Origin: Geminicoccaceae bacterium
GTDB lineage: Bacteria > Pseudomonadota > Alphaproteobacteria > Geminicoccales > Geminicoccaceae
DNA length: 64,000 nt
Direction: 5' to 3'
Assembly (NCBI GenBank): GCA_025999455.1
Contig: AP024683.1
Span: 3,598,451-3,662,450 of the forward strand
Position numbers and translations under genes: made by a program. How positions within the stretch are numbered: the stretch's first letter is position 1; each line of letters opens with the position of its first letter. The notes beneath the pieces are model-generated. The model saw only the letters and a list, made by a program, of their open reading frames with translations, was not told the origin of the DNA and did not search any database. Of this stretch, positions 1 to 64,000 are shown piece after piece.

Positions 1-162
1 GAGCTTGGCGTAGGTGGCGGCCAAGAGCTTGGCGGCCCGGCTCTCGAGCCGGGCGATCTCCTCGGACAGGTCGAGCTCGCTGCCGTTTTGGAGATGGCGC
101 AGCTCTTTGACCTTGCCCTCGAGCTCGGCGATCGGCTTTTCGAAATCGAGGAGGGTGCTCAT
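1..162 (-). CDS. accA: Acetyl-CoA carboxylase carboxyltransferase subunit alpha (N-terminus only)
   Basis: AccA is half of the carboxyltransferase that moves CO2 from biotin to acetyl-CoA, giving malonyl-CoA for fatty acid synthesis in the cytoplasm. Only the first 54 codons are present; the gene runs off the left edge of the window. The ATG lies at 162-160. The start reads MSTLLDFEKPIAELEGKVKE, which is the characteristic N-terminal helix of AccA (LDFEKPIAELE). The next residues continue as the usual charged helices, with SEEIARLE near residue 34. The catalytic region is outside the window. The assignment rests on this short but distinctive N-terminus. Confidence 0.88.
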   Translation of the reverse strand, partial: MSTLLDFEKPIAELEGKVKELRHLQNGSELDLSEEIARLESRAAKLLAATYAKL

Positions 163-237
163 GGATCGACGCGGGTCCGGCGCCGCTTCCGGCGCGCGGC
201 CTTGTGGCGGCGCCGGCCGGCCGCTGTCAATCGCGGC

Positions 238-1041
238 TCAGACGATGTCCTCCACCCGGCCGGTGAAGTCGACGCTGCAGAAGGGGCCGCCCACGTGCAG
301 CTCGTCGACGAGGTGCGGGCTCTTCACCCCTTCGAGCTGCGCCGCCCAGGCCTCGGCGTCGTCCTGCGGCCGGTAGCCGAGCCGTTCGGCGTTGCGATTG
401 TCCCAGAAGCTCCGGGTGTTGGCCGAGACCCCGTAAACGATCTCGTAGCGGTACCAGGCGGTGAGCCCGACGTCGACGAGCCGGCAGAAATCCGGGTAGG
501 ACTGCCAGGTCGAGAGCTGGCGTTCGTCCGCGGGCTCGGCGCGGGCACTCCCGATCCGCATGCAGAAGCCTTTGATCCCGTGCTTGTTGGCGTAATAGAG
601 CGCCAAGATCTCGCCGAACGCCTTCGAGACACCGTAGCGCGAATCGGGCTTGGGCGGTGCGGTGTGGTCGGTGCGCGGCCAGCGCCGGTGGAAGCCCACC
701 GCGTGGTTGGAGGAGGCGAACAGGATCCGCTCGGTGCCGGCCTTGCGGGCCGCCTCGTAGAGGTTGACGAGGCCCACGACGTTGGCGCGCAGGATCTGCT
801 CCCAGCTCCCCTCGACGGAATGGCCGCCCAGATGGACGACCGCCTGGATGCCGTCGAGCAGCCGGTCGATCGCCGGCGCATCCGCGAGGTCGGCCTGGAC
901 CACCTCCTCGCCCGGGCCGGGCGGGTCCATCGGCGCCACGTCGGAGAGCCGCAGGAGCGGGTAGCGGCCGCGCAGATGCGCCCGCAGGACGCGCCCGAGC
1001 GCACCCGCCGCCCCGGTCACGAGCACCCGTTCGATGGCCAT
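238..1041 (-). CDS. udh: Uronate dehydrogenase (NAD-dependent SDR/epimerase family)
   Basis: This 267-residue protein belongs to the extended short-chain dehydrogenase family. It most resembles uronate dehydrogenase, which oxidises glucuronate or galacturonate to the aldarolactone with NAD+. A Rossmann glycine motif GAAGALG lies at residues 10-16, the catalytic serine pair in FASSNH near 110-111, and the YxxxK motif YGVSK at 136-140. The lengths and motifs HLGGHS, RIGS and the TW..Y.D segment fit uronate dehydrogenases better than UDP-sugar epimerases. The ATG at 1041 is preceded by a purine-rich stretch. It is divergent from the stress-like gene at 1184, so an FNR-type box at 1112-1125 could in principle act on both. 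It may belong to hexuronate breakdown, but no pathway partners are in view. Confidence 0.78.
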   Translation of the reverse strand: MAIERVLVTGAAGALGRVLRAHLRGRYPLLRLSDVAPMDPPGPGEEVVQADLADAPAIDRLLDGIQAVVHLGGHSVEGSWEQILRANVVGLVNLYEAARKAGTERILFASSNHAVGFHRRWPRTDHTAPPKPDSRYGVSKAFGEILALYYANKHGIKGFCMRIGSARAEPADERQLSTWQSYPDFCRLVDVGLTAWYRYEIVYGVSANTRSFWDNRNAERLGYRPQDDAEAWAAQLEGVKSPHLVDELHVGGPFCSVDFTGRVEDIV

Positions 1042-1111
1042 GGTTCCTCCCCCACACCGTCACCGCCCGCCTTGGAGCACGGCGCGCCACGATCGGGAAG
1101 CCGGGCGCCCC

Positions 1112-1125
1112 TTGATCCAGATCAA
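1112..1125. promoter_or_regulatory. FNR/FixK/Anr-type binding site
   Basis: The palindrome TTGATCCAGATCAA matches the FNR-family consensus TTGAT-N4-ATCAA exactly. The palindrome extends two further bases on each side (CC...GG). Its centre is at 1118.5, about 65 bp before the ATG at 1184 and about 77 bp from the udh start at 1041. For a class II FNR promoter (centre at -41.5) transcription would begin near 1160, and CAGGAT at 1148-1153 would sit at -10. This suggests low-oxygen induction of the rightward gene. The match is seen directly; the regulator and the condition are inferred. Confidence 0.72.
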
Positions 1126-1183
1126 GGCTGCGCGTACGGCCCGGGGTCAGGATCGCGCGAGGCGCGAGCGGGAAGGAGCGGGC

Positions 1184-1726
1184 ATGGCGGGCACGGTGCG
1201 CGAGGCGGTGGCGGTGTTCCACGATTGGAGCTCGCTCGAAGCGGCGGTCGACGAGCTGCGGGAGGCCGGCTTCCCCAAGGACGCGATCAGCCTCCTGGCC
1301 GGCAAGGAGACGGTCGAGAAGAAGCTCGGCCACGTCTACGAGCGGGTCGAGGAGCTCGAGGACGATCCGCGGGCGCCGCGCACGGCCTTCGTCTCGGCCA
1401 AGCAGATCGGTGCGCGGGAGGACATGGTCATCAGCTCCTTGACGATCCTGCCCACCCTGCTCGCGGCCGGTGTGGTCGTGGCCTCGGCGGGGGCGGTCGC
1501 GGCGGCGATCGCCGGGACGGCGGTCGTGGGGGCCACGCTCGGGACGATCCTCGCCCGCTGGATGGACAAGCGGCACGCCGATTGGCTGCAGGAGCAACTC
1601 GACCGGGGCGGCATCCTCTTGTGGGTCCGGACCCCGGACGAAGAAGCCGAGCGCAAGGCGATCCGGATCTTGACCGACCACGCCGCCCACGACGTCCACA
1701 TCCACGAGATCCCGGCGCCGAGCTGA
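1184..1726 (+). CDS. Small putative stress protein with a central Gly/Ala-rich hydrophobic segment
   Basis: This 180-residue protein has no certain function. Residues 1-65 (from MAGTVREAVAVFHD) resemble the small alpha/beta domain of general stress proteins of the 17M/YflT type, with an EAAVDELREAGFP helix followed by KDAISLLAG. Residues about 85-120 are a long Ala/Gly/Val-rich hydrophobic stretch that could cross or sit in the membrane. The C-terminus is soluble (RTPDEEAERKA) and repeats the HDVHIHEIP style seen in such proteins. The ATG at 1184 is chosen because GGAAGGAG lies 5 nt before it; the frame is open upstream but lacks a ribosome site. The FNR-type box upstream suggests low-oxygen control. 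Confidence 0.7.
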   Translation: MAGTVREAVAVFHDWSSLEAAVDELREAGFPKDAISLLAGKETVEKKLGHVYERVEELEDDPRAPRTAFVSAKQIGAREDMVISSLTILPTLLAAGVVVASAGAVAAAIAGTAVVGATLGTILARWMDKRHADWLQEQLDRGGILLWVRTPDEEAERKAIRILTDHAAHDVHIHEIPAPS

Positions 1727-1773
1727 AGCGGGCGCGAGGAGCCCCGCCCTCCGTCAGGGCACCCGGCCCGGCT

Positions 1774-2763
1774 TCAAGGGAGCTCGAAGGTCGCGACCAG
1801 CGGCGCGTGGTAGCTCTCGGTCGCCCGCTCGACGCGCTCGGAGGGGGCGAGCTCGTCGTCGAGCGTCTCGTTGTGGACCTCGAGCCCGCGGAAGAAGGCC
1901 AAGAGCGCGCGCGACAAGAGAATGTGGTCGAGCACGAGGCGACGGCCGTGGTGGATCGCGGTGAAGCGCCGGTCCTCGGGCAGCGACCGGCAGGTCGGCA
2001 CGAGGGCGCGGGGGGCCAATTCGCCGTTGCCGGTGTCGGCCGTCTCGGCACAGAGGATCCGCAGGGGGGTCTCGCGGTCCTCGGCATTGAGGTCGCCCAC
2101 GACCGCGAGGAGGGCTTCGGGCTCGGCGTCGAAGATCCGCTCGAGGGCGAGGCGGACCTCGAGCGCCTGGGCGGCGCGCTGGGCGGCGGCGAGGAAGAAG
2201 CCCTCGGCCCAGCCGCCGACCGAGGCCCAGGCGAAGGGCCCGAGCTTCTGGCCGGGGACGAAGGAGGCGAGCGGCGCCTTCAAGTGCAGGTTCACGAGAT
2301 GGAGGAGCCGGCCGCCCGGCAGCTCGACCTCAAGGACGAGCGCCGGCCGCTCGAAGCGGCAGAGCACCTCGACCGGCTCCGGCCGCGCCGTCGTGAGCCG
2401 GAAGGGGAAGGGCGGCACCCGCTCGTGGCGGAGCTCGCGGACCGCGCGGATCGGCAGCCGCGAGAGGACGGCGAGATTGTGGACGTCGGCGACCCAGCCC
2501 TCGGCCCCGTGCTCGCCGGGCGAGCGGGTGCTCGCGCAGGCGAAGCCGGCATAAGGCGTGCCCTCGACGAGCGCCTCGAGCGCCAGGAGCCGGCGGGGGC
2601 CGCCCGTGGGCGGGCGGGCACCGTGGACCTCCTGCAGGCAGAGGATGTCGGCATCGAGCCGCAAAAGCTGCGGGCGGAGCACGGCGATCCGTTCGGCGAG
2701 CCCCGGCTCGCCCTCGCGGCCGCCCAGATTTTCGAGGTTGAAGCTCGCGAGCCGGAGCCGCAC
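1774..2763 (-). CDS. Endonuclease/exonuclease/phosphatase family hydrolase
   Basis: This 329-residue protein has the fold of DNase I-like metal-dependent phosphohydrolases. The motifs appear in order: ASFNLENLGG at residues 6-15, LCLQEVH with the metal-binding Glu45, VNLHLKAP, the GDLNAED catalytic Asp/Asn pair near 225, and LDHILLS near 280, followed by a late YHAPLVA. The substrate cannot be read from sequence; family members cut DNA, phospholipids or inositol phosphates. No signal peptide or membrane segment is seen. It starts 6 bp after the glpK stop on the same strand, so the two are probably co-transcribed, although a functional link to glycerol use is not obvious. Confidence 0.8.
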   Translation of the reverse strand: MRLRLASFNLENLGGREGEPGLAERIAVLRPQLLRLDADILCLQEVHGARPPTGGPRRLLALEALVEGTPYAGFACASTRSPGEHGAEGWVADVHNLAVLSRLPIRAVRELRHERVPPFPFRLTTARPEPVEVLCRFERPALVLEVELPGGRLLHLVNLHLKAPLASFVPGQKLGPFAWASVGGWAEGFFLAAAQRAAQALEVRLALERIFDAEPEALLAVVGDLNAEDRETPLRILCAETADTGNGELAPRALVPTCRSLPEDRRFTAIHHGRRLVLDHILLSRALLAFFRGLEVHNETLDDELAPSERVERATESYHAPLVATFELP

Positions 2764-2769
2764 CGACGG

Positions 2770-4284
2770 CTAGCCGCGCGGGGTCGAGCGGACCCGGTCG
2801 AGGGCGGCGCGCCAGGCGGCGATCCGGGCGGCCCGGCGATCCGGGTCGAGGGTGGGGGTGAAGCTCCGCTCGACCTTCCAGCGTTCGGCGATCGCCTCGA
2901 GCGACGGGTGGAGGCCGACCGCGAGCCCGGCGAGACAGGCGGCACCCAGGGCGGTCGTCTCGATCACCGCCGGCCGGTCGACCGGGCGGCCCGTCACGTC
3001 GGCGAGATCCTGGCAGAGCCAGCCGTTGGCGACCATGCCGCCGTCGACCCGCAGCCGGCCGCGGGCGGGCGGCAGCCCGGCGGCTTCGAGGTCGCGGTCC
3101 ATGGCCTCCAGGAGGTCGAAGGTCTGCAAGGACGTGCTCTCGAGGGCGGCGCGGACGATGTGGGCGAGGGTGGTGTCGCGGCCGAGCCCCAAGATGGCGC
3201 CGCGCGCGTCCGGGTCCCACCAGGGCGCGCCGAGGCCGGTGAAGGCCGGGACGAGATGGACCCCGCCCGTATCCGGCACGCTCGCCGCCACGGCCTCGGA
3301 CTCGGCGGCCGAGCCGATCGCCCGGAGCCCGTCGCGGACCCATTGGATCGTGGCGCCGGCCGAGAAGATCGAGCCCTCGAGGGCGTAGGTCGTGCGCCCG
3401 CCGAGCCGCCAGGCGATCGTCGTCAAGAGCCGGTGGCGGGACGGCACGGCCCGCTGGCCCGTGACCAGGAGCGCGAAGCAGCCCGTGCCGTAGGTGCTCT
3501 TGAGCATGCCCGGCTCGAAGCAGGCCTGGCCGAAGGTGGCGGCCTGCTGGTCGCCCGCCATGCCGCAGATCGGGACGGGTGCCCCGAAGAGCTCCGTGGG
3601 TGTCGTGCCGAGCTCGCCCGCGCAGTCGACGACGGTCGGCAGGACGGCCGGCGGGATGCGCAGCCGCTCGAGGATCTCCTCGTCCCAGCTCTGGCGGTGG
3701 ATGTCGAAGAGCATGGTGCGGGCGGCGTTCGAGGCGTCGGTGGCGTGGACCCGGCCGCCCGTGAGCCGCCACAGGAGGAAACAATCGACCGTGCCGAAGG
3801 CGAGCTCGCCGCGTTCGGCCGCAGCCCGCGCGCCGGGCACGTGGTCCAGGAGCCAGGCGAGCTTGGTCGCCGAGAAATAGGGATCGAGGACGAGCCCGGT
3901 GCGTTCGCGGACGAGGAGGTCGAGCCCCTCGGCCTCGAGCTCGCGGCAGAGGGGCGCGGTCCGGCGGTCCTGCCAGACGATCGCCGTGTGGACCGGGCGG
4001 CCCGAGGCGCGCTCCCAGAGGATCGTCGTCTCGCGCTGGTTGGTGAGGCCGATCGCGGCCAGATCGCGGGCGCCGATCCCGGCCGTCTCCATGGCCTCGC
4101 GGCAGACCGCGAGGGTGTCGGCCCAGATGTGCTCGGGGTCGTGCTCGACCCGGCCGTCGCCCGGGAAGATCTGCTGCAAGGGCCGCTGGGCGGTGGCGAG
4201 CGGGCGCAGCTCGGCGTCGAACAGGATCGCCCGCGTGCTCGTCGTGCCCTGGTCGATCGCGAGGATGTGGCGTGCGCGGCTCAC
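2770..4284 (-). CDS. glpK: Glycerol kinase
   Basis: GlpK phosphorylates glycerol with ATP to glycerol 3-phosphate in the cytoplasm. The protein is 504 residues, the family's normal length. It begins [20 protein letters not shown], whose [11 protein letters not shown] is the FGGY-kinase phosphate-1 motif. The FGGY signature appears as [12 protein letters not shown], and STYGTGCF and the late VDGGMVANG adenosine motif are present. The GTG at 4284 is preferred because GGGGAG precedes it and the family's N-terminus begins there, although the frame is open further upstream. The EEP-family gene follows after 6 bp. No glpD, glpF or glpR is in the window. Confidence 0.95.
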
Positions 4285-4424
4285 CCGGCTCTCCCCGTCC
4301 GAGGGGCTCCCCCGGGCGAGGCTAGCCGAGGCACGGCCGGGCGCAAGCCGGGCGCTGGACGTCGGGCGTGCGCGCGTGCGAAGGCAATCCCAGAAGCGGA
4401 TCGATAACGCCGCCGAGAGCATCC

Positions 4425-5345
4425 ATGCCTCGCACCCTTTCCGAACGGATCGTGGAGCAACTCCAACAGCGACCGGGCGAGCGCCTCACCGCCCATGACC
4501 TAGCCTTGGCGATGGTCCGCGCCGATCCGGCATGGGCGGAGGAGAAGCGGCGACGCTCCCGACAGGAGCTCGACTTCGACGGTCTCGTTCAACAAGTTGT
4601 CGCCGAGATCGGCGCCAACCTCTCGCAGTTGCGCAGCCGATATCGGAGCGTCAAGACAACCGAAGATCGACCGAGACGCTATTATTGGAGCGAGGAGCCC
4701 TATGACGGCGCTAGCGGTGAGGATGCGGAGACCGCCCAGCCGCTGCAAAGGACAACACCCAAGCTCGGAAGCGAGGCCGACCTCTATCCCCGCCTTTGCG
4801 CCTATCTTCACGGGGAGCTCGGGCTCCATCCGAAGCGGATCGACGAGCGGGCCACCGCCAAGAGCAGCGCGGGCGTCGATCGGTGGTTGTACCCCGACAT
4901 CGTGGCTCTCCAGGCGCTGACGCAGGATCTGCATCGGGACTTGATCGAGGTGATCCGGGCTCTTCCGAGCCGAAAGGCTAAGCTCTGGTCGTTCGAGGTG
5001 AAGAAACGGCTCAGTCGCAGCAATGCACGGCAGGCCTTTTTCCAGGCCGTTTCCAACTCCTCCTGGGCGAATTTCGGCTATCTGGTCGGCGCCGAGATCG
5101 AGGCGGACGGGTCGCTCGACGAGCTTCGGATGCTCTCCGCGCGGCACGGCATCGGTCTCATTCGACTCGACCCCACCGATCCGTCCGAGAGCGAGATTTT
5201 GATCCCTGCGCGTGAGCAACCGGAGGTCGATTGGGAGGGCTGCAACCGGCTCACGGTCAACAGCCGGGACATGCAGCAGTTCATCGAATTGGTTCACCAG
5301 TATTTGGCGAGTGGAAGGGTACCGAGGGGCTTCGACTATCCGTAG
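4425..5345 (+). CDS. HrgA/COG2958-like protein: winged helix plus putative PD-(D/E)XK nuclease
   Basis: This 306-residue protein looks like the HrgA (COG2958) family, whose founder sits next to a restriction-modification locus in Helicobacter. Residues 1-90 form a helical winged-helix-like domain ([23 protein letters not shown]). Residues 115-225 hold a nuclease-like core: SEADLYPRL (Glu117), LYPDIV (Asp158) and LWSFEVKKR (Glu191 and Lys193), in the order of the PD-(D/E)XK fold. Nuclease activity is an inference. Codon use is less GC-biased than in neighbouring housekeeping genes, consistent with transfer. It stands alone on the plus strand before purA, about 3.6 kb from the cytosine methyltransferase at 8921, for which it could be a cognate endonuclease. 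Confidence 0.6.
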
Positions 5346-5654
5346 CCGGCGGGGAGCTGCGAGCAGTCCATCGCCCTCGGGTCGGCACTGGCCGGTCGAG
5401 CGCACTCACCTCCCCTCGGATCCGGCAAGGGAAGGGGTCGGCGCTGCGGCGGCAGTGCGGCGCGCCCAGGCGTGCACCGTGTGCGGCGCGGCCGGCCTTC
5501 TCGCGCGACGCTCCGGGCGTCCCGGGCGGTCACGGCCCAACATGCGTGGAGCCCCGAGCGGCGCCCCACGCCCCGAGCGATCCGAGCCGCTGGCATCGCC
5601 CGCCGGGGGCGGCTAGATGCCCGCGGCTGCGCCGGTTCGCGCGGGAGGGACGCC
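5346..5654. other. Intergenic region before purA
   Basis: A 309-bp GC-rich stretch between the HrgA-like gene and purA. I see no gene, no clear terminator hairpin with a T-run and no convincing sigma70 promoter. The purA frame stays open across part of it, but GGGAGG just before the ATG at 5655 and the conserved PurA N-terminus fix the start there. It presumably holds the purA promoter. Confidence 0.5.
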
Positions 5655-6959
5655 ATGGCCAACGTCGCGGTGGTGGGCGCCCAGTGGGGCGACGAGGGCA
5701 AAGGCAAGATCGTCGATTGGCTCTCCGAGCGGGCCGACGTCGTGGTCCGCTTCCAAGGCGGCCACAATGCCGGCCACACGCTCGTCGTCGACGGCGTGAC
5801 CTACAAGCTCTCGCTCCTGCCCTCGGGCGTGGTCCGTGGCAAGCTCTCGCTGATCGGCAACGGTGTCGTCGTCGACCCCTGGGCGCTCTTGGCCGAGATC
5901 GAGCAGATCCGCGGCCTCGGCGTGCCGGTCTCGGCCGAGACGCTGCGGATCTCGGAAAGCTGCGCCTTGATCCTGCCGCTCCACGGCGAGCTCGACCGGG
6001 CGCGCGAGGCGGCACGCGAGAAGAGCCCCGAGGGCACCGGCAAGATCGGTACGACCGGCCGCGGCATCGGCCCCGCTTACGAGGACAAGGTCGCGCGGCG
6101 GGCGATCCGGGTCTGCGATCTGGCCGACGGTGCGACGCTCGAGGCCAAGGTCCACGAGCTCCTCCTGCACCACAATGCGCTGCGCCGCGGCTTCGGGATC
6201 GAGGAGGTCGACGGGGCGAAGCTCTTGGCCGAGCTCAAGGCCCTCGCCCCCAAGCTTTTACCGTTCGCCGAGCCCGTCTGGCTCAGGCTCGCCGAGCTCA
6301 AGCGGGCCGGCCGGCGGATCCTCTTCGAAGGGGCGCAGGGGGCGATGCTGGACGTCGACCACGGCACCTACCCCTTCGTCACGAGCTCGAACACGCTCGC
6401 CGCGCAAGCCGCCCTCGGCTCGGGCGTGGGGCCCGATGCGGTCGGCTACGTGCTCGGCATCTGCAAGGCCTACACGACCCGGGTCGGTGCCGGGCCCTTC
6501 CCGACCGAGCTCACCGACGAGGTCGGCCGCGGCATCGGCGAGCGCGGCAAGGAGTTCGGCACGGTCACGGGGCGGCCGCGGCGCTGCGGCTGGTTCGACG
6601 CGGTGCTCGTCCGCCAGGCGGTCAAGCTCTCGGGAATCAAGGGGCTCGCGCTCACCAAGCTCGACGTGCTCGACGGCATGCCGCGGCTCAAGGTCTGCAC
6701 GGCCTATGCGCTGCAGGGCCAGCTCCTCCACCACCTGCCGGCCGGGATGGGGGCACAGGCGGCGGCCCAGCCGGTCTACGAGGAGCTCGAGGGCTGGCAG
6801 GAGAGCACGCGCGGCGCGCGGAGCTTCGCCGAGCTGCCTGCCGCCGCGGTCAAATACGTCAAGCGGCTCGAGGAGCTCGTCGAGTGCCCGGTGGCGCTGC
6901 TCTCGACCAGCCCCGCGCGCGAGCACACGATCCTGCTCCGCGATCCGTTCGCGGATTGA
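5655..6959 (+). CDS. purA: Adenylosuccinate synthetase
   Basis: PurA joins IMP and aspartate using GTP to make adenylosuccinate, the first committed step to AMP. The 434-residue length is normal. The N-terminus [20 protein letters not shown] carries the GDEGKGK loop with the catalytic Asp13, and QGGHNAGHT supplies His41. The [13 protein letters not shown]-type segment near 130 (here [12 protein letters not shown]) and the late [12 protein letters not shown] are family signatures. GGGAGG precedes the ATG. The ATPase gene begins only 7 bp after the stop, so read-through from the purA promoter could express the ATPase/TOPRIM pair. Confidence 0.96.
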
Positions 6960-6966
6960 CCTTTCG

Positions 6967-8229
6967 ATGATCCGCCGGGTCCAGATCCGGAACTACCGGG
7001 CGCTCCGGTCGATCGACGTCCGGCTCGACCGCTTCCATCTGCTGATCGGGCCCAATGCGAGCGGCAAGACGACGTTCTTCGACGCGCTCGCTTTCGTCCG
7101 CGACGTCGTCACGCTGGATGTGCCACGGGCGTTCTACGGCGACGCCCAGCGCGGTACTCCCCCGCGCTGCGCCAATCCGAACGAGCTCACCTGGCAGAAA
7201 AAAGGTGGCGCGATCGAGATCGCGATCGAGCTTCAATTACCGCAAGAGGTAGCGGCGCGCAGCAAACATCGCGTGGCGCGATACGAGCTCCGGGTCCTGA
7301 CCGAACCCGAGATCGGCATCGGCCTCGAAACCCTGTTCGTGATCCGGGATCCGACGACCGAGCCCCCCGCGAAGCCGCGTGAGCAGTTCCCGCTTCCGCT
7401 TTCCCACGACGAGCCGATCCTCCACGAGCGACGTTCGCCCGTGCCTAGGAGTTGGAAGACGGTCGTCGAGAAGACCCCGAGGCTCGATTGGTTCACGAGC
7501 GAAACGAGACGTTGGAACGCCGCGTTCAAGATCGATCCGTCGCAGAGCGCGCTCGGCAGTTTGCCACCCGACGCGGGTCTTTTTCCGGCAGCGCTTTCGG
7601 TGAGGCGGACCTTTGCCGAACAACTGTTCGTGCTGGCCCTCGATTGGCATGCACTCCGCCGGCCGGCACCACCGGGCCTCGGACGAACGCTCCGTCCGGA
7701 CGGATCGAACCTGCCCTGGGCTGTCGATCGGCTCGAGCGCGAGGCGCCCGAGCGGCTCGCCGCCTGGTGGGCGCACGTGCGGACCGCACTTCCCGATCTG
7801 CAGACGATCACGACGAAACGGCGCGACGAGGACGGCTCGCGGTACCTCGAGGTCACCTATGCATCCGGGGTCACGCTGCCCTCTTGGCTGCTTTCCGACG
7901 GCACACTTCGCCTCTTGGCGTTGACCGTGCTGCCTTACCTGACGTTGCCTGCTTCGCTCGTGCTGATCGAGGAGCCCGAGAACGGGCTGCATCCCCAAGC
8001 GATCGAGCCGGTCCTGCAATCGCTGCGGAGCGTCTACGACGCGCAAGTCCTCTGCGCCTCGCATTCGCCCGTCGTGCTCGGACTTTCGGAGCCCCGAGAT
8101 CTCCTCTGTTTCGGCAAGGATGCGAGCGGCGCGGTCGACATCGTGCGCGGCGACCAGCATCCGCGGCTGCGGGAATGGCGCGAGGGCACCGATCTGGCGC
8201 TCCTCTTCGCGAGTGGCGTGCTCGGTTGA
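6967..8229 (+). CDS. AAA family (ABC-like) ATPase of a two-gene defence-type cassette
   Basis: This 420-residue ATPase starts with the strand-glycine pattern of SMC/RecF-like proteins (RNYRALRSIDV) and a Walker A GPNASGKTT at residues 28-36. The C-terminal part has SDGTLRLLAL as the signature region, a Walker B ending in LIEEPENGLHP near 332-340, and the switch ASHSP. This AAA_21-type arrangement is common in defence ATPases that work with a partner effector. The partner is the next gene, whose TTG overlaps this stop codon (TTGA). The middle third is poorly conserved and carries no hook or coiled coil I can see. Its role is inferred from family and context. Confidence 0.72.
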   Translation: MIRRVQIRNYRALRSIDVRLDRFHLLIGPNASGKTTFFDALAFVRDVVTLDVPRAFYGDAQRGTPPRCANPNELTWQKKGGAIEIAIELQLPQEVAARSKHRVARYELRVLTEPEIGIGLETLFVIRDPTTEPPAKPREQFPLPLSHDEPILHERRSPVPRSWKTVVEKTPRLDWFTSETRRWNAAFKIDPSQSALGSLPPDAGLFPAALSVRRTFAEQLFVLALDWHALRRPAPPGLGRTLRPDGSNLPWAVDRLEREAPERLAAWWAHVRTALPDLQTITTKRRDEDGSRYLEVTYASGVTLPSWLLSDGTLRLLALTVLPYLTLPASLVLIEEPENGLHPQAIEPVLQSLRSVYDAQVLCASHSPVVLGLSEPRDLLCFGKDASGAVDIVRGDQHPRLREWREGTDLALLFASGVLG

Positions 8230-8888
8230 AGCGCCCACTGCTCTTCCTCCTCGCCGACAAGGACATGCAGGAAGCGTGCAAGGGTTGCTTCCTCGAGCGG
8301 GACGATTGGGCACGAGCGTTCGGCTGCCGGAAAATCGAGATCGTGGACACGGATCTCGTCGTACCCGCGGGCATGAAGGATCCCGGGCTGTTCAAACACG
8401 CGCATGACATCGCTCGCCCGTTTCTCGCGACCCACGAGCGTCTCGTCGTGCTGCTCGACAGTGCGTGGCAGGGATCGCGCGGCAGGTCGGCGATCGAGGA
8501 GGAATTGCGGAAACGTTTGCAGCAGAACGGCTGGTCGAGCGACCGGTGCGAGGTCGTCGCGATCGAACCGGAGCTCGAGGCTTGGGCCTGGTCCGATCGG
8601 AGGGCGCTGTTCGAAGCTCTGAGCCAGGACCTTCGTGAAGGGGACCGGCATCTCTGGAAAGCCACGGTCGAGAAGGAGACGGTCGTCGCGCGGCTCTCGG
8701 ACCCCGAGGCCGAACTGGCGAAACTTCGCGAACGGCACCGGATCCCGGCTTCCTCGGCGCAGTTCCGCCGGTTCGCGAAGTTCGCGCGGATCGACCGGTG
8801 CGCCGATCCCGCCTTCGTGCGACTCCGCGAAGCGCTGCGCCGCTGGTTCCCGCCCGGGATCGCGAACGGGAACGGCCGGCCCGACTGA
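8226..8888 (+). CDS. TOPRIM/DUF4276-like partner protein of the ATPase
   Basis: This 220-residue protein is translationally coupled to the ATPase: TTG at 8226 overlaps TGA at 8227-8229. No other start lies near the conserved N-terminus. The pattern resembles TOPRIM-like small partners of AAA ATPases (RloB/DUF4276 and OLD-type pairs): a hydrophobic first strand LLFLLADKD, an acidic strand end RLVVLLDSAW (Asp78), and EPELEAWAWSD at residues 114-124, a motif typical of that group. The C-terminus is basic (RLREALRRWF). I do not recognise a named family, and the nuclease role is inference. Ordinary codon use suggests it has been resident for some time. Confidence 0.55.
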   Translation: MKRPLLFLLADKDMQEACKGCFLERDDWARAFGCRKIEIVDTDLVVPAGMKDPGLFKHAHDIARPFLATHERLVVLLDSAWQGSRGRSAIEEELRKRLQQNGWSSDRCEVVAIEPELEAWAWSDRRALFEALSQDLREGDRHLWKATVEKETVVARLSDPEAELAKLRERHRIPASSAQFRRFAKFARIDRCADPAFVRLREALRRWFPPGIANGNGRPD

Positions 8889-8920
8889 CGCCGATGGCAC
8901 GGACCTGCTAGAAGATCGCC

Positions 8921-10090
8921 ATGAAGGTCGTGGGCCTGTTCGCCGGGATCGGGGGGTTCGAGGTCGGCCTCGCGGCGGCCGGGCACGAGACGGTCGCGAC
9001 CTGCGAGTGTTGGGAGCCGGCGATCGCCGTCCTGCGCGCTCGGCTGCCCGGCGTGCCGAACCATCCGGACATCCGCACGCTCCCCGACCTGCCGGGGGAG
9101 ACGGAGCTCGTCTGCGGCGGCTTCCCCTGCCAGGACCTGAGCCAAGCCGGCAAGACGGTCGGCATCGCGGGCGAGCGGTCGGGCCTCGTGGGCGAGGTCT
9201 TCCGGCTGTTGCGGAACGCGGTCGCCCGCGGCCGGCCGGTGCCCTGGATCGTCCTCGAGAACGTCTCGTTCATGCTCCACCTCGAAGCCGGGCGGGCGAT
9301 GGAGCGGCTCTGCGCGGAGTTCGAAGAACTCGGCTACCGCTGGGCCTACCGGGTCGTGAACAGCCTCGGCTGGTTGCCGCAACGGCGCGAACGGGTGTTC
9401 TTCGTCGCCAGCCGGGAGGGCGATCCCGCCGACGTCCTGCTCGGCGACGAAGCCCGCCCGCGGCCGGCCGAGACCCGGATCGGCGAGCTCGCTCACGGCT
9501 TCTATTGGACCGAGGGGATCCGGGGCCTCGGCTGGGCGCCGGACGCCGTGCCCACGCTCAAGAACGGCTCGAGCGTCGGCATCCCCGCACCACCCGCGAT
9601 CCTCTTCCCCGACGGGCGCGTGGCGAAGCCCGACATCCGCGACGCCGAACGGCTCCAGGGCTTCGCCGAGGATTGGACGGCGCCGGCGGAGAGCGTCGCC
9701 AAGCGCTCCTGGCGCTGGTCGCTGGTCGGCAACGCCGTCTCGGTGCCGGTCGTGCATTGGCTCGGGAGCCGGCTTTCGGCGCCGTCGGGCTACGATCGGG
9801 CGCGCGATCGGCCCCTGCCCCTCGTCGGCCGCTGGCCGCGCGCCGCCCGGTTCGACGGGCGGCACCGCTACGCGGTCGAGATCGACGACTTCCCGGTCTG
9901 GCGCGGTCGGCCCCCGCTCGCCGCCTTCCTCCGCTACCCCGGCGAGGACCTGTCGGCCCGCGCGACCGCCGGCTTCCTCGCCCGTACCGAGCGCAGCTCG
10001 CTCCGGTTCCCGGCCGGGTTCCTCGACGCGCTCCGGGCGCATCTTTCGCGCGTGTCCGGGGCGGAGGCGCTACGCGTCGCGGCCGAGTAG
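8921..10090 (+). CDS. DNA (cytosine-5-)-methyltransferase
   Basis: This 389-residue enzyme transfers a methyl group from S-adenosylmethionine to C5 of cytosine. The family motifs are in order: motif I LFAGIGGFEVGL at residues 6-17, motif IV GGFPCQDLSQAG with catalytic Cys70, motif VI ENV with Glu113, motif VIII QRRERV at 154-159, and motif X GNAVSVPV at 270-277. The spacer between VIII and IX is short, so the recognition domain is small. About 110 residues follow motif X, ending with a conserved-looking AGFLARTERSSLRFP segment whose role is unclear. The vsr gene starts 2 bp after the stop. No adjacent cognate endonuclease is certain; the HrgA-like protein is one candidate. Confidence 0.92.
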   Translation: MKVVGLFAGIGGFEVGLAAAGHETVATCECWEPAIAVLRARLPGVPNHPDIRTLPDLPGETELVCGGFPCQDLSQAGKTVGIAGERSGLVGEVFRLLRNAVARGRPVPWIVLENVSFMLHLEAGRAMERLCAEFEELGYRWAYRVVNSLGWLPQRRERVFFVASREGDPADVLLGDEARPRPAETRIGELAHGFYWTEGIRGLGWAPDAVPTLKNGSSVGIPAPPAILFPDGRVAKPDIRDAERLQGFAEDWTAPAESVAKRSWRWSLVGNAVSVPVVHWLGSRLSAPSGYDRARDRPLPLVGRWPRAARFDGRHRYAVEIDDFPVWRGRPPLAAFLRYPGEDLSARATAGFLARTERSSLRFPAGFLDALRAHLSRVSGAEALRVAAE

Positions 10091-10092
10091 GC

Positions 10093-10587
10093 GTGGCGCG
10101 GCCGGTCCTGCCCACCGACCCGGTGCGCAGCGCGCTCATGAAGCGCGTCCGCCGCCAGCGGACCGCGCCGGAGGAGCTCGTCGCGCGGGCCCTGCGCGGC
10201 CGAGGCCTCTTCTATCGGCGCAACGTCCGCTCGCTGCCCGGCTCACCGGATTTCGCGAACCAGCGGGCGGGCTGGGCGATCTTCGTCATGGGCTGCTTCT
10301 GGCACCACCACACGGGCTGCCGTCGCGCCGGGCTCCCGGCCCGCAACCGGGCGTTCTGGGCCGCCAAGTTCGCCGACAATCGCCGCCGCGACGCGGCCAA
10401 GATCCGGGCCTTGCGGCGCGCCGGATTCCGCGTCCTCCTCTTGTGGGAGTGCGCGATCGTCGATTTCCCGGAGCGGATGGAAAGGAAGCTCGATGGCCTC
10501 ACCGCTCGGCGACATCCTGCGCGCTCCGGAGCCCGAACGACAAACGATCGAGGAGATGGGACAGCGCTTCGCCGTGATGATCCGTGA
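10093..10587 (+). CDS. vsr: Very short patch repair endonuclease
   Basis: Vsr nicks DNA at T:G mismatches that arise when 5-methylcytosine deaminates. The GTG at 10093 follows the methyltransferase stop immediately. The core matches the family: a helical start (RSALMKRVRRQRTAPEELV), LPGSPDF with the catalytic Asp53, FVMGCFWHHH with His71, the RNRAFWAAKF helix and the LLLWEC strand near 120. The chain is 164 residues, about 25 longer than usual, and the extra C-terminus has poor codon use. That stretch overlaps a better-coded small ORF at 10493. Pairing with a C5 methyltransferase is the classical arrangement. Confidence 0.85.
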   Translation: MARPVLPTDPVRSALMKRVRRQRTAPEELVARALRGRGLFYRRNVRSLPGSPDFANQRAGWAIFVMGCFWHHHTGCRRAGLPARNRAFWAAKFADNRRRDAAKIRALRRAGFRVLLLWECAIVDFPERMERKLDGLTARRHPARSGARTTNDRGDGTALRRDDP

Positions 10588-10687
10588 GGACGAGGTCGGT
10601 CGGCGGCAACGGCCCGCCTCGACCGAGCGAACGGCCGCCGCGCGGCGCGGCGAGGGCACCGGCGCTTCCCTCCCACCGACGCGGTGA
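10493..10687 (+). CDS. Small hypothetical ORF overlapping vsr
   Basis: A 64-residue frame starting ATG at 10493 inside the vsr 3' end. Its codons show the GC-rich third positions of genuine genes here, while the overlapping vsr frame does not. It reads MASPLGDILRAPEPERQTIE and then becomes Arg/Ala rich. Its stop overlaps the GTG of the next small frame (GTGA at 10684-10687). I recognise no family. It and the next ORF could be two small coupled genes or one gene broken by a frameshift. Confidence 0.4.
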   Translation: MASPLGDILRAPEPERQTIEEMGQRFAVMIREDEVGRRQRPASTERTAAARRGEGTGASLPPTR

Positions 10688-10836
10688 CGGCCCACGGACG
10701 GGGCGAAGTCGTCCTGCACGACCTCGAGGCCTTCGAAAAGGGTGGCGAGGTTCCGCCACCGCGCGGCTGGGACGATTTCCTGGAGGCGATCCGCCGCAGC
10801 TGGGAGCGGCGGTTCCGGGAGCGTCGGGCACGATGA
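10684..10836 (+). CDS. Tiny hypothetical ORF coupled to the preceding one
   Basis: A 50-residue frame starting GTG at 10684, overlapping the previous stop. It contains a compact amphipathic segment, GWDDFLEAIRRSWERRF, that looks protein-like rather than random. It ends just before the convergent MFS gene. It could be the C-terminal half of the 10493 ORF separated by a frameshift, since both have good codon use. No family is recognised. Confidence 0.35.
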   Translation: MTAHGRGEVVLHDLEAFEKGGEVPPPRGWDDFLEAIRRSWERRFRERRAR

Positions 10837-10854
10837 GGCCACGGCCCATACTCG

Positions 10855-12525
10855 TCAGGCGTTCCCGCCTCCTTCGCCGTCCGGGATCGTGCCGCGCTCG
10901 CTCGGATCGAGGGCGAAGCGGGCGTCGCGGCGGCGGGCGACCAGGCGGCGTACGAGGGGCGAGCCCTTCCGGTCGAAGGTGGCGACGCGGCGTTCGACCG
11001 CCCGGTCGGCCTCGGTCGTCCGGCGAGCGAGGCGGCGATGCTCGACCCAGTCGGCCACGATGTAGGTCTCGACCCAGTGCTCGGGGTCGTCGGTGTCCTG
11101 GAAGAGCCGCCAGCGGAGTGCGCCGTTGCGCTTGCGGATGTGGCCGAGCTCGTCCATCGCGGCGACGAAGCCGGCCGCCCGCGCCGGGTCGACCCGGTAC
11201 TCGACCTGGACGAGCACCGGCCCCTCCTCGGGGTCGAAGGCGAGCGCCGGGTCGGGCTCCGGTGCCCGCCGCGCCGGGCCGAGATCGCGGCCGCTCGTCG
11301 CCGGCAAGGGCCGCACCCGGCCGACCAGCGGCTGGAGCGCCAGGACCAGGGCGGCGAGCGCGTAGGCCACGGGCACGCTCGCCTGCGTCGCGACGAGGCC
11401 CCAGACCCAGGAACCGAGCGCCATCGCGCCGAACATGACGGTCTGGTAGAGCGCGAAGGTCCGGGCCTGGACCCAGAAGGCCGAACTCGTCTGGACGGCG
11501 ATGTTGAAGGACGCGAAGGAGCCGATCCAAGCCGCCCCGCAGGCGAGGAGGGCGAGGCCGATCGGAAGCCAGCCGCGGCCGAGCGCCAAGAGGAGGAGGC
11601 CGCCCGCGAAGAGGAGGGCGAGCGCCCGGCTCACGGGCTCGGCGCCGTGCCGCTCGCGCAGCGGATGAACGACGAAGGCGCTCGCCATCGCGCCGAGGCC
11701 GAACAGGCCCAAAAGCAGGCCGTAGGTGGCGGGTCCGCCCTCGAGCCGGTCGCGGGCGACGAGCGGGAGGAGCGGCAAGGCGGCCGCGGCGGCGAAGGCG
11801 AACAGCGCCGAGCGCACCAGCACGGCGCGGATCGCCGGCGTCTCGGCGGCGTAGCGGAAGGCGCCGAGCACCGCGCCCGCCACCCGCTCGCGCGGCAGAT
11901 CGTCCTCGACCGGCGGCCGCCGCCACCCCAGCAGGGCCACGATCAGCGGGAGATAGGAGACGGCGTTCAGGAGGAAGGCCGCCTGCGCCCCGGCCCAGGC
12001 GACGACCGCGCCGCCGAGTGCCGGGCCGAAGGCCCGGGCGGCGTTGAACGAGACGCCGTTCAAGACGACCGCGGCGCCGAGGGCGCCGATCGGCACGGTT
12101 TCGCGCACGACACTCTGGAAGGCCGGTCCCTGCAGCGCCGCGCCCGAGCCCAAGAGGAAGGTCAGGACGAGCAGCGACCAGGGCCCGATCGCGTCGGTCG
12201 CGGTCAACAGCGCGAGGAGGAGGGAGACCGCGAGCATCGAGAGTTGCGCCGCCAAGAGGACGCGGCGGCGATCGAGGAGGTCAGCCGCCACCCCGGCGAG
12301 GATCGAGAAGCAGAGGATCGGGGCTTGGACCGCGGCTTGGACGAGCGCCACCATGTCGGGCGTGCCGACGAGGGCGGTCATGAGCCAAGACGCGCCCACG
12401 GTCTGGACGAGCCAGCCGAGGTTCGAAACCAGCGTGGCGAGCCAGAGGGCGCGGAAGCGCGCCGAGCGCAAGGGCTCGAGGATGCTCGCCGCCCGGCCTT
12501 CGTCGCCCGCCGTCGCGATCGCCAT
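10855..12525 (-). CDS. MFS efflux transporter with C-terminal soluble domain
   Basis: This 556-residue protein is a Major Facilitator permease of the MFS_3/EntS-like type (transmembrane secretion effector family). About twelve hydrophobic segments occupy residues 25-410, with the conserved loop motif LLDRRRVLL after the second or third helix (near 85) and LGSGAALQGPAFQS. Residues about 435-530 form a soluble tail (VLVQVEYRVDPARAAGFVAAM, then WRLFQDTDDPEHWVETYIV) that resembles a small antibiotic-biosynthesis-monooxygenase-like dimer fold. Such tails occur in this subfamily. The substrate is unknown. The gene converges with the small ORFs after vsr, and ATG 12525 gives the normal N-terminus. 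Confidence 0.82.
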   Translation of the reverse strand: MAIATAGDEGRAASILEPLRSARFRALWLATLVSNLGWLVQTVGASWLMTALVGTPDMVALVQAAVQAPILCFSILAGVAADLLDRRRVLLAAQLSMLAVSLLLALLTATDAIGPWSLLVLTFLLGSGAALQGPAFQSVVRETVPIGALGAAVVLNGVSFNAARAFGPALGGAVVAWAGAQAAFLLNAVSYLPLIVALLGWRRPPVEDDLPRERVAGAVLGAFRYAAETPAIRAVLVRSALFAFAAAAALPLLPLVARDRLEGGPATYGLLLGLFGLGAMASAFVVHPLRERHGAEPVSRALALLFAGGLLLLALGRGWLPIGLALLACGAAWIGSFASFNIAVQTSSAFWVQARTFALYQTVMFGAMALGSWVWGLVATQASVPVAYALAALVLALQPLVGRVRPLPATSGRDLGPARRAPEPDPALAFDPEEGPVLVQVEYRVDPARAAGFVAAMDELGHIRKRNGALRWRLFQDTDDPEHWVETYIVADWVEHRRLARRTTEADRAVERRVATFDRKGSPLVRRLVARRRDARFALDPSERGTIPDGEGGGNA

Positions 12526-12590
12526 GAGTGGGGCCTACGCCCCGGCCGCGGCGCGGGCAAGCGCCGGCCTCGCCGACCGGGTCCGCCCGC

Positions 12591-13856
12591 TCAGGCGGCG
12601 ATCCGGCCCAAGTCGAGGGACGGCAGCGCGTCGAGCTCGCCGATCGCGGCCGAGGTGGTGGGCGAACCGCGGCCGAAGAGCCGTTCGCCCACCCGGCGGA
12701 TCGCCTCCTCGTCGACCGCCTCGATCGCGGCCAGCATCTCGTCGACCGGGATCGTCCGGCCGTGGACCAGGAGCTGGCGGGCGATCCCGTCGGCGACCGC
12801 GGCACAGCTCTCGAGCGACATCAGGAGCCCGGCCCGCAATTGCGCTCTGGCGCGGCCGATCTCGGCCGGATCGGGGTCGCGGGCGAGGCCGCGGCATTCC
12901 CGCGCCACGACCTCGAGGAGCTCGTCCAGCTGCTCGGCCCCGGTCCCGGCGTAGATCGAGAGGAGGCCCGTGTCGGCGTAGGCGGAGGCCACGGCGTCGA
13001 TCGCGTAGCAGAGGCCGCGGTTCTCGCGGGCTTCCTGGAAGAGCCGGGAGGACATGCCGCCGCCGAGCGCCACGGCGAAGACTTGGGCGGCCCAATAGTC
13101 CGGGTCGTGGCTCGAGACGGCTTCGAGGGCGAGGCAGAGATGGACCTGCTCGAGCTCGCGGCGCTCGATGCGGATCCCGCCGCGATAGCGGGCGGGCTCC
13201 GGCGGCCGGGTCGGGCCGGGCGGGCGGGCGCCGAACCAGTGCCGCCCGAGCTCGACGAGCTCCTCGTGCTCGACCGCGCCGGCGGCCGCGAGGACCATGC
13301 GGCTCGGCACGTAGTGGGTGGCGAGGAAGCTCTCGAGCGCATCGCGCGACAAGCGGGCGACGATCTCGGCGGGACCGAGGACCGAGCGGCCGAGCGGCTG
13401 GTCGGGAAAGGCCGCTTCTTGGAGCAGGTCGAAGACGAGGTCGTCCGGCGTGTCCTCGACCTGGCCGATCTCTTGCAGCACGACGTCGCGCTCCTTCGCG
13501 AGCTCCTGCTCGTCGAACAGGGGCTCGGTCAGGATGTCGGCGACGAGCTCGACCGCGAGCGGCAGGTCGGAAGCGAGCACGCGGGCGTGGAAGGCGGTGT
13601 GCTCGCGCGAGGTCCAGGCGTTCAAGGAGCCCCCCACCGCCTCGATCGCCTCGGCGATCTGCCGGGCGGTTCGCCGGCGCGTGCCCTTGAAGGCCATGTG
13701 CTCGAGCAGGTGGGCCACGCCGTTGAGCTCGGCCGGCTCGTGGCGCGTACCGACGTCGACCCAGACGCCGACCGCGGCGGTCCGCACCCCCGGCAATCGC
13801 CGGGAGAGGACGCGGAAGCCGTTGTCGAGCGTGGTGAGGCGGCTCTCGTCGCTCAT
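12591..13856 (-). CDS. M16 family zinc peptidase (mitochondrial-processing-peptidase-like)
   Basis: This 421-residue peptidase carries the inverted zinc motif HxxEH as HLLEH at residues 49-53, followed by the family sequence MAFKGTRRR. The downstream glutamate lies in the helix RDVVLQEIGQVEDTPDDL, and the C-terminal domain has the usual GGGMSSRLFQEARE strand-turn. Such proteins degrade peptides and are relatives of mitochondrial processing peptidase beta. No signal peptide is seen. Its ATG overlaps the thrC stop (ATGA at 13856-13853), so the two are translated in tandem. This thrC-M16 order is common in Alphaproteobacteria. Confidence 0.92.
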   Translation of the reverse strand: MSDESRLTTLDNGFRVLSRRLPGVRTAAVGVWVDVGTRHEPAELNGVAHLLEHMAFKGTRRRTARQIAEAIEAVGGSLNAWTSREHTAFHARVLASDLPLAVELVADILTEPLFDEQELAKERDVVLQEIGQVEDTPDDLVFDLLQEAAFPDQPLGRSVLGPAEIVARLSRDALESFLATHYVPSRMVLAAAGAVEHEELVELGRHWFGARPPGPTRPPEPARYRGGIRIERRELEQVHLCLALEAVSSHDPDYWAAQVFAVALGGGMSSRLFQEARENRGLCYAIDAVASAYADTGLLSIYAGTGAEQLDELLEVVARECRGLARDPDPAEIGRARAQLRAGLLMSLESCAAVADGIARQLLVHGRTIPVDEMLAAIEAVDEEAIRRVGERLFGRGSPTTSAAIGELDALPSLDLGRIAA

Positions 13857-15262
13857 GCGGGAAGGGGTGGCAGGCGGCGCACGGCGTCGCGGACCGCGGC
13901 CGGATCGGCGGGCAGCACGGTGTAGCGCTCGGGCCGCTCGAAGAGATCGGCGAGATGGGCCGGCAGGGGCGGCCGGACCCCGCAGGCGGTCTCGACCGCC
14001 TCCGGGAACTTGGCGGGATGCGCCGTGGCGAGGAGCACGAGCGGGCCGGCGAGGCTCGGCCGCAGCCGGCGGGCGACCGCGGCGCCGACCGCGGTGTGCG
14101 GATCCAACAGGACCGAGCCGCCCGTGGCGCCGTGCCAATGGGCGATCTCGGCCCGGGTCGCGGCCTCGTCGGCAGCACCGCCCTCGAAGAGCTCGCGGGC
14201 CCGGGCGTGGATCGCGCGGGAAACCGTGAAGCACCGCTCGCGGGCGAAGCGGTCCATGAGCTCGGCGACCCGCGCACCCTCGCCCTCCAGGAGCTCGAAG
14301 AGCAACCGCTCGAAGTTCGAGGCGACCTGGATGTCCATCGACGGGCTCGAGGTCGGAACGACCGTGGCGGCCGCATAAGTGCCGGTCGCGAGGAAGCGGG
14401 CCAGGATGTCGTTGGCGTTGGTCGCGACCACGAGCCGGCCGACCGGCAGGCCGAGCCGGCGGGCGACGTGGCCCGCATAGACGTCGCCGAAATTGCCGGT
14501 CGGCACGCAGAAGCTCACCGGCCGCTCGAGGCCACCCAAGCGCAGCGCGGCGTAGACGTAATAGGCGGCCTGGGCGGCGATGCGGGCCCAATTGATCGAG
14601 TTGATCGCGGCGAGTTTCTGCTCGCTGCGAAAGTCGGGATCGGCGAACAGCTTTTTGACGATCTCCTGGCAGTCGTCGAAGGTCCCCTCGATCGCGAGGT
14701 TGGTGACGTTGGCGGCCGCGACCGTGGTCATCTGCCGGCGCTGGACCTCGGAGACGCGGCCGGCGGGATGGAGGACGACGATCCGCATGCGCGCCCGCCC
14801 GGCGATCGCCCGGATCGCGGCCGAGCCCGTGTCCCCCGAGGTCGCCCCGAGGATCGTGATCGTCTCGCCGCGGCGCTCGAGGACGCGCTCGAAGAGACGG
14901 GCGAGGAGCTGGAGGGCGAAGTCCTTGAAGGCGAGGGTGGGCCCGTGGAAGAGCTCGAGCAGCCAAAGCGTGGGGTCGAGCTGGCGCAGCGGCGCGGTCG
15001 CCGGATGGGCGAAGCCCTCATAGGCCTCGCGGGCGAGGGCGAGGAGCTCGGCCTCCTCGAACGCGCCGCCGGTGAAGGGCGCCGTCACCGCGGCGGTCGT
15101 GGTCGGGTAATCCGCACCGTCGAGGGCGCGCAGCCGGGCTTCCGGGAGCCGCGGCCAGCTCTCGGGCAGGAAGAGCCCGCCGTCCTCGGCGAGCCCGGCG
15201 AGGAGCACCTCCTCGAAGGACCGCCGCCCGGCGCGGCCACGCGTGCTCACGTAGATCGTCAT
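13853..15262 (-). CDS. thrC: Threonine synthase
   Basis: ThrC is the pyridoxal-phosphate enzyme that converts O-phosphohomoserine to threonine. The 469-residue chain starts MTIYVSTRGRAGRRSFEEVL, as the long class of threonine synthase does. The cofactor lysine is in LAFKDFALQ (Lys113). The phosphate-binding region ATSGDTGSAA near 139, the VPTGNFGDV glycine loop and the NDILARFLATG substrate segment are all present. The following M16 peptidase overlaps its stop by four bases. No other threonine pathway gene is in view. Confidence 0.95.
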   Translation of the reverse strand: MTIYVSTRGRAGRRSFEEVLLAGLAEDGGLFLPESWPRLPEARLRALDGADYPTTTAAVTAPFTGGAFEEAELLALAREAYEGFAHPATAPLRQLDPTLWLLELFHGPTLAFKDFALQLLARLFERVLERRGETITILGATSGDTGSAAIRAIAGRARMRIVVLHPAGRVSEVQRRQMTTVAAANVTNLAIEGTFDDCQEIVKKLFADPDFRSEQKLAAINSINWARIAAQAAYYVYAALRLGGLERPVSFCVPTGNFGDVYAGHVARRLGLPVGRLVVATNANDILARFLATGTYAAATVVPTSSPSMDIQVASNFERLLFELLEGEGARVAELMDRFARERCFTVSRAIHARARELFEGGAADEAATRAEIAHWHGATGGSVLLDPHTAVGAAVARRLRPSLAGPLVLLATAHPAKFPEAVETACGVRPPLPAHLADLFERPERYTVLPADPAAVRDAVRRLPPLPA

Positions 15263-15390
15263 GAGTGACCCCGGCCGACCGGGCGGCAGATAAGCGGCGG
15301 CGGCCGGTGCGGCAAGGCGCGGCGTTCGTCAACCGAATTTCAACGGTCGCGGCTGCAGAGATGGGGCGCCTCGAACCTCCGGTGAGCCCC

Positions 15391-16470
15391 ATGCAGCGTC
15401 CCTCCTCTTTCTCGACACGGCTCGTCGCGCTCGCCGCCACGCTTTCGCTCCTCGCGGGCCGGGCAGCTGCCGACGAAGCGCCGACGGCCGAACGCCCGGC
15501 CTGGGCGATCGTCGAACGTGTCGGCACGGTCCGGGCGCGACCGCTCGATTCGCCCGACTGGCATCCGCTCGCCGCACCCCATCTCACCCCCGGGGTCGAG
15601 ATCGAGGTCGGCCCGAACGGGCGGCTCGTGCTTGAGAGCGGTGGCGACCGGATCACCGCCGAGGCCGGATCGCGGCTCCTCGTCTACTCGGCGGCCGAGC
15701 GACCGCACCTCGTCGGCCAGCCGGCCGGCACGGTCCGCTACGCGGTCGCCCGGCGCGGCCCGCGACGCTTCCAGGTCGAGACGCCGCTCCTCGCGATCAC
15801 GGTGAAGGGCACCGCCTTCGCGGTCGAGGTGGCGGGCGAGGCGGCGCGCGTCTCGGTCGAGGAGGGCCGGGTCGCGGTCGCTCCCCCCGGCGCCGCCGAC
15901 CCGGTCGAGCTCGGTGCCGGCGAAAGCCTCCGGCGCGACGTCGGCGGCGGGCTCGAGGTCGCGACGACGGTCGGGGCTCCGGCCGGGCCAGGCGAGCGGG
16001 GCCGGGCGTCCGGTCGCGCCACGACGGAGCGGAGCACGCCGGAGGCCGGCGTGACGGCCGATCCCGGCCCGCGCGCCGCGGCGGTCGGTGCCCCGGCCGC
16101 CGCCGAGCCCGAGGGAAGGACCGGTCGCGGCCCCGGATCGGCGGCCGCCGGGGACGGGAGAGGCGACGCGCGCGACGGCAACGGCGTCGGCAACGCGTCG
16201 GGAGGTGGCGCGGGCAACGGATCGGGCGGAGGCGGTGCGGGCAACGGGAACGGCCAGGGCGGTGCAGGCAGCGGAAGCGGCGGAAACGGCAACAGTGTTG
16301 GAGGCGGTAACGGCGCCGGCGGCAGCGGGACCGGCGGCGGCAACGGGAACGGCGGCGGAGGTGGCAACGGCCAGGGTGGCGGCAACGGTGGCGCCGGCGG
16401 TAACGGGGGCGGGCCGGGCGACGGCGGCGGTAACGGGAACGGCGGCGGAGGTGGCAACGGTCGTCGCTGA
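15391..16470 (+). CDS. Secreted FecR-domain protein with Gly/Asn-repeat tail
   Basis: A 359-residue protein with a signal peptide (MQRPSSFSTRLVALAATLSL, cleavage near AAADE). Residues about 30-150 form a FecR domain: VGPNGRLVLESGGDRITAE, the RRFQVETPLLAITVKGTAFA strand pair and VSVEEGRVAV. FecR domains act as periplasmic sensors or scaffolds. Residues about 190-255 are Pro/Ala/Arg-rich, and about 260-359 are almost only Gly, Asn and Ser. ATG 15361 is an alternative start ten codons earlier. The CHASE2-EAL gene follows after 27 bp. FecR-CHASE2 neighbours recur in other genomes, so this may feed an extracytoplasmic signal to that receptor (inference). Confidence 0.75.
   Translation: MQRPSSFSTRLVALAATLSLLAGRAAADEAPTAERPAWAIVERVGTVRARPLDSPDWHPLAAPHLTPGVEIEVGPNGRLVLESGGDRITAEAGSRLLVYSAAERPHLVGQPAGTVRYAVARRGPRRFQVETPLLAITVKGTAFAVEVAGEAARVSVEEGRVAVAPPGAADPVELGAGESLRRDVGGGLEVATTVGAPAGPGERGRASGRATTERSTPEAGVTADPGPRAAAVGAPAAAEPEGRTGRGPGSAAAGDGRGDARDGNGVGNASGGGAGNGSGGGGAGNGNGQGGAGSGSGGNGNSVGGGNGAGGSGTGGGNGNGGGGGNGQGGGNGGAGGNGGGPGDGGGNGNGGGGGNGRR
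16171..16467 (+). repeat. Gly/Asn-coding low-complexity repeat in the FecR protein tail
   Basis: The 3' end of the FecR gene is an irregular array of GGC/GGT and AAC codons. It encodes runs such as GNGNGGGGGNG; that run occurs twice, before GQGG and before the C-terminal RR. The copies at the DNA level differ in synonymous positions, so this is coding repetition rather than slippage of one perfect unit. A secreted flexible or surface-binding tail is a reasonable guess. Confidence 0.8.
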
Positions 16471-16497
16471 GGCGAGCCCGCCGACGGGTCCCGGCCG

Positions 16498-19356
16498 ATG
16501 GCGCCGAGCCGCGGAGCCGAGCTCCTGCGCCGGCTGATGGTCGCGGCACTTCTCCCGCTCCTCGCCGGTCTGGGATTCCTCGAGCCGTTCGAGCGCTGGA
16601 TCGGCGACCGACGCGCCGAGCTCGCGAGCCGGCCGGCGAGCGAGCGGGTGATCGTGGTCGGGATCGATGCCGAAGCGCAAGCGGTGCTCGGCCGCTGGCC
16701 CTGGCCCCGTCGGCTCCAAGCCGAGCTCGTGCGACGGCTGATCGAAGCGGGCGCGCTCCGCGTCGGCCTCGACGTGGATCTGAGCGCGCCGGGGCCGGAG
16801 CCGGACGATCGGGCACTGGCCGCGGTGCTGGCGTCAGCCGGCCCCGAGCGGGTGGCGCTCGCCGGCTATCGCCAGAACCAACCGATGCCGGAGGGCCCGG
16901 CGCGGCTCGCCGAGACGGTCCCGGCCGCCTCGCTCGGCCGCGACGTGACGGTGGCGCTCGTCGACGTCGTCCCCGACGCGGACGGGCTCGTCCGAGCGTA
17001 CCCGGCCGGTGCCGAACTCGGAGGCTCTCGGCAGGCGAGCCTCGCCCACTGGCTCACGGCCGCGCCGAGTGCACCTGGGACCGGGCCGATCGGGCTCGAT
17101 TGGGCGATCGACGTGGCGACGATCCCTTATCTGAGCGCAGCCGATCTCCTCGCTCCCGACTTCGACCCGGCCTGGGTCGCCGGCCGGCTCGTGCTCGTGG
17201 GCGCGGTCGACCCGGCACTCGGGGACATGGTGGCCGTGCCGCGCTGGCGCGTCCTGCCGGGCGTGTTCGTCCACGCTCTCGCCGCCGAGACGCTCGTCCA
17301 GGGGCGCATCCCTCGGGGTCCGGGCGATCTCGCGACGTCGCTGCTCCTGGCCGGGCTCCTCGCCGCGTTCGGCCCACGCCTCGAACGGGCGACACCGCGG
17401 GCCGTCGCGATCGGCGGCGCGGCGCTCCTCGTCGCGACGGTGGGCTCGTCTGTCTGGGCGGAGCGGCTTTGGAGCCTGCGGCTGCCGCTCGCGGGCCCGG
17501 TGGCGGCCTGGCTCCTGGCCCTGGCGGTGGCCACCGCGGCGACCCTGCGGCGGCTCCACGAGGCGCGCGCCCGTGCGGCCCGGGAGGCGGAGCGACGCCG
17601 TCGCTTGCTCGAAGGAATCGTCGCCGAGAGTTTCGACGGGATCCTGACGCTCGCCGCGGACGGCAGGATCGCGACCGCCAACCCGGCCGCCGGCGCGCTC
17701 TTCGACCTCGCGCCCGAAGCCCTCGGCGGGCGCCGGCTCGCCGAACTCGCACCGGCGCTCGAGGCGGTGCGCGCCGCGGGTCCGGGCGAGCGGCGCGAAG
17801 CGACCCTCGTGCTGCCCGGTGGGCGCCGGCGCACCGTCGAGGTTGCGGTCGCCCGGCTCCAGGAGCCGGTCGACGGGGTGGTCGACATCCTGGTCCTGCG
17901 CGACGTCTCGCAGGCGCGCGCGACCGCGATCGCGCTCGACCGCCTCCTCCACCGCGACGAGGAGACCGGCCTGCCCAACCGGCGACGGTACGAAGAGCTG
18001 CTCGAGGCGCAGCTGCGGGAAGCGTCCGGCGACCGCGTCGTCGCCTGCCTGGTCGTCGACTCCGGCGACCTCGCCGAGCCGGTCGGCCTCGACGACCCGG
18101 ACGCTTCGGCCGGACCGCTGGCTGCCCTGGCCGCGGCGCTCGGCACGCGCCTACCGCCCGGGACGATCGTCGCCAGGGTCGCCCCCGACACGCTCGCCTG
18201 CCTTCCGCCCGGCCCCGTCGGCGCGGAAGCGGCCGCCGAGGTCGCGAGCCTCGCCCGCGCCGCCGCGGCCGACGCACCGGCCGAAGCGCCTGCGCCCGAG
18301 ATGCTGCGGGTCGGGCTCGCGCTCGGCCCGTCCGACGCCGCCGACGCCCGAGGGCTCTTGCGCTGCGCACTCCTGGCGGCACGGCGAGGGGCGGCGCCGG
18401 GCGGCTGGGCCCGTTACGCCGCGGCGCAGGACCGCTCCCGGCAGCGACGCGGGCGGGTCCTGTCCGCCCTTCGCGCGGCCCTCGCGGCCGACCGACTGCA
18501 GCTCGTCTACCAGCCCGAGATCGACACCTGGACCGGGGTTCCGGTCGCGGTCGAGGCGCTGTTACGCTGGCACGACCCGGAACTCGGGCCGGTTGCGCCA
18601 TCCGAGTTCGTGCCGCTCGCGGAGGAGGTGGGCCTCGTGGAGCCGCTCACGCGCTTCGTCGTCCGCCGCGCCGTGGCCGACCGGGCGCGGCTCGCCGAAC
18701 GCGGTCTCGCCTTGCCCGTGGCGGTCAATCTCTCGGCCCGCTCGCTCGAGGGGCCGCAGGCGGCCGGTACGCTCACCCGCCTCCTCGCCGAAGCCGGCGG
18801 AACACCGGACCGACTCCAGCTCGAGATCACCGAAACGGCCCTCGCGCGGAGCGGCGCCGAGGCGCTCGCCTGCCTCCTCGCGCTGCGCGAAGCCGGCTAC
18901 GCTGTTGCGCTCGACGATTTCGGGGTCGGCTATTCGTCCTTCGCGCGGCTGCGTGATCTACCGGTGAGCACCCTCAAGATCGACCGCGCGCTCGTGCGCG
19001 TGCGGCCCGGTGACCGGGGCGGCGACCTCGTCCTGCAGACGGTCGTCGAACTCGCCGAACGGCTCGGGCTCGCGACGGTCGGCGAAGGGGTCGAGGAGCC
19101 CGCCGATCTGGAACGGCTCAAAGCCGCGGGCTGTACCCTGGCCCAAGGCTACCACGTGGCCCCGCCGATGCCCGTCGAAGAACTCGTCGCCTGGCTCGAA
19201 GCACGGCTCCTCGCCGCCGACCCGGTCCGTGCACCGACCGGGCACGAGCCCGTGCGCACGGGGCATCGAAGCGAGCCCGAAGCGTCCGCCGTCTCCTGTC
19301 ACCCGCGCGGATCTCCGGCCGCGGCTCGCAACCTTTCGTTAACCCTCCCCGTTTAG
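16498..19356 (+). CDS. CHASE2-PAS-GGDEF(degenerate)-EAL cyclic-di-GMP phosphodiesterase
   Basis: A 952-residue membrane receptor. An N-terminal membrane helix is followed by a periplasmic CHASE2 domain (about 45-285, with IVVGIDAEAQAVLGRWPWPR), then three hydrophobic segments (about 285-350), a PAS domain (about 365-480) and a GGDEF-like domain. The latter keeps DEETGLPNRRRY near 488, but the active loop reads RVAPDTLA near 560 instead of GGDEF, so cyclase activity is not expected. The EAL domain (about 665-915) has EALLRW, NLSARS, LEITET, DDFGVGYSS, LKIDRAL and EGVEE, the residues required for c-di-GMP hydrolysis. It lies just downstream of the FecR gene and probably senses an envelope signal with it. 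Confidence 0.88.
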   Translation: MAPSRGAELLRRLMVAALLPLLAGLGFLEPFERWIGDRRAELASRPASERVIVVGIDAEAQAVLGRWPWPRRLQAELVRRLIEAGALRVGLDVDLSAPGPEPDDRALAAVLASAGPERVALAGYRQNQPMPEGPARLAETVPAASLGRDVTVALVDVVPDADGLVRAYPAGAELGGSRQASLAHWLTAAPSAPGTGPIGLDWAIDVATIPYLSAADLLAPDFDPAWVAGRLVLVGAVDPALGDMVAVPRWRVLPGVFVHALAAETLVQGRIPRGPGDLATSLLLAGLLAAFGPRLERATPRAVAIGGAALLVATVGSSVWAERLWSLRLPLAGPVAAWLLALAVATAATLRRLHEARARAAREAERRRRLLEGIVAESFDGILTLAADGRIATANPAAGALFDLAPEALGGRRLAELAPALEAVRAAGPGERREATLVLPGGRRRTVEVAVARLQEPVDGVVDILVLRDVSQARATAIALDRLLHRDEETGLPNRRRYEELLEAQLREASGDRVVACLVVDSGDLAEPVGLDDPDASAGPLAALAAALGTRLPPGTIVARVAPDTLACLPPGPVGAEAAAEVASLARAAAADAPAEAPAPEMLRVGLALGPSDAADARGLLRCALLAARRGAAPGGWARYAAAQDRSRQRRGRVLSALRAALAADRLQLVYQPEIDTWTGVPVAVEALLRWHDPELGPVAPSEFVPLAEEVGLVEPLTRFVVRRAVADRARLAERGLALPVAVNLSARSLEGPQAAGTLTRLLAEAGGTPDRLQLEITETALARSGAEALACLLALREAGYAVALDDFGVGYSSFARLRDLPVSTLKIDRALVRVRPGDRGGDLVLQTVVELAERLGLATVGEGVEEPADLERLKAAGCTLAQGYHVAPPMPVEELVAWLEARLLAADPVRAPTGHEPVRTGHRSEPEASAVSCHPRGSPAAARNLSLTLPV

Positions 19357-19388
19357 GGTTCCGGCCAACCGGTTCGACGGGGGAGCAG

Positions 19389-19541
19389 ATGGTGGCGAAA
19401 GGAGGGATCCGGCTCGTCCCGTGGGCGCTTCGAGCGCTCCTCGGCATCGCGTTTTTCGCCGTCGCCGCTCTCACCTTCGCCGATGCGGCCGAGGAGCGAG
19501 GGTGGTCGAGGTCGGTCACGTCGTGCGCGGCGCGGGATCTC
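19389..19541 (+). pseudogene. Signal-peptide-like stub after the EAL gene
   Basis: A ribosome site GGGGGAG at 19379-19385 precedes ATG 19389. The frame begins with a convincing signal peptide (MVAKGGIRLVPWALRALLGI, then FFAVAALTFADAA). After about 45 codons it runs antisense into hslU, where coding belongs to the other strand; the frame stays open to 20888 only because it shadows hslU. It looks like the 5' remnant of a gene that lost its body, or a chance start. The span given is only the part outside hslU. Confidence 0.3.
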
Positions 19542-20846
19542 TCAGAGGATGAACTTGGCGAGATCGGCGCCGGCCACGAGATCGCCCACCTGGCGGCGCA
19601 CCGTCTCGCGATCGACCACGATCCGCTCGCCGGCCCGGTCGGACGCGGTGAAGCTGATGTCCTCGACCAGGCGTTCCATGACCGTCTGCAAGCGCCGGGC
19701 GCCGATGTTCTCCACGCGCTGATTGATCTCGTGGGCGAGCGTGGCGATCTCGTCGAGGGCCTCGTCGGTGAATTCGAGCTGCACCCCCTCGGTCGCCATG
19801 AGCGCCACGTATTGCCGCACGAGGCTCGCCTCCGGCTCGACCAGGATGCGCCGAAGGTCGTCGCGGGAGAGCGGCTGGAGTTCGACCCGGATCGGCAGCC
19901 GGCCCTGGAGTTCCGGCAAGAGATCGGACGGCTTGCTGAGGTGGAACGCACCCGAGGCGATGAACAGCACGTGGTCGCTCTTGACCGGCCCGTACTTCGT
20001 CGTGACCGTGGTGCCTTCCACGAGCGGCAAGAGGTCGCGCTGCACACCCTCGCGGCTCACGTCGGCGCCGATCCGCCCCTCGCGCGCGGTGATCTTGTCG
20101 ATCTCGTCGATGAAGACGATGCCGGATTGTTCGGCCGCTTGGATGCCTTCGCGCACGACCTTGTCCTGGTCGAGGAGTTTGTCGGACTCCTCGGCCATCA
20201 ACACGGCACAGGATTCGGCGACCTTCATCTTGCGGCGCCGGGTGCGACCACCGAACGCCTTGCCCAGGATGTCGCCGAGATTGACGACACCCATCTGTGC
20301 CCCGGGCATGCCGGGCAGGTCGAAGGTCGGGAAGCCGCCGCTCTCCTGGACCTCGATCTCGATCTCGCGGTCGGCCAACGCGCCCTCGCGCAACATGCGG
20401 CGGAATTTTTCGCGGGTCTCGGGGCCGGCTGCCGGGCCCACCAGCGCATCCAGCACCCGCTCTTCGGCGTTGCGTTCGGCCAAGGCCGCCACCTCGCGGC
20501 GCATCCGCTCGCGGGTCTGTTTGATCGAGACTTCGACGAGGTCGCGGAGGATGCTTTCGACGTCGCGGCCGACATAGCCCACCTCGGTGAACTTGGTCGC
20601 CTCGACTTTGAGGAACGGCGCTTGGGCGAGCCGCGCCAGACGGCGGGCGATCTCGGTCTTGCCGCAGCCCGTGGGGCCGATCATCAAGATGTTCTTGGGC
20701 AGGACCTCTTCGCGCAGGCCCTCTTCGAGCTGCTGGCGCCGCCAGCGGTTGCGCAAGGCGATCGCCACCGCCTTCTTGGCCGCCTGCTGGCCGACGATGA
20801 AGCGATCGAGCTCCGAGACGATCTCGCGGGGCGTGAGCGCGGTCAC
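19542..20846 (-). CDS. hslU: ATPase subunit of the HslVU (ClpYQ) protease
   Basis: HslU is the AAA+ hexamer that unfolds substrates and feeds them to HslV in the cytoplasm. The 434-residue protein starts with the usual [17 protein letters not shown]. Walker [10 protein letters not shown] lies at 57-65, with the pore motif GYVGRDVES near 90 and a Walker [11 protein letters not shown]. An I-domain is inserted between (about 110-240), and the C-terminus ends LAKFIL, matching the conserved tail that docks into HslV. The GTG start overlaps the hslV stop (GTGA at 20846-20843), so the subunits are coupled. Confidence 0.97.
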
Positions 20847-21391
20847 GGCAGGTCCAAGACCTCGAGGGTCAAGTTGTGGTTGGTGTAGACGCAGATCTCG
20901 GCGGCGATCCGCATCGCTCGCCGGGCGATCTCCTCGGCGTCGAGGTCGGTGGCCTCGACGAGCGCTTTAGCCGCGGCGAGCGCGTAACTCCCGCCCGAAC
21001 CGATGCCGATGAGCCCACCTTCCGGCTCGAGGACGTCGCCGGCCCCGGTCAAGACGAGCGACGATTCGGCATCGGCCACCGCCATCATCGCCTCGAGACG
21101 GCGCAGGTAGCGGTCGGTCCGCCAGTCCTTGGCGAGTTCGACGCAGGCGCGGACGAGCTGGCCCGGATGACGTTCGAGCTTGGCCTCGAGCCGCTCGAGG
21201 AGGGTGAAGGCATCGGCGGTCGAGCCCGCGAAACCGGCGAGGATCCGCCCGTTGCCGAGCCGGCGCACCTTCTTGGCGTTGGCCTTGACCACGGTCTGGC
21301 CGAGGCTCACCTGGCCGTCCCCCGCCATGACGACCTTGCGGCCCTTGCGGACCGAGAGGATCGTCGTCCCGTGCCAGTTGCCGTCGGTCAC
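20843..21391 (-). CDS. hslV: Peptidase subunit of the HslVU protease
   Basis: HslV is the proteasome-beta-like dodecamer with an N-terminal threonine nucleophile. The chosen GTG at 21391 gives 182 residues beginning [17 protein letters not shown]. The eight-residue leader is removed so that Thr9 of TTIL becomes the active site, as in other alphaproteobacterial HslV. AGGAA lies upstream. [20 protein letters not shown] and the late [14 protein letters not shown] are family signatures. The frame is open far upstream but without any HslV-like sequence. Upstream lies a 4-kb region without genes, so the promoter, probably heat-shock type, must lie in that unusual DNA. Confidence 0.95.
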
Positions 21392-22820
21392 CGCGTTCCT
21401 GCCACGCACGCCAACGAAAGGATCGTTCGAGGTTCCGGCCGCCGAATGGTCACCCGTCCGACCGCCACCGCCGACTCGAACGTCCCGCCGCCCTGCCGTC
21501 CCGGCGAAGCGGCGGCCCGTTGGATGTGGCGCCCACGGAACGGTGTTCAAGGCTCGGACGGCGAGCGTTCCCCGGCAGGATGCGCGCGCGCCGGCGCGGT
21601 CCCGGGCCGGTTCGGTGTCGGCACCCCAGCGCCGCGGCCGGGTGCGTCCCGAAACCTGTCGGAACGACCCGTCCGCCGGAGCGCCCGCGATCGAGTCGGG
21701 CTTTCCGCCCCGCCGTCCGAGGTCGCGTGCGCGGAAGTTCGGTCGACCGGGTCGCCCGATCCGGGGCGCCGGGTGCAGCGGTCCGCTGCGGCCGGTCGTC
21801 GAGGTCGGCCTCGGTCGGACGGCGCAGCGGACGGCCTCGGCCTCGGGGCACGTCGTGAGACGTTCGAACGCTCCTTCTGCGCGACGATGGCGGATTCTGC
21901 GCGGCGATGGCAGACGGCGCGGCAAATCGGCCCGCATGCCGATCGAGAAGGACTTGGAACGCGTGGGCCGGCCCGCCGATTCGTACCGAACTCTTCGAGC
22001 CGTCGGTGGGAACGGCCGAGCCTTTTGTCGGGAGGCCTGCGATCGGCCGCCACCTTCCGCGGCGACCGGCCGAAGCGTCGGATTGTCGGCGAACCTCGCT
22101 CGATCCCACGCCGCCACGGCGCCGAGGGGCGCGACGGGGCGGCGAACGGCCCTCGGGATCTGTCCGCCGGCACGGTCGTCCCTCGAAGCCTCGACGTCGG
22201 CGCGGCTGGGGTTGGTCCTCGGTTCGCGTACGGCCCGGCCCTCCCCCCAGGAAGCACCGGCTGTGGACCGGCCGAAGGCCCGGCGGTGGCAGGGCCGGTC
22301 GATATCGGTGCTCGCGACCCCCTCACCTACGATCGAATGGGAAGGAAGACGGTGAGGCCGAGGTGGCCGGGCTCCGACCGGCCAGCTGCTCGTGCGGAGA
22401 CGAGGGCGCACAGGCCGTCCGAAGACCAGCCGCTCGCGATCCGCAAACCGACCTGCCGCTCGCGGCGATGGAACCCGGGGTGGGAGCGCCCGGGCTCCGC
22501 AACGGTTCACGTCCGATCCCCAGCCGATCAGCGGGTGCCGTGACGCGACGGTTGGTCATCCCTTGCGCGCGCGCCGACCGGGCCCGCCGGCTCCAGTGCC
22601 AATCGGCGTTCTTCGAAAAGGTCCGTTTCCCGCGCTGCTATCGGAGCCGCGGCCAGCCGGCCTCGCGACCGTCGGAACCCGAGGGCCCACACGCGCCGGG
22701 ATCGGTCGCGGGCTCCGCCTTGGCGGGTCGCCCGCGTCCGTCCGCCCGCCGGTCGGGCCGCGCGCCGCTCGGGCTCGCGTCCGGTGGCGCTCGAACTGGT
22801 CCCTCGCACGGGGCACACGA
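21392..22820. other. GC-rich gene-free DNA upstream of hslV
   Basis: About 1.4 kb with no credible gene on either strand. Frames are open only because the DNA is GC-rich; their translations are Arg/Pro/Gly-rich and show no domain, no ribosome site and none of the third-position bias of real genes here. Short scattered words recall the repeat units further right, but I could not align this part convincingly. It must contain the hslVU promoter near its left end. A decayed extension of the neighbouring repeat array is possible. Confidence 0.55.
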
Positions 22821-23030
22821 GACTCCAGGTGCCGCCGATGGGTGGTCGACCCGGAGCCGATCGCGCCGGGACGAGTTCCGTCTCCCACGGAACCGAGCGG
22901 GACGCGCGGCCCGCTCCGACCGGAGGTCGAGGCTCGACATTGCGGCCAGGCATCTCGCTCGCCCGATCGCGGGTCTCGCAGCCGCGGACGGCACCGCCGC
23001 AACCACCAATGCCCGACCACGGCCCGAGGC
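22821..23030 (+). repeat. Partial third copy of insert B
   Basis: The right half of this stretch lines up with the ends of the two B inserts: the CCCGCTCC(g/c)ACCGG(a/g)GGTC word, a Gln/Arg-like spacer, CGCAGCCGCG, and finally CCACCAA(t/a)GCCCGACCAC just before the next core. The left half is too diverged to align by eye. Confidence 0.5.
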
Positions 23031-23217
23031 GCCGGCCGGATGGCGTATCGACGCCCGCCTGCCGGCCGTCGTCACGGGTCACGAGAGGGCCGCCGACATG
23101 GCCGCGGGGACGTGCGCGGAAGGCGGGCACCCCATCTCGACGGGGCCGAGCGGGGCAGCGGTGACGGAGGCGCGGCGGGTGCGAGCCAGCTTCTCGAGAA
23201 GCTACTCGAAACACCCC
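23031..23217 (+). repeat. Repeat unit R1 (core plus tail)
   Basis: Core of the array. A 30-nt word beginning GCCTGCCGGCCGTCGTCACG at 23057-23086 is identical to one in unit R4 (24197-24226). The tail CTTCTCGAGAAGCTACTCGA is a diverged version of the tails in R2, R3, R5 and R6. Confidence 0.7.
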
Positions 23218-23243
23218 CTGAGCCGGCTCGCTTCACCCCCGGA

Positions 23244-23780
23244 GCCGGCCCTCAAGCGCGTCGACATGGGGAAGCTGGGACTCGGCGGGGTCGGGCGCGG
23301 CCGGCCGACACGGCCGCGGAGGGGCGGCCGGAAGGCGGCGGGCCCCGTCTTCGACAGGCCGATCGAGGCATCGGCGACGCCGCGGCGGGTGCGCGCGGGC
23401 GAGCCCGGTCCCGGCGCGGCGCGGGTGGGAGGGCCGGGCCCACCCGGCCCCTGCCTCCGGCCCCCGGAAGACCGGGCGACCGCGGCAAGGCACCGGGTCG
23501 CGAGTGGACTGTCGGGCCTCGGGAGCGAAGGCCTGTGCCTCGTCGTTCGGCACCACGCCGGATGCCGGTGTACTGCCTCGGAGCCGGCGCGCGAGCCTTG
23601 CGCCGCGGCGACCGGGCCGGGTCCTGTCCTCGGCATCCGAGGCAGCGCAGTGTGCCGCGCAGCTTGCTCCAATCGGAGGTCAGCGCCGGGCCAAGCGTGA
23701 CTGCGCGATTGCTCGATCGCGGATCGAGCGGCCCCGACGATCAGCGCCACCGCGAAGACCAAAGTCCTACTACATCCCGG
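23244..23780 (+). repeat. Repeat unit R1b with insert B1
   Basis: A diverged core (GCGCGTCGAC at 23256, GGCCGACACGGCCGCGG near 23308-23324) is followed by a 420-bp insert. The insert matches the one in R4-B2 at an offset of 911-917 bp, including an exact 20-nt word GTCGGGCCTCGGGAGCGAAG at 23511-23530 and 24422-24441. Confidence 0.7.
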
Positions 23781-23974
23781 GCGCCAGGCGGCGAGCGCGT
23801 CGACGCGGGCCTACTGGCGGTCGTCACCGTCACGTTGGGCCCGCCGACGCGGCCGCGGACGGGCGCCCGGAAGGCGGGAGACCTCGTCCTCGTCGGGTCG
23901 ATCGGGCCGTCGGTTGCGGTGCCGAGGCTGGTGCGGGCCGGCCTCTCGAGGATCCGCTAGATCAACACCGCTGA
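23781..23974 (+). repeat. Repeat unit R2 (tandem with R3)
   Basis: Positions 23788-23858 match 23981-24051 with two differences in 71 bases, the best-conserved pair in the array. No insert separates R2 from R3; the offset is 193 bp. Its tail reads CTCTCGAGGATCCGCTAGAT. Confidence 0.82.
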
Positions 23975-24170
23975 CGCCGGGCGGCGAGCGCGTCGACGCG
24001 GGCCTACTGGCGGTCGTCGCCGTCACGTTGGGCCCGCCGACGCGGTCGCGGGCGCCGCCGGGAAGGCGGCGCCCCCCTTCCTGGAGACAGGATCGGGGTA
24101 TCGGTGGGTGACGGAGCCGAGGCAGGTCGGATTCGGCTTCCCGAGGATCCGCTCGATCGACGTCCCGGGC
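23975..24170 (+). repeat. Repeat unit R3
   Basis: Tandem partner of R2 (71 bases, two differences in the core). It then diverges in the middle (CCCCCCTTCCTGGAGACAGG) and rejoins the consensus at GGTGACGGAGCCGAGGCnGGT, which also occurs in R6, ending CCGAGGATCCGCTCGATCGA. Confidence 0.82.
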
Positions 24171-24690
24171 GCCGGCCGGCGAGTGCGTCGACGCCGGCCT
24201 GCCGGCCGTCGTCACGGGTCACGAGACACGGTCTCGGCAGGTGCCCGGAAGGCGGGAACCTCCTTCCTCGAGGCGTCGATCGGGACGTCGGCGACGCCCC
24301 GGCGGGTGCGCGCGTGCGAGCCCGTTCGCGGCGCAGCGTGGGTGGGAGGGCCGAGCCCAACCAGCCCCCGCGCGCCGGGGAGACCTGGCGAGCGCGGCGA
24401 CGAAGGGGTCGGGAGTGGACCGTCGGGCCTCGGGAGCGAAGTTTCGTGCCGTGTCGTTCGGGACCACGCCGGATCCCGGTGTGCGGACTCGGAGCGGGCG
24501 TGCGAGGCGTGCGCCGTGGCGACCGGGCCGGCTCCTGCGCTCGGCATCCGCGGCAGCGCAGCGTGCCGCGCGACCCGCTCCCACCGGGGGTCAGCGCCGG
24601 GCCGAAGGTGACTGCGCGGTCGCCCGAGCACGGATAGCGCAGCCGCGACGACCGGCGCCGTCGCGACCACCAAAGCCCGACCACGCCCCC
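24171..24690 (+). repeat. Repeat unit R4 with insert B2
   Basis: The core shares a 30-nt exact word with R1. From about 24278 the sequence follows insert B1 (23361 onward) nearly collinearly to the end, where CCACCAAAGCCCGACCAC precedes the next core. No frame stays open with the same peptide in both B copies. Confidence 0.75.
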
Positions 24691-25021
24691 GCGCCGGCCG
24701 GCAGGCGCGTCGAGGCGGGCCTGCCGGCGGTCGTCGCCATCACCTGGGACCCGCCGACACGGCCGCGGTCGGGTGCCCGGAACGCGGGAAACGTCGTCTC
24801 GTCGTATCGATCGGGGCGTCGGCGACGCCGACGCGGGTCCGATCCGGCCTCTCGAGAATCCGCTCGATCGACGCCCCCGGCGGCCTCGAGGCGCGGCGTC
24901 CGGCCGGCCCCGGGTTCGGCCGGCCCGCTCGCTCCAGCCGGGAGCCAGCGCTGCTGAACAACCGACTGCGGCGCGTCCCGGCTCCCGAGCTTCGGACGGG
25001 CCTCGACACCCGGGAGCGGCG
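24691..25021 (+). repeat. Repeat unit R5 with insert C1
   Basis: A 331-bp unit in tandem with the next. The first 32 bases (24691-24722, beginning GCGCCGGCCGGCAGGCGCGT) are identical to 25022-25053. Insert C1 (from about 24866) shares GGCCCCGGGTTCGGCCGGCC and GGCGCGTCCCGGCTCCCGAG with insert C2. Confidence 0.8.
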
Positions 25022-25349
25022 GCGCCGGCCGGCAGGCGCGTCGAGGCGGGCCTACCGGCCGTCGTCACGGGTCACGTTTGACCCGCCGACACGGCCGCGG
25101 AGGGGTACTCGGAAGGCCGGCCCCTTCCTCGAGGGGGTGATCGGGCATCAGTGACGGAGCCGAGGCGGGTCCGAGCCGGCTTCTCGAGGGTCCGCTCGAT
25201 CGGCGCCCCGGCGGCCACGAGGCGCGGCGTGCCCCCGGCCCCGGGTTCGGCCGGCCCGCCCGCTCCGGTCGAGGCGTGGTGCTGCCGAGCCGGAGCGCGG
25301 CGCGTCCCGGCTCCCGAGCGTCGGTCGGCGCCGAGGTAGAGGAGCGGCG
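25022..25349 (+). repeat. Repeat unit R6 with insert C2
   Basis: Tandem copy of R5-C1 at an offset of about 331 bp. The core carries GTCGTCACGGGTCACG like R1 and R4, while the C2 insert pairs with C1. A new core start (GCGCCGGCCGG) appears at 25350 but decays within a few bases, marking the right end of the array. Confidence 0.8.
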
Positions 25350-25422
25350 GCGCCGGCCGGCCCGCGATCCCGCGCCCGTCGAGCGGCGGGCCCGGGCTCG
25401 GCCGGCTGCGAGCCCGAGCGGC

Positions 25423-25668
25423 TCAGGCCGGCTCGCGCCGGCGCTCGAGCTCGTCGACCGCCGCGGTGAGGGCGCGCAATGCCGCCACGAGACCCGCCTC
25501 GTCGCGCATCCGGAACGCCACGGTCGCGAGCGTCGCCGCCGTGACCACGGGCTCGAGCTCGCGCAGCTCCTCGCGCAAGCGGGCGACGAGACGCGCCGGG
25601 TCGGCGGGCGGCGCCTCGGTCGTCGACAGCCGATCGAAGTCGCAGGCGTCGGCCGGGCTGATGGGCAT
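25423..25668 (-). CDS. Small hypothetical protein beside the repeat array
   Basis: An 81-residue acidic protein, mostly helical: MPISPADACDFDRLSTTEAP, then a heptad-rich stretch ARLREELRELEPVV and LRALTAAVDELERRREP. I recognise no family. ATG 25668 is chosen because GGAAGGAA precedes it by six bases; the frame is also open upstream to a GTG at 25770, which would place the leader hairpin inside the coding region. Third-position GC bias is like real genes. It sits between the repeat array and a leader with its own promoter and terminator-like hairpin, so its expression may be conditional. Confidence 0.65.
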   Translation of the reverse strand: MPISPADACDFDRLSTTEAPPADPARLVARLREELRELEPVVTAATLATVAFRMRDEAGLVAALRALTAAVDELERRREPA

Positions 25669-25713
25669 GGGTCGTTCCTTCCACCTTCGCGCCCCACTTG
25701 ACGGGGGCTCTCC

Positions 25714-25753
25714 AAAAAAGGCGCCCCCGCGAGCCTCGGTGGCGGCGGGGGCG
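25714..25753 (-). terminator. Intrinsic-terminator-like hairpin in the leader of the 81-aa gene
   Basis: Read leftward, CGCCCCCGC (25753-25745) pairs perfectly with GCGGGGGCG (25730-25722). Three inner GCC/GGC pairs shorten the loop, and CC plus six T follow (25719-25714). This is the classic Rho-independent layout, yet it lies between the promoter at 25791-25819 and the start codon at 25668. Just past the T-run, GAGAGCCCCC could pair with the GGGGGC arm instead, so an alternative fold exists. Confidence 0.6.
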
Positions 25754-25790
25754 AGTGGGGAGGGAGGCACCGTCTGACTTGACGGGCGCA

Positions 25791-25819
25791 ACCATACGTT
25801 GAAATCGGCCGGTCGACAA
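25791..25819 (-). promoter_or_regulatory. Sigma70-like promoter for the 81-aa gene leader
   Basis: On the minus strand, TTGTCG (25819-25814) and TATGGT (25796-25791) are separated by exactly 17 bases. This is a better match than anything else I see in this region, and it lies in a locally less GC-rich patch. Transcription would start near 25784, giving a leader of about 115 nt before the ATG, or about 70 nt if it stops at the T-run. Confidence 0.5.
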
Positions 25820-26256
25820 GTGGCTTTTCGATTTCGTGCCGAGCTTTCGTAAGCAATTCGCCGACAGTTCTTGTGGTCTTTTCCGACAATTCGAGGGAAA
25901 CTCGAGAAAGTGCAAGCAACGTCTCAAGTCGAACCACGAGGAGCGGCGATCGCGGCGATCCGCCGAGGGCTTGCGCGCGCGACCCAGATCACCCGAGAGT
26001 TGAAGCGCCGTCTCGGCCGCGCCGCAGCGCCCGCCCGGTCGCGGCCGCGGCTTTCTTCACTGTTGACGTCAGCCGAAGGCGGCATCACGTTGAAATGTAA
26101 ACGTTGTGTGCGGTCGAGGAAGGCCGGGTGGGGGCGAGCGTCGGCCCGGGAGTCGGTGCCGGCCCGGCCCGCTCGGCCTCCCCTCGCAGCGGGTGGCGCG
26201 GACCGACGTTTCGGTCTACATGCTGCGCCCGTCGCAACCGACAGCCGAACCCGACC
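25820..26256. other. Region between the leader promoter and yebC
   Basis: About 440 bp with no credible gene. It includes two less GC-rich patches (25820-25930 and 26050-26110). A TTGACG at 26063-26068 could be a -35 element for the yebC-ruvCAB operon, but no good -10 lies 16-18 bases on. ACGTTGAAAT occurs both at 25796-25805 and at 26088-26097. The segment just before yebC is GC-rich with a weak ribosome site. Confidence 0.45.
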
Positions 26257-27003
26257 ATGGCCGGTCATTCCCAGTTCAAGAACATCATGCACCGCAAGGG
26301 CCGGCAGGACGCGCTCCGGGCCCGCCGCTTCACCCGCCTTTTGCGCGAGGTGCAGGTGGCGGCGCGCTCCGGCCTGCCCGACCCCGCTCACAATCCGCGC
26401 CTGCGGGCCGCCATCCAGGCCTGCAAGTCCGAGAACGTGCCGAAGGAGAACATCGAGCGCGCGATCAAGCGCGGCTCGGGGACCGACGCCGAGAACTACG
26501 AGGAGGTCCGCTACGAGGGCTACGGCCCCGGCGGCGTCGCCGTCATCGTCGAGGCCTTGACCGACAACCGCAATCGCACGGCGAGCGAGATCCGGGCGGC
26601 CTTCACCCGCTACGGCGGCTCGCTCGGCGAGACGAACAGCGTGAGCTTCCAGTTCGACCGGATCGGCATCGTCCGCTACCGACCCGACGTGGCCGATCCG
26701 GAGACCGTGCTCGAGGCGGCGATCGAGGCCGGCGCCCAGGATTGCACGAGCGACGAATCGGGCCACGAGATCACCTGCGCGCCCGACGATCTGGCGGCCG
26801 TCCGCGAGGTCCTGGAGCGCCGCTTCGGCCCGCCCGAGCAGGCCTATCTGGGCTGGCGGCCGCAGGCCACGGTGCCGGTCGACGACGAGCGCGCCGAAAG
26901 CCTCTTCAAGCTCCTCGAGGCGCTCGACGAGAACGACGACGTGCAGCGGGTGACCGCCAATTTCGAGGTCTCCGACCGGGCCCTCCAGCGGCTCTCGGCC
27001 TGA
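26257..27003 (+). CDS. yebC: YebC/TACO1-family regulatory protein
   Basis: YebC-family proteins bind nucleic acid or ribosomes; different members are reported as transcription regulators or as helpers at polyproline stalls. The 248-residue chain begins [20 protein letters not shown], the family hallmark, followed by [20 protein letters not shown] and [19 protein letters not shown]. The ATG at 26257 matches the conserved start; the open frame upstream is not conserved. It heads a tight run with ruvC (13 bp gap), ruvA and ruvB, a standard alphaproteobacterial arrangement. Confidence 0.95.
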
Positions 27004-27016
27004 GGCGGGCCGCACG

Positions 27017-27535
27017 ATGCGGGTGCTCGGCCTCGACCCCGGGCTCCGGGCGACCGGCTGGGGGGTGATCGAGGCCGGGCCCGGCCGGCTGCGCCATCTC
27101 GCCTGCGGGGTCGTGGCGAGCCCCGCCGAAGCACCGCTCGCCCGCCGGCTCGACGCGCTCTTCGAGGGCCTGCTCGCGGTGATCGAGCGCTGGGCGCCCG
27201 ATGCGGCCGCGGTCGAGGAGACGGTGGTCAACCTCAACGCCGCCTCCTCCTTGAAGCTCGGCCAGGCGCGCGGCGTCGTGCTCCTGGCCGCCGCCCGCTC
27301 CGGCCTCGAGGTCGGCGAATACGCCGCCCGGACCGTCAAGCGGGCCGTCACCGGCACGGGCTCGGCGAGCAAGGAGCAGGTCGCGGCCATGGTCCGCGCG
27401 CTCCTGCCCGGCGCCGTCGACGCCGCGGCCGACGCCACGGACGCGCTCGCGGTCGCGATCTGTCACGCCCACGTGACCGCGACCCGCGCCCGGCTCGCCC
27501 GTGGCGTGCCGACGGCGGGAGCGAGGGCGGGATGA
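27017..27535 (+). CDS. ruvC: Holliday junction resolvase RuvC
   Basis: RuvC cuts four-way junctions during recombinational repair together with RuvAB. The 172-residue protein keeps the RNase H-like acidic set: Asp7 in LGLDPGL, Glu67/68 in AVEETVVN, and Asp139/Asp142 in ADATDALAVAICH. KLGQARGVVLLAAA and the DNA-binding TVKRAVTGTGSASKEQV loop are typical. Its stop overlaps the ruvA start (ATGA at 27532-27535). Confidence 0.97.
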   Translation: MRVLGLDPGLRATGWGVIEAGPGRLRHLACGVVASPAEAPLARRLDALFEGLLAVIERWAPDAAAVEETVVNLNAASSLKLGQARGVVLLAAARSGLEVGEYAARTVKRAVTGTGSASKEQVAAMVRALLPGAVDAAADATDALAVAICHAHVTATRARLARGVPTAGARAG

Positions 27536-28140
27536 TCGCGCACCTGCGCGGGCGGCTCGCGTCGGTCGGCGAGGACCATCTCGTGGTCGACGTCGCGGGT
27601 GTGGGTTACCTCGTGCACGCCGGCGCGCGCACGCTGCAGCGCCTGCCGCGCCTCGGCGAGGCCGTCGAGCTCGTGATCGAGACCCAGCTCCGCCCCGAGC
27701 AGATCGCCCTCTACGGCTTCCTCGAACCGGCCGAGCGGAGCTGGTTCCGGCTCCTGCAGACGGTCCAGGGGGTGGGAGCCAAGGTGGCGCTCGCGCTCGT
27801 CGGCACGCTCTCGCCCGAGGAGCTCGCGGCCGCCGTCGCGAGCCGCGACAAGGCCACGCTCGCTCGGGCACCAGGGGTCGGCAGCCGGCTCGCCGGGCGG
27901 CTCGTGGCCGAGCTCGCCGACCGCCTGGGCGAGCTGCCGCGCCCGGCCGTCGCGACCCCGACGGCCGCCCCGACGGGCGAGGCCGCGCCGGCCGACGACG
28001 CGCTCGCCGCCCTGTTGCGGCTCGGCTTCGCGCGGGCCGAGGCGCTCGCCGCGCTTGCGCGGGCCCGCAGCCGCCTCGGTGCCGAGGCGCCGCTCGAAGC
28101 CCTGGTCCGTGAAGGGCTCAAGGAGCTGGCCGTACCGTGA
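27532..28140 (+). CDS. ruvA: Holliday junction DNA helicase subunit RuvA
   Basis: RuvA tetramers hold the Holliday junction and load RuvB. The 202 residues show the three usual domains: an OB fold ([20 protein letters not shown]), helix-hairpin-helix motifs ([17 protein letters not shown] and [16 protein letters not shown]), then a Pro/Ala linker and the small C-terminal RuvB-binding helices ([16 protein letters not shown]). Its stop overlaps the ruvB GTG. Confidence 0.96.
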
Positions 28141-29183
28141 CGACGCGTCTCGTGAGCGCCGAGGAGCAGAGCGAGGATCTCGATCAGAGCCTCAGGCCGC
28201 GGCGCCTTGCCGAGTTCATCGGCCAGGCCGCGCTCAAGGCCAATCTCGCGGTCTTCATCGAGGCCGCCCGGAGCCGCGGCGAGGCGCTCGACCATCTCCT
28301 GCTGGCGGGGCCCCCGGGGCTCGGCAAGACCACCCTCGCCCAGATCGTCGCGGCCGAGCTCGGTGTGGGGTTCCGCATGACGAGCGGGCCGATCGTCGCC
28401 CGCGCGGGCGACCTCGCCGCGCTCCTCACCAACCTGCAGCCCCGGGACGTGCTCTTCATCGACGAGATCCACCGGCTGCAACCGCAGGTCGAGGAGATCC
28501 TCTACCCGGCCATGGAGGATTTCGAGCTCGACCTCATGATCGGCGAGGGGCCGGCGGCCCGCTCGGTGCGGATCGACCTCGTCCCCTTCACGCTCGTCGG
28601 CGCCACGACGCGCACGGGACTCCTCACCACACCGCTGCGCGACCGCTTCGGCATCCACGCCCGACTCGATTTCTACAGCCAACAGGAGCTCGAGGCGATC
28701 GTCCGCCGGGGTGCCCGGCTCTTGGGCCTGGCGCTCGCCGAGGACGGCGCGGCCGAGATCGCCCGGCGCGCCCGCGGCACCCCACGGGTCGCGACCCGGC
28801 TCCTGCGCCGGGTCCGCGACTTCGCCACGGTCGCGGGCAAGAGCCCGGTCGACCGGGCGCTGGCCGACGAGGCGCTCGCCCGGCTCGAGGTCGACCGGCT
28901 CGGACTCGACGCCCTCGACCGGCGTTATCTCGAGCTCATCGCCCGAGCCTACGGGGGCGGGCCGGTCGGGATCGACACGCTCGCCGCGGCGCTCGCCGAA
29001 CAGCGCGACACGCTCGAGGAGACCGTCGAGCCCTTCCTCCTCCAACAGGGCCTGTTGCAGCGCACGCCGCGCGGCCGGATGCTCACCCTCGCCGCCTGGC
29101 GCCATCTCGAGCTCGCGCCGCCGCGCCCGCTCGTCGAGCAGGGCGCGCTCTTCGACGAGCCACCGCCGCGGGCGGAGCCGTGA
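28137..29183 (+). CDS. ruvB: Holliday junction branch-migration ATPase RuvB
   Basis: RuvB is the AAA+ motor that drives branch migration. The 348-residue protein has the [13 protein letters not shown] start, Walker [10 protein letters not shown] at 58-66, Walker [11 protein letters not shown], sensor 1 [10 protein letters not shown] and the arginine finger region LRDRFG, followed by a C-terminal winged helix ([12 protein letters not shown]). GTG 28137 overlaps the ruvA stop, and its own stop overlaps the ybgC GTG, so ruvC-ruvA-ruvB-ybgC form an uninterrupted coupled series. Confidence 0.97.
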
Positions 29184-29605
29184 CGCACCGCTTCGAGGTC
29201 CGGGTCTATTACGAGGACACGGACGCGGGCGGGGTCGTCTACCACGCGGGCTATCTGCGCTTCGCCGAGCGGGCCCGGACCGAGCTCCTGCGCGCCGCCG
29301 GGATCGACCACCGCACGCTCTTCGAGCGCGAGGGCGGCCAGCTCGTCGTGCGCCGGCTCGCGGCCGATTTCCGCGCCCCCGCCCGGCTCGACGATCTGCT
29401 CGTCATCGAGACGCGGCCGCTCGCCGGCTCGGGTGCCCGGCTCCTGCTCGAGCAGACGGTGTGCCGCGAGGCGGCCCTGCTCGTACGGCTCGAGGTCGAG
29501 ATCGCCTTCGTCGGCCGCGACGGCCGGCCGCGGCGGCTGCCGGAGTCCCTCCGGCGCGTGCTCGCGCCGGCCTCGCCCGTGCCGGCCGGATCCGTCCGTC
29601 CTTGA
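29180..29605 (+). CDS. ybgC: Tol-Pal-associated acyl-CoA thioesterase YbgC
   Basis: YbgC is a hotdog-fold thioesterase encoded with the Tol-Pal system; it acts on acyl-CoA or acyl-ACP at the inner membrane side. The 141 residues contain the active-site signature [19 protein letters not shown] with the catalytic Asp, and the [14 protein letters not shown] helix. The GTG at 29180 overlaps the ruvB stop (GTGA). A 180-bp gap without a clear gene or terminator separates it from tolQ, so tolQ may also have its own promoter there. Confidence 0.93.
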
Positions 29606-29785
29606 GCCGGGGGAGCCGATGGTCTAAATTCCGACGCGAGGGCCTGCGACCGACCACCACCCAGCGCGGAAAGATCCACCGCCCCGGGTGGCGCGGCGGG
29701 CCGGGGTGACCCTCCTGCCAACGACGAGTCCGCCTACGCTCCGTTTTGCCCGCGGAGACGAAGGGGGCGATCGAGACACGACGCG

Positions 29786-30508
<723 letters not shown>

Positions 30509-30511
30509 GCG

Positions 30512-30976
30512 GTGGCGGCGGGCCCGCTCGTCCGCGAGCGTGGACGGCGCGGTCGTCGGCGCCGGCCGCTCGCCGAGATCAACGTGACGCCGTTCGTCGA
30601 CGTCATGCTCGTCCTGCTCATCGTCTTCATGGTGACGGCCCCCCTGCTCACGACCGGCGTCACGGTCGACCTGCCGCAGGCCCGCACCTCGCCCCTGCCG
30701 GGCCAGGACGAGCCCTTGGTCGTGACGATCCGCGCCGACGGGGCCCTCTTCCTGCAGGACAGCGCGATCGCCCTCGACGAGCTCGGGCCACGCCTCGCCG
30801 CGGTCAAGGAGCGCAACCCCGAGCTCCGCGTCTTCGTGCGCGGCGACAAGAGCGTCGACTACGGGCGGGTGATGGCGGTGGTGGGGGCTTTGAACCAGGC
30901 CGGGATCGGCAAGGTGGCGCTCTTGACCGAGGCGCCGCGGACCGCCGCCCTCGGGGCCGCGCCGGGACCGCGATGA
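30512..30976 (+). CDS. tolR: Tol-Pal system protein TolR
   Basis: TolR is the single-pass partner of TolQ. The 154-residue protein has a very basic cytoplasmic start ([12 protein letters not shown]), then INVTPFVDVMLVLLIVFMVT, with the conserved Asp that carries protons, and a periplasmic domain (VDLPQA, LFVRGDKSVDYG-like RVFVRGDKSVDYG). It starts with GTG at 30512. tolA follows after 37 bp. Confidence 0.96.
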   Translation: MAAGPLVRERGRRGRRRRPLAEINVTPFVDVMLVLLIVFMVTAPLLTTGVTVDLPQARTSPLPGQDEPLVVTIRADGALFLQDSAIALDELGPRLAAVKERNPELRVFVRGDKSVDYGRVMAVVGALNQAGIGKVALLTEAPRTAALGAAPGPR

Positions 30977-31013
30977 GCCGGCGGGCGCCCCGCTCGCGCC
31001 GCGGGGACGAGCC

Positions 31014-32144
31014 GTGCGGCGCGCGCTGACCCTTTCGCTCCTCGGCCATCTGGCGGTCGGCCTGGTCGTGGTGATCGGCTTCGGCCGGCCGCGCGAGCTG
31101 CCGATCGAGGAGGCGGTCGTGGTCGAGCTCGTGGCGGCGAACGAGCCGGGTCCCGCCCGGACCGCCCCGCCCGCGCCGGCCGAGGCGGCGCCCTTGCCAC
31201 CACGCGAAGCCGCCGCCCCCGCCCCGGCGCCGCGGCCCGAGCCGGCTCCGGAGCCGCCGCCCGCACCCGCTCCGAAGCCCGTCGAGGCGGCACCCGCCCC
31301 GCCTCCGCCGCCCGCCGAGCCCCCGCGGCCGGCACCGAAACCCGAACCGCCGAGGGTCGTGGAGCCCGCCCCGGCGGAGAGGCGGGTCGCCGAGAAGCCC
31401 GAGGTCGTCGAGCCCGAGCCGAAACCGGCGCCGCCGCAGCCGGCGAAGGTCGAGCCGCCGCGGCCGGCGCCGCGTCCCGAGCCGCCCAAGCCCCCGGCGG
31501 CCAAGAGCGAGCCACCCAAGCCCGAGCCCAAGAAGACCGAGACGGCCAAGGTCGAGAGCCCGAAGCCGGCGCCGCCCGAACGCCCGCGCGCCGAGGCCCG
31601 GCCCGCGAAACCGGAGCCGCCGAAGCCGGAGCCACCCCGGGCCCAGCCGGCCAAACCCGAACCACCGAAGCCGCAGCCCGCCAAGCCCGAGCAGGAGGAC
31701 AGCTTCGCGGCCCTCCTGCGCAGCGTCGAGCGGCTCGAGCGCCGGGTCCAGGCGGACCGGCCGAGCCCCGGCCGGGGTCGGGGCGAGCCGTTGCCCGAGC
31801 CGAGCCCGACCGGCACGCTCCGCGGCGCCGATCAGGCCCTCACCCAAGGTGAGATCGACGCGATCCGCCGGCAGATCGAGCGGTGCTGGAACGTGCCGGT
31901 CGGCGTGCGCGGCATCGAGACCATGCAGGTCCGCCTGCGGATCGCCATGAACCGCGACGGCACGGTCGCCCGGGTCGGGATCGAGGACCAGGCGCGGATG
32001 GCCGTCGACCCGGCCTTCCGCACCGTGGCCGAGAGCGCCCAGCGGGCGGTCTTGAGCTGCCGGCTCACCCTCCCGCCCGAGAAGTACGAGCAGTGGCGGG
32101 AGATGGTCATGACCTTCCACCCCAAGGACGCGCTCAGCGGATGA
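31014..32144 (+). CDS. tolA: Tol-Pal system protein TolA
   Basis: TolA spans the periplasm, linking TolQR to Pal and TolB. The 376-residue protein has one N-terminal membrane helix ([17 protein letters not shown]). A long domain of Pro-Glu-Lys-Ala repeats follows (about 50-230, many PKPEPPK units), and then the globular C-terminal domain (about 275-376) with [18 protein letters not shown] and the paired cysteines. The spacer is proline-rich rather than the Ala/Lys helix of Escherichia coli, as in many Alphaproteobacteria. GTG 31014 is the only start giving the membrane helix, and the stop overlaps the tolB ATG. Confidence 0.92.
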
Positions 32145-33484
32145 TCGCCGATCTTCGCCTCGCCCGCGCCCGGCTCGACCGCCGCCGGCTGCTCGCCGCC
32201 GGCGCCGCGCTCGCCACCGGCGCGCTCGCCGCCCGCGCGCCGCGCGCCCAGCTCCAGCTCGACATCACCCGGGGCTTCGTCGAGCCCATGCCGATCGCCG
32301 TGAGCCCGTTCGCCGGCGACGGCCCGGGGGCGCGCGAGCGCGGCGAGGCGCTCGCCCAGGTCGTGAGCGCCGATCTCGACTCCTCCGGCCTGTTCCGGAC
32401 CATCGACCGGCGCGCCTACATCCAATCGCCGGAGGAGCTGCGCGGCATCCCGCGCTTCGCCGATTGGCGGGCGATCAACGCCCAGGCGCTCGTCACCGGC
32501 ATCGTCCGCTCGGCCGAGCCGCTCGCGGTCGAGTTCCGGCTCTGGGACGTGTTCGGCGGCAACCAGATGAAGGGGCTCCGGCTCGAAGCCCCGTCCGTCT
32601 CCTGGCGGCGGGTCGCCCACAAGATCGCCGATGCGGTCTACGAACGGCTCACCGGCGAGCGCGGCTATTTCGACACCCGGATCGCCTATGTGAGCGAGAG
32701 CGGGCCCGCCACCCGGCGGATCAAGCGGATCGCGGTCATGGACCAGGACGGCGCCAACCACGCCTTCCTGACCGACGGCGGCCAGCTCGTCTTGACCCCG
32801 AGGCTCTCGCCCGACGTCGAGAAGATCGCCTATCTGGTCTTCCGTCCGCCGGCACCGCGCGTGATCCTGCGCGAGCTCGCTTCGGGGCGCGAGATCGTCC
32901 TCGGCGAGTTCCCGGGTATGAGCTTCGCGCCGCGCTTCTCCCCGGACGGCCGCACCCTGCTCGTGAGCATCGCGCAGAGCGGCGACACCGACCTCTACGC
33001 CTACGATCTCGCGAGCCGCCGGCTGCGCCGGCTGACCCAGGGCGCGGCGATCGACACTTCGCCCTCCTTCTCGCCCGACGGCAGCCGGATCGCCTTCAAT
33101 TCCGACCGCGGCGGCACGCCACAGCTCTACGTGATGGCGGCCGACGGCTCGGGTGTGCGGCGGATCAGCTTCGGCTCCGGCCGCTACGGCGAACCGGAAT
33201 GGTCCCCGCGCGGCGACCTCATCGCCTTCTCCAAGATCGACAAAGGCTTCTTCCACATCGGCGTGATGAAGCCCGACGGCAGCGACGAGCGGCTCCTCAC
33301 CCGCGCCTACCAGGACGAGAGCCCGACCTGGGCCCCGAACGGCCGGGTCGTGCTCTTCAGCCGCCAGGACCGGGCGGGTGGGCGTACCCGGTTGTTCAGT
33401 ATCGACGTGACCGGCTACAACGAGCGCGAGATCCCGACGCCGCTGGACGCCTCCGACCCGAACTGGTCGGCGCTCCTGCCCTGA
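32141..33484 (+). CDS. tolB: Tol-Pal system beta-propeller protein TolB
   Basis: TolB is the periplasmic propeller that exchanges contacts with Pal and the outer membrane. The 447 residues start at ATG 32141 (ATGA overlap with tolA). The leader is long and has a twin-arginine-like stretch ([20 protein letters not shown], cleavage near RAQ), so Tat export is possible, though Sec is usual. The N-terminal domain (about 40-175) precedes repeated propeller blades with the TolB box: [31 protein letters not shown] and [14 protein letters not shown]. Confidence 0.95.
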
Positions 33485-33549
33485 TCGGCGGGCCGACCCG
33501 TGGGCGCTTCCCCGAACCCCGATCGCAACGAAGCGAGGAACCCCGATCG

Positions 33550-34089
33550 ATGAGCACGAAGATCGTCTCGGCCCTTGTCGGCCTCCTGCTGCTCGCCGCC
33601 TGCAGCTCGGCGAACGACACGGCGACCGGTGCCGCGGCCGGCGGGGCCGGTGCCGGCGCGGGCGTGCCCGGCGCGGGCGGCGTCGCGAGCAGCGAGCTCG
33701 GCGGCCCGCGCGGCCAGGTCACGCCCGGGACCCAGGAGGACCTCGAGGTCAACGTGGGCGACCGGGTCTTCTTCGCCTTCGACAGCGCCGCCCTCGACGA
33801 CGCGGCGCGCCAGACCCTCGAGCGGCAGGCCGCCTGGCTCAAGCAGTTCCCGGCGGTGAGCGTGACGATCGAGGGCCATTGCGACGAGCGCGGCACGCGC
33901 GAGTACAACCTCGCCCTCGGCGACCGGCGCGCCAACGCCGTCAAGAACTATCTCGTGGCCCTCGGGATCGCGCCCGAGCGGATCCGCACCATCTCCTACG
34001 GCAAGGAGCGGCCGGCCGATCCCGGCCACGACGAGACCGCCTGGGCGCTCAACCGCCGTGCGGTGACCGTGGTCAACGTCACGAACTGA
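33550..34089 (+). CDS. pal: Peptidoglycan-associated lipoprotein Pal
   Basis: Pal anchors the outer membrane to peptidoglycan. The 179-residue precursor has a lipoprotein signal ending LLLLAAC (Cys18), a Gly/Ala-rich linker, and an OmpA-like domain. That domain includes [38 protein letters not shown] and RANAVKNYL, with the Asp and Arg that bind diaminopimelate. It lies 65 bp after tolB. The GATCGATG context places ATG at 33550. Confidence 0.96.
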
Positions 34090-34100
34090 GGTCCGACGGG

Positions 34101-35138
34101 GTGCGCGCGAAGCTCGATCCGATCCGCTGGTCCGCCGGGGCGGCGCTCGCCGCCCTCCTGGCGCTCGCCTCGCCGGCGCCACGGCCGGTCCTCGCCCAAT
34201 CCCTGGATGCCCAGCGGGCGGCCGCCGCGGTGGCGCGGGTCGTCGAGCTCGAGGAGGAGCTCCGCCGCCTGCGCGGCCGGATCGAGACCCTCGAGCTCGA
34301 GCGCGACGAGCTGCGCGAGCGGGTCGAGCGGCTCGAGGAGCGGCTCGCGACCCTCGAGGGGGCACGCCCCGAGCCGGCCCCCGAGCCGCGACCGGCGGCA
34401 CCCGTCGTGAGCCGGGGCGGGCCGCCACCGTCCACGGCGACCGCGCCGAGCACGCCTCCGGCACCGGTAGCGCCGAGCCGGCCGAGCCCGCCCGCGACCG
34501 CCGCGCCGAGCCCGCCCGCGCCCCCCGTCGCGGCCACCCGGCCGCAAGCACCGGTCGAGGCGGATCTGGCGGCCCGGCGCGGCTACGTGCTCGGCACGAT
34601 CCCGCGCGAAGCCCTCCTCGGGACCGAGCCCGGGCCCGCGGCCACGCCCGGCCCGACCCCGAGCCCGGCGCCGGCGAGCCGGCCGGGCCAGCCGGGTGCG
34701 GCCCAGCCCGCCCCCTCGCAGCAGGCGGCGCGCACCCCGCCCGGCGGCACGACCGCCGCGGGGCGTTGGGCCGCTGCCCGCGAGCTCTTGCAGAAGGGGG
34801 CCTGGGAGGACGCGGAGGAGGCCCTCCGCCGGTTCGTCGAGGACTTCCCGAACGATCCCAACGCGCCGACCGCCGCCTATTGGCTCGGCGAGACCTTCCT
34901 CGTGCGCGAGGATTGGCAGAACGCGGCCGCGACCTTCGCCCGCAACTACCGAACCTACGGGCCGGAGGCGCCGCGCGCCCCGGACAATCTCCTGAAGCTC
35001 GGCGTCGCGCTGGCTCGCCTGGGCGACAAGGAGAAGGCCTGCCAGACCTTCGCCGAGCTCGACCGGCGCCATCCCGACGCCTCGCAGGCGGTCCGCCAGG
35101 CGCTCGCCCGTGAGCGCGTCGCCGCCGGCTGCGCCTGA
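34101..35138 (+). CDS. cpoB: Cell division coordinator CpoB (YbgF)
   Basis: CpoB is a periplasmic protein that links Tol function with peptidoglycan synthesis at the septum. The 345 residues have a signal peptide (ending PVLAQ), a coiled coil (about 35-90, ELEEELRRLRGRIETLELER), a long Pro/Ala-rich linker (about 90-225) and C-terminal TPR repeats (ARELLQKGAWEDAEEALRRF, then YWLGETFLVREDW). GTG 34101 lies 11 bp after pal. Its 3' end overlaps the tilS start by 29 bases. Confidence 0.9.
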   Translation: MRAKLDPIRWSAGAALAALLALASPAPRPVLAQSLDAQRAAAAVARVVELEEELRRLRGRIETLELERDELRERVERLEERLATLEGARPEPAPEPRPAAPVVSRGGPPPSTATAPSTPPAPVAPSRPSPPATAAPSPPAPPVAATRPQAPVEADLAARRGYVLGTIPREALLGTEPGPAATPGPTPSPAPASRPGQPGAAQPAPSQQAARTPPGGTTAAGRWAAARELLQKGAWEDAEEALRRFVEDFPNDPNAPTAAYWLGETFLVREDWQNAAATFARNYRTYGPEAPRAPDNLLKLGVALARLGDKEKACQTFAELDRRHPDASQAVRQALARERVAAGCA

Positions 35139-36222
35139 GCCGCGCCCGCTCGCGGACGACGAGCTCGACCGCAGGCTCGCCCCGCTCGGCCCGTTCGAAC
35201 GGCCGCCGCGCCTCGCGGTCGCCGTTTCGGGCGGGCCCGACAGCCTCGCCCTCGTGCTCTTGGCCGACCGCTGGGCCCGGGCCCGCGGCGGCTGCGTCCG
35301 CGCCCTGCACGTCGATCACGGGCTCCGCGCCGAATCGGCCGCCGAAGCGGCCCGGCTCGCGGGCTGGCTCGCCGCCCGCGGCATCCCCTGCCGGATCCTC
35401 GCTTGGCGAGGTCCGCGGCCCGGGAGCCGGATCCAGGAGACGGCCCGGGTGGCGCGCGCAGCACTCCTCAAGGCGGCCTGCGCGGAGGCCGGGATCCTCC
35501 ACCTCCTCCTCGCCCACCATGCCGACGATCAGTGCGAGACCGTCGTGATGCGGGAAGCCCGGCGGAGCGGACCCGACGGGCGCGCCGGCATGGCGGCGAT
35601 CCGCGAAACGGGCCGGGTGCGGCTCGTGCGGCCGCTCCTCGACGTGCCGAAGGCGCGGCTCGAGGCGACGCTCCGGGCCCTGGGCCAGCCCTGGATCGAG
35701 GACCCCTCGAACCGGGATCCGCGCTTCGAGCGGGCGCGGCTCCGCCGGTACGCCGTGGAAAGCCCCCCCGACCTCGCGGCGATCGCCCGGGCCGGGCGCG
35801 AGCGGGCACTACGGGAGGCCGAGCTCGCCGAACTCGCCGCGCGGATCGTCCGACCCGATCCGGCGACCGGTCGCCTCGAGCTCGACGCCCGGGGGCTCGC
35901 GGCGGCCCCGGCCGAGCTCGCCGCTGCCCTCCTGCGACGCGCCGTCGCGACGGTCGGTGAGGGCCGCTACCCACCCGCCCCGGCTGCGGTCGACCGGCTG
36001 CTCGACGCCCTGCTCGCGAGCGCGGCGACCCGCCGCACGCTCGGCGGCTGCACGATCACCCGGCGCGGCGACCGCGTACGGGTCGAGCCCGAACGGCGTC
36101 CGGGACGGCCGGTCCCCGAAGGACCCGCGCCGCCGCTCCTCGAGGCCCCCTTCGCCGCCATGCCCCTCGAAGACGAGCGGCTCGATGCCGCCCGGGTGCG
36201 CCTTCCCCGCGATGTTGCTTGA
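35110..36222 (+). CDS. tilS: tRNA(Ile)-lysidine synthetase
   Basis: TilS attaches lysine to the wobble cytidine of the CAU-anticodon isoleucine tRNA, an essential step for decoding AUA. The 370 residues contain the N-type ATP pyrophosphatase loop SGGPDS at 40-45, HVDHGLRAES near 70, LLLAHHADDQCETVVMR, and RPLLDVPKARLEA with IEDPSNRDPRFERARLR. The start GTG 35110 is the first in frame and lies inside cpoB. The C-terminal third is poorly conserved, as usual. ftsH follows, possibly from its own promoter. Confidence 0.93.
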   Translation: MSASPPAAPEPRPLADDELDRRLAPLGPFERPPRLAVAVSGGPDSLALVLLADRWARARGGCVRALHVDHGLRAESAAEAARLAGWLAARGIPCRILAWRGPRPGSRIQETARVARAALLKAACAEAGILHLLLAHHADDQCETVVMREARRSGPDGRAGMAAIRETGRVRLVRPLLDVPKARLEATLRALGQPWIEDPSNRDPRFERARLRRYAVESPPDLAAIARAGRERALREAELAELAARIVRPDPATGRLELDARGLAAAPAELAAALLRRAVATVGEGRYPPAPAAVDRLLDALLASAATRRTLGGCTITRRGDRVRVEPERRPGRPVPEGPAPPLLEAPFAAMPLEDERLDAARVRLPRDVA

Positions 36223-36246
36223 GGGCTCGGGCCGCCTATGTATGAT
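36219..36246 (+). promoter_or_regulatory. Candidate sigma70 promoter for ftsH
   Basis: TTGAGG (36219-36224), which overlaps the tilS stop, is followed after 16 bases by TATGAT (36241-36246), a near-consensus -10. Transcription would begin near 36253, leaving a leader of about 100 nt before the ftsH TTG. A heat-shock promoter might also be expected but is not obvious. Confidence 0.45.
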
Positions 36247-36351
36247 CCGCGAGGCGGTCTATGGCCACGCTCGGGCAGCGCGCCTCCCGGCCGGAGCGCT
36301 CGCGACGTCCGATCGGTGCCGGAGCCGTCCGACCGGTGAAGGACCGATCCC

Positions 36352-38298
<1,947 letters not shown>

Positions 38299-38323
38299 TC
38301 CGAAACACGAGCCTCTCGGACGC

Positions 38324-38348
38324 GGGCGGCTCCGCTCAGGAGCCGCCC
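38324..38348. terminator. Hairpin between convergent ftsH and the AbrB-family gene
   Basis: GGGCGGCTCC (38324-38333) pairs perfectly with GGAGCCGCCC (38339-38348) around a 5-base loop. There is no T-run on either side, so termination by this hairpin alone is uncertain. Its right arm lies over the stop codon and last codons of the minus-strand gene. Confidence 0.5.
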
Positions 38349-39388
38349 GTGCGCTTTCGGCGCTGCTCGTAGAGCTGGAAGAGGAGCGGAGCGGCGACCA
38401 CGACGATCGCGATCCGGACGATGTGGACGGCGGCCACGAGCGCCGGATCGTCGGTGAGGGCCAAGGCCACGAGGCTCATCTCGGCGAGCCCGCCCGGGGC
38501 CAAAGCGAGGACGAGGAGGAGGAGCGGCACGCCCGTGGCGCGGGCCAGGAGCCAACCCGTGCCGAGGGCGAGTGCGAGCATGAGGATCGTGAGGCCGAGC
38601 CCGCTCGCCACCGCCTGGACCACGCGGAGGACGGGATAGCCCGCGAACCGGGCCCCCACCTGGGCACCGATGACGAGCTGGGCGGCTGCGACCACGACCA
38701 CCGGCGGCGCGCCGTGGACGATGTCGAGGAGGTGGGCCACGGCACTCACGAGCATCGGGCCCAAGAGCCCGGGCGCCGGTAGGCGGAGGAGGCGGCCGAG
38801 GCCGAAGCCCGTGAGGCCGCAGAGGAACAAGATCGCGAGGTCCAACGCACTCGCGGCCGTCCGGCCCGCGGCCGGCACCGCCGGCACGTGGTGGCCCGTC
38901 ACCCCGAGGGCGAAGGGGATCGCGAAGACGACGAGCAGGATGCGGGTGCTGTGGACGAGGGCGATCGTGCGCATGTCGCCACCCGCTCGATCGCCGAGGA
39001 CGACCATCTCGCCGAGGCCGCCCGGTGTGGCCGAGAACCAGGCGGTCCGTGGCTCGAGACCGGCCAGGCGGCGGAGATAGAGGAAGGCGGCACCGGTCAC
39101 GATCGCGACATAGAAAGGAAGCGCGCCCAGGATCGGCAGCCAGCGCAAGAGCCGTTCGACGACCTCGCGGTCGAAGCCCGAGCCCAAGAGCACGCCCAAG
39201 ACCGCCACGGTCGGGCCGCGCAAGGCGGCCGGCACGGCGATCGGCGCCCCGGCGAGGCTCGCGACCATGGTGGCGAGCATGGGCCCGAGCATCCAGGCGA
39301 GCGGCAGGCCGGCGGCGAGGAAGAGGAGGCCGCCCGCCGCACCGATCGCGAGCGCGAGGACGAGCCGTGAGAGATCGGCCCGGCTCAC
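38336..39388 (-). CDS. AbrB-family membrane protein (putative transporter)
   Basis: This 350-residue protein has about ten hydrophobic segments in two similar halves, as in the AbrB (PF05145) family once labelled ammonia monooxygenase regulators. Each half carries a family motif: LPLAWMLGPMLATMVASL near 30 and APGLLGPMLVSAVAHLLDI near 205. TPGGLGEMVVLG near 122 is matched by APGGLAEMSLVAL near 300. The GTG start at 39388 gives the normal N-terminus. It is the last gene of a four-gene minus-strand run. Function in any organism is poorly defined, so it is called only a putative transporter. Confidence 0.82.
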   Translation of the reverse strand: MSRADLSRLVLALAIGAAGGLLFLAAGLPLAWMLGPMLATMVASLAGAPIAVPAALRGPTVAVLGVLLGSGFDREVVERLLRWLPILGALPFYVAIVTGAAFLYLRRLAGLEPRTAWFSATPGGLGEMVVLGDRAGGDMRTIALVHSTRILLVVFAIPFALGVTGHHVPAVPAAGRTAASALDLAILFLCGLTGFGLGRLLRLPAPGLLGPMLVSAVAHLLDIVHGAPPVVVVAAAQLVIGAQVGARFAGYPVLRVVQAVASGLGLTILMLALALGTGWLLARATGVPLLLLVLALAPGGLAEMSLVALALTDDPALVAAVHIVRIAIVVVAAPLLFQLYEQRRKRTGGS

Positions 39389-39413
39389 GAGCGCGGCCGC
39401 CGCGCGGGGCCCG

Positions 39414-40775
39414 TCAGGCGCGCTGGCCGGCCGGGACCGCGCGTTCGGCCGCCCGGGCCCGCCGATCGATGAGGCGGATCAACGCGAGGCCGGGCAAGGC
39501 CGCCACGGTCGTGAGCAGGATGAAGCCCGGCCAGCCGAGCACGGCTTGGAAGAGGCCTGCGAAGCCGGCGAGGAAGGTGCGCGCCTGGGCCATCAGCGAA
39601 GAGAGCAGGGCGTACTGGGTCGCCGTGTAGGTCACGTTGCAGAGCGAACTCAGATAGGCGACGAAGGCCGTCGTCCCCATGCCGCCCGCGAGGTTCTCGA
39701 TCGTGATCGTGGCGCCGAGGACCACGAGATCGTGGCCGGCGGTGTAAAGGAGGAGGAACATCAGGTTCGAGGCCATCTGGGCGAGGCCGCAGAGCCAGAG
39801 CGCCGGCAAGAGGCCGAGCCGCCGGACGACGAGACCGCCGAGCAGGCCGCCCACGAGCACGGCCACGAGGCCCCAGCTCTTCACGATCGCCGCGACCTCG
39901 GTCTTGGCGAAGCCGAGGGTGACGTAGAGCGGGCTCGTGAGCGCCCCGAGGAGCGCGTCGCCGAGCTTGTAGAGCACGACGAAGAGGAGGATCACGACCG
40001 CGCTCGCCGTGCCGTTGCGGGTGAAGAACTCGGCGAACGGGGCGACGACCGCCTGCTCGAGCCGGAAGGCGAGGCCGCGCCGCCCGGATGGCGGGCTCGG
40101 CTCGGCCGGTGCCGCCGGCTCGGGCAGAGCGAGGGTCACGAGGACGGCGGCGAGGAGGAGGGCCGCCATCGCCCCGTAGGCGAGCTCCCAGCCGTACCAT
40201 TCGGCGAGGACGAGGGCACCGGCCCCCGAAGCGAACATGGCGAGCCGGTAACCGATTACGAGCATCGCCGCCGCCGCTCCCTGGCGATCGGCGCTCACGA
40301 GCTCGACCCGGAAGGCGTCGATCACGATGTCCTGGGTGGCGGAGAGGAAGGCGACGAGAACGGCGAGCACCGCCACCCGGGTGAGCCCGGCGGCCGGGTC
40401 GGCGAGGCCCAGGACGAAGATCGCGGCGGCGAGGAGGAGCTGGGTCGCCAGCAGCCAGCCACGCCGGCGGCCCAGGAGACGGGTGAGGAGCGGCAGCGGG
40501 GCCCGATCGACCAGGGGCGACCAGAGGAATTTCCAGCCGTAGGCGAGGCCGACCCAGGCGAAGAAGCCGATCGCCGCGACCTCGACCCCGGCCTCGGCGA
40601 GGCGCATGGTGAGGGTGCCGCCGGTCAAGGCGAGCGGCAGACCCGAGGCGAAGCCCAAAAGCAGGATGCCGAGGATGCGCGGCTCGAGATAGACCCGAGC
40701 GGCCTCGCCCCAGCGACGCGCCGCGGCCGCCCGGCGGCGGCCCCGGCACGCGGTCGGGGCGGGTTCGTGGCTCAG
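39414..40775 (-). CDS. AmpG-like MFS permease, probable CTG start
   Basis: This 453-residue protein resembles AmpG muropeptide permeases, which import anhydro-muropeptides for cell-wall recycling. The start region AARVYLEPRILGILLLGFAS is followed by the AmpG-type SGLPLALTGGTLTMRLAEAG and ATQDIVIDAFRVELV, and about twelve membrane segments. Upstream of the conserved N-terminus the frame has no ATG, GTG or TTG. The only near-start is CTG at 40775, which overlaps the stop of the preceding gene (CTGA). So the start is probably CTG with coupling; an alternative is a much later ATG inside the first helix, which would remove it. Confidence 0.75.
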   Translation of the reverse strand: MSHEPAPTACRGRRRAAAARRWGEAARVYLEPRILGILLLGFASGLPLALTGGTLTMRLAEAGVEVAAIGFFAWVGLAYGWKFLWSPLVDRAPLPLLTRLLGRRRGWLLATQLLLAAAIFVLGLADPAAGLTRVAVLAVLVAFLSATQDIVIDAFRVELVSADRQGAAAAMLVIGYRLAMFASGAGALVLAEWYGWELAYGAMAALLLAAVLVTLALPEPAAPAEPSPPSGRRGLAFRLEQAVVAPFAEFFTRNGTASAVVILLFVVLYKLGDALLGALTSPLYVTLGFAKTEVAAIVKSWGLVAVLVGGLLGGLVVRRLGLLPALWLCGLAQMASNLMFLLLYTAGHDLVVLGATITIENLAGGMGTTAFVAYLSSLCNVTYTATQYALLSSLMAQARTFLAGFAGLFQAVLGWPGFILLTTVAALPGLALIRLIDRRARAAERAVPAGQRA

Positions 40776-41374
40776 AAGAAGCGCTCCTGGACCTCGATGA
40801 TGTCGCCCGGGAGGATCGGCTGCGTCGGCGGAACGAGCACCCCCTGGGCGTTCGCGCCGCCGCGCTTCAAGATCAGCGCGTCCTGCTTCGCCCGGTAGGT
40901 GTAGCCGCCGGCGATGGTGACCGCCTGCAGCGCCGTCATGCCGTTGACGTACTCGTACTGGCCGGGACGGTTCACTTCGCCCAGGATGTAGAAGGGCCGG
41001 TAGTTCGTGACCTCGACGCTCACCTGCGGGTCGACCAAGTAGCCGTCCTTGAGCTTCGCCTTGATCCGCTCCTCGAGCTCGCGGGTGGTGAGCCCGTAGG
41101 CTTGGATCTCGCCCACGAGCGGCATGGCGAAGTTGCCGGCGCCGTCGAGCGTGAACTCGCCCGACAGATCCTCGTGGCGGAAGACGACGACCTTGATCTT
41201 GTCGCCCGAGGCCAGAGTGTAGGGTGGGGTGTTGACGTGTGCCGGACCGCCGGCCGCGGCGGTCGGAGCGGTCCCCACGACCTGAGCCGGCGGTGGCGAG
41301 CCGCCACACGCCACGAGCAACGCGAACAGGCCCAGAGCCAGCCATCGACGCGGGGTTTCGACCAGCCAGAGCAT
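40772..41374 (-). CDS. Wza-like polysaccharide export lipoprotein
   Basis: A 200-residue outer-membrane lipoprotein of the polysaccharide export family. The signal ends LFALLVAC (Cys23). A Poly_export domain follows (YTLASGDKIKVVVFRHEDLS, VDPQVSVEVTNYRP), then a SLBB domain (FYILGEVNRPGQYEYVNGMT and AVTIAGGYTYRAK). It is shorter than Wza, with one SLBB domain, as in many minimal exporters. ATG 41374 is preferred; a TTG five codons earlier (41389) is possible. Its partner is the barrel gene just upstream. Glycosyltransferase and chain-length genes are not in the window. Confidence 0.87.
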   Translation of the reverse strand: MLWLVETPRRWLALGLFALLVACGGSPPPAQVVGTAPTAAAGGPAHVNTPPYTLASGDKIKVVVFRHEDLSGEFTLDGAGNFAMPLVGEIQAYGLTTRELEERIKAKLKDGYLVDPQVSVEVTNYRPFYILGEVNRPGQYEYVNGMTALQAVTIAGGYTYRAKQDALILKRGGANAQGVLVPPTQPILPGDIIEVQERFF

Positions 41375-41481
41375 GCCGGACCTCGTCAACCTCGACCGTG
41401 CAACACGCCGCCCGTCGGCGCCGCCCGAAAGGTACGGAGGACGGCACGCCCGGACAAGGACGCGCCGCGGCCCGACCGCCC

Positions 41482-42714
41482 TCAGAGACGCGCCGTCACG
41501 CCGAGCCGCACGATGTGGCGGTCGTAGTCGGCTCCGTTCAGGTCCGAGTCGCGGGTGGCGAAGAGGTAGCTCGCGTCGAGACTCAAATTCCGGTTCAGGA
41601 GGTAACGGGCGCCGAGCTGCGCGCGATAGGTGTGATCGGTCCGGTCGATGCCCTCGAAATCGTCGCGGGTGAAGCTCAACCGACCATTGAGGATCAGATT
41701 GCGCAACAGCTCGTGTTGAACCTCGGCCGCCGCGTTGGTCTGAAGGTTGGAAGACGCCCCACCTTGGGTCGTCTCGACCACGGCACTGCTCGCCTCGAAG
41801 ATCAGCGAGGTGAGCCCGGTCACGTTCCAGGTGAGCCGCGCGAGACCACCGGGACCGCTCACGCTGTCCAGCGTATCGTCCTCGTAGTCGCGGCGGATGT
41901 AGCCGATGCTCGCCTCACCGAAGAGGATCCCGGTGATGTCGACGTCGGTACCGATCGAAACGCCGAAGCCCTGCGAATCCCGGTCGATCACGGAATCGTT
42001 GTCGTACCGGACGATCGTGTAATCGCCCTGAACGAAGAGGTTGAACCGTGGTGAAATCTTGTAGCCGATGCGGAGGTCACCGGTGAGATCGACGAGATCA
42101 CGGAGGTCCTCTCGGAGGTCCTCCTCGTCGTAGTCCTTGCGGTTCACGCTGCCGCCGACGACGACGTAGACGAGGTTGAACTCGCGCCGATAGGCGAGCT
42201 GCGCGAGCCCGTCGAAATAGGTGACGAGGTTCTGGCTGCCGACCGCTTCCGGCGATTCACGGCCCTCGTGGCGGCGGGCGAGGGTGAGGCCACCCGTGAC
42301 GATGTCGTTGCGGGTGATGTCGAGCCGACCGTTCACCGAGCCGCCGAAATCCTGATAGTTGTTGTCGTCGAACTCCTCGTAGAACGCGAAATCGCCGAAC
42401 AGGCTGGCATTGAGCGCGTGCCGCGACCATTGCGAAGCGGCGGTGATGCGCGGGCGCACCAACAGCCCGAAATCGTCCTCTTCGTTGTTTTCGGTGGCGA
42501 ACACGTTGCTGTCGTACTCGCCACCGACCTGCAGGCTCGGGAAGATCAGGAACCCACCCGCGCGGATCCCGAGCGGGTCGAACTGCGGCCGCCGCCGCTC
42601 TTCGACCGTGACGTTGCGCTCGGGCTCGGGGGCCGGCTGCTGGGCCAGAGCGACCGGTGAAGCGAGACTCGTGCCGATCAGCGCGAGCGTTGCGATCCTC
42701 GGCAGCCCAGCCAT
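41482..42714 (-). CDS. Outer-membrane beta-barrel protein (BBP2_2-like)
   Basis: A 410-residue protein with a signal peptide (MAGLPRIATLALIGTSLASP, cleavage near ALAQQ), a short linker and a barrel. Alternating aromatic strands start at AGGFLIFPSLQVGGEYDSNV and end with DRHIVRLGVTARL. The GEYDSNVFAT turn and the order of strands resemble the putative porin 2 family (PF10082), which accompanies exopolysaccharide export proteins. GGAGAG precedes ATG 42714. It is transcribed together with the Wza-like lipoprotein 107 bp downstream, supporting a joint role in secretion through the outer membrane. Confidence 0.82.
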   Translation of the reverse strand: MAGLPRIATLALIGTSLASPVALAQQPAPEPERNVTVEERRRPQFDPLGIRAGGFLIFPSLQVGGEYDSNVFATENNEEDDFGLLVRPRITAASQWSRHALNASLFGDFAFYEEFDDNNYQDFGGSVNGRLDITRNDIVTGGLTLARRHEGRESPEAVGSQNLVTYFDGLAQLAYRREFNLVYVVVGGSVNRKDYDEEDLREDLRDLVDLTGDLRIGYKISPRFNLFVQGDYTIVRYDNDSVIDRDSQGFGVSIGTDVDITGILFGEASIGYIRRDYEDDTLDSVSGPGGLARLTWNVTGLTSLIFEASSAVVETTQGGASSNLQTNAAAEVQHELLRNLILNGRLSFTRDDFEGIDRTDHTYRAQLGARYLLNRNLSLDASYLFATRDSDLNGADYDRHIVRLGVTARL

Positions 42715-42932
42715 CACGCTCTCTCCTGCTGGTTGTATCGATCGTCGGCCCGCGGCGCGCCCGACCGTCTTTCTCTTAGTCGAGGCACCGACCAGCGGCA
42801 AACCCTCGGGCGAACGCCGGAGCCGCCGCCCGCTGCGTCGAGGCCAGGTTGCGGACGGCCTGTCGCGTGCCGGCCACAGAACCCCGCTGGCAGGAAACCC
42901 GGCCCGGGCCCATCTGTCGACCGTCTCGCCCG

Positions 42933-43763
42933 ATGGGCGAACGGGTGCGAGGTGTCGCCTTGCTGCGCCGCTTGTTCCAGCGCCGCGTTCCGGACCCACC
43001 GGAACGTCCCCTGCTCGCCGGTCGGCCGCCCGCCGTTCCGGCCGGGACGCGGCTCTACGCGGTCGGCGACGTTCACGGCCGGCTCGATCTCTTGGAGCAG
43101 ATCGAGGAGGCGATCCTCGAGGACTTCGCCGCCGCCGGCCGGCCCTTGCAGCCCGTCCTCGTCCTGGTCGGCGACTATGTCGACCGCGGCTTCGAGAGCC
43201 GAGCCGTCCTCGATCACCTGATCGAACGGCCGCTTCCCGGTTTCGCCCGGGTCCTCCTGCTCGGCAACCACGATCTCTGGCTGCGGGCGTTTTTGGACGA
43301 TCAGGCGATCGACCCGGCTTGGCTCGATTACGGCGGCGATGCGACGCTCGCGAGCTACGGCGTGGGCCTCGACCGCTCGCTGCCCGAAGCCGAGCGGCTC
43401 GCGGCCGCCCGCACGACACTCCTCGAGCGGTTCCCGCCGGCCCATCGCCGTCTCCTCGACATACTCGAGCCCGCCTTCGAGTTCGGCGACTATTTCCTCT
43501 GCCACGCCGGGGTCCGCCCGGGCGTGCCGCTCGAGGCGCAGAGCGACACCGATCTCCTCTGGATCCGCGAGCCGTTCCTGAGCTTTCCGGGCGAGTTCGG
43601 CAAGATCGTCGTGCACGGCCACACGCCGAGCGAAGAGCCGGTCGTGCGCCGGAACCGGATCGGGATCGACACCGGCGCCTGCTGGACCGGAAGGCTGACC
43701 TGCCTCGTCCTCGAAGGAACCGAGCACCGGTTCCTTTCGACCGGCCGTGCCGATCCCGGGTGA
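42933..43763 (+). CDS. Metallophosphoesterase (PPP-like serine/threonine phosphatase)
   Basis: This 276-residue enzyme has the metal-binding motifs of the phosphoprotein phosphatase superfamily: GDVHGR at 45-50 (Asp46, His48), GDYVDRG at 80-86, GNHD at 111-114, a mid-chain FLCHAGVRPG and late VHGHTP. Such bacterial enzymes act on phosphoproteins or diadenosine polyphosphates; which applies here cannot be told. The ATG at 42933 gives a short basic N-terminal extension; a GTG four codons later is possible. It is divergent from the barrel gene and 61 bp upstream of mscS. Confidence 0.87.
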   Translation: MGERVRGVALLRRLFQRRVPDPPERPLLAGRPPAVPAGTRLYAVGDVHGRLDLLEQIEEAILEDFAAAGRPLQPVLVLVGDYVDRGFESRAVLDHLIERPLPGFARVLLLGNHDLWLRAFLDDQAIDPAWLDYGGDATLASYGVGLDRSLPEAERLAAARTTLLERFPPAHRRLLDILEPAFEFGDYFLCHAGVRPGVPLEAQSDTDLLWIREPFLSFPGEFGKIVVHGHTPSEEPVVRRNRIGIDTGACWTGRLTCLVLEGTEHRFLSTGRADPG

Positions 43764-43824
43764 GGCGAGGGCTGGACCACCCGCAGGTTGCGGAGCCCCC
43801 CGCCCCGGCCTAGATCGCCGGCTC

Positions 43825-46059
43825 ATGGTTCGGCACCCGCTCCGTATCGCCCTCCTCCTCTTCGTGCTCGTCACGTCGGCGATCGTCGCGGGCCGCAGCC
43901 TCGCGCAGGCCCCCCTCGCCGTCCCGGGCGGCGCGACCTCGAATGCCGGCGCCACCGCCGCGCCGAGCGCCGCCGAGATCGACGCGCTGATCCGCGAGCT
44001 CGAGGATCCGAAGGCCCGCGCCGAGCTCGTCGCCAAGCTCCGTGCCCTCAAGGCCGCCGGCGCTGCCGCGCCCGCCGAGCCGGCCGGCGAGCGCCACGTC
44101 GCCGAAACCGCCCTCGAGCAGGCGAGCCGGCTCCTCGTCGAGCGGCTCGAAGCGACCCTGCGTGCGTTCGGCGCACTCGGGGCGCTGCTCGGCGACCTCC
44201 CGCAGCTCGGCGACTGGCTCGCCTTCCAGATCGAGAACGACTATCGCCGCGAGCTCTGGCGCAACGTCGCCACCGGGGTCGCGCAGGCGCTCGGCATCGC
44301 CGCGCTCGTCGCCTGGCTCGTCGGTCGTCTGGTCGCCCGGCGACGACCGCGGGGGCCGCTTGCCGGCGGTGCCCGGCTCCGCGCCGCGGCCTTGGACCTG
44401 CTCCCGGCCAGCGTGTTCGCCGGCGCCGCGGGGCTGATCCTCGATCAAGGCGGGTTCCTGCCGGCCGCGGCCCGGGTGGCTTGGCTCGTCGTCGGTGCGG
44501 TCCTCGCCGACCGGGTGCTGACCGTCGCGCTCCGCCATCTGGCCGAGGCCAAGGGCTTGCCGCCGATCGGCACGCCCGCCCCGGCCGAGTCGCCGGTCTC
44601 GGTGCTGCGCGCCGTCCTGCGCATCGCCCGGCTCGTCATCTACGGCAACATGGTGCTCCTCGTGGCCGGCCGGCTCGGCCTGCCGCCGGACCTCTACGAT
44701 GCCGGATCGAGCCTCCTCACGATCCTCGTGGCCTTCGCCCTCACCGCGGCGATCCTCGTCCGCCGTGCCGCCATCGAACGCGCCGTGGGCGCCCTCGGCC
44801 GCTGGATCGAGGCCGATTTCCTGCGCCGGCTGCTCCTGCTCGACGTCTTGATCGGCACCGCCCACCTCTGGCTCGTCGCGCTGGTCTGGCTCAACGCCGC
44901 GCTGCTCGTCCTGGGCCTCGGCTGGGGCCCGGCGCGGGCGACGCTCGCCACGCTCGTCGTGCTCGCCGCGGCTCACCTCCTGCTCACCTGGCTCGACCGA
45001 CCCGCCGCGGCGGCGCGACCCGAACGAGACGGCCAAGAGGCCGGCGAGCCGGCGCCCCCGGCCGAAACACCGCTCGCCACCCGGCTGCTCAAACTCGCGG
45101 TCAAGCTCGGCGCGCTCGTCCTCTTGCTCGAGGTCTGGGGGATCGGCCTCGTCGCCTGGCTCGCGAGCCCGGACGGGCGGACGGCCCTGGAAAAGAGCCT
45201 CCGGATCGCGGCGATCCTCGGCGTTTGCTGGGGGCTCTGGCGGCTCGCCTCCTGGTGGATCGGCGGCTACATCGCCGCCCGCGACGCGGAGGGCAACGTC
45301 CGCTACTCCAACCGCGCCCGGACCGCGGCGGCCATCGCCCGCAGCGTCATCGTCGTCCTCCTCCTGCTCGTCGCGATCGTCGCCGTGCTCGGCGAGCTCG
45401 GCATCGAGGCGACACCGCTCCTGGCCGGTGCCGGTGTCGTCGGCCTCGCCGTCGGTTTCGGCTCGCAGAAGCTCGTCCAGGACATCATCAACGGGCTCTT
45501 CATCCTGCTCGGCGACACGATCCGGGTGGGCGACGTCGTCGACGTCGGCGGCCGCTCCGGGGTCGTCGAGGCGATCAGCATGCGGACCGTGACGCTGCGC
45601 TCCTACAATGGCGACGTGCACACGATCCCGTTCGGGACGATCGACACGATCACCAACATGACCCGCGACTTCTCCTTCTGGGTCGTCGACATCGGCATCG
45701 GCTACAAGGAGAACGTCGACCGGGTGATCGCCGTCCTCCTGGAGATCGAGGCCCAGCTGCGCCGCGAATGGCCGTGGCGCCGGCTGATCCTGGAGCCGCT
45801 CGAGATCGCCGGGCTCGACCGGTTCGGCGACTCGGCGGTCGTCGTCCGTGGCCGGATCAAGACGCGGCCCGGCGAACAGTGGCGGGTCGGCCGCGAGTTC
45901 AACCGGAGGCTCAAGCGGCGCTTCGACGAGCTCGGGATCGAGATCCCCTTCCCGCAGCGCACGGTCCATCTCGTGGCCGAGCCGCCGCGGGCCGCACCCG
46001 CCACGCAAGGTGACGTCGTGAGCCCCGCACCCGCCCGGGTCGCCGCGGGCAGCGGCTAG
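43825..46059 (+). CDS. MscS-family mechanosensitive channel (large, multi-helix)
   Basis: A 744-residue channel that likely releases solutes on hypo-osmotic shock. A signal-like first helix (IALLLFVLVTSAIVAGRSLA) is followed by a periplasmic helical domain (about 30-135) and about ten membrane helices. The MscS pore helix is GVVGLAVGFGSQKLVQDIIN near 540. The beta domain has DTIRVGDVVDVGGRSGVVEAI and PFGTIDTITNMTRDFSF. The size and layout resemble YbiO-like members. The stop TAG at 46057-46059 is followed directly by the tamA ribosome site. Confidence 0.9.
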   Translation: MVRHPLRIALLLFVLVTSAIVAGRSLAQAPLAVPGGATSNAGATAAPSAAEIDALIRELEDPKARAELVAKLRALKAAGAAAPAEPAGERHVAETALEQASRLLVERLEATLRAFGALGALLGDLPQLGDWLAFQIENDYRRELWRNVATGVAQALGIAALVAWLVGRLVARRRPRGPLAGGARLRAAALDLLPASVFAGAAGLILDQGGFLPAAARVAWLVVGAVLADRVLTVALRHLAEAKGLPPIGTPAPAESPVSVLRAVLRIARLVIYGNMVLLVAGRLGLPPDLYDAGSSLLTILVAFALTAAILVRRAAIERAVGALGRWIEADFLRRLLLLDVLIGTAHLWLVALVWLNAALLVLGLGWGPARATLATLVVLAAAHLLLTWLDRPAAAARPERDGQEAGEPAPPAETPLATRLLKLAVKLGALVLLLEVWGIGLVAWLASPDGRTALEKSLRIAAILGVCWGLWRLASWWIGGYIAARDAEGNVRYSNRARTAAAIARSVIVVLLLLVAIVAVLGELGIEATPLLAGAGVVGLAVGFGSQKLVQDIINGLFILLGDTIRVGDVVDVGGRSGVVEAISMRTVTLRSYNGDVHTIPFGTIDTITNMTRDFSFWVVDIGIGYKENVDRVIAVLLEIEAQLRREWPWRRLILEPLEIAGLDRFGDSAVVVRGRIKTRPGEQWRVGREFNRRLKRRFDELGIEIPFPQRTVHLVAEPPRAAPATQGDVVSPAPARVAAGSG

Positions 46060-46073
46060 AGAGGAGCGGCCGC

Positions 46074-47942
46074 CTGCCCGCCCTACGGCTCGTCGCGCGT
46101 CTCCTCCTCCTGGCGCTGCTCGCCGCCTGCAGCCGCGGCGCGGGGCCGGAACTCGGCGAGACGCTCGAGCCCGAAGAAAGGGTCGGTGGGCTCGCCTACG
46201 AGGTCCGCTTCGAAGGACCGCTCGACGCCGAACTCCTGGCCGCGCTCGAGGCCGCCTCGACGGCCGTTCAGCGCCGCGACCGGCCGCCGGTCGACGAACT
46301 GCAGCTCGCGCGGCGGGCGGAGCGCGACCTGCCGGCCCTCGAGGCCGCGCTGCGCGGCCTCGGCTATTATCGGGGTTCGGTCGAGGTGGCGGTCGAGAGC
46401 CTGCCCCCGCCGGCCGAGCCACCGCTCGGCGAGGAACCCGGCCCACCCGTGGCCGAATCGGCGCGCGCGCTCGTGCGGTTCACGGTCGAACCGGGGCCGC
46501 GCTACCGCTTAGACCGGCGCGCGATCGAGGTGCTCGAGCCCTCCCACGGCTTCCGCCCGCCCACGCCGAGTGCGCTGGGGCTGAAGCGCGGCGACCCGGC
46601 GATCGCCCAGCTCGTGCTCGACGCCGAGGCGGCGCTCGTGCGGGCTGCCCAGAGAGCCGGGCACGCCTTCGCCAGAGCCGCCCCGCGCGAGGTCGTGGTC
46701 GACCACGATCGGCGGACCATGGAGGTGACGCTGCGCCTCGAGCCCGGCCCGGCGGTCCGCTACGGCCCGATCCGCTTCACCGGGGCCGAGGGGATTTCCG
46801 AGCGCTACCTCCTTCGCCTCGTGCCGGCCCGCGAGGGTAGCCGCTTCGACGTCGAGGACCTCGAGAAGGGGCGTGCGGCGCTCGCCGACAGCGGCCTCTT
46901 CGCCGCCGTCCGGACGCGTCTTCCGGACCGACCCGACCCGGACGGCCGGCTGCCGGTGACGTTCGAGCTCGTCCAGCGCAAGCACCGTACGATCGGCGGC
47001 GGGATCGGCTTCGTCACCGACGAGGGCCCCAACCTGCGCGCCTTCTGGGAGCATCGGAATTTCTTCGGGGCCGGCGAGCGGCTGCGCACCGATCTCCAGC
47101 TCTCGCCGGTCCGCCAGAGTGCCGACGCCCAGCTCCGCAAGCCCGAGGTCGGTGCGCGCGGCCAGAGCCTCCTCTTCGGTGCGGCGCTCCTGGCCGAGCA
47201 GCTCGACGCTTACGAGGCCCGTTCGGCGAGGGTCTCGGCCGGCGTCGAGCGGCGGCTCGCCCGCGGCCTGCAGGGCTCGCTCGGCCTCGCCTACCGCTTC
47301 GCCGACATCGAGGACAGAGGCGAGCGCGAGCGCTTCGCCCTTCTCTCGCTACCCGGCCGGCTCGCCCTCGACCGCACCGACGATCTGTTCGATCCGAGCC
47401 GCGGCGCCCGGGTCGCGGTCGAGCTCGCGCCGTATTGGGACACGCTCGGCCTCGGCTCGCACTTCGTGAAGGGCCGGGTGGTCGCGAGCGCCTATTGGCC
47501 GGTGCGCAACCGCCCCCGGCTCGTGCTCGCCGGCCGCGCGGCCGTGGGCACGATCACCGGTGCGGCGCGCGATTCGGTGCCCGCCGACGAACGCTGGTAC
47601 GCGGGCGGCGGGGGCTCGGTGCGCGGCGTGCCGTTCCAGAAGGCCGGGCCGATCGACCGCCGCGGCGATCCGGTGGGCGGCCGGTCGGTCTTCGAGGTCT
47701 CGACCGAGCTCCGCTGGTCGATCACCGAGACGATCGGGATCGTGGGTTTCGTCGACGCCGGCAACGCCTACCCCGCCTCGCTGCCCGAACCCTCGGCCGG
47801 GCTGCGGCTCGGCGCCGGGCTCGGCCTGCGCTACGCCACGCCCGTGGGCCCGTTGCGGCTCGACCTGGCCGTGCCGCTCGACAAGAAGGCCGAGGTCGAC
47901 GACCCCTTCCAGCTTTATCTGAGCTTGGGCCAGGCGTTTTGA
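46074..47942 (+). CDS. tamA: Outer-membrane assembly protein TamA, probable CTG start
   Basis: TamA is the Omp85-type barrel that works with TamB in outer-membrane protein or lipid assembly. POTRA-like repeats (about 40-290) include LAYEVRFEGPLDAELLAALE and AVRYGPIRFTGAEGISERYL. The barrel includes ERLRTDLQLSPVRQ and the lid motif SVRGVPFQ near 522, ending LYLSLGQAF. The frame contains no ATG, GTG or TTG before residue 105. CTG at 46074 lies six bases after GAGAGGAG and begins a signal sequence, so it is the likely start (622 residues). That leader, RLLLLALLAAC, looks like a lipobox with Cys19. The first GTG (46386) would delete the signal and the first POTRA. Confidence 0.85.
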   Translation: MPALRLVARLLLLALLAACSRGAGPELGETLEPEERVGGLAYEVRFEGPLDAELLAALEAASTAVQRRDRPPVDELQLARRAERDLPALEAALRGLGYYRGSVEVAVESLPPPAEPPLGEEPGPPVAESARALVRFTVEPGPRYRLDRRAIEVLEPSHGFRPPTPSALGLKRGDPAIAQLVLDAEAALVRAAQRAGHAFARAAPREVVVDHDRRTMEVTLRLEPGPAVRYGPIRFTGAEGISERYLLRLVPAREGSRFDVEDLEKGRAALADSGLFAAVRTRLPDRPDPDGRLPVTFELVQRKHRTIGGGIGFVTDEGPNLRAFWEHRNFFGAGERLRTDLQLSPVRQSADAQLRKPEVGARGQSLLFGAALLAEQLDAYEARSARVSAGVERRLARGLQGSLGLAYRFADIEDRGERERFALLSLPGRLALDRTDDLFDPSRGARVAVELAPYWDTLGLGSHFVKGRVVASAYWPVRNRPRLVLAGRAAVGTITGAARDSVPADERWYAGGGGSVRGVPFQKAGPIDRRGDPVGGRSVFEVSTELRWSITETIGIVGFVDAGNAYPASLPEPSAGLRLGAGLGLRYATPVGPLRLDLAVPLDKKAEVDDPFQLYLSLGQAF

Positions 47943-48012
47943 GCGACTGCGGGCTCGCCCGGCCCGGCTTTGGCGGTTAGAAGAAAGGACGCTCCATCCC
48001 GGACCTCCGCCC

Positions 48013-51000
48013 ATGCTCGCGCGTCTCGTCCGCCTCGTCGTCGTGCTGGCCCTCGGCCTCGTGGCCGTGCTCGCCGCCGCGTTCGGCTTCGTCCAAACGG
48101 GCTTCGCCAAGTCGCGCCTCGAGACCATGCTCGAGCGCAGCCTCTCGGGCGAGAGCGGGACCGCCGAGGTGCAGGGCCTCGCGGGTCTCCTCCCCTTCTC
48201 GGTCCGGCTCGAACGACTGCGGCTCGCGGACGCCGAGGGAACTTGGCTCGAGGTCGACGAGGTGCGGCTCGATCTGGCACCGGGGGCTCTTCTGACCGGC
48301 AAGGTCGAGGTCCGCGAGGCGGGGGCGGCGCGGATCGCGCTCCATCGTCTACCGCCCGGCGGCGAGGAGCCCGCCCCCACGACGGGCCTGCCCGAGCTCC
48401 CGGCGCTGTCCGAGAGCCTGCCGCCGATCCGGCTCGACCGGCTCGCTCTGCCGCGGGTCGAGCTCGGCGCACCACTCCTCGGCCGCGCGGCCGTGCTCGC
48501 GGCGGAGGGCCGGGCCGGGGTCGAGCCCGACGGCCGGCGCGCTTCGGCGAGCCTCACGCTCCGGCGGATCGACGAGCCCACGGCCGAGCTCGACCTCGAG
48601 GCGAGCCTCGACCTCACCGGCCGGGCCTTGGCCCTCCGCCTCGAAGGCAGCGAGCGGGGTGGGCTCGTGGCCGCGGCGAGCGGGCTCGAGCGGGCCGGTG
48701 CGGCGCGGCTGCGGCTCGTGGGCGAAGGTCCGCTCGCGGGCTTCCGGGCGAGCCTCGAGGCGGCCCTCGAGCGCGTGGGCGCGATCGAGGGGAAGCTCGC
48801 CCTCGATCTCGAAGGGCTGCCGGGCGTCGAGCTCGACCTCGCCGGTCGGCTCGAGCCCGAGGGCGCACCGAAAGGCCTGCTCGAGGCGCTCGGCGAGCGG
48901 CCCGAGCTCGCCCTCGCCCTGCGCCCGGAGGCCGCCGAGCGGGTCCGGCTCGAGCGGCTGCGCCTCGCGACACCGGCTCTTTCCGCCTCGGGCGAAGGTA
49001 CGGTCGACCTCGCCGCCCGCACGCTCGCGGGACGGCTCGAAGCCGAAGCACCCGACCTCGCCCGGCTCGCCGGGCTCGCCGGGACCCCGCTCGGCGGCAG
49101 CGCCCGGCTCGCGCTCGAGGCCGCCGGCAGCCCGGACGTGCCCGAGCTCGACCTCCGCCTCGAAGGCAACGGCCTGCGCGCCGGAGGATTCGGGGCCGAC
49201 CGGCTCCGGCTCGGGCTCGTGACCCGGCCGCTCGAGGGCGAGCCCACGGCCCTCGTCTCGAGCCTCGAGGGCGGTGCCGAGGGTGTCGTGCTCGACGGTC
49301 GGCCGCTCGGCGAAGGTGGGCTCGTGCAGCTCGCGGGCGAGGCCGTCCGGCGGCCCGGGGGCCCCTTGCAGATCGCCGGCTTCGACCTGGCGCTGCCCGG
49401 CCTCGAGACGCGGACGGCGGGCGAGCTCGACCCGATCGCGCTCGTGGGCGAGCTGCGCTTCGAGGCCCGCAGCTTCGACCTCGCCCCGCTGGCACCACTC
49501 TTCGGGCCGGGCGTGCGGCTGCCGACCGGTGCCATCCTCGCCGGTGCCGATCTGAAGCTCGCGGGGCCGGGTTCGCTCGAGGCCGCGCTCACGATCGGCG
49601 CCGACCAGCTCGGCGATCTCCCCGCGGGCCTCGCCGAACTCCTCGGTCCGGGGCCGAGCGGGATCGCCGAGATCAAGCTCGAAGGGGGCCGGGCGCTCGC
49701 GCTCGACGGTCTCGACCTGCGCGGTGCCGGGGGAAGGCTCACCGGAACGGCGAGCCTCGATCTCGCGCGCGAGACGCTCGGCGGCGCGCTCCGCCTGGAA
49801 CTCCCCGACCTCTCGCTCCTCTCCGGGCTCGCCGGCGAGACCCTGGCGGGCAGCGGGTGGCTCCTCGTCGAGCCGCAGGGGACCCTCGCCCGGCCGCGGC
49901 TCGCGCTCTCGGCCGAACTCGACCGGCCGGCCTTCGGCCCGCGCCGGCTCGACGCGCTCGAAGCGAAGGCCGAAGCCGCCTTGGCACCCGCGGGTGGCGA
50001 GCTGCGGCTCGACGCGACGGCGCGCCTCGCGGGCGACAGCCTCGTCCTCGCCGGTGCCGGACGGCTCGCCGGACGACGCCTCGAGCTCGACGCGGCCAAG
50101 CTCGAGGGTCTGGGTCTCGCGCTCGCCCTCGACGGCAAGGCGAGCCTCGACCTCGAGCGGCAGCTCGTCTCCGGCCGCGTGACCGGCCGTGCTGCCGACC
50201 TCGCCCGTCTCGCCCCGCACGGGCTCCCGGACCTTTCGGGCTCGGTCGAGCTCGATCTGCGCGCCACGGCCGAGGGCGGCCGGCAGGACCTCGCGATCCG
50301 CGCCTCGGCGAGCCGGCTCGGCGGTGGCTTCGGCAACCTCGCCGCGGCCCGGCTCGATCTCGCGGGCCGCGATCTCCGGGGTGCGGGCAGCCTGCGCGGC
50401 GAGGCGGCGCTCGAGGGCCTCGCGACCACCGATCTCGTGCTCGATGCCGCCAAGCTCACGCTCGACGGGCCCTTGGCCGAGCTCGGCTTCGCGCTCGAGG
50501 CCACGGGCAGCCAGGCCGGGCAGAAGCTCGCGCTCGAAGCCCGCGGCCGGCTCGCGGCCCTCGCCGAGCCGCGCCGGCTCGAGCTCGCCCAGCTCACCGG
50601 AACGCTCGCGGGCCAGGCGATCCGTCTGCGCCAGCCGGCGCGCATCACGCTCGACAAGGGCGTGCTCGACCTCGGCACGCTCGACCTCGAGATCGGCCGG
50701 GCGACGGCACGGATCCGGGCCGGGCTCAGTGGGCCCACGCTCCGTGCCGAGGCGACGCTCGACGATCTGCCGCTCGAGGCCCTCGCGCCCCTCGGGCTCC
50801 CGCGCCTGCCGGGGGCGGCGAGCGGGTCGCTGCGGCTGGGCGGTCCGGCCCGCGCGCCCGAAGGGCGACTCGAGCTCCGGCTCGTGGGCCTCGGCGGCAA
50901 GGACGCGCCACCGGCCGAGCTCCGGGCCGAAGCGCGCCTCGAAGGCGGCCGGCGGATCGTCGTCGGGGTGCGCAGCGAGGGCCTCGGCCCGGAGCCGCTC

Positions 51001-52335
51001 CGGCTCACGGCTCGACTGCCGGTGCTCGTCGACCTCGAGGCGGGGCGGATCGAGCCCCTCGCCGAGGGGACCCTCGACGGCAGCCTGCGCGGTCGGATCG
51101 AGCTCGCCCGGGTGGGCGCGCTCCTGCCGCTCGACGGCCAGCGCCTCGCCGGGCCGCTCGAGCTCGACGTCGAGCTCGCCGGGCAGCCCGCGGCGCCACG
51201 CCTTTCCGGCCGCGCCCGGCTCGCGGGTGGCGAAGTGAGCGACGCGGCGACGGGCTTCCGGCTGCGTGCGATCGAGGCGGTCGCGACCGCCGCCGGTCCG
51301 CGGCTCGTCCTCGAACGGCTCGAGGCACGCGACCGCCGCGAGGGTCGGCTCACGGGCTCGGGCCGCTACGATTTCGTGGGCGGCGGGCTCGTCCTCGATC
51401 TCGAGCTCGCGTCCTTCCAGGCCTTCGCGGGCGAGTTCGGCGAAGCGACCCTCACCGGCAAGATCGGCGCGCGGAGCGCGGGTTCGGCGTTGGATCTGAA
51501 GGCGCGCCTCGAGGTCGAGCGGGCCGAGCTCCGGCTGCCCGATCCGCCGCCTGCGGTGCCGGCCACGATCCCGGTCGAGGAGGTCGGCGACGGGGCGCGG
51601 TCGAGCCCGGAGCCGGCGGCCGGACCGCCGCTCCCGATCCGGCTCGACCTGCGGATCGACGCCGATCAGCGGTTCTTCGTCCGCGGTCGCGGCCTCGAGT
51701 CGGAATGGTACGGGCGGATCCGGGCCACCGGCACGCTCGACGAGCCGGACGTGGTCGGGCGGCTCGAGCTCCGCCGCGGCCATCTCGATCTCTTGGGCAC
51801 CCGCTTCGCGCTCGAGCAGGGGGTCGTCGACTTCGACGGCGCCCGCCCGCCGCTGCCGCGGTTGGACGTGCTCGGGACCGCCCGCAAGGCCGACATCGTG
51901 GCCCGCGTCGGGCTGCGCGGCCGCCTGCCGAACTTCGCCTTGACCCTCGAGAGCGAGCCGCCCCTGCCGCAGGAGGAGGTGCTCTCGCGGGTGCTCTTCG
52001 GTCGCGAGATGGCGCGCATCACGCCGCTCCAGGGTGCGCTTCTCGCCAATTCGATCGCGACGCTGCAGGGGGGCGGGATCGACGCTTTGAGCCCGATCCG
52101 CCGGGCCGCCGGGCTCGACACGCTCGACATCGGCGGCGACGCCGACACCGGCGGTGCCTTGCGCGCCGGCAAGTATCTGAGCGAGCGCGTTTACGTCGAG
52201 ATGCAGCGGGGCATCACACCGGAAAGTGGCCGGGCCCGGGTCGAGGTCGATCTCGGCAACAACGTCCGCGGCACGACCGAGGTCCGCGAAACGAACCGGA
52301 CCGGCTTCGGGCTCGAATGGCGCTACGATTATTGA
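48013..52335 (+). CDS. tamB: Translocation and assembly module protein TamB
   Basis: TamB is a very long periplasmic lipid-groove protein anchored in the inner membrane; it partners TamA and probably moves phospholipids or assists barrel assembly. The 1440 residues start with a membrane helix (LVRLVVVLALGLVAVLAAAF). Hundreds of residues of monotonous Leu/Ala/Gly/Glu beta-helix repeats follow, and then the conserved C-terminal DUF490 domain (about 1190-1440) with VLSRVLFGREMARITPLQGA, LANSIATLQGGG and a final ETNRTGFGLEWRYDY. The extreme Arg/Leu/Glu bias makes other frames look open. Confidence 0.93.
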   Translation: MLARLVRLVVVLALGLVAVLAAAFGFVQTGFAKSRLETMLERSLSGESGTAEVQGLAGLLPFSVRLERLRLADAEGTWLEVDEVRLDLAPGALLTGKVEVREAGAARIALHRLPPGGEEPAPTTGLPELPALSESLPPIRLDRLALPRVELGAPLLGRAAVLAAEGRAGVEPDGRRASASLTLRRIDEPTAELDLEASLDLTGRALALRLEGSERGGLVAAASGLERAGAARLRLVGEGPLAGFRASLEAALERVGAIEGKLALDLEGLPGVELDLAGRLEPEGAPKGLLEALGERPELALALRPEAAERVRLERLRLATPALSASGEGTVDLAARTLAGRLEAEAPDLARLAGLAGTPLGGSARLALEAAGSPDVPELDLRLEGNGLRAGGFGADRLRLGLVTRPLEGEPTALVSSLEGGAEGVVLDGRPLGEGGLVQLAGEAVRRPGGPLQIAGFDLALPGLETRTAGELDPIALVGELRFEARSFDLAPLAPLFGPGVRLPTGAILAGADLKLAGPGSLEAALTIGADQLGDLPAGLAELLGPGPSGIAEIKLEGGRALALDGLDLRGAGGRLTGTASLDLARETLGGALRLELPDLSLLSGLAGETLAGSGWLLVEPQGTLARPRLALSAELDRPAFGPRRLDALEAKAEAALAPAGGELRLDATARLAGDSLVLAGAGRLAGRRLELDAAKLEGLGLALALDGKASLDLERQLVSGRVTGRAADLARLAPHGLPDLSGSVELDLRATAEGGRQDLAIRASASRLGGGFGNLAAARLDLAGRDLRGAGSLRGEAALEGLATTDLVLDAAKLTLDGPLAELGFALEATGSQAGQKLALEARGRLAALAEPRRLELAQLTGTLAGQAIRLRQPARITLDKGVLDLGTLDLEIGRATARIRAGLSGPTLRAEATLDDLPLEALAPLGLPRLPGAASGSLRLGGPARAPEGRLELRLVGLGGKDAPPAELRAEARLEGGRRIVVGVRSEGLGPEPLRLTARLPVLVDLEAGRIEPLAEGTLDGSLRGRIELARVGALLPLDGQRLAGPLELDVELAGQPAAPRLSGRARLAGGEVSDAATGFRLRAIEAVATAAGPRLVLERLEARDRREGRLTGSGRYDFVGGGLVLDLELASFQAFAGEFGEATLTGKIGARSAGSALDLKARLEVERAELRLPDPPPAVPATIPVEEVGDGARSSPEPAAGPPLPIRLDLRIDADQRFFVRGRGLESEWYGRIRATGTLDEPDVVGRLELRRGHLDLLGTRFALEQGVVDFDGARPPLPRLDVLGTARKADIVARVGLRGRLPNFALTLESEPPLPQEEVLSRVLFGREMARITPLQGALLANSIATLQGGGIDALSPIRRAAGLDTLDIGGDADTGGALRAGKYLSERVYVEMQRGITPESGRARVEVDLGNNVRGTTEVRETNRTGFGLEWRYDY

Positions 52336-52425
52336 CGGGCGGTCGCGGAACGCCGGGCCGCGACGCCGCCGGCGCGAACGGCCGCCCGCTTCCGCCGGAC
52401 GCGCCCGGCCGGTAAAGGGCGCGGG

Positions 52426-54489
52426 GTGAGCAGCGAACCGCCGCATCTGCGCGGGCTCGATCCGGCCCAACGCGAGGCCGCGACCTGGGCGATCGACGGC
52501 CGTCCGCCGGCGCCCGCGCCACCCCTTCTGATCCTGGCCGGGGCCGGCACGGGCAAGACCCGCACGCTCGCACACAGGGTGGCCCACCTCCTGGTCCAGG
52601 GTGCGGACCCCGGGCGCATGCTACTCCTGACCTTCACGCGCCGGGCGGCGGAGGAGCTGATCCGCCGAGTCGAACGGCTCTGCTTCGAGGTGCTCGGTGC
52701 GGAGGCCGGTTCGGCGCGCGAGTCCCTCTGGGCCGGCACGTTCCACGCCGTGGCCGCGCGGCTCCTGCGCCGCTTCGCCGAACGGCTCGGCCTGCCGCCC
52801 GGCTTCACGATCCTCGACCGGAGCGACGCGGCCGATCTCCTCGATCTCGTGCGCGAGGAGGAAGGGCTCGCCCGGATCGACCGCCGCTTCCCCAAGAAGG
52901 ACACCTGCCTCGCGATCGCGAGCCTCGTCCTCGCGAGCGGCCGCAGCCTCGAGGAGGTGCTGCGCCGTCAGTTCCCCTGGTGCGCCGAATGGCAGGACGA
53001 GCTCAAAGCCCTGTTCCGCGCCTACGCCCGGGCCAAGGCCGCCCAGGGCGTGCTCGACTACGACGACCTCCTGCTCGCCCTCGAGCGGGCGCTCGCCGAG
53101 CCCGCGCTCGCCGCCGAGATCGGCGGGCTCTTCGACCACGTGCTCGTCGACGAGTATCAGGACACCAATCCCTTGCAGGGGCGGATCCTCGCCCGGCTCA
53201 AGCCCGACGGGCGCGGGGTCACCGTGGTCGGCGACGACGCCCAGGCGATCTACGGCTTCCGCGCCGCCACGGTCCGCAACATCCTGGACTTCCCGAAGGC
53301 CTTCACGACGCCGGTCGAGATCTTGAAGCTCGAGCGGAACTACCGCTCCACGCAGCCGATCCTGGAGGCGGCCAACGCCGTGATCGGCCTCGCCCGCGAG
53401 GGTTTTCCCAAAAGGCTCTGGTCGGCGCGGGCCTCGAGCTCGAAGCCGCGGCTCGTCGCGCTCGAGGACGACCAGGCCCAGGTCGACCACGTCGTCCGCT
53501 CGGTGCTCGAGGCACGCGAGCAGGGTCTGCGCCTCGCCGACCAGGCGGTGCTGTTCCGCACCGCGCACCATTCGGCCGCCCTCGAGGTCGAGCTCGTCCG
53601 GCGCGGGATCCCGTTCGTGAAATATGGCGGCCTCAAGTTCCTGGAGGCGGCGCACGTCAAGGACGTCTTGGCCATCCTCAAGCTCGCCGAGAACCCGGCC
53701 GACCGGGTGGCGGGGATGCGCGTCCTCCAGCTCCTGCCCGGCATCGGCCCGGGCACCGCGCGTCGGCTCCTGGAGGCCGTCGCCGAAGCGGGGCGCGGGC
53801 TCGCGACCCTCGCCGGTTTGCGCCCGCCGACCGCGGCACGGCTCCTCTGGGGCGAGCTCGCCGCACTCCTGATCGAGCTCGAGGGGGCGACGATCTGGGC
53901 CGGGCAGATCGAGCGGGTGCGCCGCTTCTACGACCCGCTCCTGCCCGACCTCCACGACGACCCCGCCCCACGCCTCGCCGATCTCGACCAGCTCGCGGCC
54001 GTGGCGGCGCGCTTTTCCGACCGCCGGCGTTTCTTGACCGAGCTCGCCCTCGACCCGCCTTCGGCCGCGTCCGACGAGGCCGGCGTGCCGCTGCGCGACG
54101 AGGACTGCCTCACGCTGTCGACGATCCATTCGGCCAAGGGCCTCGAGTGGAAGGCGGTCTACGTGTTGAACTGCGTCGACGGCTGCATCCCCTCGGACAT
54201 GGCGACCGGCATGGTCGAGGAGGTCGAGGAGGAGCGCCGGGTGCTCTACGTGGCGATGACGCGCGCGAAGGACCGGCTCGAGCTCTTGGTGCCCGAGCGG
54301 TTCTACACCTTCGGCCAGCCCAAGTTCGGCGACCGCCACGTCCGCGCCGCCCGCTCGCGCTTCTTGCCGGATCGGATCCTCGACCGGTTCGAGCGGGTCT
54401 CGGCGCACCGGGCGCGGGGTAGCGACCCCGGCGCGGCGGACGGACCTCGCTTCGACCTCCGCGCCGCGCTCGAAGCGGTGTGGGATTAG
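52426..54489 (+). CDS. UvrD/Rep-type ATP-dependent DNA helicase
   Basis: A superfamily 1A 3'-5' helicase of 687 residues. Motif Q and Walker A read LDPAQREAATW and AGAGTGKT at 38-45. TFTRRAAEEL follows, then motif II LVDEYQDTN, motif III GDDAQAIYGFR, motif IV LERNYRS, motif V LTLSTIHSAKGLEWKAVY and motif VI VLYVAMTRAKDRL. The C-terminal Tudor-like tail of UvrD is short. It could be UvrD, Rep or PcrA-like; sequence reading does not separate these. The GTG at 52426 overlaps no other gene. Its TAG shares two bases with the stop of the convergent ATPase gene. Confidence 0.9.
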   Translation: MSSEPPHLRGLDPAQREAATWAIDGRPPAPAPPLLILAGAGTGKTRTLAHRVAHLLVQGADPGRMLLLTFTRRAAEELIRRVERLCFEVLGAEAGSARESLWAGTFHAVAARLLRRFAERLGLPPGFTILDRSDAADLLDLVREEEGLARIDRRFPKKDTCLAIASLVLASGRSLEEVLRRQFPWCAEWQDELKALFRAYARAKAAQGVLDYDDLLLALERALAEPALAAEIGGLFDHVLVDEYQDTNPLQGRILARLKPDGRGVTVVGDDAQAIYGFRAATVRNILDFPKAFTTPVEILKLERNYRSTQPILEAANAVIGLAREGFPKRLWSARASSSKPRLVALEDDQAQVDHVVRSVLEAREQGLRLADQAVLFRTAHHSAALEVELVRRGIPFVKYGGLKFLEAAHVKDVLAILKLAENPADRVAGMRVLQLLPGIGPGTARRLLEAVAEAGRGLATLAGLRPPTAARLLWGELAALLIELEGATIWAGQIERVRRFYDPLLPDLHDDPAPRLADLDQLAAVAARFSDRRRFLTELALDPPSAASDEAGVPLRDEDCLTLSTIHSAKGLEWKAVYVLNCVDGCIPSDMATGMVEEVEEERRVLYVAMTRAKDRLELLVPERFYTFGQPKFGDRHVRAARSRFLPDRILDRFERVSAHRARGSDPGAADGPRFDLRAALEAVWD

Positions 54490-56786
54490 CCGGGGGTCGG
54501 TTGGAGCGTGTACATCCGCCTCACGACGCCGATCGCCAGCTTTATCATCGCCTTGAGCTCCTGCGGATCAACGTTCAACACGTCACCACCAGCCTCTGCG
54601 TGATGGAATCGCGACGCGTACTCGTTGATCGCGGAAAGGTCTTTGAGATCTTCCTCGCGAACCAACGCCTTTTGACGAAGACGCCCGATGACGTTACCTA
54701 GGGGTACGTTTGACGCGCGGATCTCGGGAAACCGCGCCTTTACGCGTTGTTCGATAAACATCCGGAGATCCGCCGCTACGATACTCGGATCACCCTCGTC
54801 TCTCATCAGGTAGGTCCACAGTCTGGCCTCGCATGCGGTCGTTCTGTCGTCGACCAACGTATCAAAATCATTCTTTTTCAGGCTCGATCCCACTTCGAGG
54901 CCAAACTTGATCTCAACCTCTTGTCGTGCCGCTCGCATCCGCTGCCTTTTCAGATCCAGCAAAAACCCAATGTCGTGAGAACAAACCACCACATTGGCGG
55001 CTTTTTCCACGAGTTCGCCAATTTCGTTCAGAGTAGTCCGGCGTCGCGAGCTGTCCTGGCTCGTGAACGGGTCGTCGAGCACCACGATCCGCTCGGCGAG
55101 ATCCGGTTTCTGCTCGAGCTGCGCGACGAAGAAGGCGAAGGCCAGCGCGCTCCGGTCCCCGGCGCTGAGGGTGTTCTTGAAGTGAGGCTCACTGAGCGGC
55201 GTCTTCGCGGTTCCGAGAGGAACTGTCTGCTCGCGGATCTTGATCGACCATCCCAGCGCGGGCTTTCCGCCGGGATTCTCCTGTTTCATCTCGGCGATTG
55301 CAAATCCAGCTCCGAACCTCTGTAAAAGCGCGTTCACCCGTTCTTCGACGTGAGCGAGTTTGCGAAATTCACTTTCCAATTCGACGTTCTTATCTTTTTT
55401 CTGTTTCGTGATTTCTTCCTTCTTGTCCCGCAAAGCCTCGAGCGCAGCACACTTCTCGGCGAGCGGCGGTTCATGCCTCCTCTTTATCAACTGAAGTCGG
55501 TTCAGCTCCCGCTCAGCCTGGTCGAGCTTCTCCGTCGATGCTTCTTGTTTGCAACGCTCGATCCGTTCGTTCAGTTTTGCGATCGCCTCGTTGTAGTTCT
55601 CGAGAGCGCGGAGCGTGTCTTTCAAGCGTTCCGTCGCGCGTCGTACTTCATCCGTGGCGACGCGTTCGAGGGGCACCTTCGATTTTTGATCGCGTGCGTC
55701 GACCGCGGTCTTTCGAAACGTCTTCCATACAGAACGCCAGTCCGTGGGCGGGGCCACCTCGTCCCCGATCGGACCGACGTACTTTTTCCAGAACGCCCAT
55801 CGCTCTTGGTTCGTCGCGACGATCTCGGCGATCTGCGCTTCGCGCGCCTCACCGAAAGCGTCTGTCACTTCGCGCGCGAGCTTTTCGATCTCCCCCTTCA
55901 ACGCCCGATATTCTTCGCTGAACACCGCCCGATAGGCCTGGATCAGATCTTTCACGGGCTCGAGCGACTGCCCGCAGAAGGGACATTGGGCGTCCGGCTC
56001 TTCTCGCACGAAGCCGAGACCCTGCTCCAGCCAACGCCGACCGTGGCCACCGAGGCCACAGCGGTGCAGGTGGTCGTCGAGCTTGTTCTCGGCGTCGTAG
56101 GCTAACTGCTCGACCGTTCGCTGCAGTATGTCCTTGAGGTGGTCCGGCACCGTCGGGAGCGGAAGCTCTTGCAGTTTTGGATTCGTTTTTATCGTTTCGG
56201 CATCGCGATGCGCCTCGACCTGTGCTACGGTGACCTCGATTTTTTTATCGATCTCAGGGTCTTTCCGGAGGTTCAAGAAATCGGTCAGTTTTAATCGGTC
56301 GCCGAGTATTTTTGTTAGTTCCTCTTCGCGCCGCGTGATCTCGCGTTGTGTCTCGCGACTGTCGGCGTCGAGCTTTTTGATCTCCTCCTGCAGTCGCACC
56401 GCTTCCTCGCCGAGTACGACTTGCAGAAGATTTCGCTTTTGATCGACCTCGACCGCCTCGGTGTAGAGGTTCTCGCGGACGAATTGCTCGTCGTAGACGT
56501 CGATCCGCGGCCGCTCGCCCTCCCATGCGTCGCCGTTCCAGACACACGACTTGCCGCCGGCGAGCGTGATGTCGACACGAGACGGCCCGTCTCGACCGAC
56601 CGTCTTGCGACCCTTCAGAATGTCCGCGTCGTTCCGCGCGAGCGAGCGGAGGATCGCACAGAGTGTCGTCTTGCCCGTGCCGTTGGGGCCGTAGATCAGC
56701 GTCAACTTCTGGAAACGTACGGGTTCATCCGGCGCCAATTGATGGAACGTTCCGATGTTCTCGATCCTGGCGATGGCTTCGATCAT
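54486..56786 (-). CDS. RloC/PrrC-like AAA_13 ATPase with CPFC hook, probable defence protein
   Basis: This 766-residue protein resembles AAA_13 ATPases such as the anticodon nucleases PrrC and RloC. Walker A GPNGTGKTT lies at 33-41 and a coiled coil at about 130-260. The hook DAQCPFCGQ has Cys268 and Cys271, as in zinc-hook RloC. A second coiled coil runs to about 480. The signature is LSAGDRSAL, the Walker B VLDDPFTSQD has Asp571/572, and the switch is His604. The C-terminal domain holds LRMFIE (Arg675, Glu679) and FHHAEAG (His728/729), an R-x3-E plus H pattern like the ACNase triad, though the spacing is longer than in PrrC. The gene is clearly less GC-rich than its neighbours, suggesting recent acquisition. 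Nuclease function is unproven. Confidence 0.75.
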   Translation of the reverse strand: MIEAIARIENIGTFHQLAPDEPVRFQKLTLIYGPNGTGKTTLCAILRSLARNDADILKGRKTVGRDGPSRVDITLAGGKSCVWNGDAWEGERPRIDVYDEQFVRENLYTEAVEVDQKRNLLQVVLGEEAVRLQEEIKKLDADSRETQREITRREEELTKILGDRLKLTDFLNLRKDPEIDKKIEVTVAQVEAHRDAETIKTNPKLQELPLPTVPDHLKDILQRTVEQLAYDAENKLDDHLHRCGLGGHGRRWLEQGLGFVREEPDAQCPFCGQSLEPVKDLIQAYRAVFSEEYRALKGEIEKLAREVTDAFGEAREAQIAEIVATNQERWAFWKKYVGPIGDEVAPPTDWRSVWKTFRKTAVDARDQKSKVPLERVATDEVRRATERLKDTLRALENYNEAIAKLNERIERCKQEASTEKLDQAERELNRLQLIKRRHEPPLAEKCAALEALRDKKEEITKQKKDKNVELESEFRKLAHVEERVNALLQRFGAGFAIAEMKQENPGGKPALGWSIKIREQTVPLGTAKTPLSEPHFKNTLSAGDRSALAFAFFVAQLEQKPDLAERIVVLDDPFTSQDSSRRRTTLNEIGELVEKAANVVVCSHDIGFLLDLKRQRMRAARQEVEIKFGLEVGSSLKKNDFDTLVDDRTTACEARLWTYLMRDEGDPSIVAADLRMFIEQRVKARFPEIRASNVPLGNVIGRLRQKALVREEDLKDLSAINEYASRFHHAEAGGDVLNVDPQELKAMIKLAIGVVRRMYTLQPTPG

Positions 56787-57112
56787 GGCCGTCGCGATCC
56801 GGGAGGCGCTTCGAGGCCATGGTATTCAACGACCTCTGGTCGACAAGACCGGCCGCTCCGTTCAGCTCCGGAGTCGCCAGCGCGGCGCTTGGCGGCCCTT
56901 TTCCGAAGTCGCGACGGTCCGCGAGGCGGAGAGGAAATGCTCCGGACGTCGCCGCCGCGCCGAGGGGCAAGTCGGCGGACGGAACAGCTGCGCGGAAGTC
57001 GAGCTCGCGAACGGAACCGGCTGTGACGCGAATCACTGGCTCGCAAGCTCGAATTCATGTAAGCTTTGTCGAAAGTCGGTAAAAAAACCTACGGCCAGCG
57101 GGAGGGAACGTC
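56787..57112. other. Intergenic region between the RloC-like gene and the oxidase gene
   Basis: A 326-bp divergent gap. I see no gene, only short chance frames. A less GC-rich patch at 57040-57095 (AATTCATGTAAGCTTTG, then seven A) probably holds the oxidase promoter, but no clean -35/-10 pair stands out. GGGAGGGAA just before 57113 is a strong ribosome site for the oxidase. Confidence 0.45.
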
Positions 57113-60100
57113 ATGGATCGGTTCGCGGCTGCAGTGTCGCGCGCCTTTGCTCTGCTCGCTGCGCTTTCGATCGCGCAAGGCGCCCGAGCGCAGCCGATCG
57201 TTCCCTTCGCGACCGTGCCCCCCGAGGCCCCGCCTGCTCGGGTGATCGTCGCCAAGGTCGCGGCGATCGAGCAACCGATCATCTACAACCGCTTCGGGTC
57301 TTTCAACCCGGCCGGCATGATCTACGCCCTCGAGCGTGACCTCGTCACGGTCGAGGAAGACGGTCAACCGATCACGCGTCTGCGTGCCGACAAGCGGCCC
57401 CGTCCCCTGGTCTTGCGCGGCAACGTCGGCGACGAGCTCGTCGTCGAATTCACGAATCGCCTCCCGCCACGGCAGCCGAACTGGAACCCGGCGACCGAAC
57501 GTCTTTCTCGTGCCGCGCCGACGGGCGGCGTCTGCCCGGGCGCCGATTGGTCGTGCACCCGCACCGCGTCGATCGTCGTCCACGGTATCACCACGCTCGG
57601 CGCGAACGATCGTGAACGCGGCATCGTTCCGATCGCTCCAGGCGAGACGCAGACCTACCGTTTCAGATTGGAGCGCGAAGGGGCCTATCTCTTCACGAGC
57701 CTCGGCGCGCCCGCAGGGGGCGAAGGCGACGGTGGGTCCCTGACCCACGGTCTCTTCGGCGTGATCGTGGTCGAGCCGCCGGGCTCTCGCTGGTATCGGA
57801 GTCAGGTCGACGCCCGTCGGCTGGCGGCGGCCCGAGCTGTGGCGCGAGGGGGCGCTTTCCTCGACTACGGCGCCACGGACCCGGATGCGCGGCTCGACAT
57901 GCTCGCGCCGATCCCGGACGAGCAGGGTCGCTTCGAGCTCCTCTCGGGTGACCTGTCGGCGGTGGTCGACGTCTGCCCGGCTTGGAACGCGGGTGAACCC
58001 GGGGCGAGCTGCGCGCGCGAGGGGCTGTCCATGTTCCGCGAATTCGTCGTCGTGTTCCACGACGAGCTCAAGACGTTCTATCCCGACCGATTGCGTGAGC
58101 TGCGCGAGCTGCCCGAGAATGATCCGGATGCGATCCTCGCCGACGTGTTGAAGGGTGTGCGGGACGGGTTCGCCATCAATTACGGCGCCTCCGGCATGGG
58201 CTCGGCCCTCCTCGCGAACCGCAAGGGATTCGGGCCTGCCAAAGACTGTGTCGAATGCGCGTACGAGGAGTTCTTCCTGCAGTCTTGGGTCAACGGCGAT
58301 CCGGCGTTGTTACCGGTCTACGCCGACGATCCGTCGAACGTGTTCCACTCCTATCTCGGCGATCCCGTCGTCTTCCGGAACTTGCACGCCGGTCCCAAGG
58401 AAACCCACGTCTTCCACCTGCACGCCCATCAATGGCTGGCGCAGCGAAACGACGATTCGGGATTGGGCGGCCCGACGCTCGGCGTCGCGTCCTCGCCGGG
58501 GACCTATCTCGATTCGCAAACCATCGCCCCGCTCCAGTCGTTCAGTTATCCGATCTATTACGGCGGTAGCGGAAATCTGAACCTGACACCGGGCGATTCG
58601 ATCTTCCACTGCCATCTCTACCCCCATTTCGCGCAAGGCATGTGGGGGCTCTGGCGCGTGCACGACGTGTTCGAGGACGGTCGACGGCGTCTGCCGGACG
58701 GCGAGTTCGGACCCGGCGAGCCCTTGCCGCCGCCAGATGTGGTCCCGACGACGGGCACACCGATCCCAGCGGTCGTGCCGCTGCCCGGTCGTCCCCTGCC
58801 GCCCGCGCCGACCGCCGACATGACCGGCTTTCCCTTCTACATCGAGGGAAGGGCGGGTCACCGCGCGCCGCAACCGCCGCGCGACATCGTTAGGGACGCC
58901 GGCCTGCCGCGCCACGTCGTGACCGGCGGCACCCGCACGATGGCCGGGATCGAGGCGGCCGACCAGGCGGCACTCGGGCCGCAAGGCGTCGACGAGATCC
59001 TCCGTCTGGCCCTCGTCACGGGCGACATGTCGGTCGAACTCGAGACGGCGACTTTGGAGATCCTACCGGCCGACGGGACCGAGCGTGAGCGGCGGGCGAT
59101 GGCGTTCCACGCCGGACGCCCGGAGAGCGTGACGATGGCCGACGGGACGGTCGGACGGCGGGTCCGGTTCGCCGAGATCGAGCCCGGTCTCGCCGCCGAT
59201 CCGAACGTGCTGCCTCCGGTCAAGGGACGGGTCGGTTGGACGTCGCGCACACCGGCTGGCCGAGACCACCTCCCATCGGGCAAACCCGCCGTCTTCTGGG
59301 TCAACGGCAACAGCCCCGACGCGCCCGACGACGAATTACCCGGTGCGCCGGGCGCGCCGTTCGCCGACCCCTGCGTCGGTGTCCCGCGCGACCAATGGGT
59401 TCGCTACCGCGTGGCGGCGATCCAAGCCGACCTCGTCGTCAACGATGCCGGCTGGCACGACCCGCAGGCACGTTTGAACGTGCTCGCGAGCGATGCCGAC
59501 CGACTCCAGGGTCGCCGGATCGGGCGAGGTACGGCCGACGACGTGAAACCGTTCGTCTTCCGCGCCCATTCCGGCGATTGCATCCTGTTCGAGCACGAAA
59601 ATCGTCTCCCGAAAGAACTCGCCCTCGACGATTTCCAAGTGCGAACGCCGACCGACACGGTGGGCCAGCACATCCATCTCGTGAAGTTCGACGTGCTCGC
59701 GTCCGACGGATCGGCCAACGGGTTCAACTACGAAGACGGAACTTTCGCCCGGGATGCGATCCTGGAGCGGGTTCACGCCGCCACCGCACCGGGCGGCCGC
59801 GTGGTGGGCGGCAGCCTGCGCGAACCGGCGCCGGGCGAGTATCAGACTACGATCCAGCGCTGGTACGCGGACCCTCTGCTCTGGGGACCACCGGAAGCCG
59901 GACCGGGGAGCCGGCCGGTCGACAAGACCTTGCAATCGGTATTCACCCACGACCATTTCGGGCCGTCTTCGATCCAACAACACGGATTCTACGCCGCGCT
60001 CGTGATCGAGCCCCGCGACTCGATCTGGTGGGACCGAGTGACGGCCTCGGACGTGACCAATCTCCCGGGGCCGGACGGGATCAAGGAGGGGCGCGGTGTC

Positions 60101-62863
60101 GGCACGCAAATGCGGATCACGCCGCCGGTCGACGGCGGCGAGCCCTATGCCGAATTCGCGCTCGTGATCGCCGACTTCGCGCTCCTCTACGAACCGTGCG
60201 GTGCCGACGGACCCTGCCGGGATCCGGTCGGTCCGGAGGCCAACGGCCTCGAACTGACGGCCCACCTCGTCGCGACCCGGCCGCCCGCGCTCCTCTCCGA
60301 TTCCCACCGGGCGGCCCTCGCCGCGAGGCGGCAAGCCCTGGCCCGCGAGAAGCCGATCGCCCCGCCACGCCTGCCCGAGGCCATCTCGACGGACCATCAC
60401 GACCCCTACCTCCTGAACTATCGCAACGAGCCTCTGGCACTGCGGATCGGCGAGCGCACGGGTTCGGGCACGTGGCGGCAGAAGGCGGGTCTCGAGGGCG
60501 ACCTCGCCGCCGTCTTCTCGAGTGTCGTGCACGGCCGCGACCCGGCAACCGAACCTTTCCTCGCCCAAGAAGGTGAAAAGCTGCGGATACGGCTGATCCA
60601 GGGCGCTCAAGAGGTCCAGCACGTGTTCGCCGTGCAAGGCCTGTCCTGGCCGCGTGAGCTCAACGATCCCAACAGTGTTCGTGTAGGTGCGCAAGAAATC
60701 GGGATCTCCGAGCATTTCGAGCTCGATCTCCTCGTCCCGGGTGTCCCCGCCGGTGCCGCCGACGTCGACCTGCTCTACCAGGTGACCACCGTGGACGGGT
60801 TGTGGAACGGTGCCTGGGGCCTCCTGCGCGTCCACCGCGGCGACCCCGCCGCCGTGCCCGCCGAACCGTTGATGGCCGGGGTCGTCCCGGGGATCGCGCC
60901 CGCGGCGGCTCCGGCAGCCACCCCTGCCGCGGTGAGGGCGCAGCCGCCGACGTCGACGCCGAGCCTCGCTTATCGTTTGTTCGGCACGCCGGCCGGCGTT
61001 CCGGCTCCGCTCGCCACAGGACGACGCCCGCACGGCCCGCCGGTCCGGCTCGGATGGCCGGAGCGTTGGCGGGCCCCGACCGTCGAGCGCCCGGCCGCGG
61101 CCCCAGCGGCGGACATCGGGCGCGCCCGGGTCGTCGTGGATCGGTTACCACCGGGCACGCGGAGCGCCTGCGCACCCGACGACCCACGCCGTCGCTACGT
61201 CCTCGAGGCCTGGCGCGTCGATACCTGGCTAGGCCAGCGACTCGGTAGCGAGCAGGAGGGCCTGCGTATCGGCGCCCAGGGCCGCTTGCGCTCACGGGCG
61301 GCGCTCGCCTGGGTGATGCTCGCGCACGAGCGCCCGACGATGGCGACCGGCGCGACCGGCGAGGCGACGCTCGAACCGAGCGCGCTCGAGCGTGATCCCG
61401 AGCTCTGGGTGGCGCGGCGAGCCGCGGTACGGCAGGCGCACCGGGAGCTCGGCGAGGTTCCGCCGCTCGTGCTGCGCGCGAAAGCGGGCGAGTGCCTCGA
61501 AGTGATCCTGCACAATTGTCTCGCCGGTGCGCTCACCGCCGACGGAAAAGAGCTGGCACGCTGTCGATCGGTCGCCCCCGAGGCGCGGTTGACTCCGGTC
61601 GACCAGCTCGGTCGCGGCGACGCGAACGATGTGGACGTCGATCTGTTGCCGAAGATCGTGGGACTCAACCTCCAAGACCTCTCACCGTCCTACAGTGTCG
61701 GCTTGCGCCCGGACATGCTCGGGCAGGACTTCCTCGCCGATCCGCAACCGATCGGCGGCAACATACCGCTCGGCCCCGACGGCCAGTCCGACCCGACACG
61801 GCTCGGCGGGCTGCGACCGGGCGAAGCGCGCGCGCTCGCTTGGTATGCCGGGATCCTCACGACGCGCTCCTGCGCAGAGATTGGGGCACCCGAGGAGATC
61901 TGTCGCAACGAAGGTGTGACCACCTGGCCCGAGCGACGCGCGCTGCCGCTCGGCATCGTCAATCTCGTCGCAACGGGCGACCCGCTCGAGCACGGCCAAC
62001 ACCACATCGTGGGCGCTCTGGTCGTCGAGACCGCCGAGAGTCGCTGGTTGCTGCCGGTCGATCCCGGCAGCGCGCGACCGGATCGGCCCCGAGATTGGAT
62101 CCGGGTCGACGAGCCGCCGGCCATCGGCGTCGCCGACGCCGGTCGACCGACTCTCGACGTGCTGCGCAACGGTGGGCTCGAGGCGAGGATCCTGGTCACC
62201 AACGCCAAGCTCGGGCACGAGGAATGGCGGCGCGAGCACGTCCTGATCTATGCCGACGGGCTCGGGCGGCATTACCGTCTGCCGGGCAGCTCGACCTTCC
62301 TCCCGGTGCCCTCCTGTCGGGTCTGCGACGACAGCTACGACCTCGGCAGCCAGGCGGTCTCGGGGCGAAGCGCGCCCTTCTTCGCCCGCCTCGGTCTGCA
62401 ACCCTGGAACGAGACCGGGGGGTCGACCGGTCCGGCGGGGCCGATCGACTACAATCGGCGGGTGTTCCCGACCACCTTCTTCGCCGCCCCCGACCCGGCC
62501 ACGCGCACCTTGCGGGCCGTCGAGGGCGAGACCGTGAGTTTGCGCGTGGCGCAGCCCTACGGACGGGCACGCCAGCACGCGTTCACCCTGCTCGGCCACG
62601 ACTACCCCGATCTCCTGCCCCATTTCGGCTCGCCATCGGCGGTGCTGATGGCGCCCGGCCGAGCGTTCACGGCGACGCTCTGCCGAACTTGGGACCCACG
62701 CGAGCGGTTCGACGGAACCTCGCCCTGGTACGGTTACGAGGATCGTCCGTGCCTCCGTGGCGGCGCGCGGGCCGGTCGTTGGCTCTGGCGCGACGGCCCG
62801 GCGATGTTCTTCGCCGGCGGCATGTGGGGTGTGTTCGACGTCGCGCCGGCGTCATCCCCCTGA
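57113..62863 (+). CDS. Giant secreted multicopper oxidase, MnxG-like
   Basis: A 1916-residue exported protein (signal peptide to about ARAQ25) made of several cupredoxin-like domains. Copper-ligand motifs are plain: His432-x2-His435-x-His437-x-His439 in VFHLHAHQW, and His499-Cys500-His501-x3-His505-x4-Met510, the type-1/trinuclear bridge. A second set is GQHIHLVKF (His853, His855), then FTHDHFGPSS and QQHGF (His946, His948, His957), with VQHVFAVQG (His1170). Size and motif order recall MnxG, the Mn(II) oxidase of Pseudomonas and Bacillus. The last domain (about 1500-1916) has an AGGMWGVFDV end but no HCH, so it has probably lost copper. Mn oxidation is inference; a ferroxidase or laccase-like role is possible. 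Confidence 0.78.
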   Translation: MDRFAAAVSRAFALLAALSIAQGARAQPIVPFATVPPEAPPARVIVAKVAAIEQPIIYNRFGSFNPAGMIYALERDLVTVEEDGQPITRLRADKRPRPLVLRGNVGDELVVEFTNRLPPRQPNWNPATERLSRAAPTGGVCPGADWSCTRTASIVVHGITTLGANDRERGIVPIAPGETQTYRFRLEREGAYLFTSLGAPAGGEGDGGSLTHGLFGVIVVEPPGSRWYRSQVDARRLAAARAVARGGAFLDYGATDPDARLDMLAPIPDEQGRFELLSGDLSAVVDVCPAWNAGEPGASCAREGLSMFREFVVVFHDELKTFYPDRLRELRELPENDPDAILADVLKGVRDGFAINYGASGMGSALLANRKGFGPAKDCVECAYEEFFLQSWVNGDPALLPVYADDPSNVFHSYLGDPVVFRNLHAGPKETHVFHLHAHQWLAQRNDDSGLGGPTLGVASSPGTYLDSQTIAPLQSFSYPIYYGGSGNLNLTPGDSIFHCHLYPHFAQGMWGLWRVHDVFEDGRRRLPDGEFGPGEPLPPPDVVPTTGTPIPAVVPLPGRPLPPAPTADMTGFPFYIEGRAGHRAPQPPRDIVRDAGLPRHVVTGGTRTMAGIEAADQAALGPQGVDEILRLALVTGDMSVELETATLEILPADGTERERRAMAFHAGRPESVTMADGTVGRRVRFAEIEPGLAADPNVLPPVKGRVGWTSRTPAGRDHLPSGKPAVFWVNGNSPDAPDDELPGAPGAPFADPCVGVPRDQWVRYRVAAIQADLVVNDAGWHDPQARLNVLASDADRLQGRRIGRGTADDVKPFVFRAHSGDCILFEHENRLPKELALDDFQVRTPTDTVGQHIHLVKFDVLASDGSANGFNYEDGTFARDAILERVHAATAPGGRVVGGSLREPAPGEYQTTIQRWYADPLLWGPPEAGPGSRPVDKTLQSVFTHDHFGPSSIQQHGFYAALVIEPRDSIWWDRVTASDVTNLPGPDGIKEGRGVGTQMRITPPVDGGEPYAEFALVIADFALLYEPCGADGPCRDPVGPEANGLELTAHLVATRPPALLSDSHRAALAARRQALAREKPIAPPRLPEAISTDHHDPYLLNYRNEPLALRIGERTGSGTWRQKAGLEGDLAAVFSSVVHGRDPATEPFLAQEGEKLRIRLIQGAQEVQHVFAVQGLSWPRELNDPNSVRVGAQEIGISEHFELDLLVPGVPAGAADVDLLYQVTTVDGLWNGAWGLLRVHRGDPAAVPAEPLMAGVVPGIAPAAAPAATPAAVRAQPPTSTPSLAYRLFGTPAGVPAPLATGRRPHGPPVRLGWPERWRAPTVERPAAAPAADIGRARVVVDRLPPGTRSACAPDDPRRRYVLEAWRVDTWLGQRLGSEQEGLRIGAQGRLRSRAALAWVMLAHERPTMATGATGEATLEPSALERDPELWVARRAAVRQAHRELGEVPPLVLRAKAGECLEVILHNCLAGALTADGKELARCRSVAPEARLTPVDQLGRGDANDVDVDLLPKIVGLNLQDLSPSYSVGLRPDMLGQDFLADPQPIGGNIPLGPDGQSDPTRLGGLRPGEARALAWYAGILTTRSCAEIGAPEEICRNEGVTTWPERRALPLGIVNLVATGDPLEHGQHHIVGALVVETAESRWLLPVDPGSARPDRPRDWIRVDEPPAIGVADAGRPTLDVLRNGGLEARILVTNAKLGHEEWRREHVLIYADGLGRHYRLPGSSTFLPVPSCRVCDDSYDLGSQAVSGRSAPFFARLGLQPWNETGGSTGPAGPIDYNRRVFPTTFFAAPDPATRTLRAVEGETVSLRVAQPYGRARQHAFTLLGHDYPDLLPHFGSPSAVLMAPGRAFTATLCRTWDPRERFDGTSPWYGYEDRPCLRGGARAGRWLWRDGPAMFFAGGMWGVFDVAPASSP

Positions 62864-62888
62864 GCAGCGGCCGGTCGGGGTCCGCGCC

Positions 62889-64000
62889 ATGCCGGCTCTC
62901 CTCCTGGGCATCCTTGCGGGGCTGGTCGGACCCCTCACCGCCCTCGCGCTCGAGGTCGGGCTCGCCATTCGGGACGAGGCTGGAAGGCCGATCTCCGTGA
63001 TCCACCCGGGAAGCACGGTGCACCTCGAGATCGAGGTGCGCGATCCGTCGAGCGGCTGGCCGCCCGCCCGACCGCCCCGCGCCTGGTTGGTCCCGGCCGG
63101 CCCTGCGGGAGAGCCTTGCGCGCTCCGGGCGGCTCGTCTCGTCCAGCGTGGCGCCGATCCGCTCCGCGAGCGGCCGCTCGACGGTTATCGACTGCTGCTC
63201 TTCGGACCGGACGGAGAGCTCGCTTTCGTCGACCCTCGCCTCCGTCTCGCTTCGGCCCACCTCCAATCGGTCCTGCGGCTCCCGGCCACTCCGACACTCG
63301 CCCTTCTCGACACGCAGCGCGCCCTTCTCTGGGCGGCCCTGCCGGACGAAGGTCTGCTACGGATCGATGTCGCAGGAGCGGGACGGTTCGAACGGCTGGA
63401 GACCGGGGCCGCCGTTCGAGCGGCAGCCCTGCTCGGCGACGGAAGGCTCGTGACGGCCCTCGCCGACCGTCGGCTCGTCGTCCGCGACGCGCGGGGTAGG
63501 TCGCTCGCAGCGCTGGAGCTCCCGGCACCCGCCACCGTCCTCGTGGCGGATCCGCTCGGCGATCGCCTCTGGTCGGGCGGACCGGACGGACTCTCGATCG
63601 TCGAATGGAAACCCGACGGGTCACCCGGCCGACGGGCTCTTTCCGACATCCGGGTGGACGGGCTCGTGCTCTTGCCGCGCAGCCGCCTCGTCCTCGCGCT
63701 GCAGGAGGGGACGGTGGCGAGTTTCGATGCCGACGAAGAGACGCTCCTCGCCCGCACGCCCTTCACGTCCGGGGCGGATTTACTCCGCGCCACCCCCGAC
63801 GAGCGGTTCGTCCTGGCCCCGAACCGGGCCACGGGTGTGGTGAGTCTGCTCGACGGGGCGAGCGGGAGGCTGCTCGCCGCCCTCGCTCTCGAAGAGGGGG
63901 TCGAGGAAGTGGGACTGGCCGCGAACACGGCCTATTTCGCTTCGTCGCCGTCCGCGCGGATCGCGCTCTTGCCATTGGCCGGGGTCGAGCCGGGCCGCTT
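62889..64000 (+). CDS. Secreted propeller-like protein (3' end beyond window)
   Basis: An open frame from ATG 62889 to the window edge (370 codons, no stop), 25 bp after the oxidase. The start is a signal peptide (MPALLLGILAGLVGPLTALA). Residues about 20-110 look like an Ig/adhesin-type beta domain (IHPGSTVHLEIEVRDP). From about 135 come irregular repeats of WSGGPDGLSIVEW and VSLLDGASGRLLAALAL, the look of a YVTN/WD-type beta-propeller. It is on the oxidase strand and probably in its operon, so it may bind or present the oxidase or its product (inference). No family is firmly recognised. Confidence 0.7.
   Translation, partial: MPALLLGILAGLVGPLTALALEVGLAIRDEAGRPISVIHPGSTVHLEIEVRDPSSGWPPARPPRAWLVPAGPAGEPCALRAARLVQRGADPLRERPLDGYRLLLFGPDGELAFVDPRLRLASAHLQSVLRLPATPTLALLDTQRALLWAALPDEGLLRIDVAGAGRFERLETGAAVRAAALLGDGRLVTALADRRLVVRDARGRSLAALELPAPATVLVADPLGDRLWSGGPDGLSIVEWKPDGSPGRRALSDIRVDGLVLLPRSRLVLALQEGTVASFDADEETLLARTPFTSGADLLRATPDERFVLAPNRATGVVSLLDGASGRLLAALALEEGVEEVGLAANTAYFASSPSARIALLPLAGVEPGR

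Follow-up and report, generated by a model that had tools for sequence, protein, structure and literature searches.

MoxA and CotA-type Mn oxidases are three-domain enzymes of about 500 aa, in which the copper motifs follow the order A, B, C, D. The Bacillus Mnx complex includes the partner proteins MnxE and MnxF. In Pseudomonas putida GB-1, a putative mnxG operon is given as mnxG, a YVTN family beta-propeller gene and then two SCO1/SenC genes (PMC11409713 Table 4; PMC8218464 Fig. 2). The further genes named there encode an ABC substrate-binding protein with a cytochrome c domain, then SurA (PMC11409713; PMC8218464).

A locus resembling the P. putida operon, as far as that operon is set out in the table and figure cited, is present in a Geminicoccaceae bacterium (GCA_025999455.1, contig AP024683.1). 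The whole stretch of DNA analysed, referred to as the window, is 64,000 nt in length and covers positions 3,598,451-3,662,450 of the forward strand. The locus extends past the window edge, and features beyond it are given in window-equivalent positions.

57113..62863, + strand: MnxG-family giant multicopper oxidase of 1916 aa (ORF list, profile and structure-sequence matches, alignment, tree)
57113..57193, + strand: probable signal peptide of the oxidase, ending near ARA-QP (sequence judged by eye)
58406..58423, + strand: copper motif C, H432 x x H435 x H437, T1, T2 and T3 ligands by homology (alignments)
58607..58642, + strand: copper motif D, H499-C500-H501xxxH505xxxxM510 (alignments, 9bxa entry)
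59669..59677, + strand: copper motif A, H853xH855, trinuclear site (alignments)
59948..59956, + strand: copper motif B, H946xH948, trinuclear site (alignments)
60875..62854, + strand: C-terminal region lacking a complete set of copper ligands, probably cupredoxin-like (alignment, weak model, Foldseek)
62889..64000, + strand, ending at window-equivalent 64667: beta-propeller partner, 592 codons, the first 370 inside the window (ORF list, genome sequence, fold of a relative)
64664-65242, window-equivalent, outside the window and after the propeller: SCO1/SenC (PF02630, E 4e-8; CSSLC motif)
65239-66642, window-equivalent, outside the window: cytochrome c protein (one CARCH haem motif)
66639-68402, window-equivalent, outside the window: S8 subtilase (PF00082, E 3e-30; intact triad)

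The oxidase ORF (57113-62863, +) starts with ATG and, at 1916 codons, is the longest among the 42 ORFs listed for 54000-64000. It matches the NF041487 MnxG profile with an E value of 6e-171 (570.5 bits) in six stretches that extend from profile positions 3 to 1893, with none in 1364-1710, and it matches Bacillus MnxG (PDB 9bxa) with an E value of 4e-98 and the copper motifs aligned. MnxG is thereby matched along most of the chain, and motifs C/D precede A/B with all type-1 (T1) and trinuclear ligands present. The original prediction of an MnxG-like giant oxidase was borne out by these matches, which place the protein among the giant multicopper oxidases of a broadly defined MnxG family. It is probably secreted, judging from its N-terminus. 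The length of 1916 aa and the motif order C, D, A, B do not fit a three-domain enzyme of the MoxA or CotA type. The same motif order is found in Bacillus sp. PL-12 MnxG (9bxa, an H340A mutant), which is shorter (1227 aa, compared with 1916 aa here) and is matched along most of the chain. H505 of the oxidase, a T1 residue, aligns with position 340 of Bacillus MnxG, which is an Ala in the H340A entry.

Motifs C and D lie in one domain of the oxidase, and A and B in the next. The ten His ligands and Cys500 are conserved in all 38 aligned rows, and Met510 in 37 of them; loss of trinuclear-site ligands, which had been named beforehand as grounds for refutation, was looked for in this alignment and not found. 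The chain had been thought to carry two complete-looking copper motif sets, but the four motifs make up a single set. By homology of its ligands, the oxidase carries one full copper set, consisting of one type-1 and one trinuclear site split between neighbouring domains. A reading with two copper sites per chain was rejected because C/D and A/B are complementary and no complete ligand set is present at the equivalent places in the other domains (36 aligned rows). The expected copper-free terminal domain corresponds to residues 1255-1914, roughly 660 in all, a region likewise without a full copper ligand set, which is probably cupredoxin-like. In structure it comes closest to MnxG 9bxa (Foldseek E 7e-8, query TM 0.32), and since the model is weak (pLDDT 58.6), this match counts as support only. 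Scattered His residues remain in the corresponding stretches of other oxidase domains.

The propeller gene starts with ATG at 62889, exactly 25 bp downstream of the oxidase gene as first described, and like the oxidase its product has an N-terminus that by eye resembles a Sec signal peptide. Searches of Pfam and NCBIfam with the protein itself gave no significant match. The beta-propeller fold is indicated by the model of a 58%-identical relative (locus L001; pLDDT 82.7), for which Foldseek ranks the YVTN propeller 1l0q first (E 3.8e-14). YVTN repeats (TIGR02276) are present in all three other propellers scanned, and a propeller relative occurs at 27 of the 40 oxidase loci. No propeller was found at the locus of a 1228-aa Priestia plasmid gene (L087) related to Bacillus MnxG.

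Inspection of the genes to the right of the window, as had been proposed, found SCO1/SenC, cytochrome c protein and subtilase genes in a row. Three 4-bp overlaps join the propeller, SCO1/SenC, cytochrome c and subtilase genes. The cytochrome protein has a single haem motif (CARCH) and weak Pfam cytochrome matches, with no Peripla_BP match, while its relatives at the same place carry Peripla_BP_6 and Cytochrom_C in 4/4 scanned (one Cytochrom_C match being under the cut-off), the combination also given for P. putida GB-1. P. putida GB-1, as its operon is given in the cited table and figure, has the same gene order from oxidase through beta-propeller and SCO1/SenC to cytochrome c protein, and its giant oxidase likewise carries motifs A-D. 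Compared with that depiction, the present locus has one SCO gene directly after the propeller rather than two, and its fifth gene encodes an S8 peptidase in place of a SurA-type chaperone.

The oxidase also differs from that of P. putida GB-1 in its relation to the MnxG equivalog model, on which it scores 570 bits, and in lying outside the clade of high scorers. The curated cut-off of NF041487 is 3100 bits, well above the score of the oxidase. This cut-off was reached in none of the 145, 7 and 369 genomes searched, so these searches contain no positive control, and none of 14 named control genomes gave a match. The search of the class of Candidatus Thiodiazotropha covered 369 genomes, of which nine had a match, none over the cut-off; five further stretches and L008 were taken from these nine, and G451 and two weak ones were left out. 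In a quick tree of 38 rows, where high scorers (2414 bits at most) stand in for MnxG and Pseudomonas MnxG, McoA and MoxA are absent, the oxidase falls in a clade of 17 rows, apart from that of the MnxG-like proteins with the highest scores. An AU test on 36 rows, leaving out two long outgroup rows, rejects a joint clade of the oxidase with the high scorers (p 7e-58, for a group defined once the tree was known). Orthology of the oxidase to MnxG is therefore not supported by these sequence comparisons.

The same four genes are found at 19 of the 40 oxidase loci, with order and strand varying at some. Among these are L074, L075, L078 and L079, whose oxidases score 2333, 1986+313, 2183 and 1156+450+330 bits, respectively, against the MnxG model. 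Relatives of the oxidase also occur in Nitrospira, Methylomonas, myxobacteria and an acidobacterium; helper genes were nearby at none of the four loci with flanks from Nitrospira members of the oxidase's clade. A plasmid survey returned 30 records with a match, eight of which were examined. The oxidase is annotated as 'hypothetical protein' on plasmids of Sphingobium, Roseivivax, Paracoccus, Shinella and Roseomonas. Plasmid-borne cassettes with oxidase, propeller, SCO family protein and cytochrome c in a row are found in Sphingobium xenophagum (pSH1), Paracoccus aminovorans (plasmid IV), Shinella sp. PSBB067 and Roseomonas gilardii (pRo-1). In all four the propeller, like the oxidase, is annotated 'hypothetical protein', as is the Shinella cytochrome. 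In R. gilardii pRo-1, a 211-aa ORF separates the oxidase and propeller genes, and the oxidase belongs to the other large clade. The mnxG-type cassette is thus wider than annotation shows.

Closer to home, an oxidase match was found in 4 of 145 genomes: the source genome, one of the same genus (85% identity over 807 core columns), one of the same family and one weak partial match. In one same-genus genome the site is empty, an observation that is mildly new. Another (G002) has no oxidase match, and one of its contigs opens with sequence that matches roughly the final 200 bp of the subtilase gene (68202 onwards in the present numbering). The remainder of the operon may have been lost to an assembly break, which makes its absence from same-genus genomes less sure.

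The locus is almost certainly an mnxG-type oxidase operon. Its helper genes are as in a known Mn oxidiser, and it therefore adds a member to an established system rather than founding another; as a whole, it is probably best explained as an mnxG-type operon with a giant multicopper oxidase and the usual accessory genes. Mn(II) stands about an even chance of being the natural substrate. The oxidase and accessory proteins are probably exported, and the SCO protein, a copper chaperone, would aid copper loading. With Mn(II) as substrate, electrons would pass singly from the metal to the type-1 side of the oxidase, O2 would be reduced to water at the trinuclear site, and Mn(III/IV) oxide would precipitate outside the cell. 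The propeller may serve a structural role or handle metal, and the cytochrome may be an electron or redox partner.

A giant oxidase of the same family could instead have, for instance, Fe(II), Cu(I), a phenolic or a sulfur compound as its natural substrate, with the accessory genes providing general copper loading and electron transfer. Its separation in the tree from the top-scoring MnxG-like proteins is consistent with this, as are the hosts of its own clade, which include organisms that to our knowledge have no Mn reputation (Paracoccus, Methylobacterium, Nitrospira); we know of no member of this clade that is a shown Mn oxidiser. Against this, the layout, the ligands and the four-gene set match the mnxG operon of a Mn oxidiser, as published for P. 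putida, and a substrate other than Mn(II) is a serious possibility that falls somewhat short of an even chance. If the clade oxidises Mn(II), many more bacteria become candidate Mn oxidisers; if it does not, it offers a natural control for the features that let MnxG oxidise Mn. The original prediction saw in the propeller a partner unrecognised from known mnx operons and suggested a distinct mineral-oxidising or metal-detoxifying system. The propeller here is indeed divergent, as its lack of Pfam and NCBIfam matches indicates, but a YVTN family beta-propeller is already the second gene of the putative P. putida GB-1 operon in the cited table and figure, which refutes the suggestion as stated. 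The recurrence of propeller relatives and of YVTN repeats at other oxidase loci also speaks against it. A distinct mineral-oxidising system defined by this partner is very improbable, and the propeller is settled as no new partner. A decayed or non-functional copy would fit the few matching genomes and the empty site, but all twelve ligands are present, the five genes are open with 4-bp overlaps, and identity to the same-genus copy is high, making this reading extremely improbable.

A protease gene lies beside the oxidase gene at five of eight alphaproteobacterial loci, and this association with giant oxidases is mildly new; one narrow query found no literature on a protease tied to Mn-oxidising multicopper oxidases. 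A speculative and rather unlikely proposal is that, in Alphaproteobacteria, a secreted protease is dedicated to the giant oxidase and has been acquired on more than one occasion, from peptidase families that are not related to each other (S8 here; a trypsin-like family in Rhodobacterales and on Shinella plasmids). Such a protease would mature, release or recycle the ~200-kDa oxidase, or free it from mineral crust, and the cassette would represent a mobile, widely unannotated metal-oxidation trait. On the Paracoccus and Shinella plasmids, a divergent trypsin-like peptidase gene upstream replaces the downstream subtilase, and Shinella has an S8 gene there too.

Reading rightward past the window on the single contig of the genome (3,762,466 bp) shows that the oxidase gene is followed by four further genes. 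Positions beyond 64000 are window-equivalent.

57113-62863 (+): oxidase, ATG start, 1916 codons
62889-64667: propeller protein, 592 aa, truncated by the window edge
64664-65242: SCO1/SenC protein, 192 aa (PF02630, E 4e-8; CSSLC motif)
65239-66642: cytochrome c protein, 467 aa (one CARCH motif)
66639-68402 (9590-11353 of L025, a stretch of the same genome): subtilase (S8), 587 aa (PF00082, E 3e-30)

The second gene starts 25 bp behind the oxidase, as originally noted, and genes 3, 4 and 5 each overlap the preceding gene by 4 bp. Judged by this layout, the row from oxidase to subtilase is a putative five-gene operon. This alphaproteobacterial locus is an intact operon of the mnxG type and ordinary in kind.

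Assignment of the oxidase to the MnxG family is well founded. It matches the NCBIfam MnxG model (NF041487) with an E-value of 6e-171, although the score of 570 bits is far below the cut-off of 3100, and the sole strong match in a PDB search was Bacillus MnxG (9bxa, E 4e-98). In the genome search, the model matched in six stretches spanning profile positions 3 to 1893, with none in 1364-1710. Cu-oxidase_2 was the only Pfam family above cut-off. Region 1255-1914 has 9bxa as its best fold match (Foldseek E 7e-8, TM 0.32), from a weak model (pLDDT 58.6), and a short stretch within it matches 9bxa in sequence (E 3e-4).

Two complete copper motif sets had been predicted. The alignments give one set, in the order C (H432, H435, H437), D (H499, C500, H501, H505, M510), A (H853, H855) and B (H946, H948). 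Residue 505 aligns to position 340 of 9bxa, titled 'Structure of Mnx H340A complex from Bacillus sp. PL-12', so the alanine there is the named mutation. In 38 rows, each 1150 aa or longer (shorter pieces, L012 among them, and L020 being excluded), the ten histidines and the cysteine are invariant and the methionine is present in 37. These rows were gathered by similarity to this oxidase or to the MnxG model, and loci L001-L022 were found by peptide patterns free of ligand residues. The equivalent stretches listed from other domains carry scattered histidines (e.g., H157 and H1170) and, in the alignment of 36 rows, no full ligand set. The expected copper complement is therefore a single type-1 copper plus a single trinuclear cluster, as in MnxG.

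The propeller had been put forward as a partner not recognised from mnx operons, but in P. putida GB-1 the gene behind mnxG is listed as a '40-Residue YVTN family beta-propeller repeat protein', followed by SCO1/SenC (twice), an 'Amino acid/amide ABC transporter substrate-binding protein, cytochrome c domain' and SurA (PMC11409713). The two operons share oxidase, propeller, SCO1/SenC (single in the present operon) and cytochrome c, and differ in that the GB-1 row finishes with SurA whereas the fifth gene here is a subtilase. The propeller protein itself gave no significant Pfam or NCBIfam match. Its counterpart at L001, from the same genus (58% identical), gave a strand-rich model of good confidence (pLDDT 82.7). 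Foldseek ranked 1l0q, 'Tandem YVTN beta-propeller and PKD domains' (E 3.8e-14), first for this model and listed further propellers lower down, e.g., NirN (rank 4) and NirF (rank 28). YVTN repeats (TIGR02276) occur in all three other propellers scanned, and Pfam propeller families match three of four, the Sphingobium protein being the one without a match. In the Pfam scan, the gene 4 product matches cytochrome families weakly and binding-protein families not at all; it can be aligned with the proteins encoded at the corresponding position of other loci (21-66% identity). All four relatives scanned have Peripla_BP_6 above cut-off and Cytochrom_C at E 1e-6 to 0.008, one of the latter below cut-off.

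Forty oxidase loci were compared (L001-L022, L025, the same-family L043, L074-L081 and eight plasmid loci), not all independent: L014, L074 and L076 belong to one genome, L022 and L075 to another, and the present locus and L001 to one genus. Of these loci, 27 have a relative of the propeller. It is not directly downstream at three of them (upstream at L019, divergent at L080, 2.4 kb from an oxidase fragment at L076), and is cut or split in L003 and L021. Oxidase, propeller, SCO and cytochrome are all present at 19 of the 40. The neighbour profiles were built iteratively from three to five seeds, so single weak calls, such as the Roseivivax cytochrome, may be wrong. Five of the 13 loci without a propeller end at a contig edge in or just behind the oxidase (L004, L007, L012, L014, L020); at the other eight (four Nitrospira, two myxobacteria, Rubrobacter, Priestia) none was found. 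Both myxobacterial genomes encode a propeller of almost full length away from the oxidase locus (E 1e-175 and 2e-205), and the search of the four Nitrospira genomes gave none in two, weak matches only in one and a contig-edge fragment in one. The Nitrospira copies (L002, L005, L006, L010) have no propeller, SCO or cytochrome of these families nearby. Sorangium cellulosum So0157-2 (L013, 9692-19073) has a tandem pair of oxidase ORFs before a single propeller-SCO-cytochrome set. On a Priestia megaterium plasmid (L087, 4351-8678), two ORFs of about 100 aa precede a 1228-aa oxidase, a layout that we take to resemble mnxE-mnxF-mnxG of Bacillus.

A quick IQ-TREE reconstruction (936 core columns, 38 rows, SH-aLRT support only, without the Pseudomonas MnxG and McoA) grouped the oxidase with the same-genus copy (100), then with a Sphingobium plasmid copy (90), inside a 17-row set (98). 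This set also holds plasmid copies from Paracoccus, Roseivivax, Shinella and Methylobacterium, together with L043, Methylomonas, Methylothermaceae, Thiodiazotropha and Nitrospira. The top scorers against the MnxG model (L077, 2414; L074, 2333; L078, 2183 bits; plus L075 and L079) belong to the other 19 rows, where they form a clade that also includes a second Ideonella copy; a Roseomonas plasmid copy lies elsewhere among those 19. Forcing the oxidase and its sister together with the six rows of that clade cost 327 log units (AU p 7e-58, 36 rows), which is to be read as 'clearly worse' since the search was brief and the group was chosen only once the tree had been inspected. L014 and L074 come from one methanotroph MAG titled 'Mn-Methylococcaceae-1', presumably from a Mn-oxidising enrichment.

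The sequence shows the layout, ligands and gene order of the operon. Beyond that, what is known about multicopper oxidases and SCO proteins suggests that its proteins would be exported and copper loaded, and that the oxidase would take single electrons from its substrate at the T1 side and reduce O2 by four electrons at the trinuclear site. The substrate may be Mn(II), judging from Bacillus MnxG and the operon of P. putida, a reading weakened by the placement of this oxidase in a separate clade.

The S8 gene is the fifth gene here and at L001 (69% identical). The Shinella locus has one S8 and one trypsin-like peptidase, and those of Roseivivax and Paracoccus a trypsin-like peptidase divergent from the oxidase. 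In Methylobacterium, a divergent gene without a Pfam match has a HEIGHGLNLPH stretch (by eye), perhaps marking a HExxHxxxxxH protein; the two neighbours scanned at each of the Sphingobium and Roseomonas loci gave no match. A peptidase is thus nearby at five of eight alphaproteobacterial loci (the present one, L001, L083, L085 and L088; not L082, L084 or L089; L020 and L043, cut short, are omitted), representing perhaps two independent events, as the first two are related and so are the three plasmids. The S8 proteins of the present and Shinella loci do not align (best E 0.59), and S8 and trypsin profiles (two and three seeds) gave no match at the remaining loci. Proteases of unrelated families beside alphaproteobacterial oxidases are a lead. 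The subtilase has its triad motifs (D160, H222, GTS406-408).

The MnxG model matches four of 145 genomes, this one included, and one of the four by a 105-codon stretch only. A divergent gene for a 766-aa ATPase (54486-56786, minus strand; Pfam AAA_13, E 4e-48), possibly a defence gene, adjoins the operon and belongs to the same variable stretch. In G003, a genome of the same genus, the matched ends of uvrD (left flank) and a FAD-linked oxidase (right flank, visible as 539 bp at a contig end) are 609 bp apart (L102, 2582-3189); here the same interval spans 14.0 kb (54416-68422) and holds the ATPase gene and the operon. The site is therefore empty in G003, whether through loss or gain. In G002, of the same genus, a contig begins in a stretch matching the last part of the subtilase gene, and a gap in the assembly may thus explain why the oxidase went unmatched there. 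A gyrB-recF-dnaN-dnaA-like gene row (L026 of this genome, 5963-12192; read by eye) lies about 15-20 kb right of the operon end, suggesting that the operon is near the chromosomal origin.
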